From: Bdellovibrio sp. SKB1291214
GTDB lineage: Bacteria > Bdellovibrionota > Bdellovibrionia > Bdellovibrionales > Bdellovibrionaceae
Direction of reading: 5' to 3'
DNA length: 64,000 nucleotides
Assembly (NCBI RefSeq): GCF_002209355.2
Contig: NZ_CP106855.1
Span: forward strand, 2,790,001-2,854,000
This document shows, piece after piece, positions 1-64,000 of the stretch. Under the pieces are notes generated by a model. It saw only the letters and a list, made by a program, of their open reading frames with translations, did not search any database and was not told the DNA's origin. The position numbers were made by a program, and so were the translations under genes. How positions within the stretch are numbered: the stretch's first letter is position 1; each line of letters begins with the position of its first letter.

Positions 1-1505
1 GGACGCCATTTGTGGTTAGAGTCCTTAGCTGTTTCAATAGGGTAGAAGTTGATATCTACCACGCGGTCCAAGTATTTCACTGCTGTGCGAACAGTTTTCG
101 CCAGTTTTTCAAAGTTGAATTGGCCATTTTCGACATGACGACCCAAGTTGACAGAACCCAAGTTACAAACTGCTGTTTCAGAGTTTGAAGTGACTTCCAG
201 GATTTCTGTGCACAAGTTGGAAAGATGGATCACATTACCAGCTTCACCAGTTTGGTTGGCTTTCATGTTGGAAGCATCTTTAAATGTCATCCAGCCGTTA
301 CCAGTCTGCGCAAGAGTTTTCATCATGCGAGAGTAAAGGTCGCGAGCTTTGATTTGTTTAGAGTACAATTTAGCGGCTTCCGCTTTTTCGTAAGCTGCTT
401 CGAACTCTGGACCATAAATGTCTACAAAGTGAGGAACTACGCGCGGGTCAAACAAAGACCACATACCGTCCGTTTCAACACGTTTCATGAACAAATCTGG
501 AACCCAGTTCGCCAAGTTCAAATTATGAGTACGTTTTGCCTCGTCACCTGTGTTGTCGCGAAGTTCAAGGAATTCCTCGATATCAGCATGCCAAGTTTCC
601 AAGTACACGCAGGCAGCACCTTTACGTTTACCACCTTGGTTTACAGCGGAAACAGATGAATCCATTGTTTTCAACCAAGGAATGATACCATTAGAGTGAC
701 CATTTGTCCCTTTGATCAAGGAACCACGAGAGCGGATGCGAGAGTAGGCAACACCAATACCGCCTGCGAATTTAGAAAGCAAAGCGATGTCTGTGTACTT
801 ATTATAGATCGCTTGCAAGTCATCTTGTGGAGAATCCAAAAGATAGCAAGAAGACATCTGAGGGCGCAAAGTACCAGAGTTGAACAATGTTGGCGTCGAA
901 GCCATATAATCGTGAGAAGAGATCAAACGATAGAACTCGACAGCTTCCTCAACTGTTTGAGCCAAACCACAAGCCACACGCATAAAGAAGTATTGAGGTG
1001 TTTCAAACACCTGACGTGTTGTTGGATTTTTCAACAAATAGCGATCGTAAACAGTTCTCAAACCGAAATATTCAAAACGGTCTGTGCGGTAAGGCTCGAT
1101 AGCCGCGCAAAGAGCTGCTTTGTTGGCTTCAACGAAATTTTTAGTATCTTCGGACAGCAAACCCGCTTGGAAACCAAAGTTTACAGAGTCTGCGAAAGAT
1201 TGGATTTTTTGAGAGCGAACTTCTTCGTCTACATATGTGCTCAAAAGGCGAGCCGCAAGGCGGGAGTACTCAGGCTCTTCACCGATCAACAAGGAAGCAG
1301 TGGAGATACAAAGGTTGTCGAGCTCATTTGTCGTCGCACCATCATAGAGACCACTGATAGCTTTCGTAGCTACGCGAAGCGGGTCCACTTGAGTTAGACC
1401 TTGGCAATTACGAGTCACACGTTCAACGATCTTCGTGACGTCGACTGGTTCAAGAGTTCCGTCTCTTTTCTTAACTCTCATGATGTGAGCTGTTGTTTCC
1501 AACAT
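1..1505 (-). CDS. nrdA: Class I ribonucleoside-diphosphate reductase alpha subunit (5' part; cut by the window edge)
   Basis: The protein reduces ribonucleoside diphosphates to deoxyribonucleotides in the cytoplasm, with an NrdB radical subunit. I translated 501 codons; the 3' end lies outside the window. An N-terminal ATP-cone (residues about 8-95, MRVKKRDGTLEPVDVTKIVE) gives allosteric activity control. The active-site cysteine in MSSCYLLD is C220, and the N-L-C-T-E site (N430, C432, E434) matches the Asn/Cys/Glu catalytic trio of the family. The run GGKRKGAACVYLETWH is typical of NrdA rather than of the B12-dependent class II enzyme. I chose the ATG at 1505 because GAGGGGA lies 7-8 bases upstream; a second in-frame ATG (residue 9) lacks this. 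A probable NrdR box lies about 210 bp upstream. No nrdB is visible here. Confidence 0.95.
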   Translation of the reverse strand, partial: MLETTAHIMRVKKRDGTLEPVDVTKIVERVTRNCQGLTQVDPLRVATKAISGLYDGATTNELDNLCISTASLLIGEEPEYSRLAARLLSTYVDEEVRSQKIQSFADSVNFGFQAGLLSEDTKNFVEANKAALCAAIEPYRTDRFEYFGLRTVYDRYLLKNPTTRQVFETPQYFFMRVACGLAQTVEEAVEFYRLISSHDYMASTPTLFNSGTLRPQMSSCYLLDSPQDDLQAIYNKYTDIALLSKFAGGIGVAYSRIRSRGSLIKGTNGHSNGIIPWLKTMDSSVSAVNQGGKRKGAACVYLETWHADIEEFLELRDNTGDEAKRTHNLNLANWVPDLFMKRVETDGMWSLFDPRVVPHFVDIYGPEFEAAYEKAEAAKLYSKQIKARDLYSRMMKTLAQTGNGWMTFKDASNMKANQTGEAGNVIHLSNLCTEILEVTSNSETAVCNLGSVNLGRHVENGQFNFEKLAKTVRTAVKYLDRVVDINFYPIETAKDSNHKWR

Positions 1506-2031
1506 GTTGCAAATCCCCTCTGCCCAGTTCCTTTTGGGCAAAAAAATCCCCGCTAAATTTTGCCCCTCGCAAAAAATAGTCATGGTTTAAATATATAAAT
1601 ATGTAGATTGGTTGAGACTGAGTGCTAATCCTTAGCTTTGAGTCGTTGAAACATAATGTTTGCCTTTCGGCTCCCATTTCATTTCACAAAAACGTCTACT
1701 ACCTCCCTGTGTTACCCCTATATCTAGGGGCTGGTCCCGGGTGCCTCGTCAATAAGGCGGGTGTCGATCTCAATTCAACTTTGTAATTCTTTCGGTGAAG
1801 TTGCAAGAGTATTTTTTCAAATAACGCCAACTTTTTTGTGACGTTGCTCATCATTTAAGCAGATTTATCGCGGGTGTTGACTCGTCTGTCCTGCGAAAAA
1901 AGAGTGCAACTAGGCACCGTTTCCCGAGTGGAAAAGTAACGGATAGCGGTAAATGCCCGATTCCTCGTTGATCGACCTGTTATTTACCTGTCGTCATCTT
2001 ACAGAAACTTAAATTGAGTCAAAACTTAAGA
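1506..2031. other. nrdA upstream region, no gene seen
   Basis: This 526-bp stretch separates the nrdA start from the 3' end of the radical SAM gene. Both genes lie on the minus strand. It holds the 16-bp palindrome at 1715-1730 and presumably the nrdA promoter with a leader of up to about 200 nt. A TTGACG hexamer on the minus strand lies just upstream of the palindrome, but the spacing to the TAGATA inside it (20 nt) is too long for a normal sigma-70 promoter. I looked for a cobalamin riboswitch and saw none. A 68-codon open frame at 1471-1677 runs into nrdA in another frame and is not convincing. Confidence 0.5.
1715..1730. promoter_or_regulatory. Probable NrdR box upstream of nrdA
   Basis: The 16-base near-palindrome CCCCTATATCTAGGGG has the conserved C, A, AT, T and G positions of the NrdR-box consensus (acaCwAtATaTwGtgt). 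NrdR is the ATP-cone repressor of ribonucleotide reductase genes. NrdR boxes usually come as two copies about three helical turns apart; I could not find a convincing second copy at that spacing. Confidence 0.5.
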
Positions 2032-3033
2032 CTAGGTCGCGTCCACGCGGCGGGATTTTTTTAGCAAAAACGCCTGAGCAGCAGAATCCATGTCAGAATT
2101 TGCCGTAAAAAGTTGGGATTGGTAAGAGCCATGAGCGCGCAAATGATCGATGATCGCCTGATGTGTACCCATTTTATTTTTTGTCCAAGCAGGAGCCACT
2201 AGTTCATCCCAACGGGACGAGTAAGCTGCCAGACGGTGCAAAGCAAAGCGCGGTGATAGATGCTGCAAGAACAGTTCTACACGACGAGTGTAGGTTTCTT
2301 GATCGATGGGAGAAAACTCTCCGCGATGATACATCTCTTCCAAGGGGGTCTGTTTTAAAACGTGTAAATTGTGAAGTTTCACGTTTGTGATCGGCAACGT
2401 ATTTACGATCTCAGCCGTTTTAATAATACGTTCATCGGTTTCTTGGGGACTCCCAAAGATCAAGTGGATGCCTAAATCCACCTTCGTATTTTCGGCAATC
2501 TTATGAAGAGCCTCTAGCGATGCTTCCGCTGTGTGACCTCGACGCATGAACTCCAGCTCATCATTAAAGAAGCTTTGAACGCCCATTTCGACCGCTACAA
2601 AAGATTTCTCATTGTATTCATTCCAAAGATCTAAGACCGACTTCGAAAGGCAGTCCGGGCGAGTCCCCAGCGTAAAGCCTTTCACCCAGGGATAAGAAAG
2701 TGCGATATCAAAGTTATTACGAAGTGCTGAAACTTTGGTGAAGGTGTTCGTGTAGGCCTGAAAGTAAATCAAAAACGCCTTTGCATTATAGCGTTTGGAA
2801 ATATGGTCATGGTACTTTTCGATTTGAGTGCGAAGCTCCATGGTCATGGCTTCAGCATTTGCGGCAGAACCCCACACATCACAAAAGACGCAGGTCTGCA
2901 TGCCCTTTAACCCCATGCGGTTTGGACAATTATCAACGACTGTGACGGGGATCTTATAAACCTTCTCGCCAAAGAGTTGATTGTAGTGCTCGCTGATAGT
3001 GTGGTAGGGAAGTCCTAGCCAGCCTTTTTCCAT
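2032..3033 (-). CDS. Radical SAM protein, YhcC/TIGR01212 family
   Basis: This is a radical S-adenosylmethionine protein of the uncharacterised YhcC-like family; the substrate is not known to me. It starts MEKGWLGLPYHTISEHY, which is the usual start region of the family, so I used the ATG at 3033. The open frame continues 32 codons further, but that extension runs into the divergent gene at 3068 and is not conserved-looking. The iron-sulfur cysteines lie in NCPNRMGLKGMQTCVFCD, a CPNR...C-x2-C arrangement matching YhcC proteins. GIHLIFGSPQET and KLHNLHVLKQTPLEE are family-typical strands of the TIM-barrel half. The MnmC-like gene diverges only 34 bp away, so the promoters must overlap or sit inside the genes. 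Confidence 0.85.
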   Translation of the reverse strand: MEKGWLGLPYHTISEHYNQLFGEKVYKIPVTVVDNCPNRMGLKGMQTCVFCDVWGSAANAEAMTMELRTQIEKYHDHISKRYNAKAFLIYFQAYTNTFTKVSALRNNFDIALSYPWVKGFTLGTRPDCLSKSVLDLWNEYNEKSFVAVEMGVQSFFNDELEFMRRGHTAEASLEALHKIAENTKVDLGIHLIFGSPQETDERIIKTAEIVNTLPITNVKLHNLHVLKQTPLEEMYHRGEFSPIDQETYTRRVELFLQHLSPRFALHRLAAYSSRWDELVAPAWTKNKMGTHQAIIDHLRAHGSYQSQLFTANSDMDSAAQAFLLKKSRRVDAT

Positions 3034-3067
3034 AGGGCGGTTATGGGTTCTATTTTGCGGGAAGTCA

Positions 3068-3841
3068 ATGATTGAGGAAAAACCACTGAAATCATGGGAA
3101 GATATTGGATTTGAGATCGAAATTACCAAAGATCAAAGTCCCACGCTGCGCCTTTTGGAATCCTTAGATCCCGCGAAACCCTATGGCGAATCCATGCACC
3201 ACTCGGGCGGCGCCAGCACCGAAACAACATATCTATACGGCAGCGTCGCAGCCACCGTTTTAGAAAAGATCAAGAACCCTCATTTTATGGTGGTGGGTTT
3301 AGGGCTTGGCTATATCGAAATGAACCTCGCCCGCGAAGCTCTGAAGCAAAATAAAACAGTAGGTCTGATCACCAGCTACGAATCTATTCCTGAGCTGCGT
3401 GAATTTTTCTATTTATGGCTGCATGGTAAGCAAGACCAACTTCATCAAAATGTCGCGAAAGTATACGACGAAGCACTTCGCCACGTTTTAATCGGCACCG
3501 AAATCACCCCACAACAGTTAAAGTCTTTCTTGAGGGATCACTTTGCGAATCTGACGGATTTCCATGGCGCTCTTAATGAGGATGTTCAATTTATTTCTCG
3601 ATATCATGGTATTTTCTACGATGCTTTTAGTTCTAAGACTCATCCGCACCTTTGGGGCGAAGATTTTTTAAATCGTCTGTTGTTGCAATCTTCGGCAGAG
3701 ACAAGCGTCCTGACAACCTATGCTCTTAAATCGAATTTAAAACGAGCACTGCGTGCGCAGGGTTTTACTGTGACGGAAAGAGAGGGTTTTTTCACCAAAC
3801 GCGGATCAACACTGGGAACTCGCGGTTATCCAGAAATTTAG
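3068..3841 (+). CDS. MnmC-like SAM-dependent methyltransferase (DUF752)
   Basis: The 257-residue protein resembles the methyltransferase domain of MnmC, which finishes the 5-methylaminomethyl group on the wobble uridine of some tRNAs. Support comes from MVVGLGLGYIEMNLA (about residues 74-88), a SAM-binding glycine loop, and from the C-terminal stretch DAFSSKTHPHLWGEDFLNRL, then TYALKSNLKRALRAQGFTV, then GFFTKRGS. That stretch parallels the DGFAP...PEMW...F-x-R-x-L-x-x-GF...GF-x-x-KR pattern of MnmC. No FAD oxidase domain is fused, so it is the methyltransferase-only form. The exact tRNA role is inferred. The start is uncertain because the divergent neighbour is so close. Confidence 0.7.
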   Translation: MIEEKPLKSWEDIGFEIEITKDQSPTLRLLESLDPAKPYGESMHHSGGASTETTYLYGSVAATVLEKIKNPHFMVVGLGLGYIEMNLAREALKQNKTVGLITSYESIPELREFFYLWLHGKQDQLHQNVAKVYDEALRHVLIGTEITPQQLKSFLRDHFANLTDFHGALNEDVQFISRYHGIFYDAFSSKTHPHLWGEDFLNRLLLQSSAETSVLTTYALKSNLKRALRAQGFTVTEREGFFTKRGSTLGTRGYPEI

Positions 3842-3899
3842 TTTATAAACAGAATTTGTTTGCTAAAGCGCAGTTACCCGATGTTAACTTAGTGTTGCC

Positions 3900-4619
3900 A
3901 TGAAAATTCTGTGCTGGGTTCTTCCCTTATTTTGTATTGCTGGTTCTGTGGAAGCCAAGGTTGCTAACCTTGTGACTTTTCCGATTCCTTTATTAGTCGA
4001 AAACAAAGAAAAAGGTTTATTCATCGATTTGACTCGAGAAATTGCGAGTCATGTAAAAACCAAATTCCGAGTTCAAGTCTTGGCGGCAAACAAAGCCAAA
4101 CTGGCTTTTTTTAACGGCAAGGTTGAGGGATATTTTCCCGGATTGGACAACTCCGTCCCTAAAGACGCCGTCAGAACCATTCCATTTTATGTTCGTACCA
4201 ATTACATTTTCTATCGCGAAAATAAACCGTTTAAAGAGTTAAAAGACCTTTATGGAAAAAATGTCGGCCTGACTTTCCGCTATCATTATCCTTCGCAAAT
4301 CCAAGACAACACCAAAATTAAATTCAGTTACGCCGAAGACGACATCGCTAATATGAAAAGGCTTGCAGCCGGTGACATTGATGCCGTTATCGTTGAAGAG
4401 CGCTCGGGTCTGCGCGCCCTAGAGATCAGTAAAGCCAAGGGCGTTAGCTACAGCAAGGAAAGTCCTGTTTCCAATCAAGATTGCTATTTTGCTTTTAAGA
4501 ATGATCAAGAAGGTCGAAGTCTTCAGAAAGAATTCAATGTGGCTTTAGAGAAAATGAAAGCCGATGGAAGTTTGCAAAGAGTCCTGAATCAATCAGAACC
4601 CTTTGCCTTCAAAAACTAA
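3900..4619 (+). CDS. Periplasmic solute-binding protein, SBP_bac_3-like
   Basis: A 239-residue secreted protein with signal peptide (MKILCWVLPLFCIAGSVEA, cleavage after VEA). The order of segments fits the amino-acid/polar-solute binding family: a first lobe ending near FPGLDNS, the hinge motif FKELKDLYGKNVGLTF, a second lobe with MKRLAAGDIDAVIVEE, and the C-terminal LEKMKADGSLQRVLNQ helix. It would sit in the periplasm and deliver a small ligand to an importer, or serve as a sensor. No permease or ATPase lies beside it, so the partner is unknown. The ATG has no clear ribosome-binding site. Its 3' end overlaps the convergent vWA lipoprotein gene by 4 bp. Confidence 0.75.
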   Translation: MKILCWVLPLFCIAGSVEAKVANLVTFPIPLLVENKEKGLFIDLTREIASHVKTKFRVQVLAANKAKLAFFNGKVEGYFPGLDNSVPKDAVRTIPFYVRTNYIFYRENKPFKELKDLYGKNVGLTFRYHYPSQIQDNTKIKFSYAEDDIANMKRLAAGDIDAVIVEERSGLRALEISKAKGVSYSKESPVSNQDCYFAFKNDQEGRSLQKEFNVALEKMKADGSLQRVLNQSEPFAFKN

Positions 4620-5905
4620 TTATTGCTTGCGCCGAATGGTGCAGGAACCAAGTCTACAGCAAAGCGTGCGCCTTCTGTGTATTGGTACTTGATATCGCCC
4701 GAAAGTTTCACAGTATTTGAGCTCGCGTCGTATCTCCAGCCACCGTTGCCTTTGTAAGGAATCAGCTGGCCTTTGCCTTGAGCTAGCTCTTCTGGAGTAC
4801 CGTAGCGGACGCGAACCATCAAATTCCCAGATTCGTCGATACGAGGAAATTGGCTTAAACCGATTTCTTTTTCCAACGTTTTAACTGTGATCGAATCACC
4901 CATGCGACCCAATTCAGTGCCGAACTTTTCAGAAACGATGTTCATGATATACTTTGAGCGAATTTGCGCTGGGTTGCCACTGCCTTCATTCGCTTTAATA
5001 ATCATGGATTCCAAACGATCCGGACCGAAACCTTCTTTACAAGAGCCATTGTTTTTACCGTTCGTAAAGCATTCTTTGTGATACGTAGGGTGAACGCGTA
5101 AGCCGTAGTCTTTGTATTGATCTGGGGTATTTTTTGAAACCAATACACCATATACAGAAACTTTATCTTTTTTGCCGCCTTTGAAATCAATCAAAGTTTG
5201 CGCCATTTGTTCAGGAGTGATGCCAGCATCAGCGTCATCAGCATCAGTCAAAAAGATTACAACTAATTGAGCGTCGTCACGGAAGAAGCCTTCATTTGTT
5301 CCACCACGACCAATGCGTTGTTGATTTAGCGCAGCGGCAAGGGGAGTGAAGAATTCTTCAGTTTCCGGACCACCCATTTCATATCCCGCAACTCCAACTT
5401 TTAGAGTTGAAGCAAGAACTCCAGCAGAATCCTTTTTAGTGACAAAACGTTCAGTCGAATCGGTTCCTGCGATGGTTTTTGCAAAACGAAGTTCGCCTTT
5501 TTCAAAAGCGTCTGCCTTTTTGTAACCTGGAGCTTTAGGGTCATTCCAGTGTTTTCCATCCCAAGTAGTCACAACACCGATATGGTAGTCGATCATCTTG
5601 TTACTTGTGATGCCACTTGTGAAGCGATTTAAGTTTTTGATCAAGTTCGCTTGCGCCGTCTTCATAGAGTCGGAGTTGTCCATAACGAACAGGATATCAA
5701 CGCGGGGGTTGAAGTCGAGTTGGCTTTGGCCGCCGTCCTCAGTAATCCAATTGAACTGCTGGTCAGCAATTGTTGGGTAAACTGGGATTTTAGCTTTTTG
5801 GTCTTGAAGTTCTTTTTGTGAAAGCATCGTTCCTGATTCTTTTGCACAAGCAGACAGAAGCAAGAATGCCGAAAGATAAATGCAAAGAGCTATAAGTGGT
5901 TTCAC
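4616..5905 (-). CDS. vWA-domain lipoprotein, CglB-like gliding adhesin candidate
   Basis: A 429-residue predicted lipoprotein: hydrophobic leader with lipobox LLSAC (lipidated Cys20). A von Willebrand A domain begins near residue 68 with VDILFVMDNSDSM; D76, S78 and S80 form the DxSxS part of a metal-ion (MIDAS) site, and VVIFLTDADDADAG supplies a later acidic loop. Two more cysteines (HKECFTNGKNNGSC) could form a disulfide. It is the last gene of the gliding-type operon and overlaps the preceding gene by 4 bp, so it is translated with it. In Myxococcus the gliding adhesin CglB is also a vWA outer-membrane lipoprotein of similar length; the functional match is inferred from domain and context. 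Confidence 0.75.
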   Translation of the reverse strand: MKPLIALCIYLSAFLLLSACAKESGTMLSQKELQDQKAKIPVYPTIADQQFNWITEDGGQSQLDFNPRVDILFVMDNSDSMKTAQANLIKNLNRFTSGITSNKMIDYHIGVVTTWDGKHWNDPKAPGYKKADAFEKGELRFAKTIAGTDSTERFVTKKDSAGVLASTLKVGVAGYEMGGPETEEFFTPLAAALNQQRIGRGGTNEGFFRDDAQLVVIFLTDADDADAGITPEQMAQTLIDFKGGKKDKVSVYGVLVSKNTPDQYKDYGLRVHPTYHKECFTNGKNNGSCKEGFGPDRLESMIIKANEGSGNPAQIRSKYIMNIVSEKFGTELGRMGDSITVKTLEKEIGLSQFPRIDESGNLMVRVRYGTPEELAQGKGQLIPYKGNGGWRYDASSNTVKLSGDIKYQYTEGARFAVDLVPAPFGASNN

Positions 5906-6969
5906 ATTTTTCTCCTAACGTTCTGAGCGCATGACTTAGTCACAACGTCATATTTATCCAATTCGTCAATCCATGGACGGCCGTCATCTTTAAAGACCAA
6001 TTGGTCAGAGTTCGTCTCTTGGAATTTACCTTCAGAGTAAGCAGAGTCCGCTAGTTGTTGGTCGGTGTGAACGCGTTGAATTGCTTCCACTTCAACCAAA
6101 TTCAATTTGCCGATGATGCGTTTGTTTTCAACTGTTTCATCTGCTGCCAACTGTTGCATACGAACTTTCATATTTACGAAAGACTCTTTATTGATTTGAT
6201 CCAATTGAGTTTGCAAAGTTCTTTGTGTGTTGTTAGCAGCCAAAACTTCCATACCTTTTTGGCTGGCTTTAAAGCGAAGCATTTGTTTTTGTAATTCCAA
6301 GTCTTTATAGAAAAGAACTGGAAGCTTCAACATAGAGTCGCCCATGTCTGCCGCTGTCAAAGGGAACTTATCGGCTTTTTTCAAAACGTTTAAGAAAGCT
6401 TCGTTGAAGCCTTCTTTAGACAAAGCTTGAACAGACGCGATACGATCGCGTTGTTTTTCTTTGAATGCTTGAGTTGTTTTGAATACAGACTTGTAATCAC
6501 AAATCTTTAGCTCTGCCAATGATTGCAAGAAGTAAGCTTCTGCATTTACAACTTCCGCAAATTGCGGGCTGATCAAAGTTTTGGATTGAGCCAAAGCTTT
6601 TTCAGGACTGTTCATACGGAACTGAGCCCAGCCTTTTTCTTCAACAACTTGGAACCAGTAATCAGAACCACGTGGAACTTCATTGTAAAGAGCAAGAGCT
6701 TGAGAGTATTTACCTTGGGCAAATAACTCACGGGCTTTTTTAATTTTGTTTTTAGCGTTGTTATCATCTTTAGAGATAGCAACTTTGCCTTCTAGATTTT
6801 TAAAGTCCAACAACTCTAATGTCTTTTTGCCGGATTTGTCAGCTAAGGAAGCTTCCAGGGAATTTCCCCAGTCCTTGACTGAAAAACGCTCAGCAGCCAA
6901 AGCGTTGTGACCAACACTTAAAGCCGTGACCATTAGAAGTTGAGAGACTAGCGACGTTTTGGAAATCAT
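5902..6969 (-). CDS. TPR periplasmic protein of the gliding operon (AglT/GltE-like)
   Basis: A secreted protein of 355 residues. I placed the start at the ATG at 6969, which overlaps the stop of the upstream gene as ATGA; three codons earlier is another ATG. The signal peptide runs from MISKTSLVSQLL to NALAA. A tetratricopeptide-like repeat is visible at KKARELFAQGKYSQALALYNEVP, followed by long alpha-helical stretches (KASQKGMEVLAANNT, QTQLDQINKE) and an acidic, tryptophan-containing tail DDGRPWIDELDKYD with a cysteine near the end. This layout resembles AglT/GltE of Myxococcus gliding machinery, a periplasmic or outer-membrane TPR component. The assignment rests on layout and context, not on alignment. 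Confidence 0.6.
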   Translation of the reverse strand: MISKTSLVSQLLMVTALSVGHNALAAERFSVKDWGNSLEASLADKSGKKTLELLDFKNLEGKVAISKDDNNAKNKIKKARELFAQGKYSQALALYNEVPRGSDYWFQVVEEKGWAQFRMNSPEKALAQSKTLISPQFAEVVNAEAYFLQSLAELKICDYKSVFKTTQAFKEKQRDRIASVQALSKEGFNEAFLNVLKKADKFPLTAADMGDSMLKLPVLFYKDLELQKQMLRFKASQKGMEVLAANNTQRTLQTQLDQINKESFVNMKVRMQQLAADETVENKRIIGKLNLVEVEAIQRVHTDQQLADSAYSEGKFQETNSDQLVFKDDGRPWIDELDKYDVVTKSCAQNVRRKM

Positions 6970-7751
6970 AAAATCCATCCAAAGCCAAGGTTGCCAGTTA
7001 CTACGTCCAAAGAACGCTCACCTGTTACTGGTTTGTCAGTGTAATTCATGTAGCGGATCTCAGCGCGAGCCGTTAGATGTTTAGACATCCAAGCGCCAAT
7101 ACCAAGACCAGCTGTGTAAACCGGAGTAGAACCGCTAGACAAAGTGATTTGACCACCGCCACCAAGTAAGTACATGTCAAACTGAGTAACGCCGATATCC
7201 ATGAAAGATGTCTTACCATAGATAGGGTACCAGTTGATAACCGCCATCAAAGCGCTTTCAGGATAATCGATATCCACTGCATAAGCACGGCCACCAGCTG
7301 CGTAGTTTGCCTTTGCTTGATCGAAGATGCGCTTACCTTCTGGTGTCAAAGAGTTACCGTAGTCATAGTATCGTGCACCCAAAGACCAACGAGGAGTGAT
7401 GTGGAAATCAAGGGCTGCGCCCAAAGCTTGAGTTTTCGTGTAAGCGTCGCCACCGAAATTCATTCCGTAGTTTACACCAACCTCTAAGCGATTGCGTCTG
7501 TCAACGATACGCTCTTGAACGATACGAGAGCGGCTTTCAGACTTGATATTTTGAGCCATATTCATCAATTGCTCATTGCCTCCCAAAGAGTCGATATCAC
7601 TCGTTACATCTGAGTTATCAACTGGTGCGGCTTGAGTTTTAGTAACAGCTGCTTTTTTAGGAGCAGTTCTTTTCGCAGGGGCAGCGAATGTGCTCTGAGA
7701 GCAAAGTGCGATGAACAAGAATGTTGCTGAAAGGAATTTAACGTTTTTCAT
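6966..7751 (-). CDS. Outer-membrane beta-barrel protein of the gliding operon
   Basis: A 261-residue protein with signal peptide (ends TFAAP), a low-complexity Ala/Lys/Pro stretch, and a C-terminal half of alternating amphipathic strands typical of an eight-stranded barrel: RLEVGVNYGMNFGG, HITPRWSLGARYYDYG, ALMAVINWYPIYG, YTAGLGIGAWMSKHLTARAE. It ends GNLGFGWIL, with no terminal phenylalanine. In Myxococcus the Glt complex contains small outer-membrane barrels, and this is the likely equivalent. It ends inside the start of the next gene (ATGA overlap) and lies 2 bp after the upstream lipoprotein gene. Confidence 0.65.
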   Translation of the reverse strand: MKNVKFLSATFLFIALCSQSTFAAPAKRTAPKKAAVTKTQAAPVDNSDVTSDIDSLGGNEQLMNMAQNIKSESRSRIVQERIVDRRNRLEVGVNYGMNFGGDAYTKTQALGAALDFHITPRWSLGARYYDYGNSLTPEGKRIFDQAKANYAAGGRAYAVDIDYPESALMAVINWYPIYGKTSFMDIGVTQFDMYLLGGGGQITLSSGSTPVYTAGLGIGAWMSKHLTARAEIRYMNYTDKPVTGERSLDVVTGNLGFGWIL

Positions 7752-7753
7752 AA

Positions 7754-9148
7754 CTATTTTGCCTCCGCAGCTTTTTTAGCAGCTGTTTCAACTGGAGCAG
7801 CGCAAAGCTTTTTGTCTTTAGCTGCTTTCAAAGTTTTCAAAGAGTAATCAGTCACGTCAGAGATACGACCGTTCAAAGTGCTTGTCGCAGCTAAATCGAT
7901 CGAACCTTTAAGAGTTTTAGAAGTCGCATCGCAAGGAACTTCCCAAGTCAAAGTACAGTCTTGCTTATGGTTGCCTGTAGAAGAAACCGCGCAAGAAACT
8001 TGTGGATTGCCTGGCAAGACAGAGTTTTTAGTTTCTACTGCCACAACTGCGTTTCTGTTGTTTGAAGAAGCAGAGAAGTGAAGAACGATCTTTTCGCCCG
8101 GAGAAACTTCGAGCCCTTGCTTGCCGAGACCAGAAACGTCAAAGCGAGGAGCTGTAATTGTTTTTGTGTAAACAATTTTAACCTGAACCAAAGTTTCTGG
8201 TGTCGAAAGACCATTAGGGCTGAAGGCCTTAACCGTGAAGCGAACACGAGTGCCATCGGCTTGTGACATAATACTGCCGTTTTGAGCTAATTGAGGTTGA
8301 ACTGCGATGTTTTTAGTATCGAAGATCAAATTGAATTTCCATTTAGAGTTACCAAGGTACTCAGGCTCTTTTTTAGAAAGGTCAGCGATAACGTAACGAG
8401 AACCATCAAGCTCTTGGTAGTCTTTACCGATTGAAGTCGCTTGACCATCGTAGCTGATCAGAGGACGAGGTTTCTGAGTGGATTTACCATCGATACCTGG
8501 AACCGTTACAATTATAGAGAATGGTGTCAATTGGTCTTCAGAAACTTCAGCGTTCAAGCCGGAAACTTTCAAAGAAGACGGAGCGATTGTTGTTTTAGTT
8601 ACGAAAAGAATTTTATCAAGTTCCTTAACCATACCTTTTAAAGTAGCTGCATTTTTCGCCTGACCAGCGTCAGTAACAGTTGCAACCAATTTGATTTGGA
8701 TGGACTTCAATGCGCTGTCAGATCCCACCGTGTACATAGGTGGATTCCAAGAAAGAACATAAACGTCTTTTTCAGTTGGAGATGGTCTTAAAGATGCGCC
8801 ATCTGGAAGGTTTGTCGCAGTCAGGCCGACAGTTGCACCTGGAACTGGTAGGGAAGCGCGGATCGAATAAGATTTAGCTTCGCCTTCTTTAAAGATCATT
8901 TCAGAGTCTGCAGTTAACAAGATCATAGAGCTTGTCACGCCTGTTTCTTTGATGATTTTCTCAACTTGTTTTTCAACGACAACTTCGTTGGTTACTGTTC
9001 GAGGTTTATCTGGACCCATCTCAGTGATCGTCTTTGCTTGAGCGCGCATGTCTTGAAGGTCCGAAGACGGACTCTTCTGCCAGCCATCACATGCTGTGAG
9101 AGCCATTGCTGCTGGGATCACGATCATCAAACTTTTTACCGTCTTCAT
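7754..9148 (-). CDS. Lipoprotein with Ig-like beta domains, gliding operon
   Basis: A 464-residue predicted lipoprotein; lipobox ALTAC puts the lipidated cysteine at position 20. After a short helical linker (NEVVVEKQVEKIIKETG) it is rich in beta strands. Segments such as VPGATVGLTATNLPDGASLRP and EVSPGEKIVLHFSASSNNRNA look like immunoglobulin/cadherin-type sandwich domains, with about three units between residues 75 and 430. The tail is Ala/Lys rich (ETAAKKAAEAK). Paired cysteines occur in the last unit. It probably sits in the outer membrane facing the periplasm and links barrel and TPR parts of the gliding apparatus. The Ig-like fold is inferred from strand pattern only. Confidence 0.6.
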   Translation of the reverse strand: MKTVKSLMIVIPAAMALTACDGWQKSPSSDLQDMRAQAKTITEMGPDKPRTVTNEVVVEKQVEKIIKETGVTSSMILLTADSEMIFKEGEAKSYSIRASLPVPGATVGLTATNLPDGASLRPSPTEKDVYVLSWNPPMYTVGSDSALKSIQIKLVATVTDAGQAKNAATLKGMVKELDKILFVTKTTIAPSSLKVSGLNAEVSEDQLTPFSIIVTVPGIDGKSTQKPRPLISYDGQATSIGKDYQELDGSRYVIADLSKKEPEYLGNSKWKFNLIFDTKNIAVQPQLAQNGSIMSQADGTRVRFTVKAFSPNGLSTPETLVQVKIVYTKTITAPRFDVSGLGKQGLEVSPGEKIVLHFSASSNNRNAVVAVETKNSVLPGNPQVSCAVSSTGNHKQDCTLTWEVPCDATSKTLKGSIDLAATSTLNGRISDVTDYSLKTLKAAKDKKLCAAPVETAAKKAAEAK

Positions 9149-9176
9149 ATAAACCTCTCAAGTACCTTTATTCAAA

Positions 9177-10409
9177 CTAGCGAGCAGATACGCGCATCAA
9201 TTCGAATGGGTAAAGAACATCTACGTTTACTTTTCCTACTGGTTTCGGGAACTGCCATGATTTCATTTTCGCGATCATGCAGTTTTCAACAGTGCGCGAA
9301 CCCAATGAGCTTTGCGCTACTTTTGCTGTTGTGATACGACCATTTGGTCCGATCACGAAGTCTACCGCTACACGACCACCGATAGATGGTTGAGCTTGAA
9401 GACCTTGTTCATAACAATATACGATTTGACCTTTGTTACGGTTGATAACCGCGATGATTTGGTCACGATCCAAACCACCTTCAACAGTTGCTTCAGCATC
9501 AAGAGGAAGACTGGAAGCTGCTGTGCCGCCAACCATATTCATCTTACCGTAACCAGCTCTGCCGCCACCAACACCACGAGTTCCGTAACCACCAGCACTT
9601 TGTGCTTGGCCACCTTCACCCGCAGAACCAGCGATCAAACCATTACCCGGAAGGTAACCTTTGATACCACCGCGACCTGCAGAACCGACACCGCCACCAC
9701 CAGAACCAACACCCGCAGAACGGATAGCTTTCATGGAGTTGTTGTCAAGACCCTCGAAACCACGAGTGCCTTTCGGTGTACCACCAAGAGCCGCCAATGC
9801 GCCTACGCGTTGTACGCTTTTCGCTTTGTTCGTGTTCACTGTGTATTTCTTAACTTTCAAAGGTTGTTTCTTAACGACTGGTTTATACACCTTGTTAGTC
9901 TGTTTGATTTTTTTCTCAGACATCTTAACGTGTGGAACCGGTTTTTGTTCAGCAACCTTTGGAGTCTCCTGTTTTGGAACCACGATAGTTACCAAAGGAG
10001 CTTCATCTTTTTTAGTAAAGTAGTGAGCCACGACATAAGTGCTCAGCATGATCAAGGCAACTGCCACTAAGTGACCAACTGCTGTACGAGACAACATGAT
10101 TTTTAGTTGTTCTTCGTCTCGCTCTTCCGTCAATGTGTACTGAGGGCTGTTTACGTCAGCTTCAGTAGCCAAACGAATACGACCCAAACCAGTCAGCGCT
10201 TCACCTTTGGTGCCCATCTTAGAAAGATCGATCTTTTTAAGAAGGCTGTAGGCGATATCATTGTCCTTAAGAACTTTCAAATCTGCCAAGGCCTCAACAC
10301 GACGTTGATCCTTTAGGTAAACGATGTTCAAGGACTCTGAATCGACCGCAATCGTACGGACTTTTTGGCCCGCGATATTTTCTAAAATTAGTAGTTTTGC
10401 TGCGTTCAT
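9177..10409 (-). CDS. TonB-C-domain, glycine-rich inner-membrane protein (AgmX/GltG-type)
   Basis: A 410-residue protein with four visible parts. The cytoplasmic N-terminal domain (about 1-108) has LADLKVLKDNDIAYSLLKKIDL. One membrane segment follows (about 109-131, HLVAVALIMLSTYVVAHYF). Then comes a Lys/Pro-rich periplasmic linker and a glycine-rich stretch (GVGSGGGGVGSAGRGG). The C-terminal TonB-like domain begins near DRDQIIAVINRNKGQIVYCY and contains a second cysteine (VENCMIAKMKSWQFPKP). This C-terminal form, with paired cysteines and the NKGQIVYCYE motif, is the AgmX/GltG/GltJ type seen in Myxococcus gliding. It would couple the inner-membrane motor (TolQ/TolR-like genes upstream) to outer-membrane parts. 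No GYF or zinc-ribbon domain is present at its N-terminus. Confidence 0.8.
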   Translation of the reverse strand: MNAAKLLILENIAGQKVRTIAVDSESLNIVYLKDQRRVEALADLKVLKDNDIAYSLLKKIDLSKMGTKGEALTGLGRIRLATEADVNSPQYTLTEERDEEQLKIMLSRTAVGHLVAVALIMLSTYVVAHYFTKKDEAPLVTIVVPKQETPKVAEQKPVPHVKMSEKKIKQTNKVYKPVVKKQPLKVKKYTVNTNKAKSVQRVGALAALGGTPKGTRGFEGLDNNSMKAIRSAGVGSGGGGVGSAGRGGIKGYLPGNGLIAGSAGEGGQAQSAGGYGTRGVGGGRAGYGKMNMVGGTAASSLPLDAEATVEGGLDRDQIIAVINRNKGQIVYCYEQGLQAQPSIGGRVAVDFVIGPNGRITTAKVAQSSLGSRTVENCMIAKMKSWQFPKPVGKVNVDVLYPFELMRVSAR

Positions 10410-10418
10410 ATTTACGTC

Positions 10419-10685
10419 CTAGTTTCTTTTCTGATCATCAGCCATTCGATCATTAAATTCTTTTCTTCCGGCCAACAGATCTTCCAACAATTTATCGTTC
10501 TCTACCGTCGCTTTCGTATTCAGAGAGCTTTGGTATTTTCCGCGAAGCGCACTTCCATCAAACTTGAATGAGGTGCCTAGTTGCGGTTTGTTCCCTTCGG
10601 CCTTCTTAGCTTTGTTTGCAGCTAAAGCGCCTTGGGCACCCAGCATACTCAGCAAGAAGGGCGCCAACAAAATGAGCGTTTTCAT
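10419..10685 (-). CDS. Small secreted protein of the gliding operon
   Basis: An 88-residue protein with a clear signal peptide (MKTLILLAPFLLSMLGAQG, cleavage near ALAAN). The mature part is short and charged, with FKFDGSALRGKYQS followed by a predicted helix (DKLLEDLLAGRKEFNDRM). I do not recognise the family. It overlaps the large TPR gene upstream by 4 bp and precedes the TonB-C gene by 9 bp, so it is a genuine operon member and probably a periplasmic accessory part. FDGSALRGKYQSS may be a docking peptide, but that is only a guess. Confidence 0.65.
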   Translation of the reverse strand: MKTLILLAPFLLSMLGAQGALAANKAKKAEGNKPQLGTSFKFDGSALRGKYQSSLNTKATVENDKLLEDLLAGRKEFNDRMADDQKRN

Positions 10686-13639
10686 AGGCTTTTTCCTCTC
10701 TGTAATTGATTTAAACGGCCTTCCAGGTACGAAGCCATAAGTGGATGGCCCATTTTTGTCTCTAGAGTTTTAAGTTTTACAATCTCACCAGCGTTGTTAG
10801 GCTCAGCTGCAACAGACTTGCGAGCCGAGGCTAAATCAGAGGCACTTGCCTGTGACGAATTTAGCGCATCCGATACCGCAGACTTCATTTTGCCACTCGC
10901 TTGTAATTGAGTGATCAAAGTCATTTCGCGCTTAAGGATGTTTTGGATCTCAGGACGGGCAGTTCTGTAGTCCTGAGCCATTTGCGCCAATGCCGACGAG
11001 TTATTTAAAAGATCTTGTTCGCGTTGTTCCGCGAATTTCGCCTTCATCAGGTAGGGTTTAGATTTAGCCTTCAAGATACCCACGTACTGAGCTTGTTCTT
11101 GAGGTGTCAAACCTTTAGGCATAGGCAAATTCACCAGATCGCGAACCATTCTATCGTTTTCGATAGCCACGACCTCAAGAGCCATCAGCTGAGCTGTGAT
11201 GTCACGAGTACGGTTAGCATCAGCAAGTAGGGCATCAGCCTTTGCTAAAAGCTTAATACGCTCCGTGATATCTCTTTGCATTTGACGGTCTGATTTCGTC
11301 GAAATCATGTGAGCCGCGATCTGACCTTTAAAGTTAGCAGCTTTGCTATAGAAAGGTTGTTTTTGGATAAACTGAGCCGCAGAGCGGTTGCGGATCTCTT
11401 TCATATCCAGAACTGATCTCAAGCTGTTGCTCATACCGTTGCGAGCGAAAACCAACAAGGCAGTTTCATTCAAAACAGCTGGGCTACGACGAAGCTCTGA
11501 AGATTGAGCTTTCAATTCTGCGGCAGGGTTTGATGACATCAAAACGAGGCGAGTGCGCATAACCATGGCACGGTCACCCTTGATGCCCAATTTCAAAGCC
11601 GCACGGTAGTGACGTTGTGGATTCATGTTAGCAAGGTCCGCCAAGGTTCCCAAACGGAATTCACGGTCTTTTTCTGAGACCTTAGGCATTTTCAAGCGAA
11701 GAGCTGTTTTGTACGCATTCGCGAAATCTAATTTCTTCTCATAGTAACCAGTCAATTGCTCAAGCAACGCTTCTTTGCGCGCGGCCGAAACATCTGAGGC
11801 GATCAGTTTGTTTAACGCTTGAACGTAGATCTCATCTTCGCCCAGTTTTTGGGCCATAATGGATTCATTCGTATAGAACAAAACCTTTTCTTCAGCATTT
11901 GCAGAAGCCAAGTTTGTATTCGTGATACGTTTCAATACCGTGCGCATATCAGATTTTGACGAGTTCGGATTGTTCGCCAAAGCTGCCGCTTGATTCATCA
12001 AAGCTTTGCGAGACGTCGCTTCAAATTCAGCTTTGTGAGCCGGGAAGATTGCCGCATAGTTTGCAGCCAATTCTTGAATTTGCTCGTCATTTTTAAGTTG
12101 AGCCAAGCTATCTAAAGCCAGGTCCGCAGACTTTTTACGAAGTTCTGGTTTACCTTTTTTATCAGTTGCAAGATCGTTGAATGCAACCGCGGCTTCTTTA
12201 AGCTGTTTTTGTTGATAGTTCAAATAAGCCATTTGGTAACGAACTTCGAAAGATTTGCCTTCATCTTTACCTTTTTTAAGGAAGTTGATGTAGGCCGCTC
12301 TTTGCAAATTCACGTCGCCAGATTTTTCACCTGCTGCCACTTCGTTAAGAAGGGCGTTCTGACGCTCTTTATCCGACAAATCAGAGTTGTCAGAGATTGC
12401 ACGGTAAAGCTGAGCCGCAACAGCTGGTTTACCCATATCCATTGCAACTTGTGCCCCGCGAGTCGTCATCTCCGTATCTTCTGGGAATGTGTTCGCATAA
12501 ATCACATACGAGTTCAAAAGATCTTGATCTGGTTTTAATTTTTTAGAACGGTGAAGCTCCGTTACATAAGTCTTCATCGTCTTTTTCAACTCTTCACATT
12601 TAGATGGATCTTTGCACGTATTTTTAAAAGCTTTAGCCGCTTTTTCAAAGTCACGAGTGGATTGACCTGTTTGACCACGATCGTAGTTGATTTTCGCCAT
12701 ACGTACGAAAGCTTCAAGAGTCTCTGTATCAGACAAACCTTCTTGATCCAGGTAGCGACTTAAGATGTCGTGAGCCGCTTGCTTTTGACCAATGCGGTCC
12801 GCTTCTTGTGCAAAGTTTAAAAGTAATTCTTTACGTTTTTCTTTAGGGGAGAGGACTTCAAAGCGAGCAATTTCACGAGTCGTGATGTTTCTGCGCGCAT
12901 AGAAAGTACCAAGGTCACGCACGATATCAGCATGGAAAACTGGATCGTACTTAGATCCTTCTTCGGTATCGCGCGTGATTAGTTCAGGCTTAGAAAGCAA
13001 GCCTTCCATAGTTTTTACTGCTGGATTAAGCTTGTCCTGGTTGAAATCACACCAAGCCATATTGTAGATCACCAAAGCACGGTTTTGAAGTTTTCTGTCC
13101 TTCAAAGCCACTTCGTAGTTTGCTTTGGCCTCTTTAAATTTACCTTTTTGGAATAGTAAATCACCCAACTCGGCATGCGAGCGGGATACGATATCAGCAG
13201 AGATTGATTTTTTCTTTGCATCTTTAGTGATGCTTTGGAAAAGTTCGATGGCTTTATCATTTTGACCAGCCATTTGGTACAAGTGACCCAATTGGAACAA
13301 AATCGGACCGTGTTCGTTTAATTTAACTTGGGACAGGATGCTTTCGTAAATTTGAATCGCTTTTTGGCGATCTGCTTTAGAGCCTTTGCAGCCGTCACAA
13401 TTGGCTTCAACTTCTTGCATAAAGCGCGTACGAGCTCTTTCTGCAAGTGTATCTGCCAAACGTTGTTGCGTTGGTACCCACGAAGGATCTTTAACATCCA
13501 TCGCCTTAAGAACGCGCTCCATCTTGCCGACGACAAGATCTTGCGTGTCGGAGTTCATCTTTTCCGCGCGAGCGATCTGTGTATACAGAGCGCCAGCCAG
13601 AATCGGACTAATAATTAGGAGGCGTTTAAGTGTTCTCAT
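10682..13639 (-). CDS. Large periplasmic TPR protein of the gliding operon (AgmU/GltD- or GltI-like)
   Basis: A 985-residue protein, signal peptide MRTLKRLLIISPILAGALY with cleavage near ARAEK. It is almost wholly helical, with many tetratricopeptide units: AIQIYESILSQVKLNEHGPI, LGHLYQMAGQNDKAIELFQS, GDLLFQKGKFKEAKANYEVA and further degenerate copies to about residue 650. A Cys pair (ANCDGC) lies near residue 80. The long C-terminal third (QREQDLLNNSSALAQMAQDY) is coiled-coil-like. Size and repeats resemble the large TPR proteins of Myxococcus gliding (AgmU/GltD, GltI). It overlaps the TolR-like gene upstream and the small secreted gene downstream by 4 bp each. Confidence 0.7.
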   Translation of the reverse strand: MRTLKRLLIISPILAGALYTQIARAEKMNSDTQDLVVGKMERVLKAMDVKDPSWVPTQQRLADTLAERARTRFMQEVEANCDGCKGSKADRQKAIQIYESILSQVKLNEHGPILFQLGHLYQMAGQNDKAIELFQSITKDAKKKSISADIVSRSHAELGDLLFQKGKFKEAKANYEVALKDRKLQNRALVIYNMAWCDFNQDKLNPAVKTMEGLLSKPELITRDTEEGSKYDPVFHADIVRDLGTFYARRNITTREIARFEVLSPKEKRKELLLNFAQEADRIGQKQAAHDILSRYLDQEGLSDTETLEAFVRMAKINYDRGQTGQSTRDFEKAAKAFKNTCKDPSKCEELKKTMKTYVTELHRSKKLKPDQDLLNSYVIYANTFPEDTEMTTRGAQVAMDMGKPAVAAQLYRAISDNSDLSDKERQNALLNEVAAGEKSGDVNLQRAAYINFLKKGKDEGKSFEVRYQMAYLNYQQKQLKEAAVAFNDLATDKKGKPELRKKSADLALDSLAQLKNDEQIQELAANYAAIFPAHKAEFEATSRKALMNQAAALANNPNSSKSDMRTVLKRITNTNLASANAEEKVLFYTNESIMAQKLGEDEIYVQALNKLIASDVSAARKEALLEQLTGYYEKKLDFANAYKTALRLKMPKVSEKDREFRLGTLADLANMNPQRHYRAALKLGIKGDRAMVMRTRLVLMSSNPAAELKAQSSELRRSPAVLNETALLVFARNGMSNSLRSVLDMKEIRNRSAAQFIQKQPFYSKAANFKGQIAAHMISTKSDRQMQRDITERIKLLAKADALLADANRTRDITAQLMALEVVAIENDRMVRDLVNLPMPKGLTPQEQAQYVGILKAKSKPYLMKAKFAEQREQDLLNNSSALAQMAQDYRTARPEIQNILKREMTLITQLQASGKMKSAVSDALNSSQASASDLASARKSVAAEPNNAGEIVKLKTLETKMGHPLMASYLEGRLNQLQRGKSL

Positions 13640-14121
13640 TGTTTTGGTACCACCGCAAATTTAAGTTTTTCGATACCTGCCAAGGAACCAGCCTTGATGA
13701 TTGGATCTAGGTCAGCGTATTTCATTTCGGTGTCAGCTTGGATCATCAATTCGATTTCTTCTTTAGAGTCTTTTTTCAAAGCTTCTAGTTTTGATCCCAA
13801 CTGGCTTCCGACAACACGTTCGTCATTTACGAAGTAATTGCCTTTTTCGATTCTCAAAATCGCCATTTCTTTATCCACACCTTGAGCGTGTTCTGCGATT
13901 GGCAGATTCATTTGACCACTTTTAACTTCAATACCGTTTGATTGCGTACCAATTAAAAGATAGATCACGATGATAGAAAAAGCGTCGATCAATGATGTTA
14001 ACGGCAACGCCAGAGCCAAGTTGGCTCCGCCAGAGGATTTCTTTTTACCACCTGGTTTTAGCGTTTGAGTTTCCATCAAAGGAGAACGTTGTTTATTGAC
14101 GTTAACAAATGAAGTTCTCAT
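13636..14121 (-). CDS. TolR/ExbD-like motor subunit (second copy)
   Basis: A 161-residue biopolymer-transport protein. Its single membrane helix is ALPLTSLIDAFSIIVIYLLI, with the essential aspartate of the family (SLID). The N-terminal cytoplasmic part is basic (GGKKKSSGG), and the periplasmic domain has MILRIEKGNYFVNDERVVG-like strand order (seen as EMAILRIEKGNYFVNDE). With the TolQ-like and other TolR-like genes it would form a proton channel that powers movement, as AglR/AglQ/AglS do in Myxococcus. Two TolR-like proteins per TolQ is exactly the AglRQS arrangement. The start at 14121 has AGGGT upstream; an internal ATG at residue 16 is possible. Confidence 0.8.
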   Translation of the reverse strand: MRTSFVNVNKQRSPLMETQTLKPGGKKKSSGGANLALALPLTSLIDAFSIIVIYLLIGTQSNGIEVKSGQMNLPIAEHAQGVDKEMAILRIEKGNYFVNDERVVGSQLGSKLEALKKDSKEEIELMIQADTEMKYADLDPIIKAGSLAGIEKLKFAVVPKQ

Positions 14122-14125
14122 ATAA

Positions 14126-14587
14126 TTACCCTAGTGGGGACAAGCCCACGCCTTCAAATGAGTTTTGCTTCAACTTATCCATCACTCGGATCACATCACC
14201 ATAATTGGTCTGTGCGCCGGGACGAACAATGCTTGTTTTAAGATCAGGCCATTGGGCTTTCAAAGTTTTCAATTTTGCTTCAAGAGTTGTTAGGTCCACA
14301 CCTTGAGCAGATCTAGCGATACGGTCTTCTAAAGTTTTAGCTTTAGGAATATCGCGCAAAGAAAGTTGCATACTGCCGTCTGCTTCCATCGTCACCCATA
14401 GTGACGGGGGATTCACAGCTCCAGCAGTGGAGTTGTCGCCAATGGCTTGCTTCGTATCAAGAGTACCGATTTGCAACCATACCGCCGTCAAAAGCAAGAA
14501 GCAGATGAGTACGGAAAGGATGTCGAGGATCGGTAGGATATTGATCTCGAAGTTTAATTTGTCGTTGTTACCTGATGATGCGCTCAT
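14126..14587 (-). CDS. TolR/ExbD-like motor subunit (first copy)
   Basis: A 153-residue protein of the ExbD/TolR family. The membrane helix NILPILDILSVLICFLLLT carries the conserved aspartate (PILD) that carries protons at the interface with TolQ-type subunits. The periplasmic part has the short strand-helix order of the family (SIVRPGAQTNYGDVIRVMDK is the usual end region). It lies 25 bp after the TolQ-like gene and 4 bp before the second TolR-like gene. Role as in AglQ/AglS of the gliding motor is inferred from the gene set. Confidence 0.8.
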   Translation of the reverse strand: MSASSGNNDKLNFEINILPILDILSVLICFLLLTAVWLQIGTLDTKQAIGDNSTAGAVNPPSLWVTMEADGSMQLSLRDIPKAKTLEDRIARSAQGVDLTTLEAKLKTLKAQWPDLKTSIVRPGAQTNYGDVIRVMDKLKQNSFEGVGLSPLG

Positions 14588-14612
14588 AAAGCCCTCTCAG
14601 TTATTAGTTTAA

Positions 14613-15293
14613 TTACTTAAGTGCTTTTTCTTTTTTGTCAGAAACTGGAGCGTAGTGGTAACCAAGTTGGATGAACAAATTCAAAGCGGCTTTATTCAAA
14701 TCCTCAGTCAAACGAGTCGCTCTGTTTTGCAAGACCGCGTACATGATCAACGCTGGAACCGCTACTACTAGACCGTAAGCTGTTGTATTCATCGCCAAAG
14801 AGATACCTTGTGACAAGATCGCTGCTTTTTCTGCTGGGTTCGCGTTAGCGATACCGGCGAAAGAGTGGATCAAACCAGTGATAGTACCCAATAGACCCAA
14901 CAACGTTGCTACGTTGGCAAACATCGCCAAGAAACCGATACGTTTTTCAACACGGCTAGATTCTTCAAGAAGGATTTCATCCATTTTAAGTTGGATCTCT
15001 TCTTTACCACCCATATCAATAGCTGCCTGGATGCCTGCAGAAGCCACAACGCCCAATGGTTGCGTCAAACCCATTTGCATAGAGCGACGTAGTGCCTGGT
15101 CCAATTTGCCGGCTTTAATGTCGTCTGCGATCGTTTTAGACATATCCTTTTGGTTGACCTTGCGGTTCATGAACAAAGCAATAGAGCGCTCAGCAATAAT
15201 AGCTACAGATACGATTTGAGCAGCCAAGATAGTCCACATCCAAATTGCATCTCCTGAAGTAAAACCGCGACCAAGTGACATTAGAAATTCCAT
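14613..15293 (-). CDS. TolQ/ExbB/MotA-family motor protein (AglR-like)
   Basis: A 226-residue inner-membrane protein with three membrane segments: IWMWTILAAQIVSVAIIAE (about 17-35), FANVATLLGLLGTITGLIHS (about 125-145) and AMNTTAYGLVVAVPALIMY (about 167-186). The long cytoplasmic loop between the first two is typical of TolQ/ExbB, and GLLGTITGLIHSF plus the TTAYGL-x-VAVPA motif are signature. It would form the proton channel with the two TolR-like proteins downstream. It is the first gene of the ten-gene operon, with a good ribosome-binding site (CCGGAGGA, 6 bases before the ATG) and a sigma-54 promoter about 40 bp upstream. Confidence 0.85.
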   Translation of the reverse strand: MEFLMSLGRGFTSGDAIWMWTILAAQIVSVAIIAERSIALFMNRKVNQKDMSKTIADDIKAGKLDQALRRSMQMGLTQPLGVVASAGIQAAIDMGGKEEIQLKMDEILLEESSRVEKRIGFLAMFANVATLLGLLGTITGLIHSFAGIANANPAEKAAILSQGISLAMNTTAYGLVVAVPALIMYAVLQNRATRLTEDLNKAALNLFIQLGYHYAPVSDKKEKALK

Positions 15294-15333
15294 GTATATC
15301 CTCCGGGGTTAAAAGTTTTCCCGAAGCCTTATG

Positions 15334-15349
15334 AGCAAGGCCAGTGCCA
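15334..15349 (-). promoter_or_regulatory. Sigma-54 promoter of the gliding operon
   Basis: Reading the minus strand, TGGCACTGGCCTTGCT matches the -24/-12 consensus TGGCAC-N5-TTGCW at every fixed position, with the required 12-base offset between GG and GC. Transcription would start near 15323, leaving a leader of about 30 nt that contains the ribosome-binding site of the TolQ-like gene. Sigma-54 promoters need an enhancer-binding activator; none is encoded in the window. Confidence 0.75.
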
Positions 15350-15538
15350 TGGAATAAAAGCCTGCAATCAGGTACTTGCCTCAACTCGAGACGTCTAAAT
15401 TGTCACTGAGAGACAAAATTTGGCGCACTTTGAGGCGTTCCGTAAGATTCCGAAAGGACTCTTTTTTCTCTAAAAAGAGGGGTGGAACCGTCAAAAACTA
15501 AGGCATGGTCCCGTTTCATTGTGAAACGGTTTTCGCAT

Positions 15539-15567
15539 AAAAAAACCGATCCTTTGCGGGGATCGGT
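15539..15567 (-). terminator. Intrinsic terminator of the M14 peptidase gene
   Basis: On the minus strand ACCGATCC-CCGCAAA-GGATCGGT is followed by a run of seven T. It lies 32 bp beyond the stop codon and insulates the gliding operon. Confidence 0.85.
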
Positions 15568-15598
15568 AGATTTGCTATTCAATTTGCAATGGCCATAA

Positions 15599-16465
15599 CT
15601 ATTCGAGATGAGTTCTTTGCATCATGCTGCGATCGCATTTACCAGTGAAAGCATGATCGGTCGCACGTTTCTTTGGAGCGTTCTCAAAGAATCTGCGGAT
15701 ACCTGGAACATTCACTGACACCATCTGGGCCATTTGCGCTTCGGACGGCGTGTGAGTTTCACCCATCTCGAATAACAAAGACCAAATACCGTGCTTCCAA
15801 TAGGCGTAATCCTCAAAAGCGCCATCAGCTGCGTAAAGCATGTCTTTTGAATTACCAACGTCATAACCACTTTCAACCACAGCATCTTTGGAAAGCTGGA
15901 TGAACTTCGCGTCGTCTTTAGTTCCCACATCACGAGTTGAAAAACCCCACGGATAAAGAACTGCAGGCCAGTGTGTGTGAAGTGTGGCAGAGCTGATGAT
16001 ATTTTTCTGATCAATGAAGTTTGCGAGAGCTTGCGTCGCTTTTGATTTAAATGGCTTCCCCGTGATACATGGTCCTGGGTAATCGCGGTTTTGATCGACA
16101 CTTCCTGACGACAAGCGCTCATAACGAGAGCGAGAGTTGAATCCCGGAATATTCAGCACTGGAATAATATAAACGGTGTGACCCTTAATAGGGTTTTTTG
16201 CAAAAGCTTCAGCCGCACCCATAGCGACAGCGGTGGACCCATATTCGTTCCCGTGGTGTGTCCCGACGATTAGATCAGCAGTTTCACCGTCGCCAATTTT
16301 GATGCCGACAATGTTCTGACCCGAATCAGAAACTCCGATATCGATCACTTGGGCTGTTGTTGGATAGGCTGCCTGAATCTGTTGCAACGTCTGAACGACT
16401 GTCGCGTAATTTTGCACAGGAGCATTCGAAGGAGATACTAAAAGAGAAAATAAAAGTTCTAGCAT
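15599..16465 (-). CDS. M14-family zinc carboxypeptidase
   Basis: A 288-residue peptidase. The N-terminus MLELLFSLLVSPSNAPVQ is a short hydrophobic leader, so secretion is likely though no classical cleavage site stands out. Zinc ligands: H-x-x-E in GTHHGNEYGS, and the later histidine in TLHTHWPAVLYPWG. QNRDYPGPC supplies the Asn-Arg substrate-binding pair, and LLFEMGETHTPSE supplies the catalytic glutamate. Members of this branch include D,L- or L,D-carboxypeptidases acting on peptidoglycan peptides as well as protein carboxypeptidases; in a predator either self or prey wall is a plausible target. It is monocistronic, with TTGACA about 40 bases upstream of the ATG and a terminator downstream. 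Confidence 0.85.
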   Translation of the reverse strand: MLELLFSLLVSPSNAPVQNYATVVQTLQQIQAAYPTTAQVIDIGVSDSGQNIVGIKIGDGETADLIVGTHHGNEYGSTAVAMGAAEAFAKNPIKGHTVYIIPVLNIPGFNSRSRYERLSSGSVDQNRDYPGPCITGKPFKSKATQALANFIDQKNIISSATLHTHWPAVLYPWGFSTRDVGTKDDAKFIQLSKDAVVESGYDVGNSKDMLYAADGAFEDYAYWKHGIWSLLFEMGETHTPSEAQMAQMVSVNVPGIRRFFENAPKKRATDHAFTGKCDRSMMQRTHLE

Positions 16466-16564
16466 GAGTACACGATGCTGAGTTCACGCAAGACTTGTCA
16501 AAAGGCTAAGGTAGATCCAAATTGAAACTAGACTTAAGCACAAGAATGTTTAGTGGGGCGAATT

Positions 16565-17254
16565 CTAGGAGATCGTCGCAAATTTGCGAACGTACTCGAT
16601 CACTGAAGATTTAAATTCCTCTGGTAATCCTACGAATCGAAGTCCGGCATAGCCATCATTTCCCATGTAAACCACTTCACAAGAGGTGGTGATGGTTTGA
16701 TACAAATTGGGGCTTGTTAATGTCGCAAAAAACTTCTGACCAATTTGCAAAGCTTCGGCATCATTGATTCCCAGGCCACCCTCACTGATCGAGATCACTC
16801 GGCATTTTATAGGGGCCGAGGTTTCGTTCGGTTCAAATTCCAAAGTTCCCACGATGGGTACTCGCGGATGAGATCTGCGACTAATACCTAAGTCGTCAAC
16901 CACTTGTTGAAGGGCGTAAACTTCCTTCCAAGTTTTTCCGGTGTCTGAAGAGATATACACTTGTGAAAGATCCGTCATTTTTTTTAGGAAAGCGATCATG
17001 TCTGAATACTTCAAAGGATCTTTGTTGATTTTGCCTTCAATGCGAGTCATCCAAACTTTGCTTTGATCTCCAGCCGGCGCAACGGCTGGAAGGTCCTTGA
17101 TTTTCGCACGCCATTTCGCCGGTGTTTCCCACTCGCCTTGGCCGCGTCCCCAGATAGAAGGCTCTTTGAAAGATGCTATCTGCGATTCCACTTCGTCTGG
17201 TTCAAATGGACCTGTCACTTGACCTTCATTCAAGATAAACCAAATTTTCGACAT
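16565..17254 (-). CDS. GYF-like plus PilZ domain protein (c-di-GMP effector candidate)
   Basis: A 229-residue cytoplasmic protein. Residues about 3-50 (WFILNEGQVTGPFEPDEVES) match the GYF_2-type domain, with the GPF...E core and a WGRGQGEWE end. Residues about 125-228 form a PilZ domain: RRSHPR supplies the R-x-x-x-R half of the c-di-GMP site, while the second half, normally [D/N]-x-S-x-x-G, reads SISEGG, so the first position is Ser rather than Asp/Asn. Binding may therefore be weakened. GYF domains also occur at the N-terminus of AgmX/GltJ gliding proteins, so a link to the gliding apparatus 1.3 kb away is possible. It lies divergent to the FMN reductase. Confidence 0.8.
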   Translation of the reverse strand: MSKIWFILNEGQVTGPFEPDEVESQIASFKEPSIWGRGQGEWETPAKWRAKIKDLPAVAPAGDQSKVWMTRIEGKINKDPLKYSDMIAFLKKMTDLSQVYISSDTGKTWKEVYALQQVVDDLGISRRSHPRVPIVGTLEFEPNETSAPIKCRVISISEGGLGINDAEALQIGQKFFATLTSPNLYQTITTSCEVVYMGNDGYAGLRFVGLPEEFKSSVIEYVRKFATIS

Positions 17255-17331
17255 TGCGAAGACACCCTTCTGAAAACTGTATTGCCTTTATTACAGCGAA
17301 AGGTATATCACTTTGTCTAGGAGATTTACGA

Positions 17332-17907
17332 ATGAAGTACATTATCGCAGGCACTGACCGTCCTGATTCTAAAACATTGAAGCTCGCAGAGTACGTGCAA
17401 AGACTCTATAAAGAGCAGGGTGAGGCTGTTGAAATTATCGACCTCAAAGACGTGAAGGCGCACCTTCACACAGGTCCTCACTACGGAAAAGAGCACTCAG
17501 GCTTACAGCCGTATCTGGATAAGTTGGTTGCTTCTGAGGGTTTGATCGTGATCTGTCCTGAGTACAATGGATCGATGCCGGGAGCGCTGAAGTACTTTAT
17601 CGACCACATGAAATTTCCAGAAACTTTTGAATATCGGCCCGTATGTTTTATCGGCTTGGGATGGATGTTCGGAGGACTTCGTCCGGTAGAGCACCTTCAG
17701 CAGATCTTTGGTTATAGAAATGCATTTATCTTTCCAGAGCGCATTTTCATCACGAATGCTCCAAAGGTCTTAGATGACCAAGGGGAGCCACAGGATGAAA
17801 TGATCAAAAAGTTGTTAGTGAAACAAATCACGGGCTTCCGCAATTTTGTTTCAGCACTTTCTGCATTTAAACTCGACGCGAACTCTCTTATTGCGTCAAA
17901 GAAGTAG
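17332..17907 (+). CDS. NADPH-dependent FMN reductase-like flavoprotein (first of two)
   Basis: A 191-residue flavodoxin-fold reductase. CPEYNGSMPGALKYFIDHM (about residues 64-82) is the SPEYNGS-type signature of NAD(P)H-dependent FMN reductases and chromate/azo reductases. I started at the ATG at 17332, preceded by AGGAGA at ideal spacing. An in-frame ATG 26 codons upstream lacks a site and lies in the promoter region. It reduces flavin or quinones in the cytoplasm; the physiological substrate cannot be read from sequence. Its 3' end overlaps the convergent small membrane-protein gene by 20 bp. Confidence 0.85.
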   Translation: MKYIIAGTDRPDSKTLKLAEYVQRLYKEQGEAVEIIDLKDVKAHLHTGPHYGKEHSGLQPYLDKLVASEGLIVICPEYNGSMPGALKYFIDHMKFPETFEYRPVCFIGLGWMFGGLRPVEHLQQIFGYRNAFIFPERIFITNAPKVLDDQGEPQDEMIKKLLVKQITGFRNFVSALSAFKLDANSLIASKK

Positions 17908-18061
17908 TCGTCACGGAAGCGGGCTGGCGGTTGTCAGCCACGCTTTTCTCTGTCAGACGAGATTCAAAATAGACCAATCCCACAAGAATAAGTGCTGCCA
18001 AAGCCCACTTTGAGTGGCTAATGGTGCGAAGAACAGAACTTTTAAGGTCAGATCGAAACAT
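17888..18061 (-). CDS. Small single-pass membrane protein
   Basis: A 57-residue frame, MFRSDLKSSVLRTISHSKWA then a hydrophobic segment ALAALILVGLVYF and a polar Thr/Ser-rich tail. I chose the ATG at 18061 because GGGAG lies 8 bases upstream; the open frame extends upstream without a comparable site. The positively charged N-terminus suggests an N-in, C-out inner-membrane protein. I do not recognise the family. It overlaps the 3' end of the FMN reductase gene. Confidence 0.55.
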   Translation of the reverse strand: MFRSDLKSSVLRTISHSKWALAALILVGLVYFESRLTEKSVADNRQPASVTTTSLTQ

Positions 18062-18269
18062 AAGTTTACTCCCTGAATCCTTATTTTCACCTCTTCGTAA
18101 AACTCTACGCAACTGACGAAGCGGTAATGTGAAGTGCTGCGTTATGACTATTGGTCCAGCTGCTGACAAGAGCACTGAGATTCCCTACACTTAGGAAGCT
18201 TATTCAAAATCAAACGGGAGTTGCGATATCGAACACCAAGACCATGGTCATAAAAACACCAATTTAGCG

Positions 18270-20138
18270 ATGCTATCTTTGGCCGCGTTGGGCATCGTGT
18301 TTGGTGATATCGGAACAAGTCCCCTGTACGCCCTTCGTGAATGTTTCGGTGGAGAGTACGGCCTGGCGGTTTCACCAGAAAATGTGATCGGCATCCTGTC
18401 TCTGATCGTATGGACGATGATCTCTACAATCTGTGTAAAGTACATGGCGTACGTTATGCGTGCGGATAATAAAGGCGAAGGCGGAATCTTATCCTTGATG
18501 GCGCTGGCGGTGCGCAGTCAACATACGAAAGATATTACGCATCGTCGTTGGGTGATGACGATTCTAGGGTTGTTTGGTGCGGCTCTTCTTTACGGGGATG
18601 GTGTTATCACCCCGGCAATCTCGGTTTTGTCGGCGATGGAAGGTCTCAAAATCGTCACGAATCAGTTCGACCCGTACATTATCCCCATCACCATCTTCAT
18701 CATCAATGCCTTATTCTTAATGCAAAGGTACGGTACGGGCCGAATCGGGGTCATTTTTGGTCCGATCCTGTTGTTGTGGTTTACAACTTTGGGAGTTCTA
18801 GGAGTGAATGGTCTTATTAGTAACCCTTCCATCTTGGAAGCGTTATGGCCACATCACGCTCTGGAGTTTTTCTTCAGAAATGGAGTTCATGGTTTTCTGG
18901 TTCTAGGTTCCGTGGTCCTTGTTGTGACCGGTGGTGAAGCTTTGTATGCGGATATGGGGCACTTCGGAAAAACGCCGATTCGTATGGCCTGGTTTTTTGT
19001 CGCATTACCCGCGTTGATTTTGAATTACTTCGGTCAGGGCGCTTTGCTTTTGACAAACTCGGATGCGATTTCAAATCCGTTTTATATGTTGGCACCGAAA
19101 TGGGCCGTGATACCTATGGTCTGCTTAAGTACGACAGCTGCAGTCATTGCGTCTCAAGCATTGATCTCTGGAGTTTTCTCCATCACTCGACAGGCGATTC
19201 AGCTGGGCTTCTGTCCTCGTATTAATATCGTTCACACATCTTCACAAGAGATCGGTCAGATTTATATTCCTGCGATCAATTGGTCCTTGTTCGTGGGTGT
19301 TGTGTGGTTGGTTCTGACATTTAAAACATCCAGTAATTTGGCGGCGGCGTACGGGATTGCTGTGACTGGAACCATGGTTATCACGACAATTCTTGCCTAC
19401 GAAGTAGCTCGTCAAAAGTGGAATTGGAGTTTCTTTAAGGCTGCCGGGATTTTCGGGGTGTTCTTTATCATCGACATGGCTTTCTTTGCGGCGAATTTCC
19501 ATAAAATCCCACACGGCGGTTGGGTTCCGTTGGTGATTGGCGCTGTGATCTATCTGTTGATGACAACATGGCAAAAAGGCCGCCAGGTCTTGTTCCGCCG
19601 TTTGAAAGAGCGTTCCATGCCCACAGAAGACTTTATGTTGAAGCTTTTGCGTGAACCGCCGATTCGCGTTCCAGGAACTGCCATTTACATGTCAGGGGAT
19701 CCTTGGGGGGTGCCTGCGCCCTTGCTGCATAATCTAAAGCACAATAAAGTCCTGCATCAGCGTGTGGCGATCTTAACGATCCAAACGCGCGAGGTTCCGT
19801 TTGTGTCTAAGAAAGACAATATTTCGATTCAAGAGATTGTTCCAAATTTTTATCGCATCTTAGCTTATTACGGCTTTATGGAAACGCCAAAGATGAAGCA
19901 TATTTTGGAAGCTTGTCGCAATAAAGACATCAATTTTAACGTGAATGAAACAACGTTCGTATTGGGACGTGAGACCATTATTGCAACCAAAGGTGCTCCA
20001 CGGAAAGACGAACCTCAAATGTCTCACTGGCGTGAGCGATTGTTTGCGGTGATGTCTAAGAATGCCCAACGTCCCACGGCGTTCTTCCGCATTCCTCCGA
20101 ATCAGGTGATCGAAGTCGGTATCCAAGTAGAGATCTAG
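18270..20138 (+). CDS. kup: Kup-family potassium uptake protein
   Basis: A potassium-proton symporter of the inner membrane. From the ATG at 18270 the protein is 622 residues and opens with the Kup signature SLAALGIVFGDIGTSPLYAL. About twelve membrane helices follow (for example GDGVITPAISVLSAMEGL, FVALPALILNYFGQGALL, SRQALIS-like region SQALISGVFSITRQAIQLGF). The C-terminal cytoplasmic domain begins after about residue 445. The conserved start region probably extends upstream: the in-frame codons 18240-18269 encode DHGHKNTNLA, which looks like normal Kup N-terminus, yet no ATG, GTG or TTG lies in frame before the stop at 18192. A GGGAG site at 18216-18220 sits 7 bases before an in-frame ATC (18228), a possible non-canonical start. 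Confidence 0.92.
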   Translation: MLSLAALGIVFGDIGTSPLYALRECFGGEYGLAVSPENVIGILSLIVWTMISTICVKYMAYVMRADNKGEGGILSLMALAVRSQHTKDITHRRWVMTILGLFGAALLYGDGVITPAISVLSAMEGLKIVTNQFDPYIIPITIFIINALFLMQRYGTGRIGVIFGPILLLWFTTLGVLGVNGLISNPSILEALWPHHALEFFFRNGVHGFLVLGSVVLVVTGGEALYADMGHFGKTPIRMAWFFVALPALILNYFGQGALLLTNSDAISNPFYMLAPKWAVIPMVCLSTTAAVIASQALISGVFSITRQAIQLGFCPRINIVHTSSQEIGQIYIPAINWSLFVGVVWLVLTFKTSSNLAAAYGIAVTGTMVITTILAYEVARQKWNWSFFKAAGIFGVFFIIDMAFFAANFHKIPHGGWVPLVIGAVIYLLMTTWQKGRQVLFRRLKERSMPTEDFMLKLLREPPIRVPGTAIYMSGDPWGVPAPLLHNLKHNKVLHQRVAILTIQTREVPFVSKKDNISIQEIVPNFYRILAYYGFMETPKMKHILEACRNKDINFNVNETTFVLGRETIIATKGAPRKDEPQMSHWRERLFAVMSKNAQRPTAFFRIPPNQVIEVGIQVEI

Positions 20139-20146
20139 ACAATTCT

Positions 20147-21316
20147 TCACATGTGCGAAGTCGCGATGGTGTCGGGAAGTTTTTTTCCCGTTAAAAGTTG
20201 TATCAACTCTTGCTTTGCATCGCGACCATCTTCGTAACCTATTTCCAATAAGGTCTGCACATAGTTTTCTTCAAATAAAAGAAAGCTTGAAAGCTCCGCA
20301 GATTCCTCCAGACCTCCCAGACCTCGTAACAGATAGCGAATCATTCGGGGCAGCTCGTGGGCATGTTGTGCTGCGATTTCAGAAAAGTCACGAGACGGGG
20401 AGATCCATAAGACGTCGATCGGCTTCACGGTCAGCTTTTTTCTTTCGGCATGATGAATCTTTGAAATCGCTAAATTAATTCTTTCAATTCGTTCGATATC
20501 AAATTCGATTCCATCGCTCATCAGGGCGTGGAGCAGAACACTCGCAACACGTGCTACACTCGGCGCTTCCGCAGGCGCAACCTCGGGAGACGTATAGCAA
20601 GCCTCCTGTTGGCGTCTGACACCGATGGCAAGCAGTCGCTCGGCTCCCATGTAAATCGCGGGAGCGCACGGGCTGAAGTTCCGAATCGACCCATCCCCGT
20701 AGTATCTGGAATCCACTGCAATCGCTGGGAATAAAACCGGGATGGCCGACGATGCCATGACGTGATCGACGTTGATTTGAGATCTCACTGCTTGTCTTCG
20801 TACTCTTTCCCATAACTCTATGTCCTCCGCACCTTGGATAAAGGTGACTGTTGAAGACGAGTGAAAATCCAGCGCTGAGATTCCCACGCCGCGAATTATT
20901 CCCTCGTTGATTTTTTTTTGAATATTTTCAAAGCGACAATTTTTAGAAATAAGATTTCGTAAAGGGGAGGTGTTTAGTAATGACTTTCCTGGCGTTCGCT
21001 TCAAGCCACCACTTGATAAATCCATCAACCAATGCAAAGCCACGCCCGTCACAGACAAAGGATCTGATTCAAAGACATCATCACTGCTAAGGGCTCCCCA
21101 GATATCACGCAGACTATCGCATGCCTCATGAAAACAACCGGGGTGAGATGTGAGAGCACAAGCATTAATAGCCCCCGCACTGACTCCTGTGAACACGCCA
21201 AAGGGATTGTCGATTGAGAGTTCTCTACATATCTCAGCCACAGCTGTTAATACGCCGACTTGATAAGCGCCTCGGGCGCCTCCACCTGATAAAACCAGGC
21301 CTAAGTTCGACATCAT
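20147..21316 (-). CDS. Patatin-like phospholipase (RssA/NTE type)
   Basis: A 389-residue serine lipase of the patatin family. It starts MMSNLGLVLSGGGARGAYQV: the oxyanion loop is GGGARG, the nucleophile serine is in GVSAG, and the catalytic aspartate is in YYGDGS. Ser-Asp dyad enzymes of this kind remove acyl chains from phospholipids. The ATG at 21316 has AAGGAG 7 bases upstream and places the catalytic loop at the very N-terminus, as in family members; the open frame continues 44 codons further, through a hairpin, without support. No signal peptide, so cytoplasmic or membrane-associated. It converges on kup with 8 bp between stops. Confidence 0.85.
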   Translation of the reverse strand: MMSNLGLVLSGGGARGAYQVGVLTAVAEICRELSIDNPFGVFTGVSAGAINACALTSHPGCFHEACDSLRDIWGALSSDDVFESDPLSVTGVALHWLMDLSSGGLKRTPGKSLLNTSPLRNLISKNCRFENIQKKINEGIIRGVGISALDFHSSSTVTFIQGAEDIELWERVRRQAVRSQINVDHVMASSAIPVLFPAIAVDSRYYGDGSIRNFSPCAPAIYMGAERLLAIGVRRQQEACYTSPEVAPAEAPSVARVASVLLHALMSDGIEFDIERIERINLAISKIHHAERKKLTVKPIDVLWISPSRDFSEIAAQHAHELPRMIRYLLRGLGGLEESAELSSFLLFEENYVQTLLEIGYEDGRDAKQELIQLLTGKKLPDTIATSHM

Positions 21317-21437
21317 TTCAGGACTCCTTTTGGACTTGTTGGCAGCAACAAATCTTGAGAAACTGGGTACGAAGACGAAGTTAGAATAGAGATTTATTTT
21401 TCTATTCGCTCTAGTGAAAGAGCTATTTAACTTCGCT

Positions 21438-21466
21438 AAGGGCGCCAACGGCGCCCTTCTTTTTTT
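21438..21466 (+). terminator. Strong intrinsic terminator on the plus strand, no plus-strand gene before it
   Basis: AAGGGCGCC-AAC-GGCGCCCTT, a perfect 9-bp stem with 3-base loop, followed by C and seven T. Both flanking genes are on the minus strand, so it does not end either of them in this orientation. It may terminate a small plus-strand RNA or act as a roadblock in both directions. Confidence 0.7.
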
Positions 21467-21478
21467 CCAAGGTCTGAT

Positions 21479-21763
21479 TTAATGTGAAGCGCGGGAGTTT
21501 TGATACGCCTGCTGCTCGGCTCTTCTTTCTGCTTCCAGTATCTCTGATAAATGGGTGCGACGACTTTTTACGGTGCGGTCGACTTTGTTTAAATAAGTCG
21601 CCAAGTGATGAAACAGCTTTTCTGTTTCGGAGTCGGTTTCCAGACGTCCTTCTTCGCCTTTAATTTCTTCAATCAAACGATCAATGATGAAGAGTGCAGC
21701 GTTTAAGTTCACGCCCACATCATGCAAAAACTCCGTCTCCTTGTAGAGCTCGAGATTCGCCAT
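21479..21763 (-). CDS. Small helical hypothetical protein
   Basis: A 94-residue protein, MANLELYKETEFLHDVGVNL, with no signal peptide and strongly helical, charged composition (IIDRLIEEIKGEEGRLETDS, VDRTVKSRRTHLSEILEAER). The ATG at 21763 is preceded by GGGGGAA. An upstream ATG (21820) lacks a site. I do not recognise the family; helical content and size would suit a small partner or regulator protein. Confidence 0.65.
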   Translation of the reverse strand: MANLELYKETEFLHDVGVNLNAALFIIDRLIEEIKGEEGRLETDSETEKLFHHLATYLNKVDRTVKSRRTHLSEILEAERRAEQQAYQNSRASH

Positions 21764-22204
21764 AAATTCCCCCTTCAAAAAATTATCCAAGGCCCGGGCC
21801 CCCTTCACAACATGTAGCATTGCAAAAAAGGCACCCGCCGATTTTTGGAATTCGGGTCAGCACACGCATCGCGTGAACATTTTATATCGCGCTGCTGGAG
21901 CCAAAATGAACATCACTTGGAAACCAATTGCGAAATCGAACCTGCTCAATTTTTAGGCTGCGTCGCCTCTTGTTCGCGGAAATATTAGATTATTGTCAGA
22001 ATTTGGTGTTGAAATAGGACTGAAGTCCTGGCACTTTCATTGCTTATGTTCAAATTGGCTCCATTTTGGGACCACTTTGAAAGTTTTAGGTGAAGGCAAG
22101 TGAATGCGAAACGACAGCCAACTGAGTGAGCTGGAACCAATCATTAGAGTTTATTTAAAAGTATTTACGATTAACAACGATTCGACAAAAGGGGATTCAA
22201 ACCA
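21764..22204. other. Divergent promoter region between the helical protein and the barrel gene
   Basis: This 441-bp region contains the sigma-54 promoter at 22029-22044 and, just before it, the short palindrome GGACTGAAGTCC. The expected leader of about 150 nt before the barrel gene is unusually long and contains a weak CAGC...GCTG hairpin near 22117. I found no protein-coding gene in it. Confidence 0.5.
22029..22044 (+). promoter_or_regulatory. Sigma-54 promoter of the outer-membrane barrel gene
   Basis: TGGCACTTTCATTGCT matches TGGCAC-N5-TTGCW at every fixed position. The start would be near 22056, about 150 bases before the GTG at 22205. Confidence 0.75.
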
Positions 22205-23185
22205 GTGAAAAAACAAATCATTTCATCACTGATTTTGGCAGGTTCTTTGGTTGCAGCAGTATCTGCTCATGCTGAAGAGAAACAAACAGCAAACACAAGT
22301 TCAGTTAAAGTAACTGACGTTCAAAAAAAGGACGAGACAGTTCCAGGTGACTTGGATCAAGAAATCACAAACGCAAAAATGCGTGCTGAATCTGGTTCTA
22401 AATCTAAATGGTCTATCTCAACATCATTGAATTACAATGGTGGTAACCTTGAGACTCCATTCAGCGCGAAACGTCCGAATTATGCGGGTGTTTCCACTCA
22501 AGATACTTCGACAAGCATGTCTGCAGATATCGCTGTAGCGCTTCGTTTGACTTCTCGTGATCAACTTCGCTTGGGTACTGGTGTGACTGTTAAAACTCCA
22601 TTCCAAAACACATACGAAGAGTCAACAAACCAAAATGGCGCAAGAAAAGCAGCTGCTTCTGCTCCTTACGTTTCTTGGGGCCGTTCATTCCGTGCTTGGA
22701 ATTTGCAACAATCTATCGGCGCGACAGGTTCTTATGAAACGAACCCAAGCTATACAGACGCGGGGTATATCGGTACAGGTTCTGTTGATTACACAATCCT
22801 AGGTGAAATCCCGAACTCAAACTGGCAACCAGGTTTCGCAGTAACTATCGCTTACACAGCGTTCAGCGACGGCGCACTTGCTTCTGACACAGCTTCAAAC
22901 ACTGAGATGGGTCGTTCAGATTACTCCATCGGTTTGTATCCATTCATCGAATACGCATTCAACGACAGATACTCGTTCAGAACAGTATTCCGTCCAGCAA
23001 ACTTCGATCACTACCGTAACGACTCTGGCGACACGTTCTACCACAACATGTGGACGCAATCAGTAGGTGTTGGTATCGCGGTTACTCGTGACATTTACTT
23101 GTACCCGAATTTCCAATTCGCTCCTGAATATGTACAAGCTGACACTACGAACGTCGGTATGTCTGCTACAATCAACGTATTCTAA
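22205..23185 (+). CDS. Outer-membrane beta-barrel protein
   Basis: A 326-residue secreted protein beginning with GTG (read as Met): MKKQIISSLILAGSLVAAVS, cleavage after AHA. After a charged linker of about 35 residues there are roughly twelve alternating strands (KWSISTSLNYNGG, SMSADIAVALRLTSRDQLRL, WNLQQSIGATGSYETN, YSFRTVFRPANFDHY, DIYLYPNFQFAPEYVQA), ending in NVGMSATINVF with the terminal phenylalanine recognised by the Bam complex. It is probably a 12-stranded porin-like or channel protein. I do not recognise the family. It has its own sigma-54 promoter and terminator, so it is a single-gene unit under activator control. Confidence 0.8.
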   Translation: MKKQIISSLILAGSLVAAVSAHAEEKQTANTSSVKVTDVQKKDETVPGDLDQEITNAKMRAESGSKSKWSISTSLNYNGGNLETPFSAKRPNYAGVSTQDTSTSMSADIAVALRLTSRDQLRLGTGVTVKTPFQNTYEESTNQNGARKAAASAPYVSWGRSFRAWNLQQSIGATGSYETNPSYTDAGYIGTGSVDYTILGEIPNSNWQPGFAVTIAYTAFSDGALASDTASNTEMGRSDYSIGLYPFIEYAFNDRYSFRTVFRPANFDHYRNDSGDTFYHNMWTQSVGVGIAVTRDIYLYPNFQFAPEYVQADTTNVGMSATINVF

Positions 23186-23207
23186 TCTTAGCGATACAGT
23201 TGAAATT

Positions 23208-23242
23208 AAAAAGGCAGCTCCTGAAAAGGACTGCCTTTTTTT
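23208..23242 (+). terminator. Intrinsic terminator of the barrel gene
   Basis: AAAAAGGCAG, a 13-base loop, then CTGCCTTTTTTT; it lies 22 bp after the stop. Confidence 0.85.
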
Positions 23243-23281
23243 ATTTGGTTCCAGGTACCTTTTCCTTCACCCATCACATAT

Positions 23282-23307
23282 AAAAAAAGGCTCTTGCGGG
23301 AGCCTTT
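23282..23307 (-). terminator. Intrinsic terminator of the M23 lipoprotein gene
   Basis: On the minus strand AAAGGCTCCCGCAAGAGCCTTT is followed by further T. It lies 7 bp beyond the stop codon. Confidence 0.8.
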
Positions 23308-23313
23308 AAAGTT

Positions 23314-23886
23314 TTAAAGTTGAGCTGTTGAAGTGGCCGCTGTGTCTGGAAGAAGCGGAAGAGGATCGATCGGTCCGCGGTTTTTACGGATTTCAAAGTG
23401 CAAATGAACTCCGGTTGCGCGTCCTGTGCGTCCCATGGCGCCAATGACTTCGCCTTTGCGAACCTTTTGGCCTTCAGAAACCAAGATCTTGTCGAAGTGG
23501 GCATACAATGTTGCCCAGCCGTCGCCAGACTCGATTAGAACCATTTTTCCGTATCCTTTAAACTCACGACCTGCGTAAATGATTGTACCGCCCTGGGCAG
23601 CCAATATCGGCGTTCCTTTAGGAGCAGCCAGATCAATTCCCAAATGGGGTCTGCGTTTATTAGGTAAAAAGCCACGAGTCATGCGAGCACTGTCAACCGG
23701 CCAATCAAAGTGTTTGTCATCCTCGGACATCACCGTCATGGGCTGATCAGAAGCTGTTCCGCGAGACGGAGAGCCATTTAAGACTTCACGGGAAAGTGGC
23801 GTGTGAAAAGTCGTGCAGGAACCTAAAGTTCCTACTGTGATTATGCATCCTGCAAAGTTAACAAGTTGTTTCCATCCTGGTGTCAT
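23314..23886 (-). CDS. M23 (LytM/LysM-type) peptidase lipoprotein
   Basis: A 190-residue predicted lipoprotein with lipobox TLGSC (Cys24). The LytM domain spans about 90-185. HLGIDLA gives the H-x(3)-D zinc ligands and GVHLHFEIR the H-x-H ligands, so the metal site is complete and the enzyme should be an active endopeptidase cutting peptidoglycan cross-bridges (or an activator of amidases). It would be anchored in a membrane facing the periplasm. On the minus strand TTGGAT, 16 bases, TATAGT lies immediately before the ATG, which would give an almost leaderless mRNA. Confidence 0.88.
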   Translation of the reverse strand: MTPGWKQLVNFAGCIITVGTLGSCTTFHTPLSREVLNGSPSRGTASDQPMTVMSEDDKHFDWPVDSARMTRGFLPNKRRPHLGIDLAAPKGTPILAAQGGTIIYAGREFKGYGKMVLIESGDGWATLYAHFDKILVSEGQKVRKGEVIGAMGRTGRATGVHLHFEIRKNRGPIDPLPLLPDTAATSTAQL

Positions 23887-23892
23887 GGTTCG

Positions 23893-23920
23893 ACTATAAC
23901 GTACAAGACCTCGTATCCAA
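23893..23920 (-). promoter_or_regulatory. Possible sigma-70 promoter giving a near-leaderless M23 mRNA
   Basis: On the minus strand TTGGAT (-35) and TATAGT (-10) are 16 bases apart. The -10 box ends 6 bases before the ATG at 23886, so +1 would fall on or beside the start codon. No Shine-Dalgarno sequence is visible. Confidence 0.35.
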
Positions 23921-24157
23921 AGGATTTTTTGCCCAAAACTGGCATAAAAAATGACGCAAAATTACCAAATGTTAAATGCCTATTTTTCAATCATTTCATT
24001 AGGATAGGTCGAAAAGTCAGTGACAGTTTTAGAGTAGATTATCAAGACTTACGTCGTGTGAGTTTTGTCTCAAGATGATGATTAAATCGTGTTCAAGAAA
24101 TCCAAATTTCTGCAAAATCCCATCGGGCATTTTCTAAGTTTTCAGAGGGAAAATCCC

Positions 24158-24191
24158 AAAAAAAAGAAGGCGTCCCATGTGGAACGCCTTC
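24158..24191 (-). terminator. Intrinsic terminator of glyA
   Basis: On the minus strand GAAGGCGTTCC...GGGACGCCTTC is followed by eight T. Confidence 0.9.
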
Positions 24192-24224
24192 AAGATTCTC
24201 AAAATCAAATTTCGTAAAACTTAA

Positions 24225-25472
24225 TTAGTAGATTGGAAATGACTTACACATTTCTTTTACTTCATTGTGAACTTTGTTTTTCAAATCAGCGTTATCAGCG
24301 TTGTTCAACACTTGCGCAATCCATTGACCGATCTTCTTCATTTCTGAAGTGCCCATTCCACGAGTCGTCAAAGCAGGTGTTCCAATACGAATACCGCTTG
24401 TTACGAATGGAGAACGCTTTTCATTCGGCACTGTGTTTTTATTCACAGTGATACCAGCCTCATCCAACGCAATTTCTGCGACTTTACCAGTGATCTCGCG
24501 GTCTGATAAATCAATCAACATCAAGTGATTGTCTGTACCGCCAGTTACTAGCTTAAAGCCTTGAGACAAAAGTTCCTCAGACAATGTTTTCGCATTTTGA
24601 ATAACTTTTCCGCTGTAGTCTTTGAATTCAGGTTTCAAAGCTTCGCCAAACGCGACAGCTTTACCAGCAATCACGTGCTCCAATGGACCACCTTGAATAC
24701 CAGGGAAGATGCGAGAGTTCATGATCTTTGCTTTTTCTTCGGAGTTCGTCAGAATCATACCACCACGAGGACCGCGCAAAGTTTTGTGTGTCGTCGTCGT
24801 TACATAATCAGCGTATTCCGCCGGAGACGGGTGGTGGCCCGTAGCAACCAAACCTGCAAAGTGAGCCATATCAACCAAAAGGTCTGCACCCACTTCAACT
24901 GCGATCTCTTTAAATTTAGCAAAATCCAAAACACGCGGGTAGGCCGAGTAACCCGCGATGATCAATTTTGGTTTTGTTTCTTTGGCAACGGCACGGATTG
25001 TATCGTAATTGATACGCCCCGTTTCTGGATCCAATTTGTAAGAAGCTGCTTTGAAAAGCATCCCAGAGAAATTCACTGGAGACCCGTGAGTCAAGTGACC
25101 ACCGTGAGACAAATCCATACCCAGGATTGTGTCGCCAGCTTTACAAGCCGCCAAGTAAACACCCATATTCGCTTGAGAGCCAGAGTGCGGCTGAACGTTT
25201 GCGTAGTTCATGTTGAATAGTTTTTTTGCGCGCTCGATCGCAAGGGACTCAACCGTGTCTACGTTCACGCAACCACCGTAGTAACGTTTGCCTGGGTAAC
25301 CCTCAGCATACTTGTTCGTTAGGATAGAACCTTGAGCTTCCATCACAGCTTTAGACGTGTAGTTTTCCGAAGCGATCATCTCTAGACCATATTGTTGGCG
25401 TTCAGATTCTTTCTGAATCACTCCAAAAACTTCGGGATCAACTTGGTTCAATGTCATAGATGTCGAATTCAT
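24225..25472 (-). CDS. glyA: Serine hydroxymethyltransferase
   Basis: A PLP enzyme that turns serine and tetrahydrofolate into glycine and methylene-tetrahydrofolate, the main one-carbon source. The 415-residue length is normal. The PLP lysine lies in [14 protein letters not shown], and [15 protein letters not shown], the [10 protein letters not shown] substrate loop and [13 protein letters not shown] are family signatures. The ATG at 25472 has CGGAG 8 bases upstream. It ends the fatty-acid gene block, separated from rpiB by 163 bp that probably hold its own promoter. The pairing rpiB-glyA downstream of fabF is common in deltaproteobacteria-like genomes. Confidence 0.97.
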
Positions 25473-25635
25473 AGATAAAGCTCCGATAGAAGGTTTTCCG
25501 GAATATCAATTTTTAGCTACGTTACTCGTTGCCGGCGCACAGGAGTACACCTTCCGCCTCGTGCCTTGTAAAAATTAATATTGCGAAAAACTGTTATGCG
25601 TAAAGTATCTCGTGAACAGGGTGAATTTAAAAGTC

Positions 25636-26112
25636 TCAACAACCAGTGTCGGCGGCCAATTTGTCAACGCGACGTTGGTGTCTGCCGCCTTCGAATTTTG
25701 TTGCGAAGAACTCTTTCACCATTTTTATCGCAAGATCTGGGGAAGTGAAGCGGGCACTTAAAACTAAAATATTCGCATTATTATGTTCGCGGGAAAGTTT
25801 TGCGATGTCTTCATTCCAACAAAGAGCCGCACGCATGTGTTGATATTTGTTCGCACGAATCGCCATGCCTTGCCCTGATCCACAGATCAAAATACCCATC
25901 GCAGGACCGAATGTGGGATCGGTGATTCCTGATTTTTGATTGAGGATTTCGACCTTTGTCAGTTCTTTGCAAACCTTGTCGGCATAATCAGGATAGTCGA
26001 CAGAATCACCCGTGAAAGTGCCTTGATCTTTCCATTCAAAATTTGGAAATGCAGACATCACCTTAAGTTTTAAATCCAAACCTGCATGGTCGCAGCCAAT
26101 ATAAATAATCAT
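25636..26112 (-). CDS. rpiB: Ribose-5-phosphate isomerase B
   Basis: Interconverts ribose-5-phosphate and ribulose-5-phosphate in the pentose phosphate pathway. The 158-residue protein begins MIIYIGCDHAGLDLK; IGCDHAG is the N-terminal phosphate-binding signature and ILICGSGQGMAIRANK carries the catalytic cysteine and the anion-hole loop. REHNNANILVLSARF is also typical. I used the ATG at 26112, with AAGGGA 7 bases upstream; an ATG 8 codons earlier is weaker. It follows the terminator after fabF by 27 bp, so it is expressed either by readthrough or from its own promoter. Confidence 0.93.
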   Translation of the reverse strand: MIIYIGCDHAGLDLKLKVMSAFPNFEWKDQGTFTGDSVDYPDYADKVCKELTKVEILNQKSGITDPTFGPAMGILICGSGQGMAIRANKYQHMRAALCWNEDIAKLSREHNNANILVLSARFTSPDLAIKMVKEFFATKFEGGRHQRRVDKLAADTGC

Positions 26113-26138
26113 GATAAATCCCTTGAAGTCGTACAAAG

Positions 26139-26166
26139 TAAAAAGCCCTGGTTTCCCAAGGCTTTT
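26139..26166 (-). terminator. Intrinsic terminator between fabF and rpiB
   Basis: On the minus strand AAAGCCTTGG-GAAA-CCAGGGCTTT (10-bp stem with one G-T pair) is followed by TT. The U tract is short, so readthrough into rpiB is likely. Confidence 0.6.
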
Positions 26167-26168
26167 AA

Positions 26169-27440
26169 TTAGTTATTAAATTTAGAGAAGATCATACAAG
26201 CGTTTGTTCCGCCGAATCCAAAACTGTTGTTAAGGACGTTGTCGATCTTCGCCTCACGTGCTTTGTGAGGTACATAGTCCAGGTCACAATCTTCGCTTGG
26301 ATTTTCCAAGTTTAAAGTTGGTGGAGCAATCTGATCGCGAATCGCCATCACACAGAAAGCAGATTCAATCGCACCAGCTGCACCCAACGCGTGGCCTGTC
26401 ATAGATTTTGTGCTGGATACCATCACGTTTTTGGCGTGTTCACCCAAAAGATGTTTGATCGCAGCTGTTTCCAAACCATCACCCACTGGAGTAGAAGTTC
26501 CATGTGCATTGATGTATTGGATGTCTGTTGCTTTAAGACCGGAGTCTTTAAGCGCCATCGCCATTGCCGCATAACCGCCAGCACCTTCTGGAGCCGGAGA
26601 AGTCATGTGGTAAGCATCTGAAGAAACACCGTAGCCAGTGATTTCGCAAAGAATTTTAGCACCACGTTTTTCAGCGTGTTCCAAAGATTCGATACACAAA
26701 ATCGCGGCACCTTCACCTAAGACAAAACCATCACGGTCTTTATCCCAAGGACGGCTGGCTTTTTCAGGAGCATCGTTGCGAGTAGAAAGCGCTCTCATCG
26801 CAGCGAAACCGCCCACAGCCAAACGGCAAATAGTAGCTTCTGCACCACCAGCAAGCATAACATCAGCAACACCGTCACGGATGTAGCGAACCGCATCTCC
26901 GATCGAGTGAACACCTGAAGCGCAAGCCGATGTAACAGAATAATTTGGACCTTTAAGTCCCAAGGCGATTGATACCTGACCTGCAGCCAAGTTCGTGATC
27001 ACGGACGGGATAAAGAATGGACTGACACGTCCAGGTCCTTTTTCTTTCATCTTGATGGAGGTCTCTTCAAGGTTTTGAAGCCCGCCGATACCTACACCAA
27101 TGATAACTCCCGTTGTCGCTTTCTCTTTTTCAGAAAGTTCCAATTTCGCCATTTCAATCGCCATTTTTGAAGCGGCGATTGAATAGTGAATGAACTCATC
27201 CATTTTCTTTTGCTCTTTTTTCTCGATGTATTGATCAGCATTAAAGCCTTTCACTTCACCGGCAAAAGTCACATCGAAACCTGTTGTATCAAATTTAGTG
27301 ATCGGGGCGATGCCAGATACACCTTTTTTAGCATTAGACCAGCTCTCCTCGATAGTATTACCGAGGGGAGTGACTGCACCAACGCCAGTTACAACAACTC
27401 TTCTTTGTGTGATGGATGGACGTTCAAATCGGGATGACAT
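26169..27440 (-). CDS. fabF: 3-oxoacyl-ACP synthase II
   Basis: Condenses acyl-ACP with malonyl-ACP during chain elongation in fatty-acid synthesis. The 423-residue protein has the Cys-His-His triad: C in TSACASGVHSIGD, H in INAHGTSTPVGD, and H in KSMTGHALGAAGA, plus the C-terminal NNSFGFGGTNAC loop. It lies 5 bp after acpP and is cotranscribed with it. A short N-terminal extension before RRVVVTGVG (about 13 residues, MSSRFERPSITQ) is slightly longer than usual. Confidence 0.96.
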   Translation of the reverse strand: MSSRFERPSITQRRVVVTGVGAVTPLGNTIEESWSNAKKGVSGIAPITKFDTTGFDVTFAGEVKGFNADQYIEKKEQKKMDEFIHYSIAASKMAIEMAKLELSEKEKATTGVIIGVGIGGLQNLEETSIKMKEKGPGRVSPFFIPSVITNLAAGQVSIALGLKGPNYSVTSACASGVHSIGDAVRYIRDGVADVMLAGGAEATICRLAVGGFAAMRALSTRNDAPEKASRPWDKDRDGFVLGEGAAILCIESLEHAEKRGAKILCEITGYGVSSDAYHMTSPAPEGAGGYAAMAMALKDSGLKATDIQYINAHGTSTPVGDGLETAAIKHLLGEHAKNVMVSSTKSMTGHALGAAGAIESAFCVMAIRDQIAPPTLNLENPSEDCDLDYVPHKAREAKIDNVLNNSFGFGGTNACMIFSKFNN

Positions 27441-27445
27441 AAAGA

Positions 27446-27682
27446 CTACGCTTTACCTTTTTTTTCTAGGTAAGAAGCAACGTCTTGAACAGTCTTAAGC
27501 TTTTCAGCGTCTTCGTCTGGGATTTCAAGATCGAATTCTTCTTCCATAGCCATTACTAGCTCAACGATATCCAAGCTGTCTGCACCAAGATCGTCGATGA
27601 AAGAAGCTTCTGGCTTAACTTTCTCTGGATCTACGCCAAGTTGTTCTACGATGATGTCTTTAACTTTTGGATGCAATGCCAT
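27446..27682 (-). CDS. acpP: Acyl carrier protein
   Basis: A 78-residue acidic four-helix protein. The serine in [10 protein letters not shown] receives the 4'-phosphopantetheine arm that carries the growing acyl chain. [20 protein letters not shown] is the canonical second-helix region. A good ribosome-binding site (AGGAGGAT) precedes the ATG at 27682. Upstream, between it and fabG, are three tandem hairpins that may adjust its high expression relative to the enzymes. Confidence 0.97.
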
Positions 27683-27771
27683 TTAATCCTCCTAAGGTCA
27701 TTCCAACTTATTTTTTAACTTCAATTCAAAAAAACTAATTCAAAAATTTGCCCGTAGGCCTTTATTCAAGT

Positions 27772-27844
27772 CCCACCAAAGGTGGGCTTACTCAATCTCG
27801 CCAGAGGCGAGTTATTCCATCTCGCCAAAGGCGAGTTATTCCAT
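27772..27844 (-). repeat. Three tandem hairpin repeats between fabG and acpP
   Basis: Reading the minus strand, a unit of 24-25 bases occurs three times: ATGGAATAA CTCGCC-TTT-GGCGAG, ATGGAATAA CTCGCC-TCT-GGCGAG, and ATTGAGTAA-G CCCACC-TTT-GGTGGG. The first ATGGAATAA is the end of fabG. The stems sit at 27821-27835, 27797-27811 and 27772-27786. In the third copy two base pairs of the stem change on both sides (T-A to C-G, G-C to A-T), so pairing is preserved. Confidence 0.85.
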
Positions 27845-28585
27845 AAACATTCCGCCGTTCACGCTGAGAGTCTGCCCAGTGATGTATTTTGATTCATCAC
27901 TCAACAAGAATCTTACAGCCTGAGCAACGTCAGTGCCTTCGCCAATTTTATTCAAAGGAACTTTTTCTAAAATCTTTGCTTTTACTTCTTCTGGTAATAC
28001 GTCTGTCATCTCGGTCGCGATGTAACCAGGAGCCACGTTATTCACGCGCACGTTACGGGAAGCAAGTTCCAATGCCACGGATTTAGCAAAAGCAACTGTA
28101 CCAGCTTTAGAAGCGGCATAGTTCGCTTGTCCTGCATTTCCAGTTTGGCCGATAACAGAAGTGATATTTACGATGGAACCCTTGCGAGCTTTCATCATGG
28201 ATTTAGTGAAAGCCTTCGTAACCAAGAAAGTTCCGCGCAAATTCGTAGAGACAACAGAATCAAAATCTTCTGCTTTCATACGCAGCAACAATTGGTCTTT
28301 AGTGATACCTGCATTGTTAACAACGCCATCAACATCAGACCATTTTTCAAGAATGTGCTCGACCGCTTCATTCACAGATTGTTCGTTTGCAACGTCCATC
28401 TTGATATAGAAGTGACCTTCACCTTTAAGGGTGTGAGCAACTTGTTGTGCAGCTTCTTCACGAGAAGAGAATGTGAAAGCGACTTGAGCACCCTCGTCAG
28501 CAAGAAGTTTAACGATAGAGGCACCGATACCACGACTGCCGCCAGTAACTACGATTTTCTTACCTTGAAGTGAATTTCCGCTCAT
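27836..28585 (-). CDS. fabG: 3-oxoacyl-ACP reductase
   Basis: NADPH-dependent first reduction step of fatty-acid elongation. The 249-residue short-chain dehydrogenase has the cofactor loop TGGSRGIGAS and the catalytic Ser-Tyr-Lys in NITSVIGQTGNAGQANYAAS followed by K; NNAG is present. I start at the ATG at 28585 (MSGNSLQGKK), with AAGGA 7 bases upstream; the in-frame TTG just before it is not needed. The final codons ATG-GAA-TAA form the first unit of the hairpin repeat that follows. Confidence 0.96.
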   Translation of the reverse strand: MSGNSLQGKKIVVTGGSRGIGASIVKLLADEGAQVAFTFSSREEAAQQVAHTLKGEGHFYIKMDVANEQSVNEAVEHILEKWSDVDGVVNNAGITKDQLLLRMKAEDFDSVVSTNLRGTFLVTKAFTKSMMKARKGSIVNITSVIGQTGNAGQANYAASKAGTVAFAKSVALELASRNVRVNNVAPGYIATEMTDVLPEEVKAKILEKVPLNKIGEGTDVAQAVRFLLSDESKYITGQTLSVNGGMFME

Positions 28586-28708
28586 CAATCTTTCCTTAAG
28601 TTCGCTACTCTGGTGAACCAGAATGTATGCAATAAAAACTAGGGCAAAAGCTCATCGATTTTTATGCGTGTCCACTCTGGCCGAACTCATAGTAAAGCTC
28701 AAGAAATT

Positions 28709-29683
28709 TCAATGACTCGTAGCTTTCAAAAAATCCTCAATAGTTTTGAGATCTTCCATGCTAGTTGTGGTCATTACTTTAAAGAATTCGCCATCAATTT
28801 TCTTTAGTAACCCTTGGATAACTTTTCCAGCGCCACATTCAATAACTTGAGAGTGTCCAGATGCTTTTAAAGTGTCCATGCTTTGCATCCAGCGAACAGG
28901 TGCTGAAACTTGACGGATCAGATTTTCACGAAGAGCCGCGCCCTCGGTTTCAAATTTCGCGTGGAAGTTTTGAACGATAGGGAAGGCCGCAGTTTTAAAT
29001 TCCATCGCGGTCAAAACCAAACGCATGGTGTCTTCTGCGGGCTTCATCATTTCGCAATGGAAAGGAGCAGATACTACCAGAGGAATTAGTTTTGCGCGTT
29101 TTGGAGCCTCGGCCCAGATAGCATCTGGTTTAAAATTGTCTTTCAACCAGTTGATAGCCTTCATAGAACCAGAAATTACGATTTGCCCTGGAGAATTGAA
29201 GTTCGCAGGAGATAGTGGACCAAAACCAGAATTTTTAACTGTCCACTGGCAAAGTGTTTCAACTTGGTCAGGTTCAAGACCCAGCACCGCAACCATTCCA
29301 CCTTGACCCACCGGAACTGCAGATTGCATTGCTTGTCCGCGTGTGCGAACGGCTTGCATCGCTTGATCAAAACGGATCACATCCGCTGCAACCAATGCGG
29401 CGTATTCACCGATAGAGTGGCCGGCAGCGGACTGAACTTTCACTCCAAATTCAGAGCGTAAAACTTTTTGAGTGGCCGTTGAAACTAACAACAATGCTGG
29501 TTGAGTATTTTCTGTCAAAGCAAGATCAGCTTCTGTGCCTTCAAAGCACAGCTTTTTCATGTCTTGTTTAAGGGCTTCAGAACCTTCTTCAAAGATTTCT
29601 TGAGCGATTTTGAAGTTATCGAATAAAAAACGGCCCATGCCAGGTTGTTGGCTGCCTTGTCCGGGAAATACCAGAGTGAACAT
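28709..29683 (-). CDS. fabD: Malonyl-CoA:ACP transacylase
   Basis: Loads malonyl groups onto acyl carrier protein. The 324-residue protein has FPGQGSQQPGMG at the N-terminus, the nucleophile serine in AAGHSIGEYAAL, and the catalytic histidine in SAPFHCEMM. It starts 5 bp after fabH. The 123 bp between it and fabG contain no gene and may hold a secondary promoter. Confidence 0.95.
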   Translation of the reverse strand: MFTLVFPGQGSQQPGMGRFLFDNFKIAQEIFEEGSEALKQDMKKLCFEGTEADLALTENTQPALLLVSTATQKVLRSEFGVKVQSAAGHSIGEYAALVAADVIRFDQAMQAVRTRGQAMQSAVPVGQGGMVAVLGLEPDQVETLCQWTVKNSGFGPLSPANFNSPGQIVISGSMKAINWLKDNFKPDAIWAEAPKRAKLIPLVVSAPFHCEMMKPAEDTMRLVLTAMEFKTAAFPIVQNFHAKFETEGAALRENLIRQVSAPVRWMQSMDTLKASGHSQVIECGAGKVIQGLLKKIDGEFFKVMTTTSMEDLKTIEDFLKATSH

Positions 29684-29688
29684 AATTT

Positions 29689-30684
29689 TTAGTACCTCAA
29701 TAGAACGGAACCAGACGTCAAGCCTGCACCGAATGCAGTAAGCAAGATCGTTTGACCACGTTTGATTTTTCCATTTTGAACGGCCCAGTCAAAGGCCAAC
29801 GGGATTGAAGCGGAAGATGTGTTACCTGTTTCGTGAAGGTAAAGGATCACGCGCTCCATGGGGAACTTAAATTGATCAGCAACGGCTTCAACAATGCGTT
29901 TGTTAGCTTGGTGAGGAACGATCCAGTCCACCTTATCAGGAGACATTTCATTCGCTTCCAACGCTTCTTTACAGCAAAGGGCCATTGTGCGAACTGCGTT
30001 CTTAAAGATCTCGCGACCTTTCATAGAAACGTAGTGCAAATTGTTATCTAGAACATATTGAGATTGAGGCATCAAGCTGCCACCACCCGGAAGTGTTAGA
30101 AGCTCAGCCAAATCACCATCCGCGTGAAGGTGAGAAGAGGCGATCACATTTTTGTCGCCCTCTTGTGCGCGCTGAAGAACCCATGCGCCTGCACCGTCAC
30201 CGAAAAGGATGCATGTTTCACGATCTTTAAAGTTCACGAAGCGAGACAAAACCTCAGCTCCTAGAACTAGAACGTTTTTGTACATACCTGTACGAATAAA
30301 TTGATCAGCAATAGAAACAGAATAAAGGAAGCCAGAACAAGCAGCATTCAGGTCAAAAGCCACGATATTGCGACAACCCAGTTTACTTTGTACGTAACAA
30401 GCTGTGGAAGGCATCTGACGGTCACCAGTAACAGTACCGACGATGATCATATCAATGTCTTGAGCTGTAAGATTCGCGTCTGCGAGAGCTTTTTCAGCGG
30501 CACGAAGGCAAAGATCAGATGTGCCTTCACCTTCGGCTGCGATATGGCGGCGTTCGATCCCTGTACGTTCAACGATCCATTGATCGGACGTCTCTACCAT
30601 CTTCTCCAAATCGAAATTTGAAAGAATCTTTTCAGGTAGATAAGAGCCAATCCCTGCTACACGAGATCGATACATTCCTGCCAT
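29689..30684 (-). CDS. fabH: 3-oxoacyl-ACP synthase III
   Basis: Starts fatty-acid synthesis by condensing an acyl-CoA with malonyl-ACP. The 331-residue protein has the Cys-His-Asn triad: C in NAACSGFLYS, H in VPHQANKRIVEA, and N in HETGNTSSAS. SDQWIVERTGIERRHI is the usual CoA-binding front. I start at the ATG at 30684 (MAGMYRSRVAG); a TTG three codons upstream and an ATG three codons downstream are alternatives. In most genomes plsX lies between rpmF and fabH; here fabH follows rpmF by 24 bp and plsX is missing. Confidence 0.95.
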   Translation of the reverse strand: MAGMYRSRVAGIGSYLPEKILSNFDLEKMVETSDQWIVERTGIERRHIAAEGEGTSDLCLRAAEKALADANLTAQDIDMIIVGTVTGDRQMPSTACYVQSKLGCRNIVAFDLNAACSGFLYSVSIADQFIRTGMYKNVLVLGAEVLSRFVNFKDRETCILFGDGAGAWVLQRAQEGDKNVIASSHLHADGDLAELLTLPGGGSLMPQSQYVLDNNLHYVSMKGREIFKNAVRTMALCCKEALEANEMSPDKVDWIVPHQANKRIVEAVADQFKFPMERVILYLHETGNTSSASIPLAFDWAVQNGKIKRGQTILLTAFGAGLTSGSVLLRY

Positions 30685-30708
30685 GGATGTCAACCTAACC
30701 CTAAGTTA

Positions 30709-30894
30709 TTACTTAGCTGCGCTGATTTGTTTGCCTTTGTAGTACAAAGCGCCGTCAGCACCTTTAGTTGCGCGGTGTGGACGAACTAGTTCGCCAGTTT
30801 TTTTGTTCAAAGCTACAGCTGGAGCAGACAAACCGTCATGAGAGCGGCGCATATCGCGTTTTGAACGGGATGTTTTTTTCTTAGGAGTTGGCAT
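30709..30894 (-). CDS. rpmF: 50S ribosomal protein L32
   Basis: A 61-residue ribosomal protein: [20 protein letters not shown] is the standard L32 start and CPNCG-type zinc cysteines are absent, so it is the zinc-free form; the central part reads [23 protein letters not shown] site precedes the ATG. Pairing with yceD upstream is the usual arrangement. Confidence 0.95.
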
Positions 30895-30971
30895 TTCAAA
30901 CCTCTTTTAAATCTAACAATATGGAATCAGAAGTACGGTAATTTATATAATGTACGATAAAAATCAAGTCT

Positions 30972-31526
30972 TTAATTAAGCTTTAAATTCTTTAAAGCCG
31001 CAAAAGGACTCTCTGGCTTTTCTACAGGCATTTCCTCGTTGTAGATAAAGCCGTGTTCTGGCTCAGGATTTGTGTAAATTGAGCACTCCGGATTGTCTTC
31101 TTTAGGGCAAACCGGATTAAACGGAGTCGCCAGGGCAATCACTTCGTGTAGGTATTCAGCCATATCGAAGCTTTGGTCCTCATATTCACAGAAATCCATT
31201 TCGCCTTCTGGAATATCGCTGACGTGGTTTACTTTAGAATATTTGCCGCCACGGGGCTGATCTTGTTTAGGGATCAGGATTTCATGGAATTTCGCATTGA
31301 TCGGCAATTTAATGTCATTGCCGCAGCGAGAACACTGGCAAGGTTCTTTGGTAACGATTTTACCAGTCATATCAAAGTCTTTGGAGTTCAACGGGCGTAT
31401 TGTGAACTCTGCAGTATAGGCTTCTTTATCAATTAAATCGGCCAAAACGGCATTGGCTTCACCTGTTTGGCGAGTCCAAACGTAGGTAACGCCATCTTCA
31501 GGAATTCCAGCAAGATTGATTTTCAT
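30972..31526 (-). CDS. YceD/DUF177 family protein
   Basis: A 184-residue protein of the DUF177 family, which is commonly encoded just before rpmF and thought to act in 23S rRNA maturation or large-subunit assembly. The metal-like motif CQCSRCGND (about 104-112) and a second cysteine group CPKEDNPEC (about 150) are typical. The segment FTIRPLNSKDFDMTGKIV leads into it, and the acidic MDFCEYEDQSFDMAEYLHE matches the family's EAL-type strand. It is the first gene of the yceD-rpmF-fab block, with an ACTCCG repeat region just upstream. Confidence 0.85.
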   Translation of the reverse strand: MKINLAGIPEDGVTYVWTRQTGEANAVLADLIDKEAYTAEFTIRPLNSKDFDMTGKIVTKEPCQCSRCGNDIKLPINAKFHEILIPKQDQPRGGKYSKVNHVSDIPEGEMDFCEYEDQSFDMAEYLHEVIALATPFNPVCPKEDNPECSIYTNPEPEHGFIYNEEMPVEKPESPFAALKNLKLN

Positions 31527-31531
31527 AAACT

Positions 31532-31567
31532 ACTCCGGCGAATTCGGAGTGTAAGTAAAATACTCCG
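31532..31567. repeat. Three ACTCCG/CGGAGT half-sites upstream of yceD
   Basis: ACTCCG (31532-31537), CGGAGT (31545-31550) and ACTCCG (31562-31567) alternate in orientation with 7- and 11-base gaps. They sit in the leader/promoter of the yceD-rpmF-fab block and could bind a dimeric regulator or fold as alternative hairpins. Next to them, AAGCGCTCC and GGGCGCTT (31569-31601) can form a stem that may end the ABC transporter operon. Confidence 0.45.
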
Positions 31568-31634
31568 ACAAGCGCTCCTTTCTAAAATACATGGGGCGCT
31601 TGGTCAAGAACGGAATGGGCAAAGTGGAGTCCTT

Positions 31635-32582
31635 TTACGGTCTGAACAAGTCTTTGGCAGCCGGTGTGGACTTAATCTGCTTAAGCTCTTTCATCTGTTT
31701 TACCAGAGTTTCCCAGCGCTCTGCGGTCATCGAGCCTAAAACTTGCCCTTTGACCTCAATTAAAGGCTTTTGAATCTGAGCTGCCTTCTGGAATGTTTCA
31801 AAATCCAGAGCTCTGTTCATTTTAGCCATGCCTTTGTTCGCACGAGTAGGGTCTTTAAGATAATTTTCCCAACCTGCGCGCGTGGCCTCGATCATCTTAC
31901 TAACAAGTTCTGGGTTCTTTTTGACCATTTCCTCGCGAGCGGCGACAACAACGACATAAGGATTAAATCCCTCGTCAGCAATGAGGAAGTTTTTAACTTT
32001 GGCGCCGCCTTTTTCTGCTGCCAAAGGTTCCGTCGTAATAAATCCCTGCTGGGAAAACTTCTTATCATTCAAGAAACTAGCGACACCGCCTACATAAGGA
32101 ACGACATTCGCTTTAGGTTTGCCAAACTTTTTTACCAAGTATTGGTAATAAGGAAGTCCTGCCTGAACCGCCAACGTAGTTTCATTCGCAAAAACGTCTT
32201 TGACCGTCTTAAAGTCGCTTTCAGCGTGGGACATTATAATATACGGAGCTGTTTGATAGACTGCAAACAGTGCCACCACTTTATTTTTAGGATTGCGATC
32301 TTGAGAGATGATAATTTCATCTGCACTGACGATGGCGAAATCAACTTTTCCATTGGCAAGCATTTGTACCGTGGGAGTGCCTGAACCGCCTTCTTGAATA
32401 TCGATATTGATACCGTGTTTTAAGTACGTCCCGCTGAAAGCGGCTTCATAAAAACCACCGAACTCGGGTTCTGGCTTCCAGTTGAGCGCGAGTGACACAG
32501 AGACTGCGGGCTTGTTGACTGGTTCAGCCGCGAAACCTAACGAGCATACAAAGAACATGGCTGTGATTAAAACTGATTTCAT
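31635..32582 (-). CDS. ABC transporter solute-binding protein, NMT1/SsuA type
   Basis: A 315-residue periplasmic protein with signal peptide (ends SLGFAAEP). SVSLALNWKPEPEFGGFYEA is the hallmark front of the NMT1/THI5/SsuA family, which binds pyrimidine precursors of thiamine, aliphatic sulfonates or nitrate-like ligands. VDFAIVSADEIIISQDRNP and YVGGVASFLNDKKFSQQGFI are further family segments. The ligand cannot be fixed from sequence; the motif WKPEPEFGGFYEA leans towards thiamine-precursor/hydroxymethylpyrimidine binders. It overlaps the permease gene by 4 bp and is the last gene of the operon. Confidence 0.85.
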   Translation of the reverse strand: MKSVLITAMFFVCSLGFAAEPVNKPAVSVSLALNWKPEPEFGGFYEAAFSGTYLKHGINIDIQEGGSGTPTVQMLANGKVDFAIVSADEIIISQDRNPKNKVVALFAVYQTAPYIIMSHAESDFKTVKDVFANETTLAVQAGLPYYQYLVKKFGKPKANVVPYVGGVASFLNDKKFSQQGFITTEPLAAEKGGAKVKNFLIADEGFNPYVVVVAAREEMVKKNPELVSKMIEATRAGWENYLKDPTRANKGMAKMNRALDFETFQKAAQIQKPLIEVKGQVLGSMTAERWETLVKQMKELKQIKSTPAAKDLFRP

Positions 32583-33331
32583 AGGTCTCCTGTAGAATAT
32601 GGACGGCGACTTTGCAAGAAGCGATGACTTATTGCCAGCGTTCCTATCATTATCAAACCCATCACAGATAAAAGAATCAAGGCCCCAAAGACGATATCAA
32701 CACGTTGTTGAGTTCGGGCCGCATCAATCATCGCACCAAGTCCACCACCGGCGACAAACTCCCCAGCGATCGATCCAATAATAGAAAGACCGGCCGAAAT
32801 TTTAAGGCCAGAATAAATATACGAATAGGCAGAGGGGAGCTTTAACTTCCATAAAATGTGCCATGAGCTTGCGTGATAGATCTTAAAGAGGTCCAGTTGT
32901 TGCTGGCTGACGCTTTCAAGTCCCATCAAAGTATTTGCGATGATGGGAAAGATAGACACAATGAAACTTGAAGCTATCACGGTGGGAGCTCCGAAGCCGA
33001 AATAAATCACTAAAAGTGGAGCCACTGCGATGATCGGGACTGTTTGGAAAAACACCGCAAATGGCAAGACAGCGCGTTTTAAAAGGCTTGATAACGAAAA
33101 CATCACCGCAAGGGTGGTTCCCATCAAAATACTAAAAACCCAGCCAATCAAAGTATTCTGTAAAGTCTGGAAAAACGATGTAACATAATCAGTTTTTAAC
33201 TCAATTAACGTTTCAACGATTGTTTGGGGCGATGGAATCAAAGTTTCAGGAATTATATTTTGCTTCACTAAAACTTGTAAAACACCGGTAACTAAAAGGA
33301 AAAAGCCAAGGGCTGGTGCAATTCGTTTCAT
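32579..33331 (-). CDS. ABC transporter permease, SsuC/ThiX type
   Basis: A 250-residue inner-membrane protein with about six helices. AVFFQTVPIIAVAPLLVIYF and the EAA-like loop with LKLPSAYSYIYSGLKISAG (family pattern PAALP-x-I-x-x-GLR) are typical of the nitrate/sulfonate/thiamine-precursor branch. GEFVAGGGLGAMIDAARTQQ also fits. It overlaps the ATPase gene upstream and the solute-binding gene downstream by 4 bp each. Confidence 0.88.
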   Translation of the reverse strand: MKRIAPALGFFLLVTGVLQVLVKQNIIPETLIPSPQTIVETLIELKTDYVTSFFQTLQNTLIGWVFSILMGTTLAVMFSLSSLLKRAVLPFAVFFQTVPIIAVAPLLVIYFGFGAPTVIASSFIVSIFPIIANTLMGLESVSQQQLDLFKIYHASSWHILWKLKLPSAYSYIYSGLKISAGLSIIGSIAGEFVAGGGLGAMIDAARTQQRVDIVFGALILLSVMGLIMIGTLAISHRFLQSRRPYSTGDL

Positions 33332-34071
33332 CGCTGAAGTCCCTCAGACAATGTTTTTATAATTTGGTTGAACTCCGAGGAAGTTCTTAATTCATCTTGG
33401 CGTTGTTGTGGCAGGTTCAATTTCTGATCTAAGACAATTCCGCCACCAGATTGCTTCATCAAGACCACTCTTTCTGACATAAAGACCGCTTCGGATAACG
33501 AGTGAGTGACGAATAAAACAGTCAGACCTTCTTGCCGCCATAGTTCACGCAGTTGGACTTGCATTTGATAGCGTGTGAATTCATCTAAAGCCGCAAAGGG
33601 TTCATCCATCAAAAGTAATTGGGGCTTGGTCACTAAGGCTCGGGCGATGGAAACGCGCATCTTCATTCCGCCTGATAATTGATGGGGGAATAGGTTTGCA
33701 CTTTCTTGAAGGCCTACTTTGTTTAAAGCTTCTAAGGCGCGAAATTTGATTTCTTTTTTTGAAGTTCCTTTAAGTTCTGGACTGATCTGAAAGGGTAAAG
33801 ACACATTTTCAAAAACTGTGTTCCAGGGCAACAGGTTCGCCTCTTGAAAAACAAATCCGAAATGATTCGCTTGGCTGTTTTGAACTTCACCAGAGGTGGG
33901 TTTTTCCAAGTTCGCAATCAATCGTAAGACTGTTGACTTTCCGCAACCCGAAGGCCCGACCAACGACAGAAAGGAGCCTGCAGGGATTTGCAGATTGAAA
34001 CTTTGCAGAACTTCTCGTGTCCCAAAGTTTTTCTTTAAGTTGTTCAGTTGAATCCCAGCAAACGGTGGCAT
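33328..34071 (-). CDS. ABC transporter ATPase, SsuB/ThiZ type
   Basis: A 247-residue nucleotide-binding subunit. Walker A: VGPSGCGKSTVLRL; Q-loop: GFVFQEANLLPW; signature: LSGGMKMRVSIARAL; Walker B: QLLLMDEPFAALDE; H-loop: FVTHSLSEAV. The open frame extends 67 codons further upstream, but that part lies antiparallel in frame with the oxygenase gene, and the ATG at 34071 gives a normal-length protein, one base after the oxygenase stop. It is coupled to the permease by a 4-bp overlap. Confidence 0.93.
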   Translation of the reverse strand: MPPFAGIQLNNLKKNFGTREVLQSFNLQIPAGSFLSLVGPSGCGKSTVLRLIANLEKPTSGEVQNSQANHFGFVFQEANLLPWNTVFENVSLPFQISPELKGTSKKEIKFRALEALNKVGLQESANLFPHQLSGGMKMRVSIARALVTKPQLLLMDEPFAALDEFTRYQMQVQLRELWRQEGLTVLFVTHSLSEAVFMSERVVLMKQSGGGIVLDQKLNLPQQRQDELRTSSEFNQIIKTLSEGLQR

Positions 34072-34072
34072 T

Positions 34073-34690
34073 CTATATCCAGTCGTAGTTAAAACTGATG
34101 CTGATGCGTTCTTTGTCTGAATTGTTTGCCGGTACTTCGTGGCGAAGCCAGCTTTCAAACAGCACCAGATTGCCTTCTTGGGGTTCAATGGAATGATAGC
34201 GTTGGTTGTGAACCTTGGCGTCGTGTTTACGTGGAGGCGATGCCATAAAGGAATCCATGCGTGGATCTTCAAACTTAATCGCGGAACAATTTTTCGGCGT
34301 TTGTAAATAATAAGTCCCGCTAATAACTGAAAGAGGGTGGAGGTGCATGGTGTGAATCACGGATGTCGGCATGATATTCACCCAGCACGAACTCATTTTA
34401 AGTTCTTTGGGATTAATATCCATTTCCAAATGTTTTACGAATTTAGAAACATGTTTATTGATGGCTTTTTCAAGATCAGCAAAGGTGCTTGAGAACTGAT
34501 GAAGTTGAGCCATGGAACCATAAGATGTGTATCCACCTTTATAGTTTTTCTGAGACCAAGCTTGCCCCTCTTCATCAATTTCCGCGATTTTATAGGCTTC
34601 CATTTTAAGGTCTTTGTTTAAACGGGCCATCTGGGCCTTTTCTTGGAGGGGCGAATAATAAACAAATGTAGGGAAGAGCGTTTTAATCAT
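34073..34690 (-). CDS. Putative 2OG-Fe(II) oxygenase (TIGR02466-like)
   Basis: A 205-residue protein starting LFPTFVYYSPL. TMHLHPLSVISGTYYLQTP matches the H-x-HP-x-S-x-x-SG-x-YY pattern of this dioxygenase group, SAIKFEDPR follows, and WLRHEVPANNSDKERISISF gives the distal histidine and the 2-oxoglutarate-binding arginine. Members use iron, oxygen and 2-oxoglutarate; the substrate is unknown. It is the first gene of the ABC transporter operon, one base before the ATPase gene, so its substrate may be what the importer brings in. Confidence 0.75.
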   Translation of the reverse strand: MIKTLFPTFVYYSPLQEKAQMARLNKDLKMEAYKIAEIDEEGQAWSQKNYKGGYTSYGSMAQLHQFSSTFADLEKAINKHVSKFVKHLEMDINPKELKMSSCWVNIMPTSVIHTMHLHPLSVISGTYYLQTPKNCSAIKFEDPRMDSFMASPPRKHDAKVHNQRYHSIEPQEGNLVLFESWLRHEVPANNSDKERISISFNYDWI

Positions 34691-34845
34691 AAAACTTGTC
34701 CAATTCTGAGACGGAATTCCTGTCTAATATTGGGACTTTAGGCTGAAAACTCCCTCCTTGCAAGCTGCCCTGTTTATTTCTTTGACGACAGCCAGGCGCG
34801 GAAGGTCACTGGTCGCCACCAGATCGAATTTAAGCTGGCACGTCC

Positions 34846-34861
34846 TGGCACCCTCGATGCA
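34846..34861 (+). promoter_or_regulatory. Sigma-54 promoter of the small secreted protein gene
   Basis: TGGCACCCTCGATGCA has the TGGCAC -24 box, correct spacing, and ATGCA at -12 (one mismatch, T to A). The start would be near 34873, about 19 bases before the ATG, with AAGGAG between. A second TGGCACG lies 11 bases upstream but has no matching -12. Confidence 0.65.
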
Positions 34862-34891
34862 ATAAGGAATGGTATCACTAAGGAGTGAATT

Positions 34892-35224
34892 ATGAAGAAG
34901 CAAGTAATGATCGCACTAATGACTTTGATTCCAATGACGTCTTTCGCAAAAGTAGCTGATTTCGGTTCAATGATTTCTGAAAACGCTGCTGCACAAAGAG
35001 AGCTTCATGAATCGGTTCGCGATAATCTTCACGAAACACGTGAAGTCGTTGCTAAAGCTCAACCTCGCGAGAAAATCGTGGTCGTGGAGGCGACAGGCAC
35101 TTCATACAATTCACCAACGAATAAGGACTTCATGCGTTTTGAAAAAGAAAAACGCATGGCTAAGCCGACTAAAGACGCTTCATTCGATCGTTTGGCGAAT
35201 GAAATCCGTTCGATGGATCAATAA
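34892..35224 (+). CDS. Small secreted charged protein
   Basis: A 110-residue protein with signal peptide (MKKQVMIALMTLIPMTSFA). The mature part is short, highly charged and helical (AAAQRELHESVRDNLHETRE, DFMRFEKEKRMAKPTKDASF, FDRLANEIRSMDQ). No known family. AAGGAG precedes the ATG by 6 bases. It has a private sigma-54 promoter and an intrinsic terminator, so it is expressed as a single-gene unit, possibly at a stage-specific moment of the predatory cycle. Confidence 0.75.
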   Translation: MKKQVMIALMTLIPMTSFAKVADFGSMISENAAAQRELHESVRDNLHETREVVAKAQPREKIVVVEATGTSYNSPTNKDFMRFEKEKRMAKPTKDASFDRLANEIRSMDQ

Positions 35225-35295
35225 GCTGGCTTAAATCCGACATGGTCGGAATAATTAAAACTCAATTCCCCAACCCCCTAAAATGTGCACTCCTT

Positions 35296-35329
35296 AAAGC
35301 GCTGGTTTCCCCCGACCAGCGCTTTTTTA
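35296..35329 (+). terminator. Intrinsic terminator after the small secreted gene
   Basis: AAAGCGCTGG, a 10-base loop, CCAGCGCTTT, then TTT. Confidence 0.88.
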
Positions 35330-35451
35330 TTTCAATGCTGTCTTAGACTCTGAAAGATATCAGGCACCCGATCCTGGCTTGCGAAGCGTCGCTTTGAAGT
35401 CGAAACGGCGATCTACGAGTAACAAACTGTCGTGGGATTGATGTCTTAAAA

Positions 35452-35985
35452 TTAGAGAATAAGCTTACGAAGCTCTTGTTGAGAGTAAACGTAATCCGCA
35501 TAGACCATCGTATTTGCGATGTTTCTGTGTCCCAATGCGACTTGTACCAGGCGCAAATCCTTGGTTTTTCGATACAGTTCAATCGCAAAAGTATGCCTTA
35601 AAGAGTGGAACTTTTTAGGGACCGGGCGATACATTTCCCAGATTTGATAAAGTCGGGGATAGGTGATTGGAAAAACTTGGTGACCACCCTGCTGTTCCGC
35701 GAATCTATGAAGTCGTTCGAAAATAGCTGAATGAATCGGGATTTCGCGGTCATTTGAGTTCTTTAAACCCCGGATAAAGATGCTTTCATCATAGGGGTTT
35801 AAATCTGACCTTTGAATATTAAGAATTTCCTGAGCCCGAGCACCGGTCTTTAAACCCACCCAAAACATCAAACAATTGCGCGGATCTTTAAGTTCAAAAT
35901 CCGTGAGAATTTTTCGCAAACGCTCGACCTCGGGTTCGAGGAGATATTTGTTTTTATTGAGTTGATATCTAGGTGCCGCAGCCAT
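35452..35985 (-). CDS. Minimal tyrosine recombinase/integrase (catalytic domain only)
   Basis: A 177-residue protein equal to the C-terminal catalytic domain of phage-integrase/Xer enzymes. All active residues are visible: R50 (TGARAQEI), K75 (GLKNSND), H127 and R130 (HSLRHTFA), H153 (LGHRN) and Y162 (MVYADY). The N-terminal core-binding (SAM-like) domain is missing, and the upstream frame offers no replacement. It is either a reduced recombinase or a remnant with an intact active site. About 170 bp upstream lies a 28-bp inverted repeat with the geometry of a tyrosine-recombinase site. Confidence 0.8.
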   Translation of the reverse strand: MAAAPRYQLNKNKYLLEPEVERLRKILTDFELKDPRNCLMFWVGLKTGARAQEILNIQRSDLNPYDESIFIRGLKNSNDREIPIHSAIFERLHRFAEQQGGHQVFPITYPRLYQIWEMYRPVPKKFHSLRHTFAIELYRKTKDLRLVQVALGHRNIANTMVYADYVYSQQELRKLIL

Positions 35986-36156
35986 GATTTATCATTCAAA
36001 AGTTAAATGGGGTCTGGCAACCCATATCTCATAACGCATTGCATTCAAAGTGGTGATGGGTAAATAAAGTTTGTTTAGCGATACTAGACTCGACGTGTCT
36101 AATCGAATTCCTTAAAAACCACCATATAAAATAACCAGTAATATTATATAGATAGC

Positions 36157-36184
36157 ACTATAGCTTATAGCCATAAGCTATAGT
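36157..36184. repeat. 28-bp inverted repeat near the recombinase gene
   Basis: ACTATAGCTTAT and ATAAGCTATAGT are perfect 12-bp arms around AGCC (or 11-bp arms around 6 bases). Total length and arm/spacer layout equal those of dif-like sites, but the sequence does not match the known dif consensus. Confidence 0.7.
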
Positions 36185-36294
36185 CTGAATTGAAAAACGG
36201 GTGTGTTGGGGTACCCAGGACGGATTCTTTTGTGGTTTCAAAGACTTAGCTTGACTCCCCATCGGGACCTTTTAAAGTATACATGTAATTCACA

Positions 36295-36310
36295 ACGCAT
36301 TTCAATGCGT
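36295..36310. promoter_or_regulatory. Candidate operator upstream of the membrane-anchored HTH gene
   Basis: ACGCATT-TC-AATGCGT is a perfect 7-bp-arm palindrome about 50 bp before the ATG at 36357 and just downstream of the possible promoter; a half copy lies near 36034. Autoregulation by the HTH protein is a guess. Confidence 0.35.
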
Positions 36311-36356
36311 ATAACAACACTAATATTGTGAAATACAACAGTCCGGGAGGCTTTCA

Positions 36357-36989
36357 ATGGATATGGAGACTCAGGGTCTAGTCTTGGATCCCCCTGAAAA
36401 AGACGTTTCAAACGAGGGTTCTATCGGGGGCTTGTTAGGCTCTGCCTTTGAAATTGAGGCAGGGGAGGGCTCTCTCGAATCTCCCCGCTCAAAGACATCT
36501 TTAAGGATGCATTATGAAGCCCAAGTTTCAGTTCTTCGTCGTCAGATGGGGGATTTGGAATCTATCCGTTTGGGGCTCGGCCTTTCACAACGCAAAATGA
36601 GTCAGCTTTTGATGGTCGATCCAAGCAGTTGGACTCGCTGGACAAAGCAAGGGGATGAAGCTCCCCCACATGTTTGGCGCGCTCTTCAGTGGTATTCGAT
36701 TTTGAACGAAAAAATCCCAGGGCTTACTCCGCAATATTTCATGAATCAAAGCCCTCAGGTCCTTCATCAAAAGGCTTTGCAGGAATTGGAATCAGAAAAA
36801 GCCGAAAGACAGGCCGAAATGTCGCTTTTATCGCGTAAAATGGATGGTTTTTGGGCTGAAAAACAGGCTTTAAACGCAGAAGTCGCAAAGCTTAAAAAAG
36901 ACCTTAAATTTCACCGAAAAATCAGTATATTCATTCTTTCTCTGTCACTTATTTGGGCTGCAGTTCTTTTAGTTTGGAAATTTATATGA
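36357..36989 (+). CDS. HTH protein with coiled coil and C-terminal membrane anchor
   Basis: A 210-residue protein in three parts. Residues about 60-115 look like a helix-turn-helix (LESIRLGLGLSQRKMSQLLM, DPSSWTRWTKQGDEAPPHVW), close to Xre/Cro-type folds. Residues about 138-188 form a coiled coil (LQELESEKAERQAEMSLLSR, LNAEVAKLKKDLK). Residues about 190-210 are a membrane helix (IFILSLSLIWAAVLLVWKFI) at the extreme C-terminus. So a DNA-binding-like domain would be tethered to the inner membrane from the cytoplasmic side. I do not know the family. Its stop overlaps the argS start (ATGA). Confidence 0.75.
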   Translation: MDMETQGLVLDPPEKDVSNEGSIGGLLGSAFEIEAGEGSLESPRSKTSLRMHYEAQVSVLRRQMGDLESIRLGLGLSQRKMSQLLMVDPSSWTRWTKQGDEAPPHVWRALQWYSILNEKIPGLTPQYFMNQSPQVLHQKALQELESEKAERQAEMSLLSRKMDGFWAEKQALNAEVAKLKKDLKFHRKISIFILSLSLIWAAVLLVWKFI

Positions 36990-38731
36990 TTAAACACGAT
37001 TCAATCCGCCTTTTAGCCACCGAAAAAATCGCAGCCGCGATTCAAAAGATGGGTCATGACCTTTCTGCAGATGAAATCTACAAAGCCCTTGTCGAACCAC
37101 CAAATTCCGACATGGGTGATTTGGCTTATGGTTGCTTTATTTTGGCAAAATCTTTGAAAAAAGGCCCACCGCAAATTTCTGGCGAATTAGCAGCTAACAT
37201 GGAACTTGATTCCAATTTGATCAAAGCTCAAGCGGCTGGACCTTATCTGAATCTGACATTTGCTCCGCAAGCGTTCGGTGAAAAAGTTTTAAATCCTATT
37301 TTGACAGGCGAGCACTTTAAAAAAGCCCTTGTTGAAAAAGCACCGAAAACAATGATCGAGTATTCACAACCGAATACACACAAGGAACTTCATGTGGGTC
37401 ACATGCGTAACTTGTGTTTGGGAGATTCCATCGTTCGTATGTTGAGATACGCCGGTCGCGAGATCGTATCTGCCACTTTCCCAGGTGATATGGGAACTCA
37501 CGTGGCGAAATGTCTTTGGTACATGAAAAAACACAATCAAGAACCTGTTCCAACAACTGGAAAAGGTGAATGGTTGGGAAGCATGTATTCTAAAGCGAAT
37601 CTTTTATTGGAAGATCAAAATGGAACTCCCCAAGAAGAAGTAAATCGCCAGGAGTTAACGGCGATTTTGAAGCAACTTGAAGCAGGCAAAGGCGAATACT
37701 TTGATCTGTGGAAAGAAACTCGCGAGTGGTCTATTGAATTGATGAAGTCTGTCTATAAGTGGGCGGATGTGACTTTCGACGAGTGGTATTTTGAGTCTGA
37801 AATGGACGCTCCTTCTGCAGCGTGGGTTAAAGAACTTTATGCCGAAGGAAAGTTAGAAAAATCCGAAGGTGCGATCGGTAAGAATTTAGAGGCTGAAAAA
37901 TTAGGCTTCTGTATGCTTTTAAAATCTGATGGGACGGGTCTTTATGCGACGAAAGATTTGTTATTAGCTCGTCATAAATTCCAAGACGTACAAATTGAAA
38001 AATCCGTTTACATCGTGGATATGCGCCAAGCCTTGCACTTTAAACAAGTATTCCGCGTTCTTGAAATGCTGGGTTTTGAGCAAGCTAAGAATTGCTTCCA
38101 TCTTCAGTACAACTATGTGGAACTTCCGGATGGTGCGATGAGTTCTCGTAAGGGGAACATTGTTCCTTTGAATGATCTTGTTCGCAACATGGAAGAACAC
38201 GTTAAAACGACATATCTGGCTCGTTACGAAAACGAATGGTCCAAGGAGGATATTAACTTGATCGCTGCACAAGTGGCTAAGGGTGCAATATTCTATGGAA
38301 TGCTTCGTATGGATACGAATAAGAAAATCGTATTTGATATGAACGAGTGGTTGAAGCTTGATGGCGAGTCTGGACCATTTATTCAGTACTCTCATGCGCG
38401 TATTCAAAGTTTGTTGCGTAAATTCCCGCGCACGCAAAAATCTGTGAACTGGACGTTGCTGACTCATCCAGCAGAAAAACAAATGATGCAGGCCTTGTCT
38501 GGATTTAACACGGCCGTGGCACAGGCGGCAGAAAATTATAAACCGGCTGCGATCTGCACTTATTTATATGAGACGGCTAAGAAGTTTAACGTTTTCTACC
38601 ACGAGTGCGCTATTGGAACTGAAAAAGACGAAAATATTCGCGAAGCACGTCTTGCTTTGAGCGCCGCTGTGGGAGCGACTTTGAAGCAAGGTATGGCAGT
38701 GCTTGGAATGCCAGCTCCGGAGAAAATGTAG
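36986..38731 (+). CDS. argS: Arginyl-tRNA synthetase
   Basis: Charges tRNA-Arg. The 581-residue class I synthetase has the HIGH-type motif HVGHMRN (in KELHVGHMRN), the KMSKS-equivalent MSSRKGNIVPL, and the C-terminal anticodon-binding DALR domain (QAAENYKPAAICTYLYETAK). The N-terminal Add-1 domain is present. The ATG at 36986 overlaps the HTH gene stop; there is no separate ribosome-binding site, so translation may be coupled. The pairing of a regulator-like membrane protein with argS is unusual. Confidence 0.96.
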   Translation: MIKHDSIRLLATEKIAAAIQKMGHDLSADEIYKALVEPPNSDMGDLAYGCFILAKSLKKGPPQISGELAANMELDSNLIKAQAAGPYLNLTFAPQAFGEKVLNPILTGEHFKKALVEKAPKTMIEYSQPNTHKELHVGHMRNLCLGDSIVRMLRYAGREIVSATFPGDMGTHVAKCLWYMKKHNQEPVPTTGKGEWLGSMYSKANLLLEDQNGTPQEEVNRQELTAILKQLEAGKGEYFDLWKETREWSIELMKSVYKWADVTFDEWYFESEMDAPSAAWVKELYAEGKLEKSEGAIGKNLEAEKLGFCMLLKSDGTGLYATKDLLLARHKFQDVQIEKSVYIVDMRQALHFKQVFRVLEMLGFEQAKNCFHLQYNYVELPDGAMSSRKGNIVPLNDLVRNMEEHVKTTYLARYENEWSKEDINLIAAQVAKGAIFYGMLRMDTNKKIVFDMNEWLKLDGESGPFIQYSHARIQSLLRKFPRTQKSVNWTLLTHPAEKQMMQALSGFNTAVAQAAENYKPAAICTYLYETAKKFNVFYHECAIGTEKDENIREARLALSAAVGATLKQGMAVLGMPAPEKM

Positions 38732-38755
38732 CGCTACCTGCGCTGAGCGCTTTTT
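38730..38755 (+). terminator. Weak terminator after argS
   Basis: AGCGC, a 12-base loop containing CTGCGCTGA, GCGCT, then TTTT. It begins at the argS stop codon. A second hairpin CCCAG...CTGGG lies about 35 bp further on. Confidence 0.45.
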
Positions 38756-38873
38756 GTTGATAACGGTATTGAGAGCATTTAGCCCAGTGCATCTAGTGCT
38801 GGGTGTAAGTGCTAGTCTTTTTACTCAAATGGAACAATGATCCCTAGGCAATTCTAATTAAGGAGAATTTTCC

Positions 38874-39989
38874 ATGGGAACGTTTGAGTTAATCTCTAAA
38901 CATGGTGACCACGAACAAGTGGTATTCTGTAATGATCCTGCTGTGGGTCTTAAAGCAATCATCGCTATTCATAATACATCTTTGGGTCCTGCTTTGGGCG
39001 GTACTCGTATGTGGAACTATAAAAACGAAGACGAAGCTTTGGTAGACGTTCTACGTCTTTCTAAAGGTATGACTTATAAAGCAGCGGCTTCCGGTTTGAA
39101 CTTGGGTGGTGGTAAAGCTGTTATCATCGGTGATGCTAAGACGCAAAAATCGGAAGGTCTTTTCCGTGCTTTCGGTCAGTTCGTAAACTCTTTGAATGGT
39201 AAATACATCACTGCTGAAGACGTCGGTACATCAGTTCAAGATATGGAACATATCTACATGGAAACTCCATGGGTAACTGGTATCCCTAAAGACTTTGGTG
39301 GTTCAGGTGATCCATCTCCATACACTGCACACGGTGTCTTGATGGGTATTAAAGCATCTGCGGCTGAGAAATTCGGAACAGACTCTTTAAAAGGTATGCG
39401 CGTAGCAGTTCAAGGTCTTGGTAACGTGGGTTCAAACCTAGTTAAATACCTTAAGGAAGAAGGCGCTGAAATCATCGTTGCTGATATCGACATGGCTCGC
39501 ACAAAGAAAGTGTCAGAAACTTATGGTGCGAAAGCGGTTAGCTCTGATGAAATCCTTTTCACGGAGTGCGATATCTTGGCTCCATGCGCTTTGGGTGCGA
39601 TCGTTAACGATCAATCTATCACTAAATTCAAAACTAAAGTGATCGCGGGTGGCGCCAATAACGTGTTGGCTGAAGCTCGTCACGGTGACCAATTGAAAGA
39701 ATTGGGCATCTTGTACGCTCCAGATTACGTAATCAATGCGGGTGGCTTGATGAACGTCTTCGTTGAACTTGAAGGCTACTCTCCAGAGCGTGCTTTCGAA
39801 AAAACGAAACGCGTTTACGACAATATTGCGAAGGTTTACGAAGTTGCTAAACGTGACAATATCGGTACGCACACTGCTGCAGACCGTTTGGCTGAAGAGC
39901 GCATCAAAACAATTGGTCGCTTGAAACAACGTCACCCAGGTAAATCTTCTCGTTCATTCACGACGTTGAAAGAAGTTTACAACCGCTAG
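38874..39989 (+). CDS. Leucine dehydrogenase (Glu/Leu/Phe/Val dehydrogenase family)
   Basis: NAD-dependent oxidative deamination of branched-chain amino acids, letting the cell use leucine and related amino acids as fuel. The 371-residue length suits leucine dehydrogenase. LGPALGGTRMWNYKNE and GLNLGGGKAVIIGD carry the substrate-binding glycine loop and the catalytic lysine; VAVQGLGNVGSNLVKYLKEE is the Rossmann NAD site. A strong AAGGAG precedes the ATG. For a predator that digests prey protein, an amino-acid catabolic enzyme like this is expected. It is followed by a strong terminator. Confidence 0.92.
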   Translation: MGTFELISKHGDHEQVVFCNDPAVGLKAIIAIHNTSLGPALGGTRMWNYKNEDEALVDVLRLSKGMTYKAAASGLNLGGGKAVIIGDAKTQKSEGLFRAFGQFVNSLNGKYITAEDVGTSVQDMEHIYMETPWVTGIPKDFGGSGDPSPYTAHGVLMGIKASAAEKFGTDSLKGMRVAVQGLGNVGSNLVKYLKEEGAEIIVADIDMARTKKVSETYGAKAVSSDEILFTECDILAPCALGAIVNDQSITKFKTKVIAGGANNVLAEARHGDQLKELGILYAPDYVINAGGLMNVFVELEGYSPERAFEKTKRVYDNIAKVYEVAKRDNIGTHTAADRLAEERIKTIGRLKQRHPGKSSRSFTTLKEVYNR

Positions 39990-40059
39990 CCCCGACAACT
40001 GGCAGAGCTGAAGCGCCGGTCGGCGCGTAAGCTGAAGCAGCTTTTAAAAACATTTTTTA

Positions 40060-40092
40060 GGCTCGTTACCTTCTGGTAACGGGCCTTTTTTA
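40060..40092 (+). terminator. Intrinsic terminator after leucine dehydrogenase
   Basis: GGCTCGTTACC-TTCT-GGTAACGGGCC, an 11-bp stem with one G-T pair, followed by six T. Confidence 0.9.
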
Positions 40093-40128
40093 TTCCTATC
40101 GACGCAGCGAACTACAGACCTCATAGAG

Positions 40129-40157
40129 TTGACTCTAAAGCCCCCCCAGTTTAACAA
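40129..40157 (+). promoter_or_regulatory. Probable sigma-70 promoter of the yfgM-like/bamB operon
   Basis: TTGACT (40129-40134), a 17-base spacer with a run of seven C, TAACAA (40152-40157). Confidence 0.5.
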
Positions 40158-40196
40158 TTATTCGGTCTAAGTATTTATTAACAGCGAGGAATTATC

Positions 40197-41006
40197 TTGA
40201 GCACACAGCAATCTAAAGATTTGAAGAAACCAGACCAAGTCACACAAACATTAAGAGAAGGGTTTGTTTGGACAACAACTCACTCTAAAATTGTGATCAC
40301 TGCGATTTTCGCGTTTATCGTCATTGGTGCAGGTGCTTCTTTGATGGGTTACCTAAACACTAAAAAAGAAACTGAGACTCAAGGCAAATACGCTGTCGCT
40401 GAAAAAGCTTACACAGAAAAAAAACGTGGCTTTGATGAAGCAGCTCGTGCCGAGGTTTTGGCTTCAACAGCTGGTAAAGATAAAAAGAATGTTCCAGCTT
40501 TTGATCCTAGCAAAAAAGCATCTGGGGATGTTCAAAAAGACTACGGAACAGTTATCGCTGGCTTTGAGGCTGTCATTGCTGATGCTCCTAAAACAACAGC
40601 AGCGCAAATGGCTGCCTTGAATTTGAGCGATATCTATATCACTTATAAAAAGTTTGATGACGCCGTGGCGGCGTTAAACAAAGTGGAAGCTGGCTTGAAT
40701 AAGTCAGACCTGACTTCGGGGCTGGTTTGGATGCAAATGGGTAATGTCCTTGCTGATAAAGGTGACTGCAAATCTGCTATCGATAAATGGACAGTGATCA
40801 CAGGTTCTAAAGCATTCGCTTATGCTCATGATGAGGCGAAGCTTCGCCAAGGTCTTTGCTATGAGGCTTTGAACGACTCTGCAAAGGCTGAGCAACTATA
40901 CACCGAAGTCGCTAACAACACGGCTGAAGCACAAAATGCGGACGTTGCGACCTCTCGTGAAGCATCTAAGTACCTTCGTTTGTTGAAAGCGAAAAAGAAC
41001 CTTTAG
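40197..41006 (+). CDS. YfgM-like membrane-anchored TPR protein
   Basis: A 269-residue protein starting with TTG (GCGAGGA upstream). A cytoplasmic N-terminus is followed by one membrane helix (IVITAIFAFIVIGAGASLMG, about 32-51) and a periplasmic domain with TPR-like repeats (TTAAQMAALNLSDIYITYKK, FDDAVAALNKVEAGLNKSDL, AKLRQGLCYEALNDSAKAEQ). This layout and the position directly before bamB match YfgM of Enterobacteria, a partner of the SecYEG translocon and periplasmic chaperones. Sequence similarity to YfgM itself is not evident by eye; the call rests on topology and gene order. Confidence 0.75.
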   Translation: MSTQQSKDLKKPDQVTQTLREGFVWTTTHSKIVITAIFAFIVIGAGASLMGYLNTKKETETQGKYAVAEKAYTEKKRGFDEAARAEVLASTAGKDKKNVPAFDPSKKASGDVQKDYGTVIAGFEAVIADAPKTTAAQMAALNLSDIYITYKKFDDAVAALNKVEAGLNKSDLTSGLVWMQMGNVLADKGDCKSAIDKWTVITGSKAFAYAHDEAKLRQGLCYEALNDSAKAEQLYTEVANNTAEAQNADVATSREASKYLRLLKAKKNL

Positions 41007-41030
41007 TTTTTAAAGTAAGTAAGGGCGACC

Positions 41031-42188
41031 ATGAAGTTTTTTATTTTCGGGGCTTTGGCTCTTTTCGTGATGGGTTGTACGACCGTAAATAGTTCGATGG
41101 ATACAACCATCGACAAATGGCGTGCGCTGAACAACAGTAAAAGAACTTTTGAAGTTAAAACGGCATGGGTTCGTCAAACAACTCAGAAAGACAATCTTGG
41201 ATTCCGCAAGATCAACCGTATGACTCCGCTTTTGGTGGGTGATCTGGTGATCCAAGGAAATGGTATGGATGGTATTTCTGCCTATGGCCGTGAGGACGGT
41301 CGTTTGAAGTGGAATCTTCCCATTAAAAACGGTGTCGAGCCCAGCGCTACAATGATCCGCGATCGTTTGTTTGTGGGCGCAAGCGATGGCAACTTTTATT
41401 CTGTCGAAGCCAGCACCGGCCGCGTTCAATGGACTTTTCCGACAAAGGCCGAAAACTTATCTGAACCGTTATTGGATGAAGGTATTGTTTACTTCCTAGC
41501 CGGAAACAATGTTCTTTATGCATTAGACGCAGCAACCGGACGCCAGGTTTGGTTGTACTCCCGCCAAGACACGTCTGTGTTCTCTATCCGTGGTGGCAGT
41601 AAGCCAGCAATCCGTAATGGCAACTTGTATGTCGGTTTCTCTGACGGCTCTTTGGTCGCCTTTAACGCGAAATCTGGCGTGGTGACGTGGGAACTGCAAC
41701 TGAACCGCAACAAACGTTTCCGTGATATTGATGCAAGCCCAATTCTGGATGGTGAGCAAATCTACATCGCTGGTTATGATGACAAGCTTTACGCTGTTTC
41801 TGCGGCGAAAGGCGAAGTTTTGTGGCGTGTGGATCAAGGCGGATATAGCTCAGTGACTATAGCCGGCGATCGCATTTATTATCCAACCACGAACGGTGAA
41901 GTACTAGCTTTGAATAAATCCAATGGCCAAAAGGTCTGGAGCTATAAAGTTAAGGACGGTATCGCCACACAGGTAAAACTATTTAAAGGGATTCTGACAT
42001 TCGGAGAATCTCAAGGCCGTTTGCAATTTTTGGATGCAGGCACAGGGCAAGCTTTAGGAGATATGGAGCCAGGACGTGGTATTTTATCAGCACCACAGGT
42101 CGATGAAAGCGCAAATCGTGTGTATTTCATCTCTGGGGAAGCCAATCTCTATGCAATCGATGCACAATGGGTACGTAGCAATTACTAA
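41031..42188 (+). CDS. bamB: Outer-membrane assembly lipoprotein BamB
   Basis: A 385-residue lipoprotein (lipobox FVMGC, Cys16) built of PQQ-type beta-propeller repeats: GISAYGREDGRLKWNLPIKN, NFYSVEASTGRVQWTFPTKA, NVLYALDAATGRQVWLYSRQ, LVAFNAKSGVVTWELQLNRN, LYAVSAAKGEVLWRVDQGGY and VLALNKSNGQKVWSYKVKDG. BamB supports the BamA complex that inserts beta-barrels into the outer membrane. It lies 24 bp after the yfgM-like gene; the der/engA gene that usually follows in Enterobacteria is not here. Confidence 0.92.
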   Translation: MKFFIFGALALFVMGCTTVNSSMDTTIDKWRALNNSKRTFEVKTAWVRQTTQKDNLGFRKINRMTPLLVGDLVIQGNGMDGISAYGREDGRLKWNLPIKNGVEPSATMIRDRLFVGASDGNFYSVEASTGRVQWTFPTKAENLSEPLLDEGIVYFLAGNNVLYALDAATGRQVWLYSRQDTSVFSIRGGSKPAIRNGNLYVGFSDGSLVAFNAKSGVVTWELQLNRNKRFRDIDASPILDGEQIYIAGYDDKLYAVSAAKGEVLWRVDQGGYSSVTIAGDRIYYPTTNGEVLALNKSNGQKVWSYKVKDGIATQVKLFKGILTFGESQGRLQFLDAGTGQALGDMEPGRGILSAPQVDESANRVYFISGEANLYAIDAQWVRSNY

Positions 42189-42241
42189 GCAAACTTTTCT
42201 CTGCTGCTAGCAGAGCTTGTATCAAAGTCGGGGAGTCAGTG

Positions 42242-42622
42242 ATGAGAAAATTAGTTACAGCGATTATTCCGGTACTTATTTTGGCAGCTTGCTCTCATGG
42301 TGACTGCCGGGGTGAAAAGAAAAAGAACTCTCAAGCTGATGGAGGTGCTGCCGTGACATCTACTACCAATACTTCAGACCGTGTGAAAGTGTTTAAACCA
42401 GATGGTTCTTTGCAATGTGGTCAGGGTAAACGCATCCCACTTCCTGATATGCAAAAAGACCTGGGTTCTATTCAGGTTTTCTCTAGCAAAAATGCCAACG
42501 ACGGTATGATGCGCATCCAACTTTGCGGAAGCCCCACAGGAAACTGCAACGTGTATGAAATTGACCGTAAAGATCTAGCAGCCGCTCAAAAAGCAGGTTT
42601 CAAAGAGTGGACTGCTGAATAG
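42242..42622 (+). CDS. Small cysteine-containing lipoprotein
   Basis: A 126-residue predicted lipoprotein, lipobox LAACS. After a low-complexity linker (KKKNSQADGGAAVTSTTNTS) comes a compact domain with paired cysteines (SLQCGQGKRIPLPDM, IQLCGSPTGNCNVYEID), ending in a helix DLAAAQKAGFKEW. I do not recognise the family. The ATG at 42242 is preferred over the GTG one codon earlier because GGGGAG then lies 6 bases upstream. A small hairpin (42199-42215) lies between it and bamB, so partial cotranscription is possible. Confidence 0.7.
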   Translation: MRKLVTAIIPVLILAACSHGDCRGEKKKNSQADGGAAVTSTTNTSDRVKVFKPDGSLQCGQGKRIPLPDMQKDLGSIQVFSSKNANDGMMRIQLCGSPTGNCNVYEIDRKDLAAAQKAGFKEWTAE

Positions 42623-42671
42623 TCTCATTCTGAGACGTAACTTCTATTTACGCTCAGTTGCCAATTCTCGC

Positions 42672-42692
42672 AAGGGGAGTGAATCTCCCCTT
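42672..42692 (+). terminator. Hairpin after the small lipoprotein gene
   Basis: AAGGGGAG-TGAAT-CTCCCCTT is a perfect 8-bp stem but has no U tract (TTACAATT follows), so it is at most a weak terminator. A smaller hairpin GTCTCA-TTC-TGAGAC precedes it near 42622. Confidence 0.4.
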
Positions 42693-42721
42693 ACAATTCA
42701 CCTAAAATCAAATAGTTAACT

Positions 42722-42737
42722 GCGCACCCTCTTTGCA
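42722..42737 (+). promoter_or_regulatory. Possible degenerate sigma-54 promoter of the effector-like pair
   Basis: GCGCACCCTCTTTGCA matches the spacing and the -12 box (TTGCA) of sigma-54 promoters, but the -24 box reads GCGCAC instead of TGGCAC, losing one of the critical G residues. The start would be near 42748, 12 bases before the GTG. Activity is doubtful. Confidence 0.25.
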
Positions 42738-42760
42738 ACTGGAACACACTGAGGTGTCGT

Positions 42761-45103
42761 GTGCGCTATTTATTTGTATTGCTGTTTATATTCAATACTG
42801 GGATTCAAGCTTTCGCGGTGGATTTATCGCGTGATGCCGCTGCTATTGAATCTGTGGATAAATTGCTCGCCGTCGATCGATTGCAGTTCTACGTCATGAA
42901 TTTAGCTGATTTTTTAGGAAATAAACGTGATCCCAGTTTGATCAAGGTCTTATATTCCATCACTCCTGAAGACATTTATAAAGTCACATCTGATACGAAG
43001 ATCTTAAATGCACCCACAAATTGGGATGCTGTGATCACTGCTGTTGTAAACAAAAAGGCTCCAGAACTGAAAGCCACTGCTGCGGATTTTAAGTGGGACT
43101 ATAATTTCTTTAAAAACAAACTTGCAACGAAGTTTGCTTCGGAGCCGCTTAAAGCCGGTAAAGGCGTAAAGCCATTGGCCTTGGATTTTGCCGAGGTCCC
43201 TTGGCAAGAATCCCCCGAAGAGCGTGTTGATTCTAAATATTTGATGGATGTTGAAAGATATATCTCTGAAAAAACAACGCGTGCTTTCGTCTGGGATGCA
43301 ATTATTAATGAACGCAATATTTCATTCATCATTGGTGACCAAAGAGATTTTACGGAAACAGTTGAACGAAATGGTTTTGAGATCGTTAAAGAGATCAAGC
43401 CCATGGCAAGAAACTATAATAAAATATTCTTGGCTTATAATCCTAAAACTCAAAAACACTTTTACATGGTGAATTTGATTTCGGGTGCTGACCGCGTGTT
43501 ACATTTTGTAGATCAGATCAAAGCCTTGAAATTCGACGGAAAAACCTTTGCTTCGAAAAAAGGTCAGGTCTCGGTGTATGGCGATGCTAATCGCTTTCAT
43601 GAAAAACAAACGGTCATCCTAAAAGACATCTTTAAAAACTTACCCGTGGCAGACAAAGTTTTGATCGGCCAAAAAGGTGCCTTTGAAACGGCGATTAAAG
43701 ATGCCGGGATGCTTGATATCGTTAAAGTGCAATCTTCTGAACTGCTAAAATCGATGGGTGTCGATAAGTCAGCGCAAGTCTCTAAATTCAACGGTATGGC
43801 CCAGCGAGCGATGAAAGAATCTTCGTTTCAGTTAGATGCACTTCACAACTCAAGTGTTAAGATTGAAAATGTCTATGAAAAATATGGGGATAGCATTTCA
43901 CGTTCTTATGCTCAATTTACCTCGGAACAAGCAAGCCACGAATTCAGCGATTATCTTTTAGAAGATACCAATGGTCAGGTTAAACGCTGGCGGGTCTTTT
44001 CCGCAGTCTGGGGTGACGAGATCGTTCCCATTGCGAAAGCTTTGAAGGCCACAGGACACAGGGATATCGTTTACATTGGTACTGCGGGAGCCATGGCCAA
44101 CAAAGGTATAAAAGTCGGGGACGTCATTCGGGGCGGCTTCGTGCAAACACATACAGGTGAAAAACTAGCTTTCACACAAGGAAACCTTGCACCCACTCCT
44201 CAGGACCGCATGGCCATTGTCGGTCAAGTCCATACGCCCTTTGAAGAAACCGAAGCTTGGCTTAAAAAGACAGCCGCTGGTTTCGATATTGTAGAAGTTG
44301 AGACCGGCTATTTACGTGAAATCCTGGGCTCCCAGGTAAAACTGGAAGCTTACTTCCTAATTTCTGACGTTGTAGGTTCTGAAAATGAAACGCTAGCGCA
44401 TGCTGCACAATCATCTTCGCGGCGCAAACGCAATCAGTTAAAACTGTTGGAAAATCTATTTGTACAAAATGGCATACGTGCTCCAATTTCTAATTATGAA
44501 CCGATCCCGCAAAATGCACGCTTTAAGGCGCTGTTTCGTAAATTGACCGAGCTAAATTCAAGTCGTGATGCGATTTCGGTCTTTCAAATGACTCAAATCG
44601 CGATCCGCAATGGATATACAGCGGAATCAGATCTTGCGACCTTGATGAAACAACCGAATTTCAAAAGAGCGGATTTTGATTTTTCAATGAAAAGCCTGGG
44701 CAGTCTTTTGGCAAATACCCAGCAATCGTTGCCTCGTGGGCAAACGATGAAATTTTCTAGCGAAGACATCATGAATGGTACATTCAATCCGAAAGTTAAA
44801 TCTACAGTTTACTTGATCGCCCCCGACGGCATGGCGATGGAACAATTCAAGAACTTTGTTAATCCGACAAGCTTGGATTTTATGAAAAAATATTTTGATA
44901 TTCAGATTGTGGATTCTAACTCCTTGGCCGCGAACGCAGGGCGATCTGTTTCCACTTTAAGTTCAGATGTTTTGTTTGAGGTCTATCGAGACGTTTTGGG
45001 AAAAGCTGGGTTTGGCTTAGAGGTGGATATCTCTGGAAATTATCGCTTGAAAGAATTGACTGGATCATTGGGAGTCCCAAGATGTTCATCCGTGTTTATG
45101 TAA
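42761..45103 (+). CDS. Large secreted protein with nucleoside phosphorylase/nucleosidase-like domain
   Basis: A 780-residue protein starting with GTG (GAGG upstream); the signal peptide MRYLFVLLFIFNTGIQAFA directs export. Residues 1-400 show no family I recognise. Residues about 405-565 resemble the PNP_UDP/MTA-SAH-nucleosidase fold: YIGTAGAMANKGIKVGDVI (438-456) is the phosphate/glycine loop region, VEVETGYLREI (511-521) corresponds to the V-x-ME-x-A motif with E514 as ribose-binding glutamate, and ISDVVGS (534-540) provides the catalytic-type aspartate D536. A further 215 residues follow without known motif. It would act outside the cytoplasm on nucleosides, NAD-derived products or similar. 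The next gene overlaps by 22 bp, so the two are coupled. Domain assignment is by motif only. Confidence 0.65.
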   Translation: MRYLFVLLFIFNTGIQAFAVDLSRDAAAIESVDKLLAVDRLQFYVMNLADFLGNKRDPSLIKVLYSITPEDIYKVTSDTKILNAPTNWDAVITAVVNKKAPELKATAADFKWDYNFFKNKLATKFASEPLKAGKGVKPLALDFAEVPWQESPEERVDSKYLMDVERYISEKTTRAFVWDAIINERNISFIIGDQRDFTETVERNGFEIVKEIKPMARNYNKIFLAYNPKTQKHFYMVNLISGADRVLHFVDQIKALKFDGKTFASKKGQVSVYGDANRFHEKQTVILKDIFKNLPVADKVLIGQKGAFETAIKDAGMLDIVKVQSSELLKSMGVDKSAQVSKFNGMAQRAMKESSFQLDALHNSSVKIENVYEKYGDSISRSYAQFTSEQASHEFSDYLLEDTNGQVKRWRVFSAVWGDEIVPIAKALKATGHRDIVYIGTAGAMANKGIKVGDVIRGGFVQTHTGEKLAFTQGNLAPTPQDRMAIVGQVHTPFEETEAWLKKTAAGFDIVEVETGYLREILGSQVKLEAYFLISDVVGSENETLAHAAQSSSRRKRNQLKLLENLFVQNGIRAPISNYEPIPQNARFKALFRKLTELNSSRDAISVFQMTQIAIRNGYTAESDLATLMKQPNFKRADFDFSMKSLGSLLANTQQSLPRGQTMKFSSEDIMNGTFNPKVKSTVYLIAPDGMAMEQFKNFVNPTSLDFMKKYFDIQIVDSNSLAANAGRSVSTLSSDVLFEVYRDVLGKAGFGLEVDISGNYRLKELTGSLGVPRCSSVFM

Positions 45104-46671
45104 TCCTCGCGATTCTTTTGATACATAATTTAACCTTTGCGGGTAATTCCATCCCGCAGGATTTGTCATTTGATGAAAGCCTGAGGAAATTGCAGTTTCT
45201 GATCAACGAAAACATGAACCGCAAACACCGTGGTGGTATGTTCGAGAATCAACTGGAACTTCGTGAGGCTGCGACGGCTAAAATCGAAAAGGCTTTGGTT
45301 GTTGATACGGAAACCCACACACGGATTATTCCTGAATTTAATAGCGACGGTTTAACCATTCGCTTGCAGTACGATGAAACCGTAGAAAAACGTCCAGAAC
45401 TTTTCTTTAAAGATCTTTTATTATTCACGCGGTTGACTCACTTTGATTTGGGTACGGGAATGAGCGTTTCAGATCGTGAATTTGACAAGTTGATCTTTGA
45501 TTCGCCCTACACCTGGGCAGAACTTGAATTTAATAATCAAAAGGGGAGTCTGGCGGCGCGTGCCCGTCTGGCTCATATCCATCTCGAGTTGTTAAAATCG
45601 ACATATGCACAGTCGGCTGCAGAGTTTATCGAGCAAATAACGAAGTCCCCGGGTCGCGTGCAAAACGGGCTCGCAGCCTCTTTGCAAGATTCTGTGGTAA
45701 AAGTTCAAGAGCTTGATAAAGCTGCTTTAAAAGACCAACGAGCGCAGAAAAAATCGGTTGATGCTTGGCGATCACAGACCCGTGTCCTAGAAAAATGGGA
45801 ATCTAATTCTGACAAACTAAATGATCTTATGCTCAAAAATGATCGTCTAGGTGTGGCGCAAATGATTTCCGATTTTCTTCCTTGGGCTGCCATGGAGCCT
45901 TCTGAAGCGAACGCTTGGAAGGTTTGGTTAGATGCCATTCGCAGTCCAAGCCCGACACATACCACGGTTGCATTCCGCGGTATTGATTATGAAACCGATA
46001 AAATTCAAAGACTCCAATTGCCAAACGGTGAAAATCGCGTGGCCTTTATGTCGACCGTTTTAACCAAGAACCAAGGGAACTATACTCGTCGTTTAAGATC
46101 TCTTTCAGTGAATCGCTTGCAGAATGGCGATATCTCAATTGAAAATACCACACGATTTGCCGGAACTGCGCCTATAGTTGGTATTTCCGATCAAATGACG
46201 ATTCATGCACAAGAGCCGCGAAGTTCTAATTTCTTGTCATTCACATATGATCCTTGGGTTGCGATTAAATTTATTGGCCGTAAAAAGGTGGTGAATGAAA
46301 AAGGGCAGATGAAACATATTCCAAACGGCGGCTTTTTAGCGGTGAAAATAGACAGCCGTCGTTTGTTTCCAAATATCATGTCGGAATATCCGGGTGAAAT
46401 CGAATTGCTTGCACCATTAGTTATATTCCCAGATGAAGTTGCCGGTTACAAAGAGGGTCCTTTCTTAGGCAAAACCCCTGAAGATACGATGGACCATTTC
46501 CTAAAACAGGTCGCGAACCTAACAGATACCAATGTGACGATTTGGTTGGATCGCAACGCGAAGAAATCGCAGTTTAAATACTATTTCAAACGAGATGGAT
46601 TTGCGTTCATGAATCAATTTCTTTTAAATGATCCGAAACATGCGCCATTGTGCTCGGGAATTTTCAACTAA
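45082..46671 (+). CDS. Secreted ADP-ribosyltransferase-like protein (effector/toxin candidate)
   Basis: A 529-residue protein with signal peptide (MFIRVYVILAILLIHNLTFA). The first 290 residues are mostly helical and unrecognised. The C-terminal part shows, in correct order, the R-S-E signature of arginine-type ADP-ribosyltransferases: R299 in TVAFRGIDYE, S386-F-T388 in NFLSFTYDPWVAIKF (the S-x-T/S core strand plus the usual aromatic and alanine), and E439-I-E441 in YPGEIELLAPLVIFPDEVAG (the E-x-E loop followed by the typical L-x-P strand). Such enzymes use NAD to modify target proteins or nucleic acids. It is translationally coupled to the nucleosidase-like gene. Homology could not be searched, so this is a motif-based call. 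Confidence 0.6.
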   Translation: MFIRVYVILAILLIHNLTFAGNSIPQDLSFDESLRKLQFLINENMNRKHRGGMFENQLELREAATAKIEKALVVDTETHTRIIPEFNSDGLTIRLQYDETVEKRPELFFKDLLLFTRLTHFDLGTGMSVSDREFDKLIFDSPYTWAELEFNNQKGSLAARARLAHIHLELLKSTYAQSAAEFIEQITKSPGRVQNGLAASLQDSVVKVQELDKAALKDQRAQKKSVDAWRSQTRVLEKWESNSDKLNDLMLKNDRLGVAQMISDFLPWAAMEPSEANAWKVWLDAIRSPSPTHTTVAFRGIDYETDKIQRLQLPNGENRVAFMSTVLTKNQGNYTRRLRSLSVNRLQNGDISIENTTRFAGTAPIVGISDQMTIHAQEPRSSNFLSFTYDPWVAIKFIGRKKVVNEKGQMKHIPNGGFLAVKIDSRRLFPNIMSEYPGEIELLAPLVIFPDEVAGYKEGPFLGKTPEDTMDHFLKQVANLTDTNVTIWLDRNAKKSQFKYYFKRDGFAFMNQFLLNDPKHAPLCSGIFN

Positions 46672-46863
46672 CCATTGAAACATAATGATATATCTTCATA
46701 GATAAGTTTCATCCGAGGTCCAGCTTTTAAATAATCTCGCTAGATCCTGGGTAAAACCATCTTATTTCATTGGTTTTCTAGGTCTTTGTTTCAACCTGTT
46801 TCTTAAATAAAGATCTGTGTCGTTAGACTTTTTGTTTTCTATTCATTTTATGGGAATTGAAAC

Positions 46864-46903
46864 TTTGAAGTTTGATTTCAAATCAAAGAAATCAAACTTC
46901 AAA
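46864..46903. repeat. 40-bp inverted repeat with perfect 16-bp arms
   Basis: TTTGAAGTTTGATTTC (46864-46879), 8-base loop, GAAATCAAACTTCAAA (46888-46903). It lies about 190 bp after the ADP-ribosyltransferase-like gene and has no U tract that would make it a typical terminator. Confidence 0.85.
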
Positions 46904-47001
46904 AGAATACAAAATGCATTTTCTTTGGATTTAAACAGATCAATTTCGACATGATTTAAACCTATAGATCTAGATCTAATTCGAACCTGTTGAAGTGTTT
47001 A

Positions 47002-47124
47002 AAATACGCATCAAATAACCAAGGTTTTTGATGGTTAAATCGATAGGAATCGCAGGTTTTAAAATGATCCGTTTTAAAACAATTAAAAGAACCAGCAAGT
47101 AAGTAAGGTTTTTGATGCGTATTT
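47002..47124. repeat. Long-range inverted repeat, 14-bp arms
   Basis: AAATACGCATCAAA (47002-47015) and TTTGATGCGTATTT (47111-47124) are perfect complements 95 bases apart. Inside are the paired palindromes TTTTAAAA (47057-47064 and 47072-47079) and the direct repeat AAGGTTTTTGATG. An RNA from here would form a long-stem structure of about 120 nt. Confidence 0.75.
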
Positions 47125-47591
47125 GAGCTGTATTTAAACGATCAAGGATTGGAGTATGCATAGCCATACCAAAAAGGTAGGTTTTAACCTTGGCGATTTA
47201 AACGCAAATTCGAAACTCAAAAGAAGTAGGTCCGAAATCCAGGGCTTTTGATAAGGATTCATTGATCTAAATATACGGCCTAATAAAATGATTCAAAACA
47301 GGCTGATAGATCCCAAGATTGGTTTAAATGGCGATTCCGAATGTTGAAATGAACCTTGAATCGATAATACGCCATCGAAGGATCAGATCGAATATATGCA
47401 TTTAACGCCGTAAAGAAGCCCTCTAATCAAATACACTACATATATACCGTTACATAATATAACTTATCAGAAGCTTTTATGGGCCTGTTTCTGAACGCCG
47501 TTAACTTTATAAATCAAAACCCGATCGGTCTGCTGATAGTTGATTTTCGATAAGTTCATGCATCAGATAAAATACCACGATCATAATTTAT

Positions 47592-48320
47592 TTAAAAAAA
47601 GTATTCTGTCATTTTAGTCTGGGAATTCTCGAACGGAAGAATCTTTGCAAACCAATATGTCTCTCGCGTACCGTCGACGTTAATTTCGCTCATCTCAAAA
47701 GAACTCACTGTCGCCGTCAGCACAGATTCATCTTTAAGCTTAAAACGCATTCCATGGATGCGCTTAGCGGTTACAATAAGTTCGTCAACAGTTCCTTCAA
47801 AGGATTTAGAACCTTCAGAAACGACAGTTTCCAGTGGTCGCCCTTGTAACTCTTCTTGTGTGTAGCCCAAAGAAGACACGAATCTATCTGATAAATTGCT
47901 CATAGAAAGAGACTTCTGATTTACGACCAAAATCAAATCTTGCTCTTGGTACTGTTGCATCCACAATTCGATTTTTTCTAAAAAAGATAGTTGATCTGTA
48001 TAGTCCTCGATGATCTTCATGGTCTGAAATCTTGAGGAATCTGGATCTTCGATCTTAGTCACGGTTTCTAAAACAAACAATTTGCGACCATCTTTGGCTT
48101 TACGCCAGTTAAACTTTGCTCCTGCTATAGTCGTGTCTTCCGAGGAATCAAATAGCAATATTGCGTCAGATTGGTCGATGATTTCTGACTGGTTGTATCC
48201 AAGCAACTGTTCAACATTGGAATTCCAAACAGTGATTCGATGTTGATCATCTGTCATGTAAGCTGCTACATGTTCGATATTTCGGATTTGATCAACGATT
48301 GAAATGCCACTTGAGCCCAT
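47592..48320 (-). CDS. PAS-domain protein without output domain
   Basis: A 242-residue cytoplasmic protein with two PAS-like sensor domains: about 12-115 (YMTDDQHRITVWNSNVEQLL, then FNWRKAKDGRKLFVLETVTK) and about 120-235 (DRFVSSLGYTQEELQGRPLE). The pattern N-x-x-x-x-x-LGY-x-x-x-E is the usual PAS core. There is no kinase, GGDEF, HTH or chemotaxis domain, so it must act by binding a partner. Helix FLEKIELWMQQYQEQD links the two. The gene is alone, its 3' end bordering the repeat-rich region. Confidence 0.75.
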   Translation of the reverse strand: MGSSGISIVDQIRNIEHVAAYMTDDQHRITVWNSNVEQLLGYNQSEIIDQSDAILLFDSSEDTTIAGAKFNWRKAKDGRKLFVLETVTKIEDPDSSRFQTMKIIEDYTDQLSFLEKIELWMQQYQEQDLILVVNQKSLSMSNLSDRFVSSLGYTQEELQGRPLETVVSEGSKSFEGTVDELIVTAKRIHGMRFKLKDESVLTATVSSFEMSEINVDGTRETYWFAKILPFENSQTKMTEYFF

Positions 48321-48626
48321 GTCTTTTTCCTTATGAGAAACTTTTTTGCTGAATCTCCTCTATAAACATAATTATTCAATCAACTATGGTCAAAAGATGG
48401 CCGCACTAAACTTGCAGTTATAATTATTAACAACTAAGAGTGATTGAATAGGATTACAGCTGACATTTTTTTAGCTTTTACATTTCCCCTATGCCATTTG
48501 GTTGTCTAAGATGAGCAAGTATTAAATAGGTTTATAACAATTATTTTCATACCATATTCACGTTCATGCTAAGTCTAATATTGATGCTTAACCTTAACTT
48601 GATTTTTATGAACTAAAGGGTGCATT
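48321..48626. other. Divergent promoter region between PAS and HTH genes
   Basis: A 306-bp A/T-rich region. It includes ACAGCTGACATTTT (48456-48469), which recurs at 49482-49495. A CCGCAC-N5-TTGCA sequence near 48400 has sigma-54 spacing but a defective -24 box. No gene seen. Confidence 0.4.
48456..48469 (+). repeat. Shared 14-base motif, copy 1
   Basis: ACAGCTGACATTTT, identical to 49482-49495; both copies are preceded by TGATT and lie upstream of plus-strand genes. It could be a common -35-type element (CTGACA) or regulator site. Confidence 0.45.
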
Positions 48627-48926
48627 TTGTCTTTATCGGATTACATTAAAAAGAAAAGACTGAACGCCCTTCTGACTCAGCAGGAAGCGGCAAAGCTATT
48701 GGGCTACAAAAAGTCCCAGTTCCTATCTAATTTGGAGTTAGGAAATAGAAAACCGCCTTTAGAAGTTCTAAAGAAGATGTGCGAAGTTTATAAAATTCCG
48801 CCTGAAGAAATGCGTGAGGAATACATCCGAAGTACATCCAAAGAGGCAGAGGAAACTGCCGAAAAAAAATGGGATGAGTCAGAGAAAAAATCCGCTAAAG
48901 ATGACGGAAAATCCAACGGCGAGTGA
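48627..48926 (+). CDS. Xre-family HTH regulator
   Basis: A 99-residue protein starting with TTG (AAGGG upstream). Residues 5-60 form a Cro/CI-type helix-turn-helix: LTQQEAAKLLGYKKSQFLSN is the recognition unit and NRKPPLEVLKKMCEVYKIPP completes it. The last 30 residues are a charged Glu/Lys tail (SEKKSAKDDGKSN). It is likely a DNA-binding regulator of nearby genes. Its stop lies 6 bp from the convergent secreted-protein gene. Confidence 0.8.
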   Translation: MSLSDYIKKKRLNALLTQQEAAKLLGYKKSQFLSNLELGNRKPPLEVLKKMCEVYKIPPEEMREEYIRSTSKEAEETAEKKWDESEKKSAKDDGKSNGE

Positions 48927-48932
48927 TTTTGT

Positions 48933-49400
48933 TTAATTCAAGATAATATGATTGTTTGAAATTACCACCTGGGTCTGTGGATTCACCAATTCCAGGTGTA
49001 CATGCGGCTTATAAGGGCTGTGGTTTCCTAAGACCGAGTTGTTATCGATTCTAAACCGACGTTTTCCATCCGAGCTTAAAAACACTCCCGAACCTGCTTT
49101 GCCAATCTGTGAATATTCTTGGCCCATCCATTTCTCTCCGAGCGCCAAAGCTTCGGTTTGATTGACTGTGAATCGACTCGTGATATTTCCATGGCCTTCG
49201 ATGGTTTCAATGATCACATCATCTAATAATTTTTCGTCAATCGACTCTTTAAAGAATAATAACGACTTTGTCTCGGCCAGCGTAAAGACGGACTGACATT
49301 GCAATGTGGATTGAGCGTGGGCCGTCAGGCTCCCCGTCAATGAAACTATCGCCACAAGGGCTATTAAAGTGTTTTTAAACCATTTCCTAAGATCAGCCAT
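48933..49400 (-). CDS. Small secreted protein with polymorphic-toxin-like C-terminus
   Basis: A 155-residue protein with signal peptide (ends GSLTAHAQ). The mature N-terminus STLQCQSVFTLAETKSLLFF is followed by a domain LGEKWMGQEYSQIGKAGSGV then FLSSDGKRRFRIDNNSVLG then HSPYKPHVHLELV. The pattern G-E-x-W/Y...G-V-x-x-S-x-DG-x-R-x-FR...H...PHVH-x-E resembles a small domain that I recall from the C-termini of polymorphic and filamentous-haemagglutinin-type toxins. With no search possible this stays tentative. The N-terminal motif T-L-x-C-x-x-VF is shared with the divergent gene at 49581. No immunity gene is recognisable. Confidence 0.6.
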   Translation of the reverse strand: MADLRKWFKNTLIALVAIVSLTGSLTAHAQSTLQCQSVFTLAETKSLLFFKESIDEKLLDDVIIETIEGHGNITSRFTVNQTEALALGEKWMGQEYSQIGKAGSGVFLSSDGKRRFRIDNNSVLGNHSPYKPHVHLELVNPQTQVVISNNHIILN

Positions 49401-49481
49401 AGATAAATACGAAGCTAAAATCGGACCATCGTAAGATGAAATATAGCCACTTTAAAATAGAAACCATTGGTGATTAACTGG

Positions 49482-49495
49482 ACAGCTGACATTTT
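49482..49495 (+). repeat. Shared 14-base motif, copy 2
   Basis: ACAGCTGACATTTT, identical to 48456-48469, here 32 bp before the ATG at 49527 in the divergent region of two secreted-protein genes. Confidence 0.45.
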
Positions 49496-49580
49496 AGGTG
49501 TGGTCTTTCCATTGCAAAGAAAAAAAATGATGAATATGGGATTGATTCGCTATTGCTTAAAATTAAAGGCAGTAAGTTGA

Positions 49581-50456
49581 TTGTTTATCGGATTGACAGC
49601 TGTATTGCCAATTCCCGCCTATGCGACGCTTAGCTGCGACAACGTGTTTGCAGAAGAAATCGAAACAGTTCCCAGAGTGTTCTATAAACGACTGATCAGT
49701 AAATCCCTTCTTGAAGCCTCCGCAAACACCGAGCTTATTAAAGCCAATATTGCGAAACTTGCGTCGGCAGTCCTTCATGAAAACTCTGCTGTGATCAAAA
49801 ATGGTCGCGCCTACAACAGCGTGCCAATGACCGACTTTGTTGTTCAGGAAGTGAAACTGATTCCGGGCCAATACGTTGATGGCTACGCATTATTCATAGT
49901 GAAACTTCGCAGCCAACGAGATGGGGATGTAGAATTTGAAAGAATTCGCTCTAACGGTTACGCTGCATTTATTGAAAGATCCTTTCAATTTCGCCAGGAC
50001 CTAGCCAGCCAAGAGCCCCCGGCGAAAAGATTCAAGGCAGCGTTCTTAGAAAATGAAACAGTGAAAATGATCGATCAAGGGGAGGTTTTCATTTCCAGTC
50101 TCCCCGACCAAATTAATTTATCTCGAGTGATGAATCAGGCCGAGCGTGAACAGTGGGTAGAAGACAAGCCTCTCCGCACAGGACCTTTTGGCGCCAGGAC
50201 GCATTTCGCAGTCAATTATTTTAAGTTTCAAAAACAAGAACCTTATCTGATTCCTTATTCCAAACAGCAGCTTCTAAAGGCTTATCGCAATGGCGATGTC
50301 GAGATCAATACTTATGATTCAATTCCTCATCATGAAATGTGGCACGGAAAAATTGATCTGGAATTTGAAGTTGTTTTCACGGGCATTAAAGCCATGGAGT
50401 CTTTGCGCCCGCTACTTAAAAATGGTCTAAGGCAAGACATTCTAAAATTTGAATAG
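49581..50456 (+). CDS. Secreted hypothetical protein, signal peptide interrupted by TGA
   Basis: A 291-residue frame starting at TTG (49581). The mature part begins TLSCDNVFAEEIETVPRVFY, sharing T-L-x-C-x-x-VF...ET...F-x-K-x-x-I-x-x-x-LL with the divergent secreted protein. Later segments (AKRFKAAFLENETVKMIDQG, PFGARTHFAVNYFKFQKQE, HHEMWHGKIDLEFEVVFTG) match no family I know. In the same frame, ATG at 49527 opens a peptide MMNMGLIRYCLKLKAVS that ends at TGA (49578-49580), directly before LFIGLTAVLPIPAYA. Together they would make a perfect signal peptide. So either TTG restarts translation with a poor signal, or the gene carries a recent nonsense change. Confidence 0.6.
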   Translation: MFIGLTAVLPIPAYATLSCDNVFAEEIETVPRVFYKRLISKSLLEASANTELIKANIAKLASAVLHENSAVIKNGRAYNSVPMTDFVVQEVKLIPGQYVDGYALFIVKLRSQRDGDVEFERIRSNGYAAFIERSFQFRQDLASQEPPAKRFKAAFLENETVKMIDQGEVFISSLPDQINLSRVMNQAEREQWVEDKPLRTGPFGARTHFAVNYFKFQKQEPYLIPYSKQQLLKAYRNGDVEINTYDSIPHHEMWHGKIDLEFEVVFTGIKAMESLRPLLKNGLRQDILKFE

Positions 50457-50479
50457 CCGGGACCGGGATTCTCCCGGCT
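50455..50479. terminator. Hairpin between two convergent genes
   Basis: AGCCGGGA, a 9-base loop, TCCCGGCT: a perfect 8-bp G/C-rich stem at the stop of the secreted-protein gene. There is no U tract on either strand. Confidence 0.4.
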
Positions 50480-50495
50480 GTAGATACTCATGTGA

Positions 50496-51224
50496 TTATT
50501 GATAATGATACAAACGCGCTTTAATTTCAGAGATACGCTCTTCAATGAACGAGGTGGGATCTGGATCGGATTTTATTTTGCCAGAGGTATAGTCTAGAAA
50601 CGCCTCTTCATAAAACGGCTGAGCGGCAGCGTAATTCTTCATCTCATAATAAGTATTTGCGATATTCAGATTAGGAGCCCCCCGTAAGGCAGCATCTTTT
50701 TTTGATTTCTCTTTTAGATCTAGATATAGTTCCAAGGATTTATTTAAATCCCCTAGGTAATTATAATAAGCCGCCTCTTGAAACTGCTTTTCCTGAGCAG
50801 GATAAAAATCATCAATCATCGACCTAACCGCCGATTTATATTTGTCTTTAAGTTCTGGTTTTTTTAATTGCGATCTTAGAAAAGAAATCAAATTCTCGAT
50901 GGCGCGTGTATTGCCCGCAGTTTTAAAACCCTGATACATTTTTAACGGATCATCTTCGACCACGCAGCTTTCGCCTTTTAAGCATGTCGAAACCAAACTT
51001 TCAAAGTTTCCAGCAGTCAAGCTTAAAGGTTTTGATTCTGCCTTCGGAGTGTCGTGATAAACAACCAGCTCTGTCCCTGAAGGAAGTTGCACTCGAGTGA
51101 TCTGGTTTTCTGGAATTACCGGAGCTTGTTCGGTGCCCGTTTTTTTGGGATAAAAAACAACCGCAATGACTATCACGATCACTAAAACTACGAAGATGGC
51201 GATGAGGGTTTTTTTGTTTTTCAT
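50496..51224 (-). CDS. Membrane-anchored TPR-like protein
   Basis: A 242-residue protein with an N-terminal membrane helix (TLIAIFVVLVIVIVIAVVFY) and a periplasmic or cell-surface domain. It has a disulfide-like pair (STCLKGESCVVED) and C-terminal helical repeats of TPR type (YNYLGDLNKSLELYLDLKEK, LNIANTYYEMKNYAAAQPFY, EEAFLDYTSGK). It probably scaffolds another envelope protein. No family is recognised. It converges on the secreted-protein gene. Confidence 0.65.
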   Translation of the reverse strand: MKNKKTLIAIFVVLVIVIVIAVVFYPKKTGTEQAPVIPENQITRVQLPSGTELVVYHDTPKAESKPLSLTAGNFESLVSTCLKGESCVVEDDPLKMYQGFKTAGNTRAIENLISFLRSQLKKPELKDKYKSAVRSMIDDFYPAQEKQFQEAAYYNYLGDLNKSLELYLDLKEKSKKDAALRGAPNLNIANTYYEMKNYAAAQPFYEEAFLDYTSGKIKSDPDPTSFIEERISEIKARLYHYQ

Positions 51225-51701
51225 GCATTTATCATGAACGAATTTTCGAACGAAACGAAGTTTTTTTATTCAATCTTATTGAAGCTGATTGAGTTGATCT
51301 TGTTTTTCACGCAAGAGTTCTTGAATAGATCGAATCACTTCCTGCTGCCCCTGGACATTTCTAAAACCCAAACAAGTTCATATTTGTTTGGGGATTAAAT
51401 AACTTCATTTTTAATACAAAAGTTCTGCCTAAAATCTTGAATAGAGACGTTCAAAATGAGATGTCGTGTTGAGCTAAGTGGCTGTATTCACGACATTAAT
51501 AAGAATTAGTCTAGTCATGAGAGCTTTTTGTCGGCCGCCATGGTATCCTAGTCATATCAAAGACAGGAATTTTCTTCCTGTTCGCTTTTTTAAGTCTTTT
51601 TTCCGCTATGGATTCAAAAAAAGATCTCCCAGAGAGTCATCTGGGGCACGGGGTAAAAAAACTGAATAAACGACTGGAAAGGTCATCATAAAAGGTGCTT
51701 T
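51225..51701. other. Region before the SMR gene
   Basis: In these 477 bp I see no intact gene. On the minus strand, 51276-51378 reads open as a short helical, glutamine-rich stretch (QEVIRSIQELLREKQDQLNQ) ending in a stop, with no start codon; it looks like the tail of a lost coiled-coil gene. A hairpin ACAGGAA-TTTTC-TTCCTGT lies near 51565, followed by T-rich sequence on the plus strand. Confidence 0.4.
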
Positions 51702-52151
51702 ATGCCATATGCATATCTTGCGGCGGCAATTATCTTCGAGATCTTGGGTACGATCGGTATGAAATACGCGGAAGGTTTCACTCGGCTGATTCCTTCGGTA
51801 TTAATGGTCCTCTGTTTTGCTATTTCTTTTTTCTGTATTACTTTTGCTCTTAAAACTCTGCCTGTGAGTTTGGTCTACGCGATTTGGGCGGGTGTCGGTA
51901 CGGCAATTATGGCGGTGGTGGGGCTTGTTATTTTCAATGAGCCACTTCCGATGCAAAAAGTGTTTGCGACATCTTTGATTATTTTAGGTGTTGTGATGTT
52001 GAATTTCTCTGGCCAAAGTTCTTCAGTAGAAAATGTTGCTGCGGAAACAGAAGCTAAAGAGATTAAACGTGTTCCGTCGACGACGGTTGTAGCGCCGTCT
52101 TCGGTGGAGTTGCGCGGGAGATCTTCTGTGATGGATAGAAATTCTGGTTAA
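51702..52151 (+). CDS. Small multidrug resistance (SMR) family exporter
   Basis: A 149-residue inner-membrane protein. Four helices are visible (YLAAAIIFEILGTIGMKYAE, RLIPSVLMVLCFAISFFCIT, VSLVYAIWAGVGTAIMAVVG, QKVFATSLIILGVVMLNFSG). E13 in the first helix is the essential substrate/proton glutamate, and YAIWAGVG is the family signature. It pumps cationic compounds or guanidinium-like ions with proton exchange. Unusually, about 40 extra residues follow the fourth helix (a polar, Val/Thr/Ser-rich tail). No guanidine riboswitch was visible upstream. Confidence 0.88.
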   Translation: MPYAYLAAAIIFEILGTIGMKYAEGFTRLIPSVLMVLCFAISFFCITFALKTLPVSLVYAIWAGVGTAIMAVVGLVIFNEPLPMQKVFATSLIILGVVMLNFSGQSSSVENVAAETEAKEIKRVPSTTVVAPSSVELRGRSSVMDRNSG

Positions 52152-52184
52152 TGTATAAATAAGAAAAAGCAAAATAGAGAATTG

Positions 52185-52218
52185 AAAGACCGAAGTGAAC
52201 CTTCGGTCTTTTTTTTTT
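52185..52218 (+). terminator. Intrinsic terminator of the SMR gene
   Basis: AAAGACCGAAG-TGAAC-CTTCGGTCTTT followed by more T; a textbook terminator. Confidence 0.92.
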
Positions 52219-52377
52219 GAGCTATATTACCCATAACCTAAGTTACGCTGTTCGACTGTCCGATAATTTGTTGGACCTCTCCAAATCACCAATCAAATTC
52301 TTTATGGAACTTCCATCACAGTGGGGCAAGTCAAATTGCCCATTCGTTGCTCAAACTCTGCAAGAGAAATATCATTT

Positions 52378-53001
52378 TCAGTGGGGACGATTATCGTCGT
52401 GACTATGAATTTGTTCTTCAACGAATTCATTCAAACGATCAAAAGGTGTTTCTGCTCTTGATGCATACTTCAAAAATCCCATTATCGTCTTTTTTAGTAA
52501 TTCATTTTGTTTTTGGTCTTTCAGCTGATCTTTATCGTCGAAGGCCTTTTCGGCAAAGGCGACACCGAAGAAATCCGGGTAAACGAAGGCGCCGAGCACA
52601 TGAAATGGGACTCGTGCATGAAAATTGCCTTTAATCGATGCAAATTGGCTTGTAGAGGCTCCAATTAATAGAATCTGCTTTCGTGATAGGGGTACGGGTT
52701 TAAGGCGTGAAAGCCAATCTATGGCGTTTTTGAATGTGCCGGGAATACTCCCATTGTATTCGGGTGACGAGATTATGATCGCATCGGCTGCGCTTATCTT
52801 TTCGGCAAGTTTTTTAACGGCCTCTGGAATTCCCTCGCCCGTTTCAATGTCTCCGTCGTACATGGGCATAGGAAAATCATTAAATTCAGAAAGTTCGACC
52901 TCAGTGCCGGGGAATTCTTCGGCGTGGGCTTTCGCTATTCGAATGAGTTTTTTGTTGAAGGATCCTTTTCTTAAAACGGGGGCAAAACAAAATATTTTCA
53001 T
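52378..53001 (-). CDS. NADPH-dependent FMN reductase-like flavoprotein (second)
   Basis: A 207-residue flavodoxin-fold reductase. IIISSPEYNGSIPGTFKNAI is the signature flavin-binding region, and FAPVLRKGSFNKKLIRIAKA the N-terminal phosphate loop with GS-x-NKKL. It resembles azo/chromate/quinone reductases (ChrR/YieF/ArsH-like group). The C-terminus after about 175 is longer than the first copy at 17332 and ends in a His/Asp tail (IHSHDDNRPH). The two are distant paralogs, not tandem copies. The gene diverges from kdpA. Confidence 0.85.
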   Translation of the reverse strand: MKIFCFAPVLRKGSFNKKLIRIAKAHAEEFPGTEVELSEFNDFPMPMYDGDIETGEGIPEAVKKLAEKISAADAIIISSPEYNGSIPGTFKNAIDWLSRLKPVPLSRKQILLIGASTSQFASIKGNFHARVPFHVLGAFVYPDFFGVAFAEKAFDDKDQLKDQKQNELLKKTIMGFLKYASRAETPFDRLNEFVEEQIHSHDDNRPH

Positions 53002-53468
53002 TTGCGTGATCCTTCCTTTTAAAAATTTTCAGTAAAACTCATTTCATGGGCTGCGGGAATCCCTTATTAAAAGGGCGAATTCTCAATTTATAATTTTAAA
53101 TGGTGGCGATCAGCTCTCTAAGAATTCTTGTTAATGGATTGCTAACAAACAAGCGCAGATTCTGACCTTTTTTGGAAGAAGCAACTGGGTTGGTAGCACT
53201 CATTAAAATTTCATACGAGTTTATGGGCGGGTTGTGACTAAAAATAGAGTTACAAAATTCGCAGATCCCACGTCTGACCCGAGCGCAGGGATGTAAATAA
53301 AAACAATGTTCTCATTAATGGGCTTGAAACATAAGAATTGTGGGCCCGTGCTTGGTTTTGAGTCGTTTTGTCTCTGATTTTTATGTTTTCTTTATGCCTG
53401 AGGGCGGGGTTTTTATCTGGGATTGAGGCTGGGGCGCCTATAGTGAAATCACGTTAGAGGGATGTTTT
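53002..53468. other. Divergent regulatory region upstream of kdpA
   Basis: A 467-bp region between the FMN reductase and kdpA. TATAGT at 53439-53444 is a possible -10 of the kdp operon, with no good -35, as expected for a KdpE-activated promoter. I searched for a kdpF-like short membrane peptide before kdpA and found none. Confidence 0.45.
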
Positions 53469-55139
53469 ATGGCATTTACTGGTGTGGATTTCGTTCAAGT
53501 TTCTGCGGCCCTAGTGGTGGTCACTTTTGTGACTCCGCTCTTAGGGGCGTATATGTTTAAGATTTTTAGTGGGCATCGGAATATTTTGATTTCGGCTTTA
53601 AGGCCACTGGAAGTTGCTGTTTATAAAGTTTCCGGCGTTCGAGAAACAGATGAAATGAATTGGAGAGAATACGCGAAAACTCTACTTATTTTTAATATTA
53701 TAGGTCTCGTATTTTTAATGCTTTTGCAGATGTTGCAGGGGCATCTTCCTTTAAATCCTGAAAAGCTTCCGGGATTGTCCTGGCATCTTGCCTTTAATAC
53801 GGCTGTGAGTTTTGTGACGAATACAAACTGGCAGGCTTACTCTGGAGAAAATACTTTAAGTTATCTGACGCAAATGTTGGGACTAGGAGTGCAAAATTTT
53901 GTAAGTGCTGCGACGGGCTTGGGAGTACTTTTAGCAATCGCTCGGGGTATCGCCAATAGGCAGAATTCAAACCTCGGAAATTTCTGGGTGGATTTGACTC
54001 GAGGAACTGTTCATTTGCTATTGCCCTTATCGGTGATTTTTACTGTGGTATTGATGGGCCAAGGAGTTGTTCAAAACTTTCTTCCTTATGATCACGTGAA
54101 AACAGTTGAGGGTCTGGAGCAAATTATTCCTCAGGGGCCGGCAGCTTCGCAAATTGCGATTAAGCAGCTGGGGTCTAACGGTGGGGGATTCTTTGGGGTT
54201 AACAGTGCGCACCCGTTTGAAAATCCAACGCCATTAACAAACTTTCTGGAGTTAGTTGCCATCCTTGCGATCGCATCGGGCGGTACGTATTTGTTTGGTT
54301 TGATGGTGGGATCTCGTCGACAAGGCTGGGTTTTGTTTGGCGTGATGATGGCTTTAATGGTTACGGTGTTGGCGATTTCGCTTTGGTCAGAATTTAATTT
54401 TGGCTCTATGGAAGGTAAGGAAACTCGTTTCGGTATGACCAATACTGTTTTGTGGTCAGTCTTTACCACAGTTGCATCGAACGGTTCAGTGAACGGGATG
54501 TTGTCCAGTATGTCACCTTTATCGGGTGGCATTGCGATGCTGAATATGATGTTAGGGGAAGTTGTCTTCGGTGGTGTTGGCGCGGGCATGTACGGCATCC
54601 TTTTGTATGTGATTCTGACAGTGTTTTTAGCCGGCCTTATGGTGGGAAGAACTCCAGAGTATTTCGGAAAGAAAATTGAGGCGCGAGAAATCACGTGGGT
54701 GGTCATCGGAGTTCTTGCTCCGTGTGCGACGATTCTTTTGGGATCTGCGATATCAGTGGTGGCTCCTGCGGGCCTTGCAGGCTTGGGGCATCAGGGGCCT
54801 CATGGATTGAGTGAAATTTTGTATGCGTATTCTTCGGCGGCAGGAAACAATGGCTCGGCTTTTGGCAGCCTAGCAGTAAACACATCATTCTATAACGTGA
54901 TGTTGGGTGTCGCTATGTTGATCGGTCGCTTTGCGATCATCATTCCGGTTTTGGTTGTTGCCGGAAGTTTGAGTGCTAAGAAAATCTCTCCACCCTCATC
55001 CGGTACATTCAAAACTGATTCCTTATTATTTGGTGGGTTGCTTGCGGGCGTGATCCTGATTGTGGGAGCGTTGACGTTTTTTCCTGCGTTGTCGTTGGGA
55101 CCGGTTTTGGAACATCTTTTGATGGTCACTAAGGCCTAG
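53469..55139 (+). CDS. kdpA: Potassium-transporting ATPase subunit A
   Basis: The channel-like subunit of the high-affinity Kdp potassium pump, inner membrane. At 556 residues it has the normal length. The four selectivity-filter loops are readable: [47 protein letters not shown] and [17 protein letters not shown] good ribosome-binding site (GAGGGA) precedes the ATG. kdpB follows after 8 bp. Confidence 0.97.
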
Positions 55140-55147
55140 GTGAATTT

Positions 55148-57226
55148 ATGAAAAGTTCTTTTTTAAATAAGCAATTGATGTTGGAAGCGATCAAATCAAG
55201 TTTCGTGAAATTAGATCCCCGAGTTCAATGGGGTAATCCGGTGATGTTTGTCACTTGGGTCGGAGCCCTCATAGTCACATTTATAACGACGTCGTTGATC
55301 ATAAGGGGGCAGTCTTACTCTTTTGAATTGCAAATTGCCGTTTGGTTATGGTTCACGGTGTTGTTTGCAAATTTCTCTGAAGCTGTGGCAGAGGGGCGCG
55401 GTAAAGCTCAGGCCGAGAGCCTTAAAAAAAGCCGTACGCACAGCGTGGCTCGTAAAATTTTAAACGGCCAGGAACAAACAATTCCTGCCACGAGTCTGCG
55501 CTCGGGGGATGTCGTCGTTTGTGAGTCGGGTGATATTATTCCCGGGGACGGTGAAGTTGTCGAAGGTATTGCTACTGTCGACGAATCGGCGATCACCGGT
55601 GAATCGGCTCCGGTCATTCGCGAAAGTGGTGGGGATCGAAGTGCTGTTACGGGCGGCACGCGAGTAATCAGTGATCGCATTTTGGTAAAGATCACGGCCG
55701 ATCCTGGGCAAAGTTTCTTAGATCGCATGATTTCGTTGGTCGAGGGAGCCAGTCGTCAGAAAACTCCAAACGAAATCGCTTTGAGTATATTATTGATTGC
55801 TTTGACTGTCGTGTTTGTCCTGGCTGTATCAACATTGAAATTCTTTGCAGAATTTTCTGCAGCAGCGTCTCATCAAGATCTTTCTCATATTGTGACAGTC
55901 ACGGTACTAATCGCTTTATTGGTGTGTTTGATCCCGACCACCATCGGGGGGCTGTTAAGCGCCATTGGGATCAGCGGTATGGATCGGATGATTCGTAAAA
56001 ACGTGATTGCTAAGAGTGGTCGCGCAGTCGAAGCGGCCGGAGATATTGATGTGTTGATGCTTGATAAGACAGGAACAATCACCCTGGGTAATCGAATGGC
56101 CAGTGAGTTTATTCCGGTACCGGGTGTTAAAGATGAAGCGTTAGCAGAAGCAGCTCAACTGGCTTCATTAAGTGATGAAACACCCGAGGGACGGTCGATT
56201 GTTGTTCTTGCGAAACATAAGTTTTCTTTGCGTGCAAAAACTTTGGAGCCCCATATGGCAGAGTTTGTTCCGTTTACGGCGCAAACACGTATGAGTGGCG
56301 TTGATCTTAAAAATCCAAAGGGCCCAGTGATGCTACGTAAAGGCGCTGGAGACGCGATCCAAAAACATGTAGAAGCTCTTGGGGGACAGTATCCAATGGC
56401 TGCTAAAGAGATTGTGGAGCGGGTGGCACGACAAGGGGGGACTCCATTGGTCGTAGCGGAGGGAAATAGAGTTCTGGGTGTGGTTTATCTTAAAGATATC
56501 GTGAAGGGAGGCATTAAAGAGCGATTCGCTGAACTTCGTAAGATGGGAATACGCACTGTGATGGTCACAGGGGATAACCCATTGACGGCGGCTGCTATTG
56601 CTGCGGAGGCCGGAGTCGATGATTACATTGCTCAGGCTACGCCAGAAATGAAACTTGCAAGAATTAGGGAAGAGCAAGCTCGCGGTCACCTAGTTGCAAT
56701 GACAGGAGATGGAACGAACGATGCGCCAGCGTTGGCTCAAGCCGATGTAGGTGTCGCGATGAACACCGGTACTCAAGCGGCGCGAGAGGCAGGTAATATG
56801 GTTGACCTGGATTCGAACCCGACAAAGTTGATTGAGATTGTTGAGACAGGGAAACAACTTTTGATGACTCGCGGAGCGCTGACAACGTTCAGTGTTGCGA
56901 ATGACGTTGCGAAATATTTTGCAATCATTCCAGCGATGTTTGCGACTCTTTACGCGACTCAAACGGGGGCTGGTCCCTTAGCGAAACTGAATGTTATGGG
57001 ACTTCACTCTCCACAAAGTGCGGTACTGAGTGCAGTTATTTTTAATGCTTTGATCATCATTCTCTTGATCCCATTGGCGTTAAAGGGTGTTGAGTACAGA
57101 GCTTTGGGTGCGAATGTGATTCTGCGTAGAAATATTATCAATTATGGTTTGGGTGGTTTGATTATTCCGTTCATTGGAATCAAAGTTATCGATCTGGTGA
57201 TTGTTGCTTTGGGAGTTGTGTCATGA
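55148..57226 (+). CDS. kdpB: Potassium-transporting ATPase subunit B
   Basis: The P-type ATPase subunit (692 residues) that powers Kdp. The phosphorylation site is in [13 protein letters not shown]; the actuator loop is [19 protein letters not shown]; the hinge is [20 protein letters not shown]. Membrane segments flank these domains as in the family. Its stop overlaps kdpC's start by 4 bp. Confidence 0.97.
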
Positions 57227-57762
57227 AAAATTGGTTGATTGGTTTCCGCTTGTTTGTGGCATTGTCTGTTTTAACCGGTATTGCATATCCTTGCTTCATG
57301 ACGGCCGTTGGCTCGGCGACATTTCCCGAGCAAACACGGGGATCTTTAATAAAAAAAAATGATGCTGTTGTTGGGTCCACTTTGCTCGCGCAAAAATTTA
57401 CGGGTGCAAGCTATTTTTGGCCTCGTCCTTCGGCGGCCGATTATAACGGGGCTTCTTCGGGAGCGAGCAATATGTCTCCCACCAACGAGATATTGAAAAA
57501 GGTGGTTGCCGAGCGCCAGGCTCAGGGCTTAACGCGAGAAAACCTCTATGCTTCTGGAAGCGGACTCGATCCTGAAATCAGTCCGGAGGCTGCGAAGGAT
57601 CAAATTGAGCGTATCGCCAAGGAGCGTAAATTAACGTCTAAACAGACAGCGCTAGTCAGCGAGCTTGTTCAGGAATACACTGAAGGGCGCCAGTGGGGAT
57701 TCATGGGTGAGCCCCGCGTGAATGTTTTAAAGCTTAATTTAGCTTTGGATCAAAAATTATGA
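57223..57762 (+). CDS. kdpC: Potassium-transporting ATPase subunit C
   Basis: A 179-residue accessory subunit with one N-terminal membrane helix ([20 protein letters not shown]) and a periplasmic domain with [20 protein letters not shown] and [20 protein letters not shown], both KdpC signatures. It stabilises the KdpAB complex. Overlaps kdpB and kdpD by 4 bp each. Confidence 0.96.
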
Positions 57763-60446
57763 GTGATGATTATCGTCCCGATCCCGATCGTATTTTAGAC
57801 GGTATAAAAAAAGCGGAGGAGTCTACGTATCGTGGGCACCTTCGCATTTTTTTTGGGATGTGTCCCGGTGTTGGTAAAACATTTGCGATGCTAGAAGCGG
57901 CACAAGAGCAGGTTCGCCAAGGTTTGGACCTGGTGGTAGGTGTCGTCGAAACTCACGGACGTAAAGAAACCGAAGCATTGTTATTAGGTTTAGAACTTAT
58001 TCCCCGAAAAAAAATTAATTACAAAGATTCGGTTCTTGATGAGATGGACATTGATGCCATTTTGAAAAGAAAACCTGAGATAGTACTAGTCGATGAATTG
58101 GCTCATTCGAACGCGCCGGGTTCTAGACATCAAAAACGTTATCAAGATGTCCTGGAACTATTGGATGCGGGGATTCATGTTTATACAACAGTCAACGTGC
58201 AACACATCGAAAGTCGTGCGGACCTTGTACAGCAGATTACAGGCGTAAGGATCTTTGAACGCGTTCCTGATTCTGTGATTGATCAGGCTCAGCAAATTGA
58301 GTTGGTAGACATTAGCGCACAGAATCTGCGCAAACGTCTGAAAGAAGGAAAGGTTTATCAAGGCGAGCGAGCGGCGAAGGCCGGAGAAAACTTCTTTAAA
58401 GAAACTCACCTGTTGGCTTTGAGAGAACTGGCTTTGAGGTACACCGCTGAAAAAGTCGATCAGGATCTTCAGGATCAAATGGTTGTACAGCGAGTGAATG
58501 GCCCATGGAATACGCAAGAGAGACTGCTGGTTGCTGTAGGATACAGTCCCTATTCTGCGAGATTGATTCGTGCCACGCGAAGAATGGCTTATAGCTTGGA
58601 AGCACCGTGGTTGGCTTTATACGTCGATACCGGCGAACAACTCGCGTCTGATGATCAAGCCATGCTCAATAAAAATCTTGCGTTGGCTCGCGAGCTGGGG
58701 GCCGAAGTTGTATCTCTTCGTGACAGCAATATAGTCGAAGCAATTCATCGCATCGCAAACGAACGCAACGTAACTCAAATAATTATGGGGCGGCCGGTAG
58801 GCCGTTGGTGGGATTTTATATTCCGCCGTGGTTCTTTATTGGATCAGCTGGTTCAAAGAGCAAGTCTGGTTGATATTCATATAATTCGACAAGAAGAGCG
58901 GAAAAACACCAAGAAGTTCCGCTTAGCTCCCCCGGTTCTATATGCTCCTGGCACTTCCTACTGGAATGCCTTTTGGTTTGTTGGCGGTATAACTTTTATT
59001 AGTGAGTTGCTAAATCCATACCTGGGATATCGCGCTGTAGGGTTTATATTTCTTTTAGCTATTTTATTAATGGGTTTCATGAGCACTTTAGGGCCCATTT
59101 TATTTGCAGCAATTTTAAGTGTTCTAGTGTGGAATTTTTTATTTATTCCTCCCTTATTTACTTTTCATATCACTGCCGCTGAAGACGTCATGATGTGCTT
59201 TGCCTATTTGTTTGTGGCGATGATGGGGGGATTTTTAACTGCCAAGATTCGCCGTCGCGATCGCGACCTTTTGCAAAGAGATCAGTACAACAGAGCTTTG
59301 CTTGAACTGGTTCAGGATATGTCAACAGCAGTCACCCGAACGGAAGTTGCTTTTTCCGCAGAACAAAACCTGGAAAAGATTTTGAATGGTAAAATTAAAA
59401 TACTTTTTTCTGATATGGACGGTAAGTTAGAACGCAGAACATACAACGTGACAAAACTTGATGAAAAAGATTTGGCGCTAGCACTTTGGTCCTTTGAGAA
59501 TCGCAAGAAGGCGGGCTGGAGGACAGAAACATTAACAGAGTCCCGTTGCTTAAGTTTGCCATTAAAAGGTAAAAACAGCTTGGAAGGCGTGATGCTGTTT
59601 TATCCACGGGTTCAGAATCCCCTCTCTCTAGAACAGGACAATTTGATTGAAACCGTGGCGTTGCAATTAGGAGCCTCTCTAGAACGTTTAAAATTGCAGG
59701 ATACGTTACAGAATGTGAAGTTATTAGAAGCTTCAGAGAAACTGCACCAAGCACTTTTAAATTCAGTTTCGCATGAACTTCGCACACCGCTGACAGCGAT
59801 TATTGGGTCGGCGTCTGCTCTACAAGACCATAAATTGAGTTCTGAAGACAAAGTAAGGGAGGGCCTGGTCGATTCTGTGATTGAATCATCAAGACGTTTA
59901 GATCAGGTTGTCGAAAATCTTTTGGATATGTCACGTTTGAATTCTGGGGTGCTTACACCGAAAAAAGTTTGGGTTGATCTTGTCGACTTCTGTGAATCGT
60001 TAACGTTAAAAGTGAGACCTTTGGTTGCGGGGCGTACAATTCAGTTTCATTGTGCTGAAGAAATTTGTTTGATGCAAATAGATGAGAAACTCATGGAGCA
60101 TGTAATTTCGAATTTGATTCTGAACGCAGCAAAGTATTCAAAACCAGGAAGTGGTATTGAAGTCCATCTATCTCGTGAAGGCCGCAAAGTTCAGCTGAGT
60201 GTTCTTGATGAGGGAGCTGGAATTCCCACGGATCAACTGCAAAAGATTTTTGAAGCTTTCCATCGCGTACCGGGTTCCGCAGCCAGCGGAGTGGGATTGG
60301 GACTTGCAATCGTGAAAGCTTTTGTCGAGGCTCATGACGGTGTTGTCTATGCTCAAAATCGAAGCGATCGTCGTGGCGCAGAATTTGTGATAGAACTTCC
60401 TTATGAAATTCCACCATCAGCCTTAACCTCCGAGGATGATATATGA
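57759..60446 (+). CDS. kdpD: Osmosensitive potassium channel histidine kinase KdpD
   Basis: An 895-residue sensor kinase that controls the Kdp operon in response to potassium and osmotic stress. In order: KdpD sensor domain with Walker-A-like FGMCPGVGKTFAMLEAA (about 1-230); a USP-like domain (about 250-375); four membrane helices (about 405-505); a GAF-like segment; a HisKA domain with phosphorylated histidine in NSVSHELRTPLTAIIGSASA; a HATPase with NLILNAAKYSKPGSGIEV and GVGLGLAIVKAF. It overlaps kdpC and kdpE by 4 bp each. Confidence 0.96.
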   Translation: MSDDYRPDPDRILDGIKKAEESTYRGHLRIFFGMCPGVGKTFAMLEAAQEQVRQGLDLVVGVVETHGRKETEALLLGLELIPRKKINYKDSVLDEMDIDAILKRKPEIVLVDELAHSNAPGSRHQKRYQDVLELLDAGIHVYTTVNVQHIESRADLVQQITGVRIFERVPDSVIDQAQQIELVDISAQNLRKRLKEGKVYQGERAAKAGENFFKETHLLALRELALRYTAEKVDQDLQDQMVVQRVNGPWNTQERLLVAVGYSPYSARLIRATRRMAYSLEAPWLALYVDTGEQLASDDQAMLNKNLALARELGAEVVSLRDSNIVEAIHRIANERNVTQIIMGRPVGRWWDFIFRRGSLLDQLVQRASLVDIHIIRQEERKNTKKFRLAPPVLYAPGTSYWNAFWFVGGITFISELLNPYLGYRAVGFIFLLAILLMGFMSTLGPILFAAILSVLVWNFLFIPPLFTFHITAAEDVMMCFAYLFVAMMGGFLTAKIRRRDRDLLQRDQYNRALLELVQDMSTAVTRTEVAFSAEQNLEKILNGKIKILFSDMDGKLERRTYNVTKLDEKDLALALWSFENRKKAGWRTETLTESRCLSLPLKGKNSLEGVMLFYPRVQNPLSLEQDNLIETVALQLGASLERLKLQDTLQNVKLLEASEKLHQALLNSVSHELRTPLTAIIGSASALQDHKLSSEDKVREGLVDSVIESSRRLDQVVENLLDMSRLNSGVLTPKKVWVDLVDFCESLTLKVRPLVAGRTIQFHCAEEICLMQIDEKLMEHVISNLILNAAKYSKPGSGIEVHLSREGRKVQLSVLDEGAGIPTDQLQKIFEAFHRVPGSAASGVGLGLAIVKAFVEAHDGVVYAQNRSDRRGAEFVIELPYEIPPSALTSEDDI

Positions 60447-61135
60447 AAGACTTGCGTCGGGTTCTTGTAATTGATGATGAAGCTCCTATCAGAAAGCTTT
60501 TGAGAGTGACCTTGGAGGGTAATTCCTACCATGTCATCGAAGCGACGGATGGTAAGCAAGGTCTTGTGATGGCGGCATCGGAGCGGGCCGATCTAATACT
60601 TTTAGACTTGGGGCTTCCGGATCAAACGGGATTAGAGGTTTTACGGCAAATTCGAGAGTGGTCTCAGGTTCCCATCATCGTTCTAACAGTTCAGGATTCC
60701 GACGAGGATAAGATTGCGGCACTTGATGGTGGTGCGGATGACTATGTTACTAAACCTTTCAGCGTTCCAGAGCTTTTAGTACGAATGCGTGTGGCATTAA
60801 GAAGGTCAGGGGGAGGCACGACTGAAAAGTCAGAATTCAATAGCGGCCCGCTGAGTGTCGATATTCCTGGTCACGTCGTGAAAGTCTTGGGGAATGAGAT
60901 TAAACTGACGGCAACCGAATTCAATATCCTTAAAGTTTTGATGAAACATAAAGGTAAAGTTGTCACGCACCGTATGTTGCTTAATGAAATTTGGGGGCCC
61001 AATTCAGTGGAGCATACCCATTACTTGAGGGTGTACGTTGGAGCTGTTCGTAAAAAGCTCAAGGTCGACGACACGACACCTGAGCTAATTACCACAGAAG
61101 CCGGCGTTGGTTACCGGTTGTTGGATTTGGACTAG
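60443..61135 (+). CDS. kdpE: KdpE response regulator
   Basis: A 230-residue OmpR-type regulator. The receiver domain has VIDDEAPIRKLL (acidic pair), the phosphorylated aspartate in LILLDLGLPDQTG, and the switch lysine in YVTKPFSVPELL; the winged-helix DNA-binding domain follows (LTATEFNILKVLMKHKGKVV, HYLRVYVGAVRKKLKVD). Activated by KdpD it turns on kdpABC. Its 3' end overlaps the convergent chalcone-isomerase-like gene by 4 bp. Confidence 0.96.
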   Translation: MKDLRRVLVIDDEAPIRKLLRVTLEGNSYHVIEATDGKQGLVMAASERADLILLDLGLPDQTGLEVLRQIREWSQVPIIVLTVQDSDEDKIAALDGGADDYVTKPFSVPELLVRMRVALRRSGGGTTEKSEFNSGPLSVDIPGHVVKVLGNEIKLTATEFNILKVLMKHKGKVVTHRMLLNEIWGPNSVEHTHYLRVYVGAVRKKLKVDDTTPELITTEAGVGYRLLDLD

Positions 61136-61764
61136 TCTTTTAGGATTGATTTTTTAAGGTCAGCCACGCCATTGTCCGAGGGCTTGCCCAGCCAAATTGA
61201 AAAGACTTTTTCAACCAGCCCCGCCGAACCTTTAACTTCAGTCACTGTTCCCGAAGTTGTTTCATAGGAAATTTTTTCAGATCCATCTTTCAGGCGGGAG
61301 CCCAGGATTGTCAGAGATTTACCCTGTTTTGCTTCGCCACCTTTGTTGACAGCATCCAAGAATTGTTTGATAGACGCGTCCTCAATATTGACGGAATTCG
61401 CTGTAAGAGCTTCTTTGAAAGACTTCTGTACGTTTTCGGCATCAACATCGCGGAGGAAATGAAGTTGCACTGCAATTGCTTTTTGGTCCTTCACTGAGGT
61501 TAAGGCATCTGATTTTTTAAATTTGGTAGGATCCGATGTAAAAAGCTCTCCAACATAAACTTTAACATTCACAAAGACCACTTTTTTAGCGCGAAGACCT
61601 GCTCCCACATGAGTTAGCTTTACATCTTCTCCATCAATATTTGTTGAAGCTGTTGAAGAAAGAGCGACGTTTTCTAATTTGCTAGTATGCGCCTCTGTTT
61701 TTAAAAGAGCTGCGTTGGCGTTCAGAGTCAGGATTGAAATAAGAGTAATTATGATTGTTTTCAT
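61132..61764 (-). CDS. Secreted chalcone isomerase-like protein
   Basis: A 210-residue protein with signal peptide (MKTIIITLISILTLNANA). The core VGAGLRAKKVVFVNVKVYVG (about 53-72), the segment AIAVQLHFLRDVDAENVQKS, and the C-terminal LVEKVFSIWLGKPSDNGVAD are the pattern of the bacterial chalcone-isomerase-like family (periplasmic, probably binding fatty acids rather than making flavonoids). Ligand unknown. It is a single gene convergent with kdpE. Confidence 0.8.
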   Translation of the reverse strand: MKTIIITLISILTLNANAALLKTEAHTSKLENVALSSTASTNIDGEDVKLTHVGAGLRAKKVVFVNVKVYVGELFTSDPTKFKKSDALTSVKDQKAIAVQLHFLRDVDAENVQKSFKEALTANSVNIEDASIKQFLDAVNKGGEAKQGKSLTILGSRLKDGSEKISYETTSGTVTEVKGSAGLVEKVFSIWLGKPSDNGVADLKKSILKD

Positions 61765-61855
61765 AGCAATATGATTCGTTCAGCAAATGAATATGTCAAT
61801 TATGAAAACTTTTGATGGCTCTCTATAACTGCTTCAAGTAACATTTTAATTGTTT

Positions 61856-63244
61856 ATGAGTGAAAAACGTCCTGCTATTTTTTTTAGACAGAAGTTGGAA
61901 CTCTTGTTGCTGAGTCAGCGCGAGGATGTTTTGTCACGCATTCGAGATTTGCTGAATTTGCATAACTTTACCTTTAAGCACGTTCTAGCGATTGAGGACC
62001 TGAAGGTCAGGCCCTATGAAGTTCAAAGAGCGATCATTATTGTTGTTGCACAAGAAGAGTCGGAGCACATTGGGGCTTTTACCGAACGAATAATGTCTCT
62101 GGCGGAAAGATTTCCACTTTCGACTTTAGTGACATTAACCCATGAAATCCCGGAAAAGAATAAGTTCACGGGGCCCAAATTCTCGCGTGTTTTGCTGATT
62201 ACTCCGTTCGATTTTTTCCAAAACTTTAAGCTTGAATATATATTGCTGTTAAAGGCGCGGGCACAGTTTTTCGATATTCACCCGACAGATTTGTTTTCGA
62301 TGACGACCTTACCATTTACAGTCTTTGTTCGTATGCCCGTTAACCAAAGAATTATGGGGGTGGCATTCCGCGGGGCCGTCTTATCAGATTCAAAATATCA
62401 AAAGATGTTATCAAAGGGTGGGCTTTTGATTCATGGTCGAGAAACGACTGCCTACATGGAATATATCAATACTTACTTTGATCGCTCTGGTATGTCCTTG
62501 CGAAAGCGTGTGCGTTCGGTTTTTCTTTCGCTTGCGGCCCTGTGGGTTGAACTAAGTGAAGTGATTTTGTTTGAGTTTAAAACAGCATCAGATGAAGAAG
62601 TTGAGGAACTTTACGAGCAGCTGGTGCAGCTTGCTTTAACTATGGTTGAAATCATGAAAAGCGATGAGAATCTTTGGGATACGCTTCGTGAAGTATTGGA
62701 AAATGACTTGTTTGATAAATGGCGGAGTCCCTGGATTGCTGTTTATGCGGCTTATATCTCAGTTAAATCCGGTGTAGGGAATCCTCTTGATACGTTGATG
62801 TCCGGGCTTTTCTGCGATTTAGGACTAATGGATATTCCAAACGCCACTTATCAAAAATTTCTGTCTTTAGGGGAATCCTATTTGGAATCTCAACAGCTTG
62901 AAGAATATCAAAAGCATCCGATGATGTCTTTGAATCGCTGTTTGTTCAAAAAAGTTCCCGTCACTGAAGCCGTTAAGGCGATTATGGTTTGTGTCCATGA
63001 GCGCGCAGATGAAAAGGGTTTTCCCAGTCAGACCCCTTTTAACTTAGTTCCCGTAGAATCTTCATTGATTCGTTTTGCAGAATTGATAGATTTTGGAGTG
63101 CGCACAACGATGCAAGAAAAATCCATAGGATTTAAATACCTCAGAGAAAAAATTTGGGATGAGACCAAGGCGAAGCCGGGTAATTTCTCAAATGAGTTCC
63201 TGGGTAATATTTCTGAGAGTTTGAAGTACTCTTTCTTCCTTTGA
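61856..63244 (+). CDS. Degenerate HD-GYP domain protein
   Basis: A 462-residue cytoplasmic protein. The N-terminal 140 residues resemble a receiver-like fold (LLSQREDVLSRIRDLLNLHN, IIIVVAQEESEHI) without a clear phospho-aspartate. A long helical linker follows. The C-terminal 170 residues are HD-GYP-like but altered: the metal HD pair reads C320-D321 (GLFCDLGLMDIPN, family HD-x-GK-x-x-IP), the next histidine H354 is kept (YQKHPMMS), H381-E382 is kept (VCVHERADE), and the GYP triplet reads GFP. So c-di-GMP cleavage is doubtful and binding or protein interaction is more likely. I start at the ATG at 61856; a TTG two codons upstream is an alternative. Confidence 0.75.
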   Translation: MSEKRPAIFFRQKLELLLLSQREDVLSRIRDLLNLHNFTFKHVLAIEDLKVRPYEVQRAIIIVVAQEESEHIGAFTERIMSLAERFPLSTLVTLTHEIPEKNKFTGPKFSRVLLITPFDFFQNFKLEYILLLKARAQFFDIHPTDLFSMTTLPFTVFVRMPVNQRIMGVAFRGAVLSDSKYQKMLSKGGLLIHGRETTAYMEYINTYFDRSGMSLRKRVRSVFLSLAALWVELSEVILFEFKTASDEEVEELYEQLVQLALTMVEIMKSDENLWDTLREVLENDLFDKWRSPWIAVYAAYISVKSGVGNPLDTLMSGLFCDLGLMDIPNATYQKFLSLGESYLESQQLEEYQKHPMMSLNRCLFKKVPVTEAVKAIMVCVHERADEKGFPSQTPFNLVPVESSLIRFAELIDFGVRTTMQEKSIGFKYLREKIWDETKAKPGNFSNEFLGNISESLKYSFFL

Positions 63245-63326
63245 CACCCATTGTAAGATTGAGATTCTTTTTGCGCCTATTTCAGCTTTTGCATTTAATA
63301 GAAGCCTTAATAAGGAGTACGATAAA

Positions 63327-63824
63327 ATGCTTAAAGTTGTAGCAGTGGTATTTGCATTTTTAGCGGGAGCGAGCCCAGCTCAAGCGAAAGATTTGACGAA
63401 CCGTTTGGGGGTAGGTGTTAAATCCCACTCAACCTTGGATCTTCCCGAGTTGGCAGTGGTTTACAATCCATCATCTGAACTTCAGTTCGCAGGTGGTTTA
63501 GGTATCGATACGCAAAAAGATCAATCGAAATTTGCTGCAACCGCTGGCGTTCGTCGTATTGTTTTTAAAGAACAAAACATGAACTTCTACATGGGGGGTA
63601 CAGTGGGTCTTATTAACTGGGAAGAGTTAAATGACGCAGGTACAAGGGAAAAACAATCCGGCTTTGAGTTGGATGCAGTTTTCGGCGGTGAGTTTTTCTT
63701 TACAGGTCTGGAATCTCTGGGGTTCACTTTTGAAGGTGGCGCGGGAGTCATTTCAGCTGACAACGTTCGCTTTAGAACAATCGCGGATAGCCCTTTCCGC
63801 GCAGGTATTATTTTTTACTTTTAA
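63327..63824 (+). CDS. Small outer-membrane beta-barrel protein
   Basis: A 165-residue protein with signal peptide (MLKVVAVVFAFLAGASPAQA). Eight amphipathic strands are apparent (LTNRLGVGVKSHST, PELAVVYNPSSELQFAGGLG, SKFAATAGVRRIVFKEQNMN, FYMGGTVGLINWEE, SGFELDAVFGGEFFFTGLES, LGFTFEGGAGVIS), ending in the barrel signature AGIIFYF. It is about the size of OmpA-barrel-like or OmpX-like proteins. AAGGAG lies 10 bases before the ATG. A TTGACA just after the upstream stop codon may be its -35 box. Family unknown. Confidence 0.78.
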   Translation: MLKVVAVVFAFLAGASPAQAKDLTNRLGVGVKSHSTLDLPELAVVYNPSSELQFAGGLGIDTQKDQSKFAATAGVRRIVFKEQNMNFYMGGTVGLINWEELNDAGTREKQSGFELDAVFGGEFFFTGLESLGFTFEGGAGVISADNVRFRTIADSPFRAGIIFYF

Positions 63825-63842
63825 TCCACAAAGGATATTTTC

Positions 63843-64000
63843 ATGAAAAAAGTTATTCATACAGACAATGCACCCAAAGCAGTAGGACCTTACTCACAAG
63901 CAGTTGCGGTGGGGGATTTCTTATTTTGCTCAGGTCAGATTTCGATCGATCCAAAAACGAACGAAGTTTTCACCGGCGATATTAAAACACAAACTGAGAT
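63843..64000 (+). CDS. RidA/YjgF-family enamine deaminase (5' part; cut by the window edge)
   Basis: The first 52 codons read [20 protein letters not shown], then [32 protein letters not shown] and F-x-SGQI are the N-terminal signature of RidA, which removes reactive enamine/imine intermediates from PLP enzymes. It starts 18 bp after the barrel gene, with AAAGGA upstream. Confidence 0.92.

Follow-up and report, generated by a model that had tools for sequence, protein, structure and literature searches.

The closest described counterparts of the locus analysed here are the Agl-Glt machinery of Myxococcus xanthus and four gliding-type gene clusters of Bdellovibrio bacteriovorus HD100. Among the four HD100 operons only Bd0412-0420 is induced at 30 min of predation (4-7 fold, and not in host-independent growth) and the other three show the reverse pattern (PMC2797640). 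The Bd0411-0421 proteins peak between 45 min and 1 h and those of Bd2368-2377 at exit from the prey (PMC12546842), bd1480 in the Bd1473-1483 cluster is surface-induced (PMC9140294), and Bd0838 in the Bd0828-0838 cluster is required for attachment (PMC6561027). The gltH-K genes are absent from the HD100 genome (PMC3169522).

For gene activation in Bdellovibrio beyond the attack phase there is little explanation so far. FliA accounts for the attack-phase promoters, and the start sites mapped in HD100 are those of the attack phase and not of the growth phase, so that a promoter that comes on after entry would not appear in the map (PMC3627812). HD100 RpoN is encoded by bd0843 (PMC3464611), Bdellovibrio is not mentioned in a 2025 multi-phylum survey of sigma-54 regulons (PMC12316311), and no link between RpoN and the motor operon was found in the literature, mostly freely readable papers.

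Gene content of the ten-gene operon

The window is a stretch of 64,000 nt (positions 2,790,001-2,854,000) of the Bdellovibrio sp. SKB1291214 genome, which consists of a single contig of 3.68 Mb. An ORF check placed all ten contiguous minus-strand genes that the earlier note had proposed as one unit between 15293 and 4616, with gaps of no more than 28 nt and many overlaps. From 5' to 3' the spacings are +25, +4, -4, -4, +9, +28, +2, -13, and -4 nt, tight enough to make a single transcription unit plausible. The families represented are MotA_ExbB, two ExbD/TolR, TPR, TonB_C (GltG-like), outer-membrane beta-barrel, GltC-like TPR, and vWA. A terminator at 15567-15545 insulates the operon promoter from the upstream M14-peptidase unit. 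The features, in the direction of transcription, are:

15545..15567, minus strand: intrinsic terminator at the end of the upstream M14 peptidase gene (terminator scan)
14613..15293, minus strand: AglR-like proton-channel subunit of the TolQ/ExbB/MotA family (PF01618, 1e-29)
14126..14587, minus strand: AglQ/S-like TolR/ExbD protein 1 (PF02472)
13636..14121, minus strand: AglQ/S-like TolR/ExbD protein 2 (PF02472)
10682..13639, minus strand: exported TPR protein of 985 aa in the GltD position (TPR families)
10419..10685, minus strand: exported protein of 88 aa, unknown fold (orthologues in all loci)
9177..10409, minus strand: GltG-like envelope-spanning protein with TonB-C (AgmX/PglI C-terminal) domain (NF033760, NF033768, TonB_C)
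7754..9148, minus strand: lipoprotein of 464 aa with tandem beta-sandwich (Ig/cadherin-like) domains (AlphaFold mean pLDDT 76.6)
6966..7751, minus strand: outer-membrane beta-barrel, GltA/GltB-type, myxobacterial-type family (TIGR04565, 103.6 bits, above the cut-off of 60)
5902..6978, minus strand: GltC-like TPR protein (NF033756, 42.7 bits, under the cut-off of 450)
4616..5905, minus strand: vWA/MIDAS lipoprotein, CglD/MIDAS-adhesin-like (VWA, 21 bits, below the cut-off)

The genome of the relative G006, taken to be HD100, contains aglR homologues at 0.398, 0.787, 1.40, and 2.28 Mb, positions that fit the clusters Bd0412-0420, Bd0828-0838, Bd1473-1483, and Bd2368-2377. By position and gene order the window operon appears orthologous to Bd0412-Bd0420 (Bd0411/0412-Bd0420/0421): its AglR is 87% identical to the AglR of that cluster and 37-51% identical to those of the other three, and the gene order is retained in other Bdellovibrionota. 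The 985-aa TPR protein is 64% identical to its HD100 orthologue and 28% identical to its paralogue in the Bd2368-77 cluster; the GltD model gave no match to it.

The core of the Agl-Glt machinery (group B of Luciano et al.) is represented by the AglR, AglQ, and AglS trio, found as MotA_ExbB and two ExbD proteins in order, and by the GltG-like TonB protein; for its further members GltC and GltD, the GltC-like and the 985-aa TPR proteins are candidates. The TonB protein scores 137 bits against the GltG model NF033760 over its C-terminal half (cut-off 650) and 102 bits against NF033768 (cut-off 40, exceeded); because the GltG score lies under the equivalog cut-off, the protein is classified from its sequence as a relative of GltG and not as GltG itself. 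Profile searches of the ten genes recognised no GltE and found none of GltF, H, I, J, or K, the GltJ model matching the TonB protein in its shared C-terminal domain and nowhere else. The description of the motor as complete in the earlier note was therefore too strong, since equivalents of GltE, F, H, I, J, and K were not recognised and a single barrel only is present. The 88-aa exported protein had no family match in Pfam/NCBIfam-type profile searches.

A fold search with the beta-sandwich lipoprotein matched only generic Ig/cadherin repeats in the PDB, and BLAST found no counterpart in the paralogous clusters, confining the protein to this cluster type. The vWA lipoprotein fails the curated cut-offs for CglD (29.8 bits, cut-off 400) and for the Bdellovibrio MIDAS adhesin NF052240 (30.9 bits, cut-off 700); its MIDAS residues (DxSxS and TDAD) are invariant across six orthologues. 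Its structure model (pLDDT 44) was too poor for use. Together the features of the two lipoproteins suggest that they form the gripping surface end of the machine.

The TolQR- and TonB-like parts would also suit an energised transporter or secretion machine that works in the bdelloplast and does not move the cell, an alternative raised by the authors of PMC2797640, and homologous core complexes occur in gammaproteobacteria that do not glide (PMC3169522). This reading is considered rather unlikely: the families that match best are those of the GltG and GltC gliding proteins and of the myxobacterial-type barrel, and the MIDAS and beta-sandwich lipoproteins suit a grip on surfaces.

The -24/-12 promoter and its conservation

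Upstream of the AglR-like gene the window contains:

15334..15349, minus strand: sigma-54 (-24/-12) promoter TGGCACTGGCCTTGCT (exact TGGCAC-N5-TTGCW)

The earlier note had named this site as an exact match and as the only promoter seen, with a 5' end expected near 15323, and the sequence agrees on each point: TGGCACTGGCCTTGCT fits TGGCAC-N5-TTGCW exactly, the predicted +1 at 15323 is correct by the -12 geometry, and no other credible promoter was found in the leader. From the terminator to the start codon the minus strand carries no sigma-70-type site of at least 9/12, and the best matches in the leader to sigma-70 (8/12) and FliA (7/11) are weak. The predicted leader is about 30 nt long from 15323 and carries a GGAGG ribosome-binding site.

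Two exact TGGCAC-N5-TTGCW sites occur in the window, compared with 0.09 expected in shuffles. The second (22029-22044, plus strand) lies ahead of an unrelated 326-aa ORF at 22205-23182, which indicates that this promoter type is not unique to the motor operon. The whole genome contains eight exact matches against two for the reversed pattern. A genome scan that allowed one mismatch returned 133 sites against 116, which is background, and was discarded; thus only near-exact sites were counted.

For each orthologous locus, the best TGGCAC-N5-TTGCW match was scored within 130 nt upstream of aglR. A -24/-12 site is present in 27 out of 27 orthologues, with 9-11 of 11 positions matching, at a distance of 45-86 nt from the ATG (49-86 nt without contig L046), and this conservation holds across the genus and extends to a second family within the order (G047, G052). 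By chance a single locus would score at least 9 with probability 0.034 and at least 10 with probability 0.0026, and a score of 11 was reached in 0 of 10,800 resamplings; the reversed pattern scored only 6-8. Over the 27 loci the TGGCAC and TTGCT positions are 81-100% conserved (TGG and TTGC 100%), compared with 30-67% for the immediate upstream flank and mostly 30-56% for the spacer, with a maximum of 74% at one position. Immediately after the site, in the direction of +1, conservation is again fair (up to 81%).

The same scan was applied to 23 aglR paralogues from other gliding-type clusters (20 upstream regions, plus three in HD100), none of which reached 9/11 (maximum 8). The 27 orthologous loci are mutually related and their counts are not independent trials, so that the contrast with paralogues in the same genomes is taken as the stronger argument. 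That the -24/-12 match arose by chance while a sigma-70-family promoter drives the operon could be proposed from the background frequency of one-mismatch sites in the genome, but in view of the 27/27 to 0/23 contrast and a leader that lacks a credible sigma-70 or FliA site such a coincidence is highly improbable.

A candidate activator site and the sigma-54 machinery

Two further elements were located upstream of the promoter in the window:

15388..15406, minus strand: candidate UAS made up of GTGAC-N9-GTCTC half-sites and lying 57 nt ahead of the -24 box
15410..15428, minus strand: candidate second UAS copy, decayed, GTGCG-N9-GTCTC (by-eye comparison)

The element at 15406-15388 looks like a degenerate version of the GTGAC-N10-GTCAC dyad seen in sister species, and the possible second copy lies, by eye, in register with that dyad in the sister-species loci L122/L123. 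Both window copies are degenerate and contain, between them, one true GTGAC half-site. At least one GTGAC or GTCAC is found upstream of the promoter in 26 out of 27 orthologous loci (null 0.17), the exception being L139; the commonest arrangement has a GTCAC whose first base precedes the -24 box by 61-65 nt. In ten of the 27 loci the two halves make an exact dyad, separated by 6-11 nt and most often of the form GTGAC-N10-GTCAC (null 0.0004 per locus). A composite search of ten genomes for GTCAC/GTGAC at this spacing from a -24/-12 site matched mostly the motor operon promoter; besides it there were two isolated matches and, in three HD100-like genomes, a gene for a secreted protein. An exact genome-wide search for GTGAC-N10-GTCAC found three loci, none of them before the motor operon, and is uninformative alone. 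Because its spacing and dyad symmetry fit the enhancer of a sigma-54 activator, the GTGAC/GTCAC element is regarded as a candidate enhancer.

The genome encodes RpoN (L227, a 480-aa ORF with the activator-interacting, core-binding, and DNA-binding Pfam domains) and 11 clear AAA+ bEBPs, and the 64-kb window contains no sigma-54 activator gene. A phylogenetic profile of the bEBPs over relatives with and without the operon singled out no dedicated activator. Ten of the 11 have reciprocal best matches in three genomes that lack a close aglR (G025, G027, and G030), and the remaining one (L186) is not reciprocal there yet matches an activator in these genomes.

Sites of this type look functional elsewhere in Bdellovibrio, as judged from their number and recurrence. 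Six genomes contain 60 exact -24/-12 sites against seven reversed controls, and 39 of these sites have counterparts ahead of homologous genes, flgF among them; fliL has one near-exact site (in the strain W-like G013). Both genes are classical sigma-54 flagellar targets. Different groups of sigma-54 targets bear different conserved upstream boxes, as expected if separate activators serve each group. Pfam/NCBIfam searches left almost all co-occurring sigma-54 target genes without a known function.

Stage of expression and comparison with known systems

The expression data come from HD100, a different species; its orthologues share 49-87% identity with the window proteins. The earlier note had predicted that the motor is switched on at a defined stage, and the timing of the HD100 orthologue, up at 30 min with proteins peaking at 45-60 min (PMC2797640, PMC12546842), agrees with stage control; by the same expression data the stage would be prey entry and the early bdelloplast in preference to general gliding. 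A general surface-gliding motor that is triggered by surface contact through a real -24/-12 site would fit the Agl-Glt-like gene content and the surface induction of bd1480 in another HD100 cluster (PMC9140294). However, the cluster of bd1480 (Bd1473-1483) lacks a sigma-54 site before aglR, and in HD100 the orthologue of the window operon responds to predation; host-independent cells express the other three clusters and show no rise in this one (PMC2797640). A surface-gliding role is therefore improbable.

On this evidence the ten genes probably constitute one operon that is transcribed by RpoN polymerase from 15323 and encodes an Agl-Glt-type motor for prey entry or for use within the prey periplasm. 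The RpoN polymerase would sit as a closed complex on the -24/-12 site, and one of the conserved activators might bind the GTGAC/GTCAC element, some 60-80 nt ahead of the -24 box, and trigger opening of the complex on prey attachment or entry; the operon would be silent until the activator receives this prey-contact or prey-entry signal. The product would be a proton-driven envelope motor of the Agl-Glt type, in which proton flow through the TolQR-like stator would drive a linkage of the TonB-like (GltG) and TPR proteins through the periplasm to the barrel, the beta-sandwich lipoprotein, and the MIDAS lipoprotein at the outer membrane. Judging by the expression of the HD100 orthologue, its likely use is movement into, or settling within, the prey periplasm.

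More tentatively, the combination of GTGAC-N10-GTCAC and -24/-12 elements may be a dedicated enhancer switch that responds when prey is attached to or entered and that activates this motor almost exclusively, each paralogous motor having its own trigger and RpoN marking the invasion stage. The conserved promoter and candidate enhancer that precede this invasion-tied motor operon offer, through the activator, a handle on the prey-entry trigger, as well as a possible regulatory explanation for why several similar motors are kept in the genus.

Among known systems, the HD100 Bd0412-0420 operon is the closest: all ten genes are orthologous and alike in order and strand, and a matching -24/-12 promoter is accompanied by an intact GTGAC-N10-GTCAC dyad. 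The two operons belong to different species (49-87% protein identity) and the UAS in the window is more degenerate. The Bd0828-0838, Bd1473-1483, and Bd2368-2377 clusters share homologous AglR, TolR, and most other parts but differ from the window operon in having no -24/-12 site and in their expression windows, which are host-independent growth, surface contact, and prey exit. The flagellar sigma-54/bEBP promoters of flgF and fliL share the -24/-12 element in Bdellovibrio relatives but lack the GTGAC/GTCAC half-sites of the motor operon, and probably respond to another activator. The Agl-Glt machinery of M. xanthus resembles the window operon in having a proton channel of the AglRQS type together with GltG-, GltC-, and barrel-like components, and its sporulation relative Nfs is likewise a stage-specific paralogue. 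Unlike M. xanthus Agl-Glt, the window operon is a single contiguous operon with a sigma-54 promoter and contains additional MIDAS and beta-sandwich lipoproteins.

Genes that may share the activator of the motor operon

The promoter 16-mer of the main motor operon recurs in identical form elsewhere in the same genome (G000):

L009 (G000:3183175-3183190): 16-mer TGGCACTGGCCTTGCT, 5' of the ORF L009:210-1448

This ORF encodes an exported protein of 412 aa, and two direct GTCAC repeats are located ~85-105 nt upstream; its activator may be common with that of the main operon. Co-regulation is also conceivable for a lipoprotein gene that is conserved at L167, L170, L199, and L004: this candidate has a sigma-54 site and, in genome G013 (L167), an exact GTGAC-N10-GTCAC dyad.

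A second exact sigma-54 site and an ECF sigma factor gene

Window 22029-22044, + strand: second exact -24/-12 site, 5' of the ORF 22205-23182

The ORF encodes an uncharacterised exported protein (326 aa), and the pairing of site and gene was found again in 6/6 Bdellovibrio genomes. This pairing has a conserved upstream box of its own, GGTGTTGAAA...GGGACCAAAGTC, hinting at an activator other than that of the main operon. In two genomes (L002, L223), an exact sigma-54 site precedes an ECF sigma factor gene, a possible sigma cascade.

Motor clusters of the prey-exit type

Genome-wide, this species (G000) contains only three aglR-type genes, as do G012 and G022, the genomes closest to it, and the Bd2368-2377-type exit cluster is apparently missing from all three. 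In clusters of this type from other loci, a palindrome-centred element is conserved 5' of aglR:

L228 12702-12712 (also L327, L329, L330, L332, L333): GGACCATGGTC, 5' of aglR

This element is a possible operator of the prey-exit motor, whose HD100 representative is Bd2368-2377.
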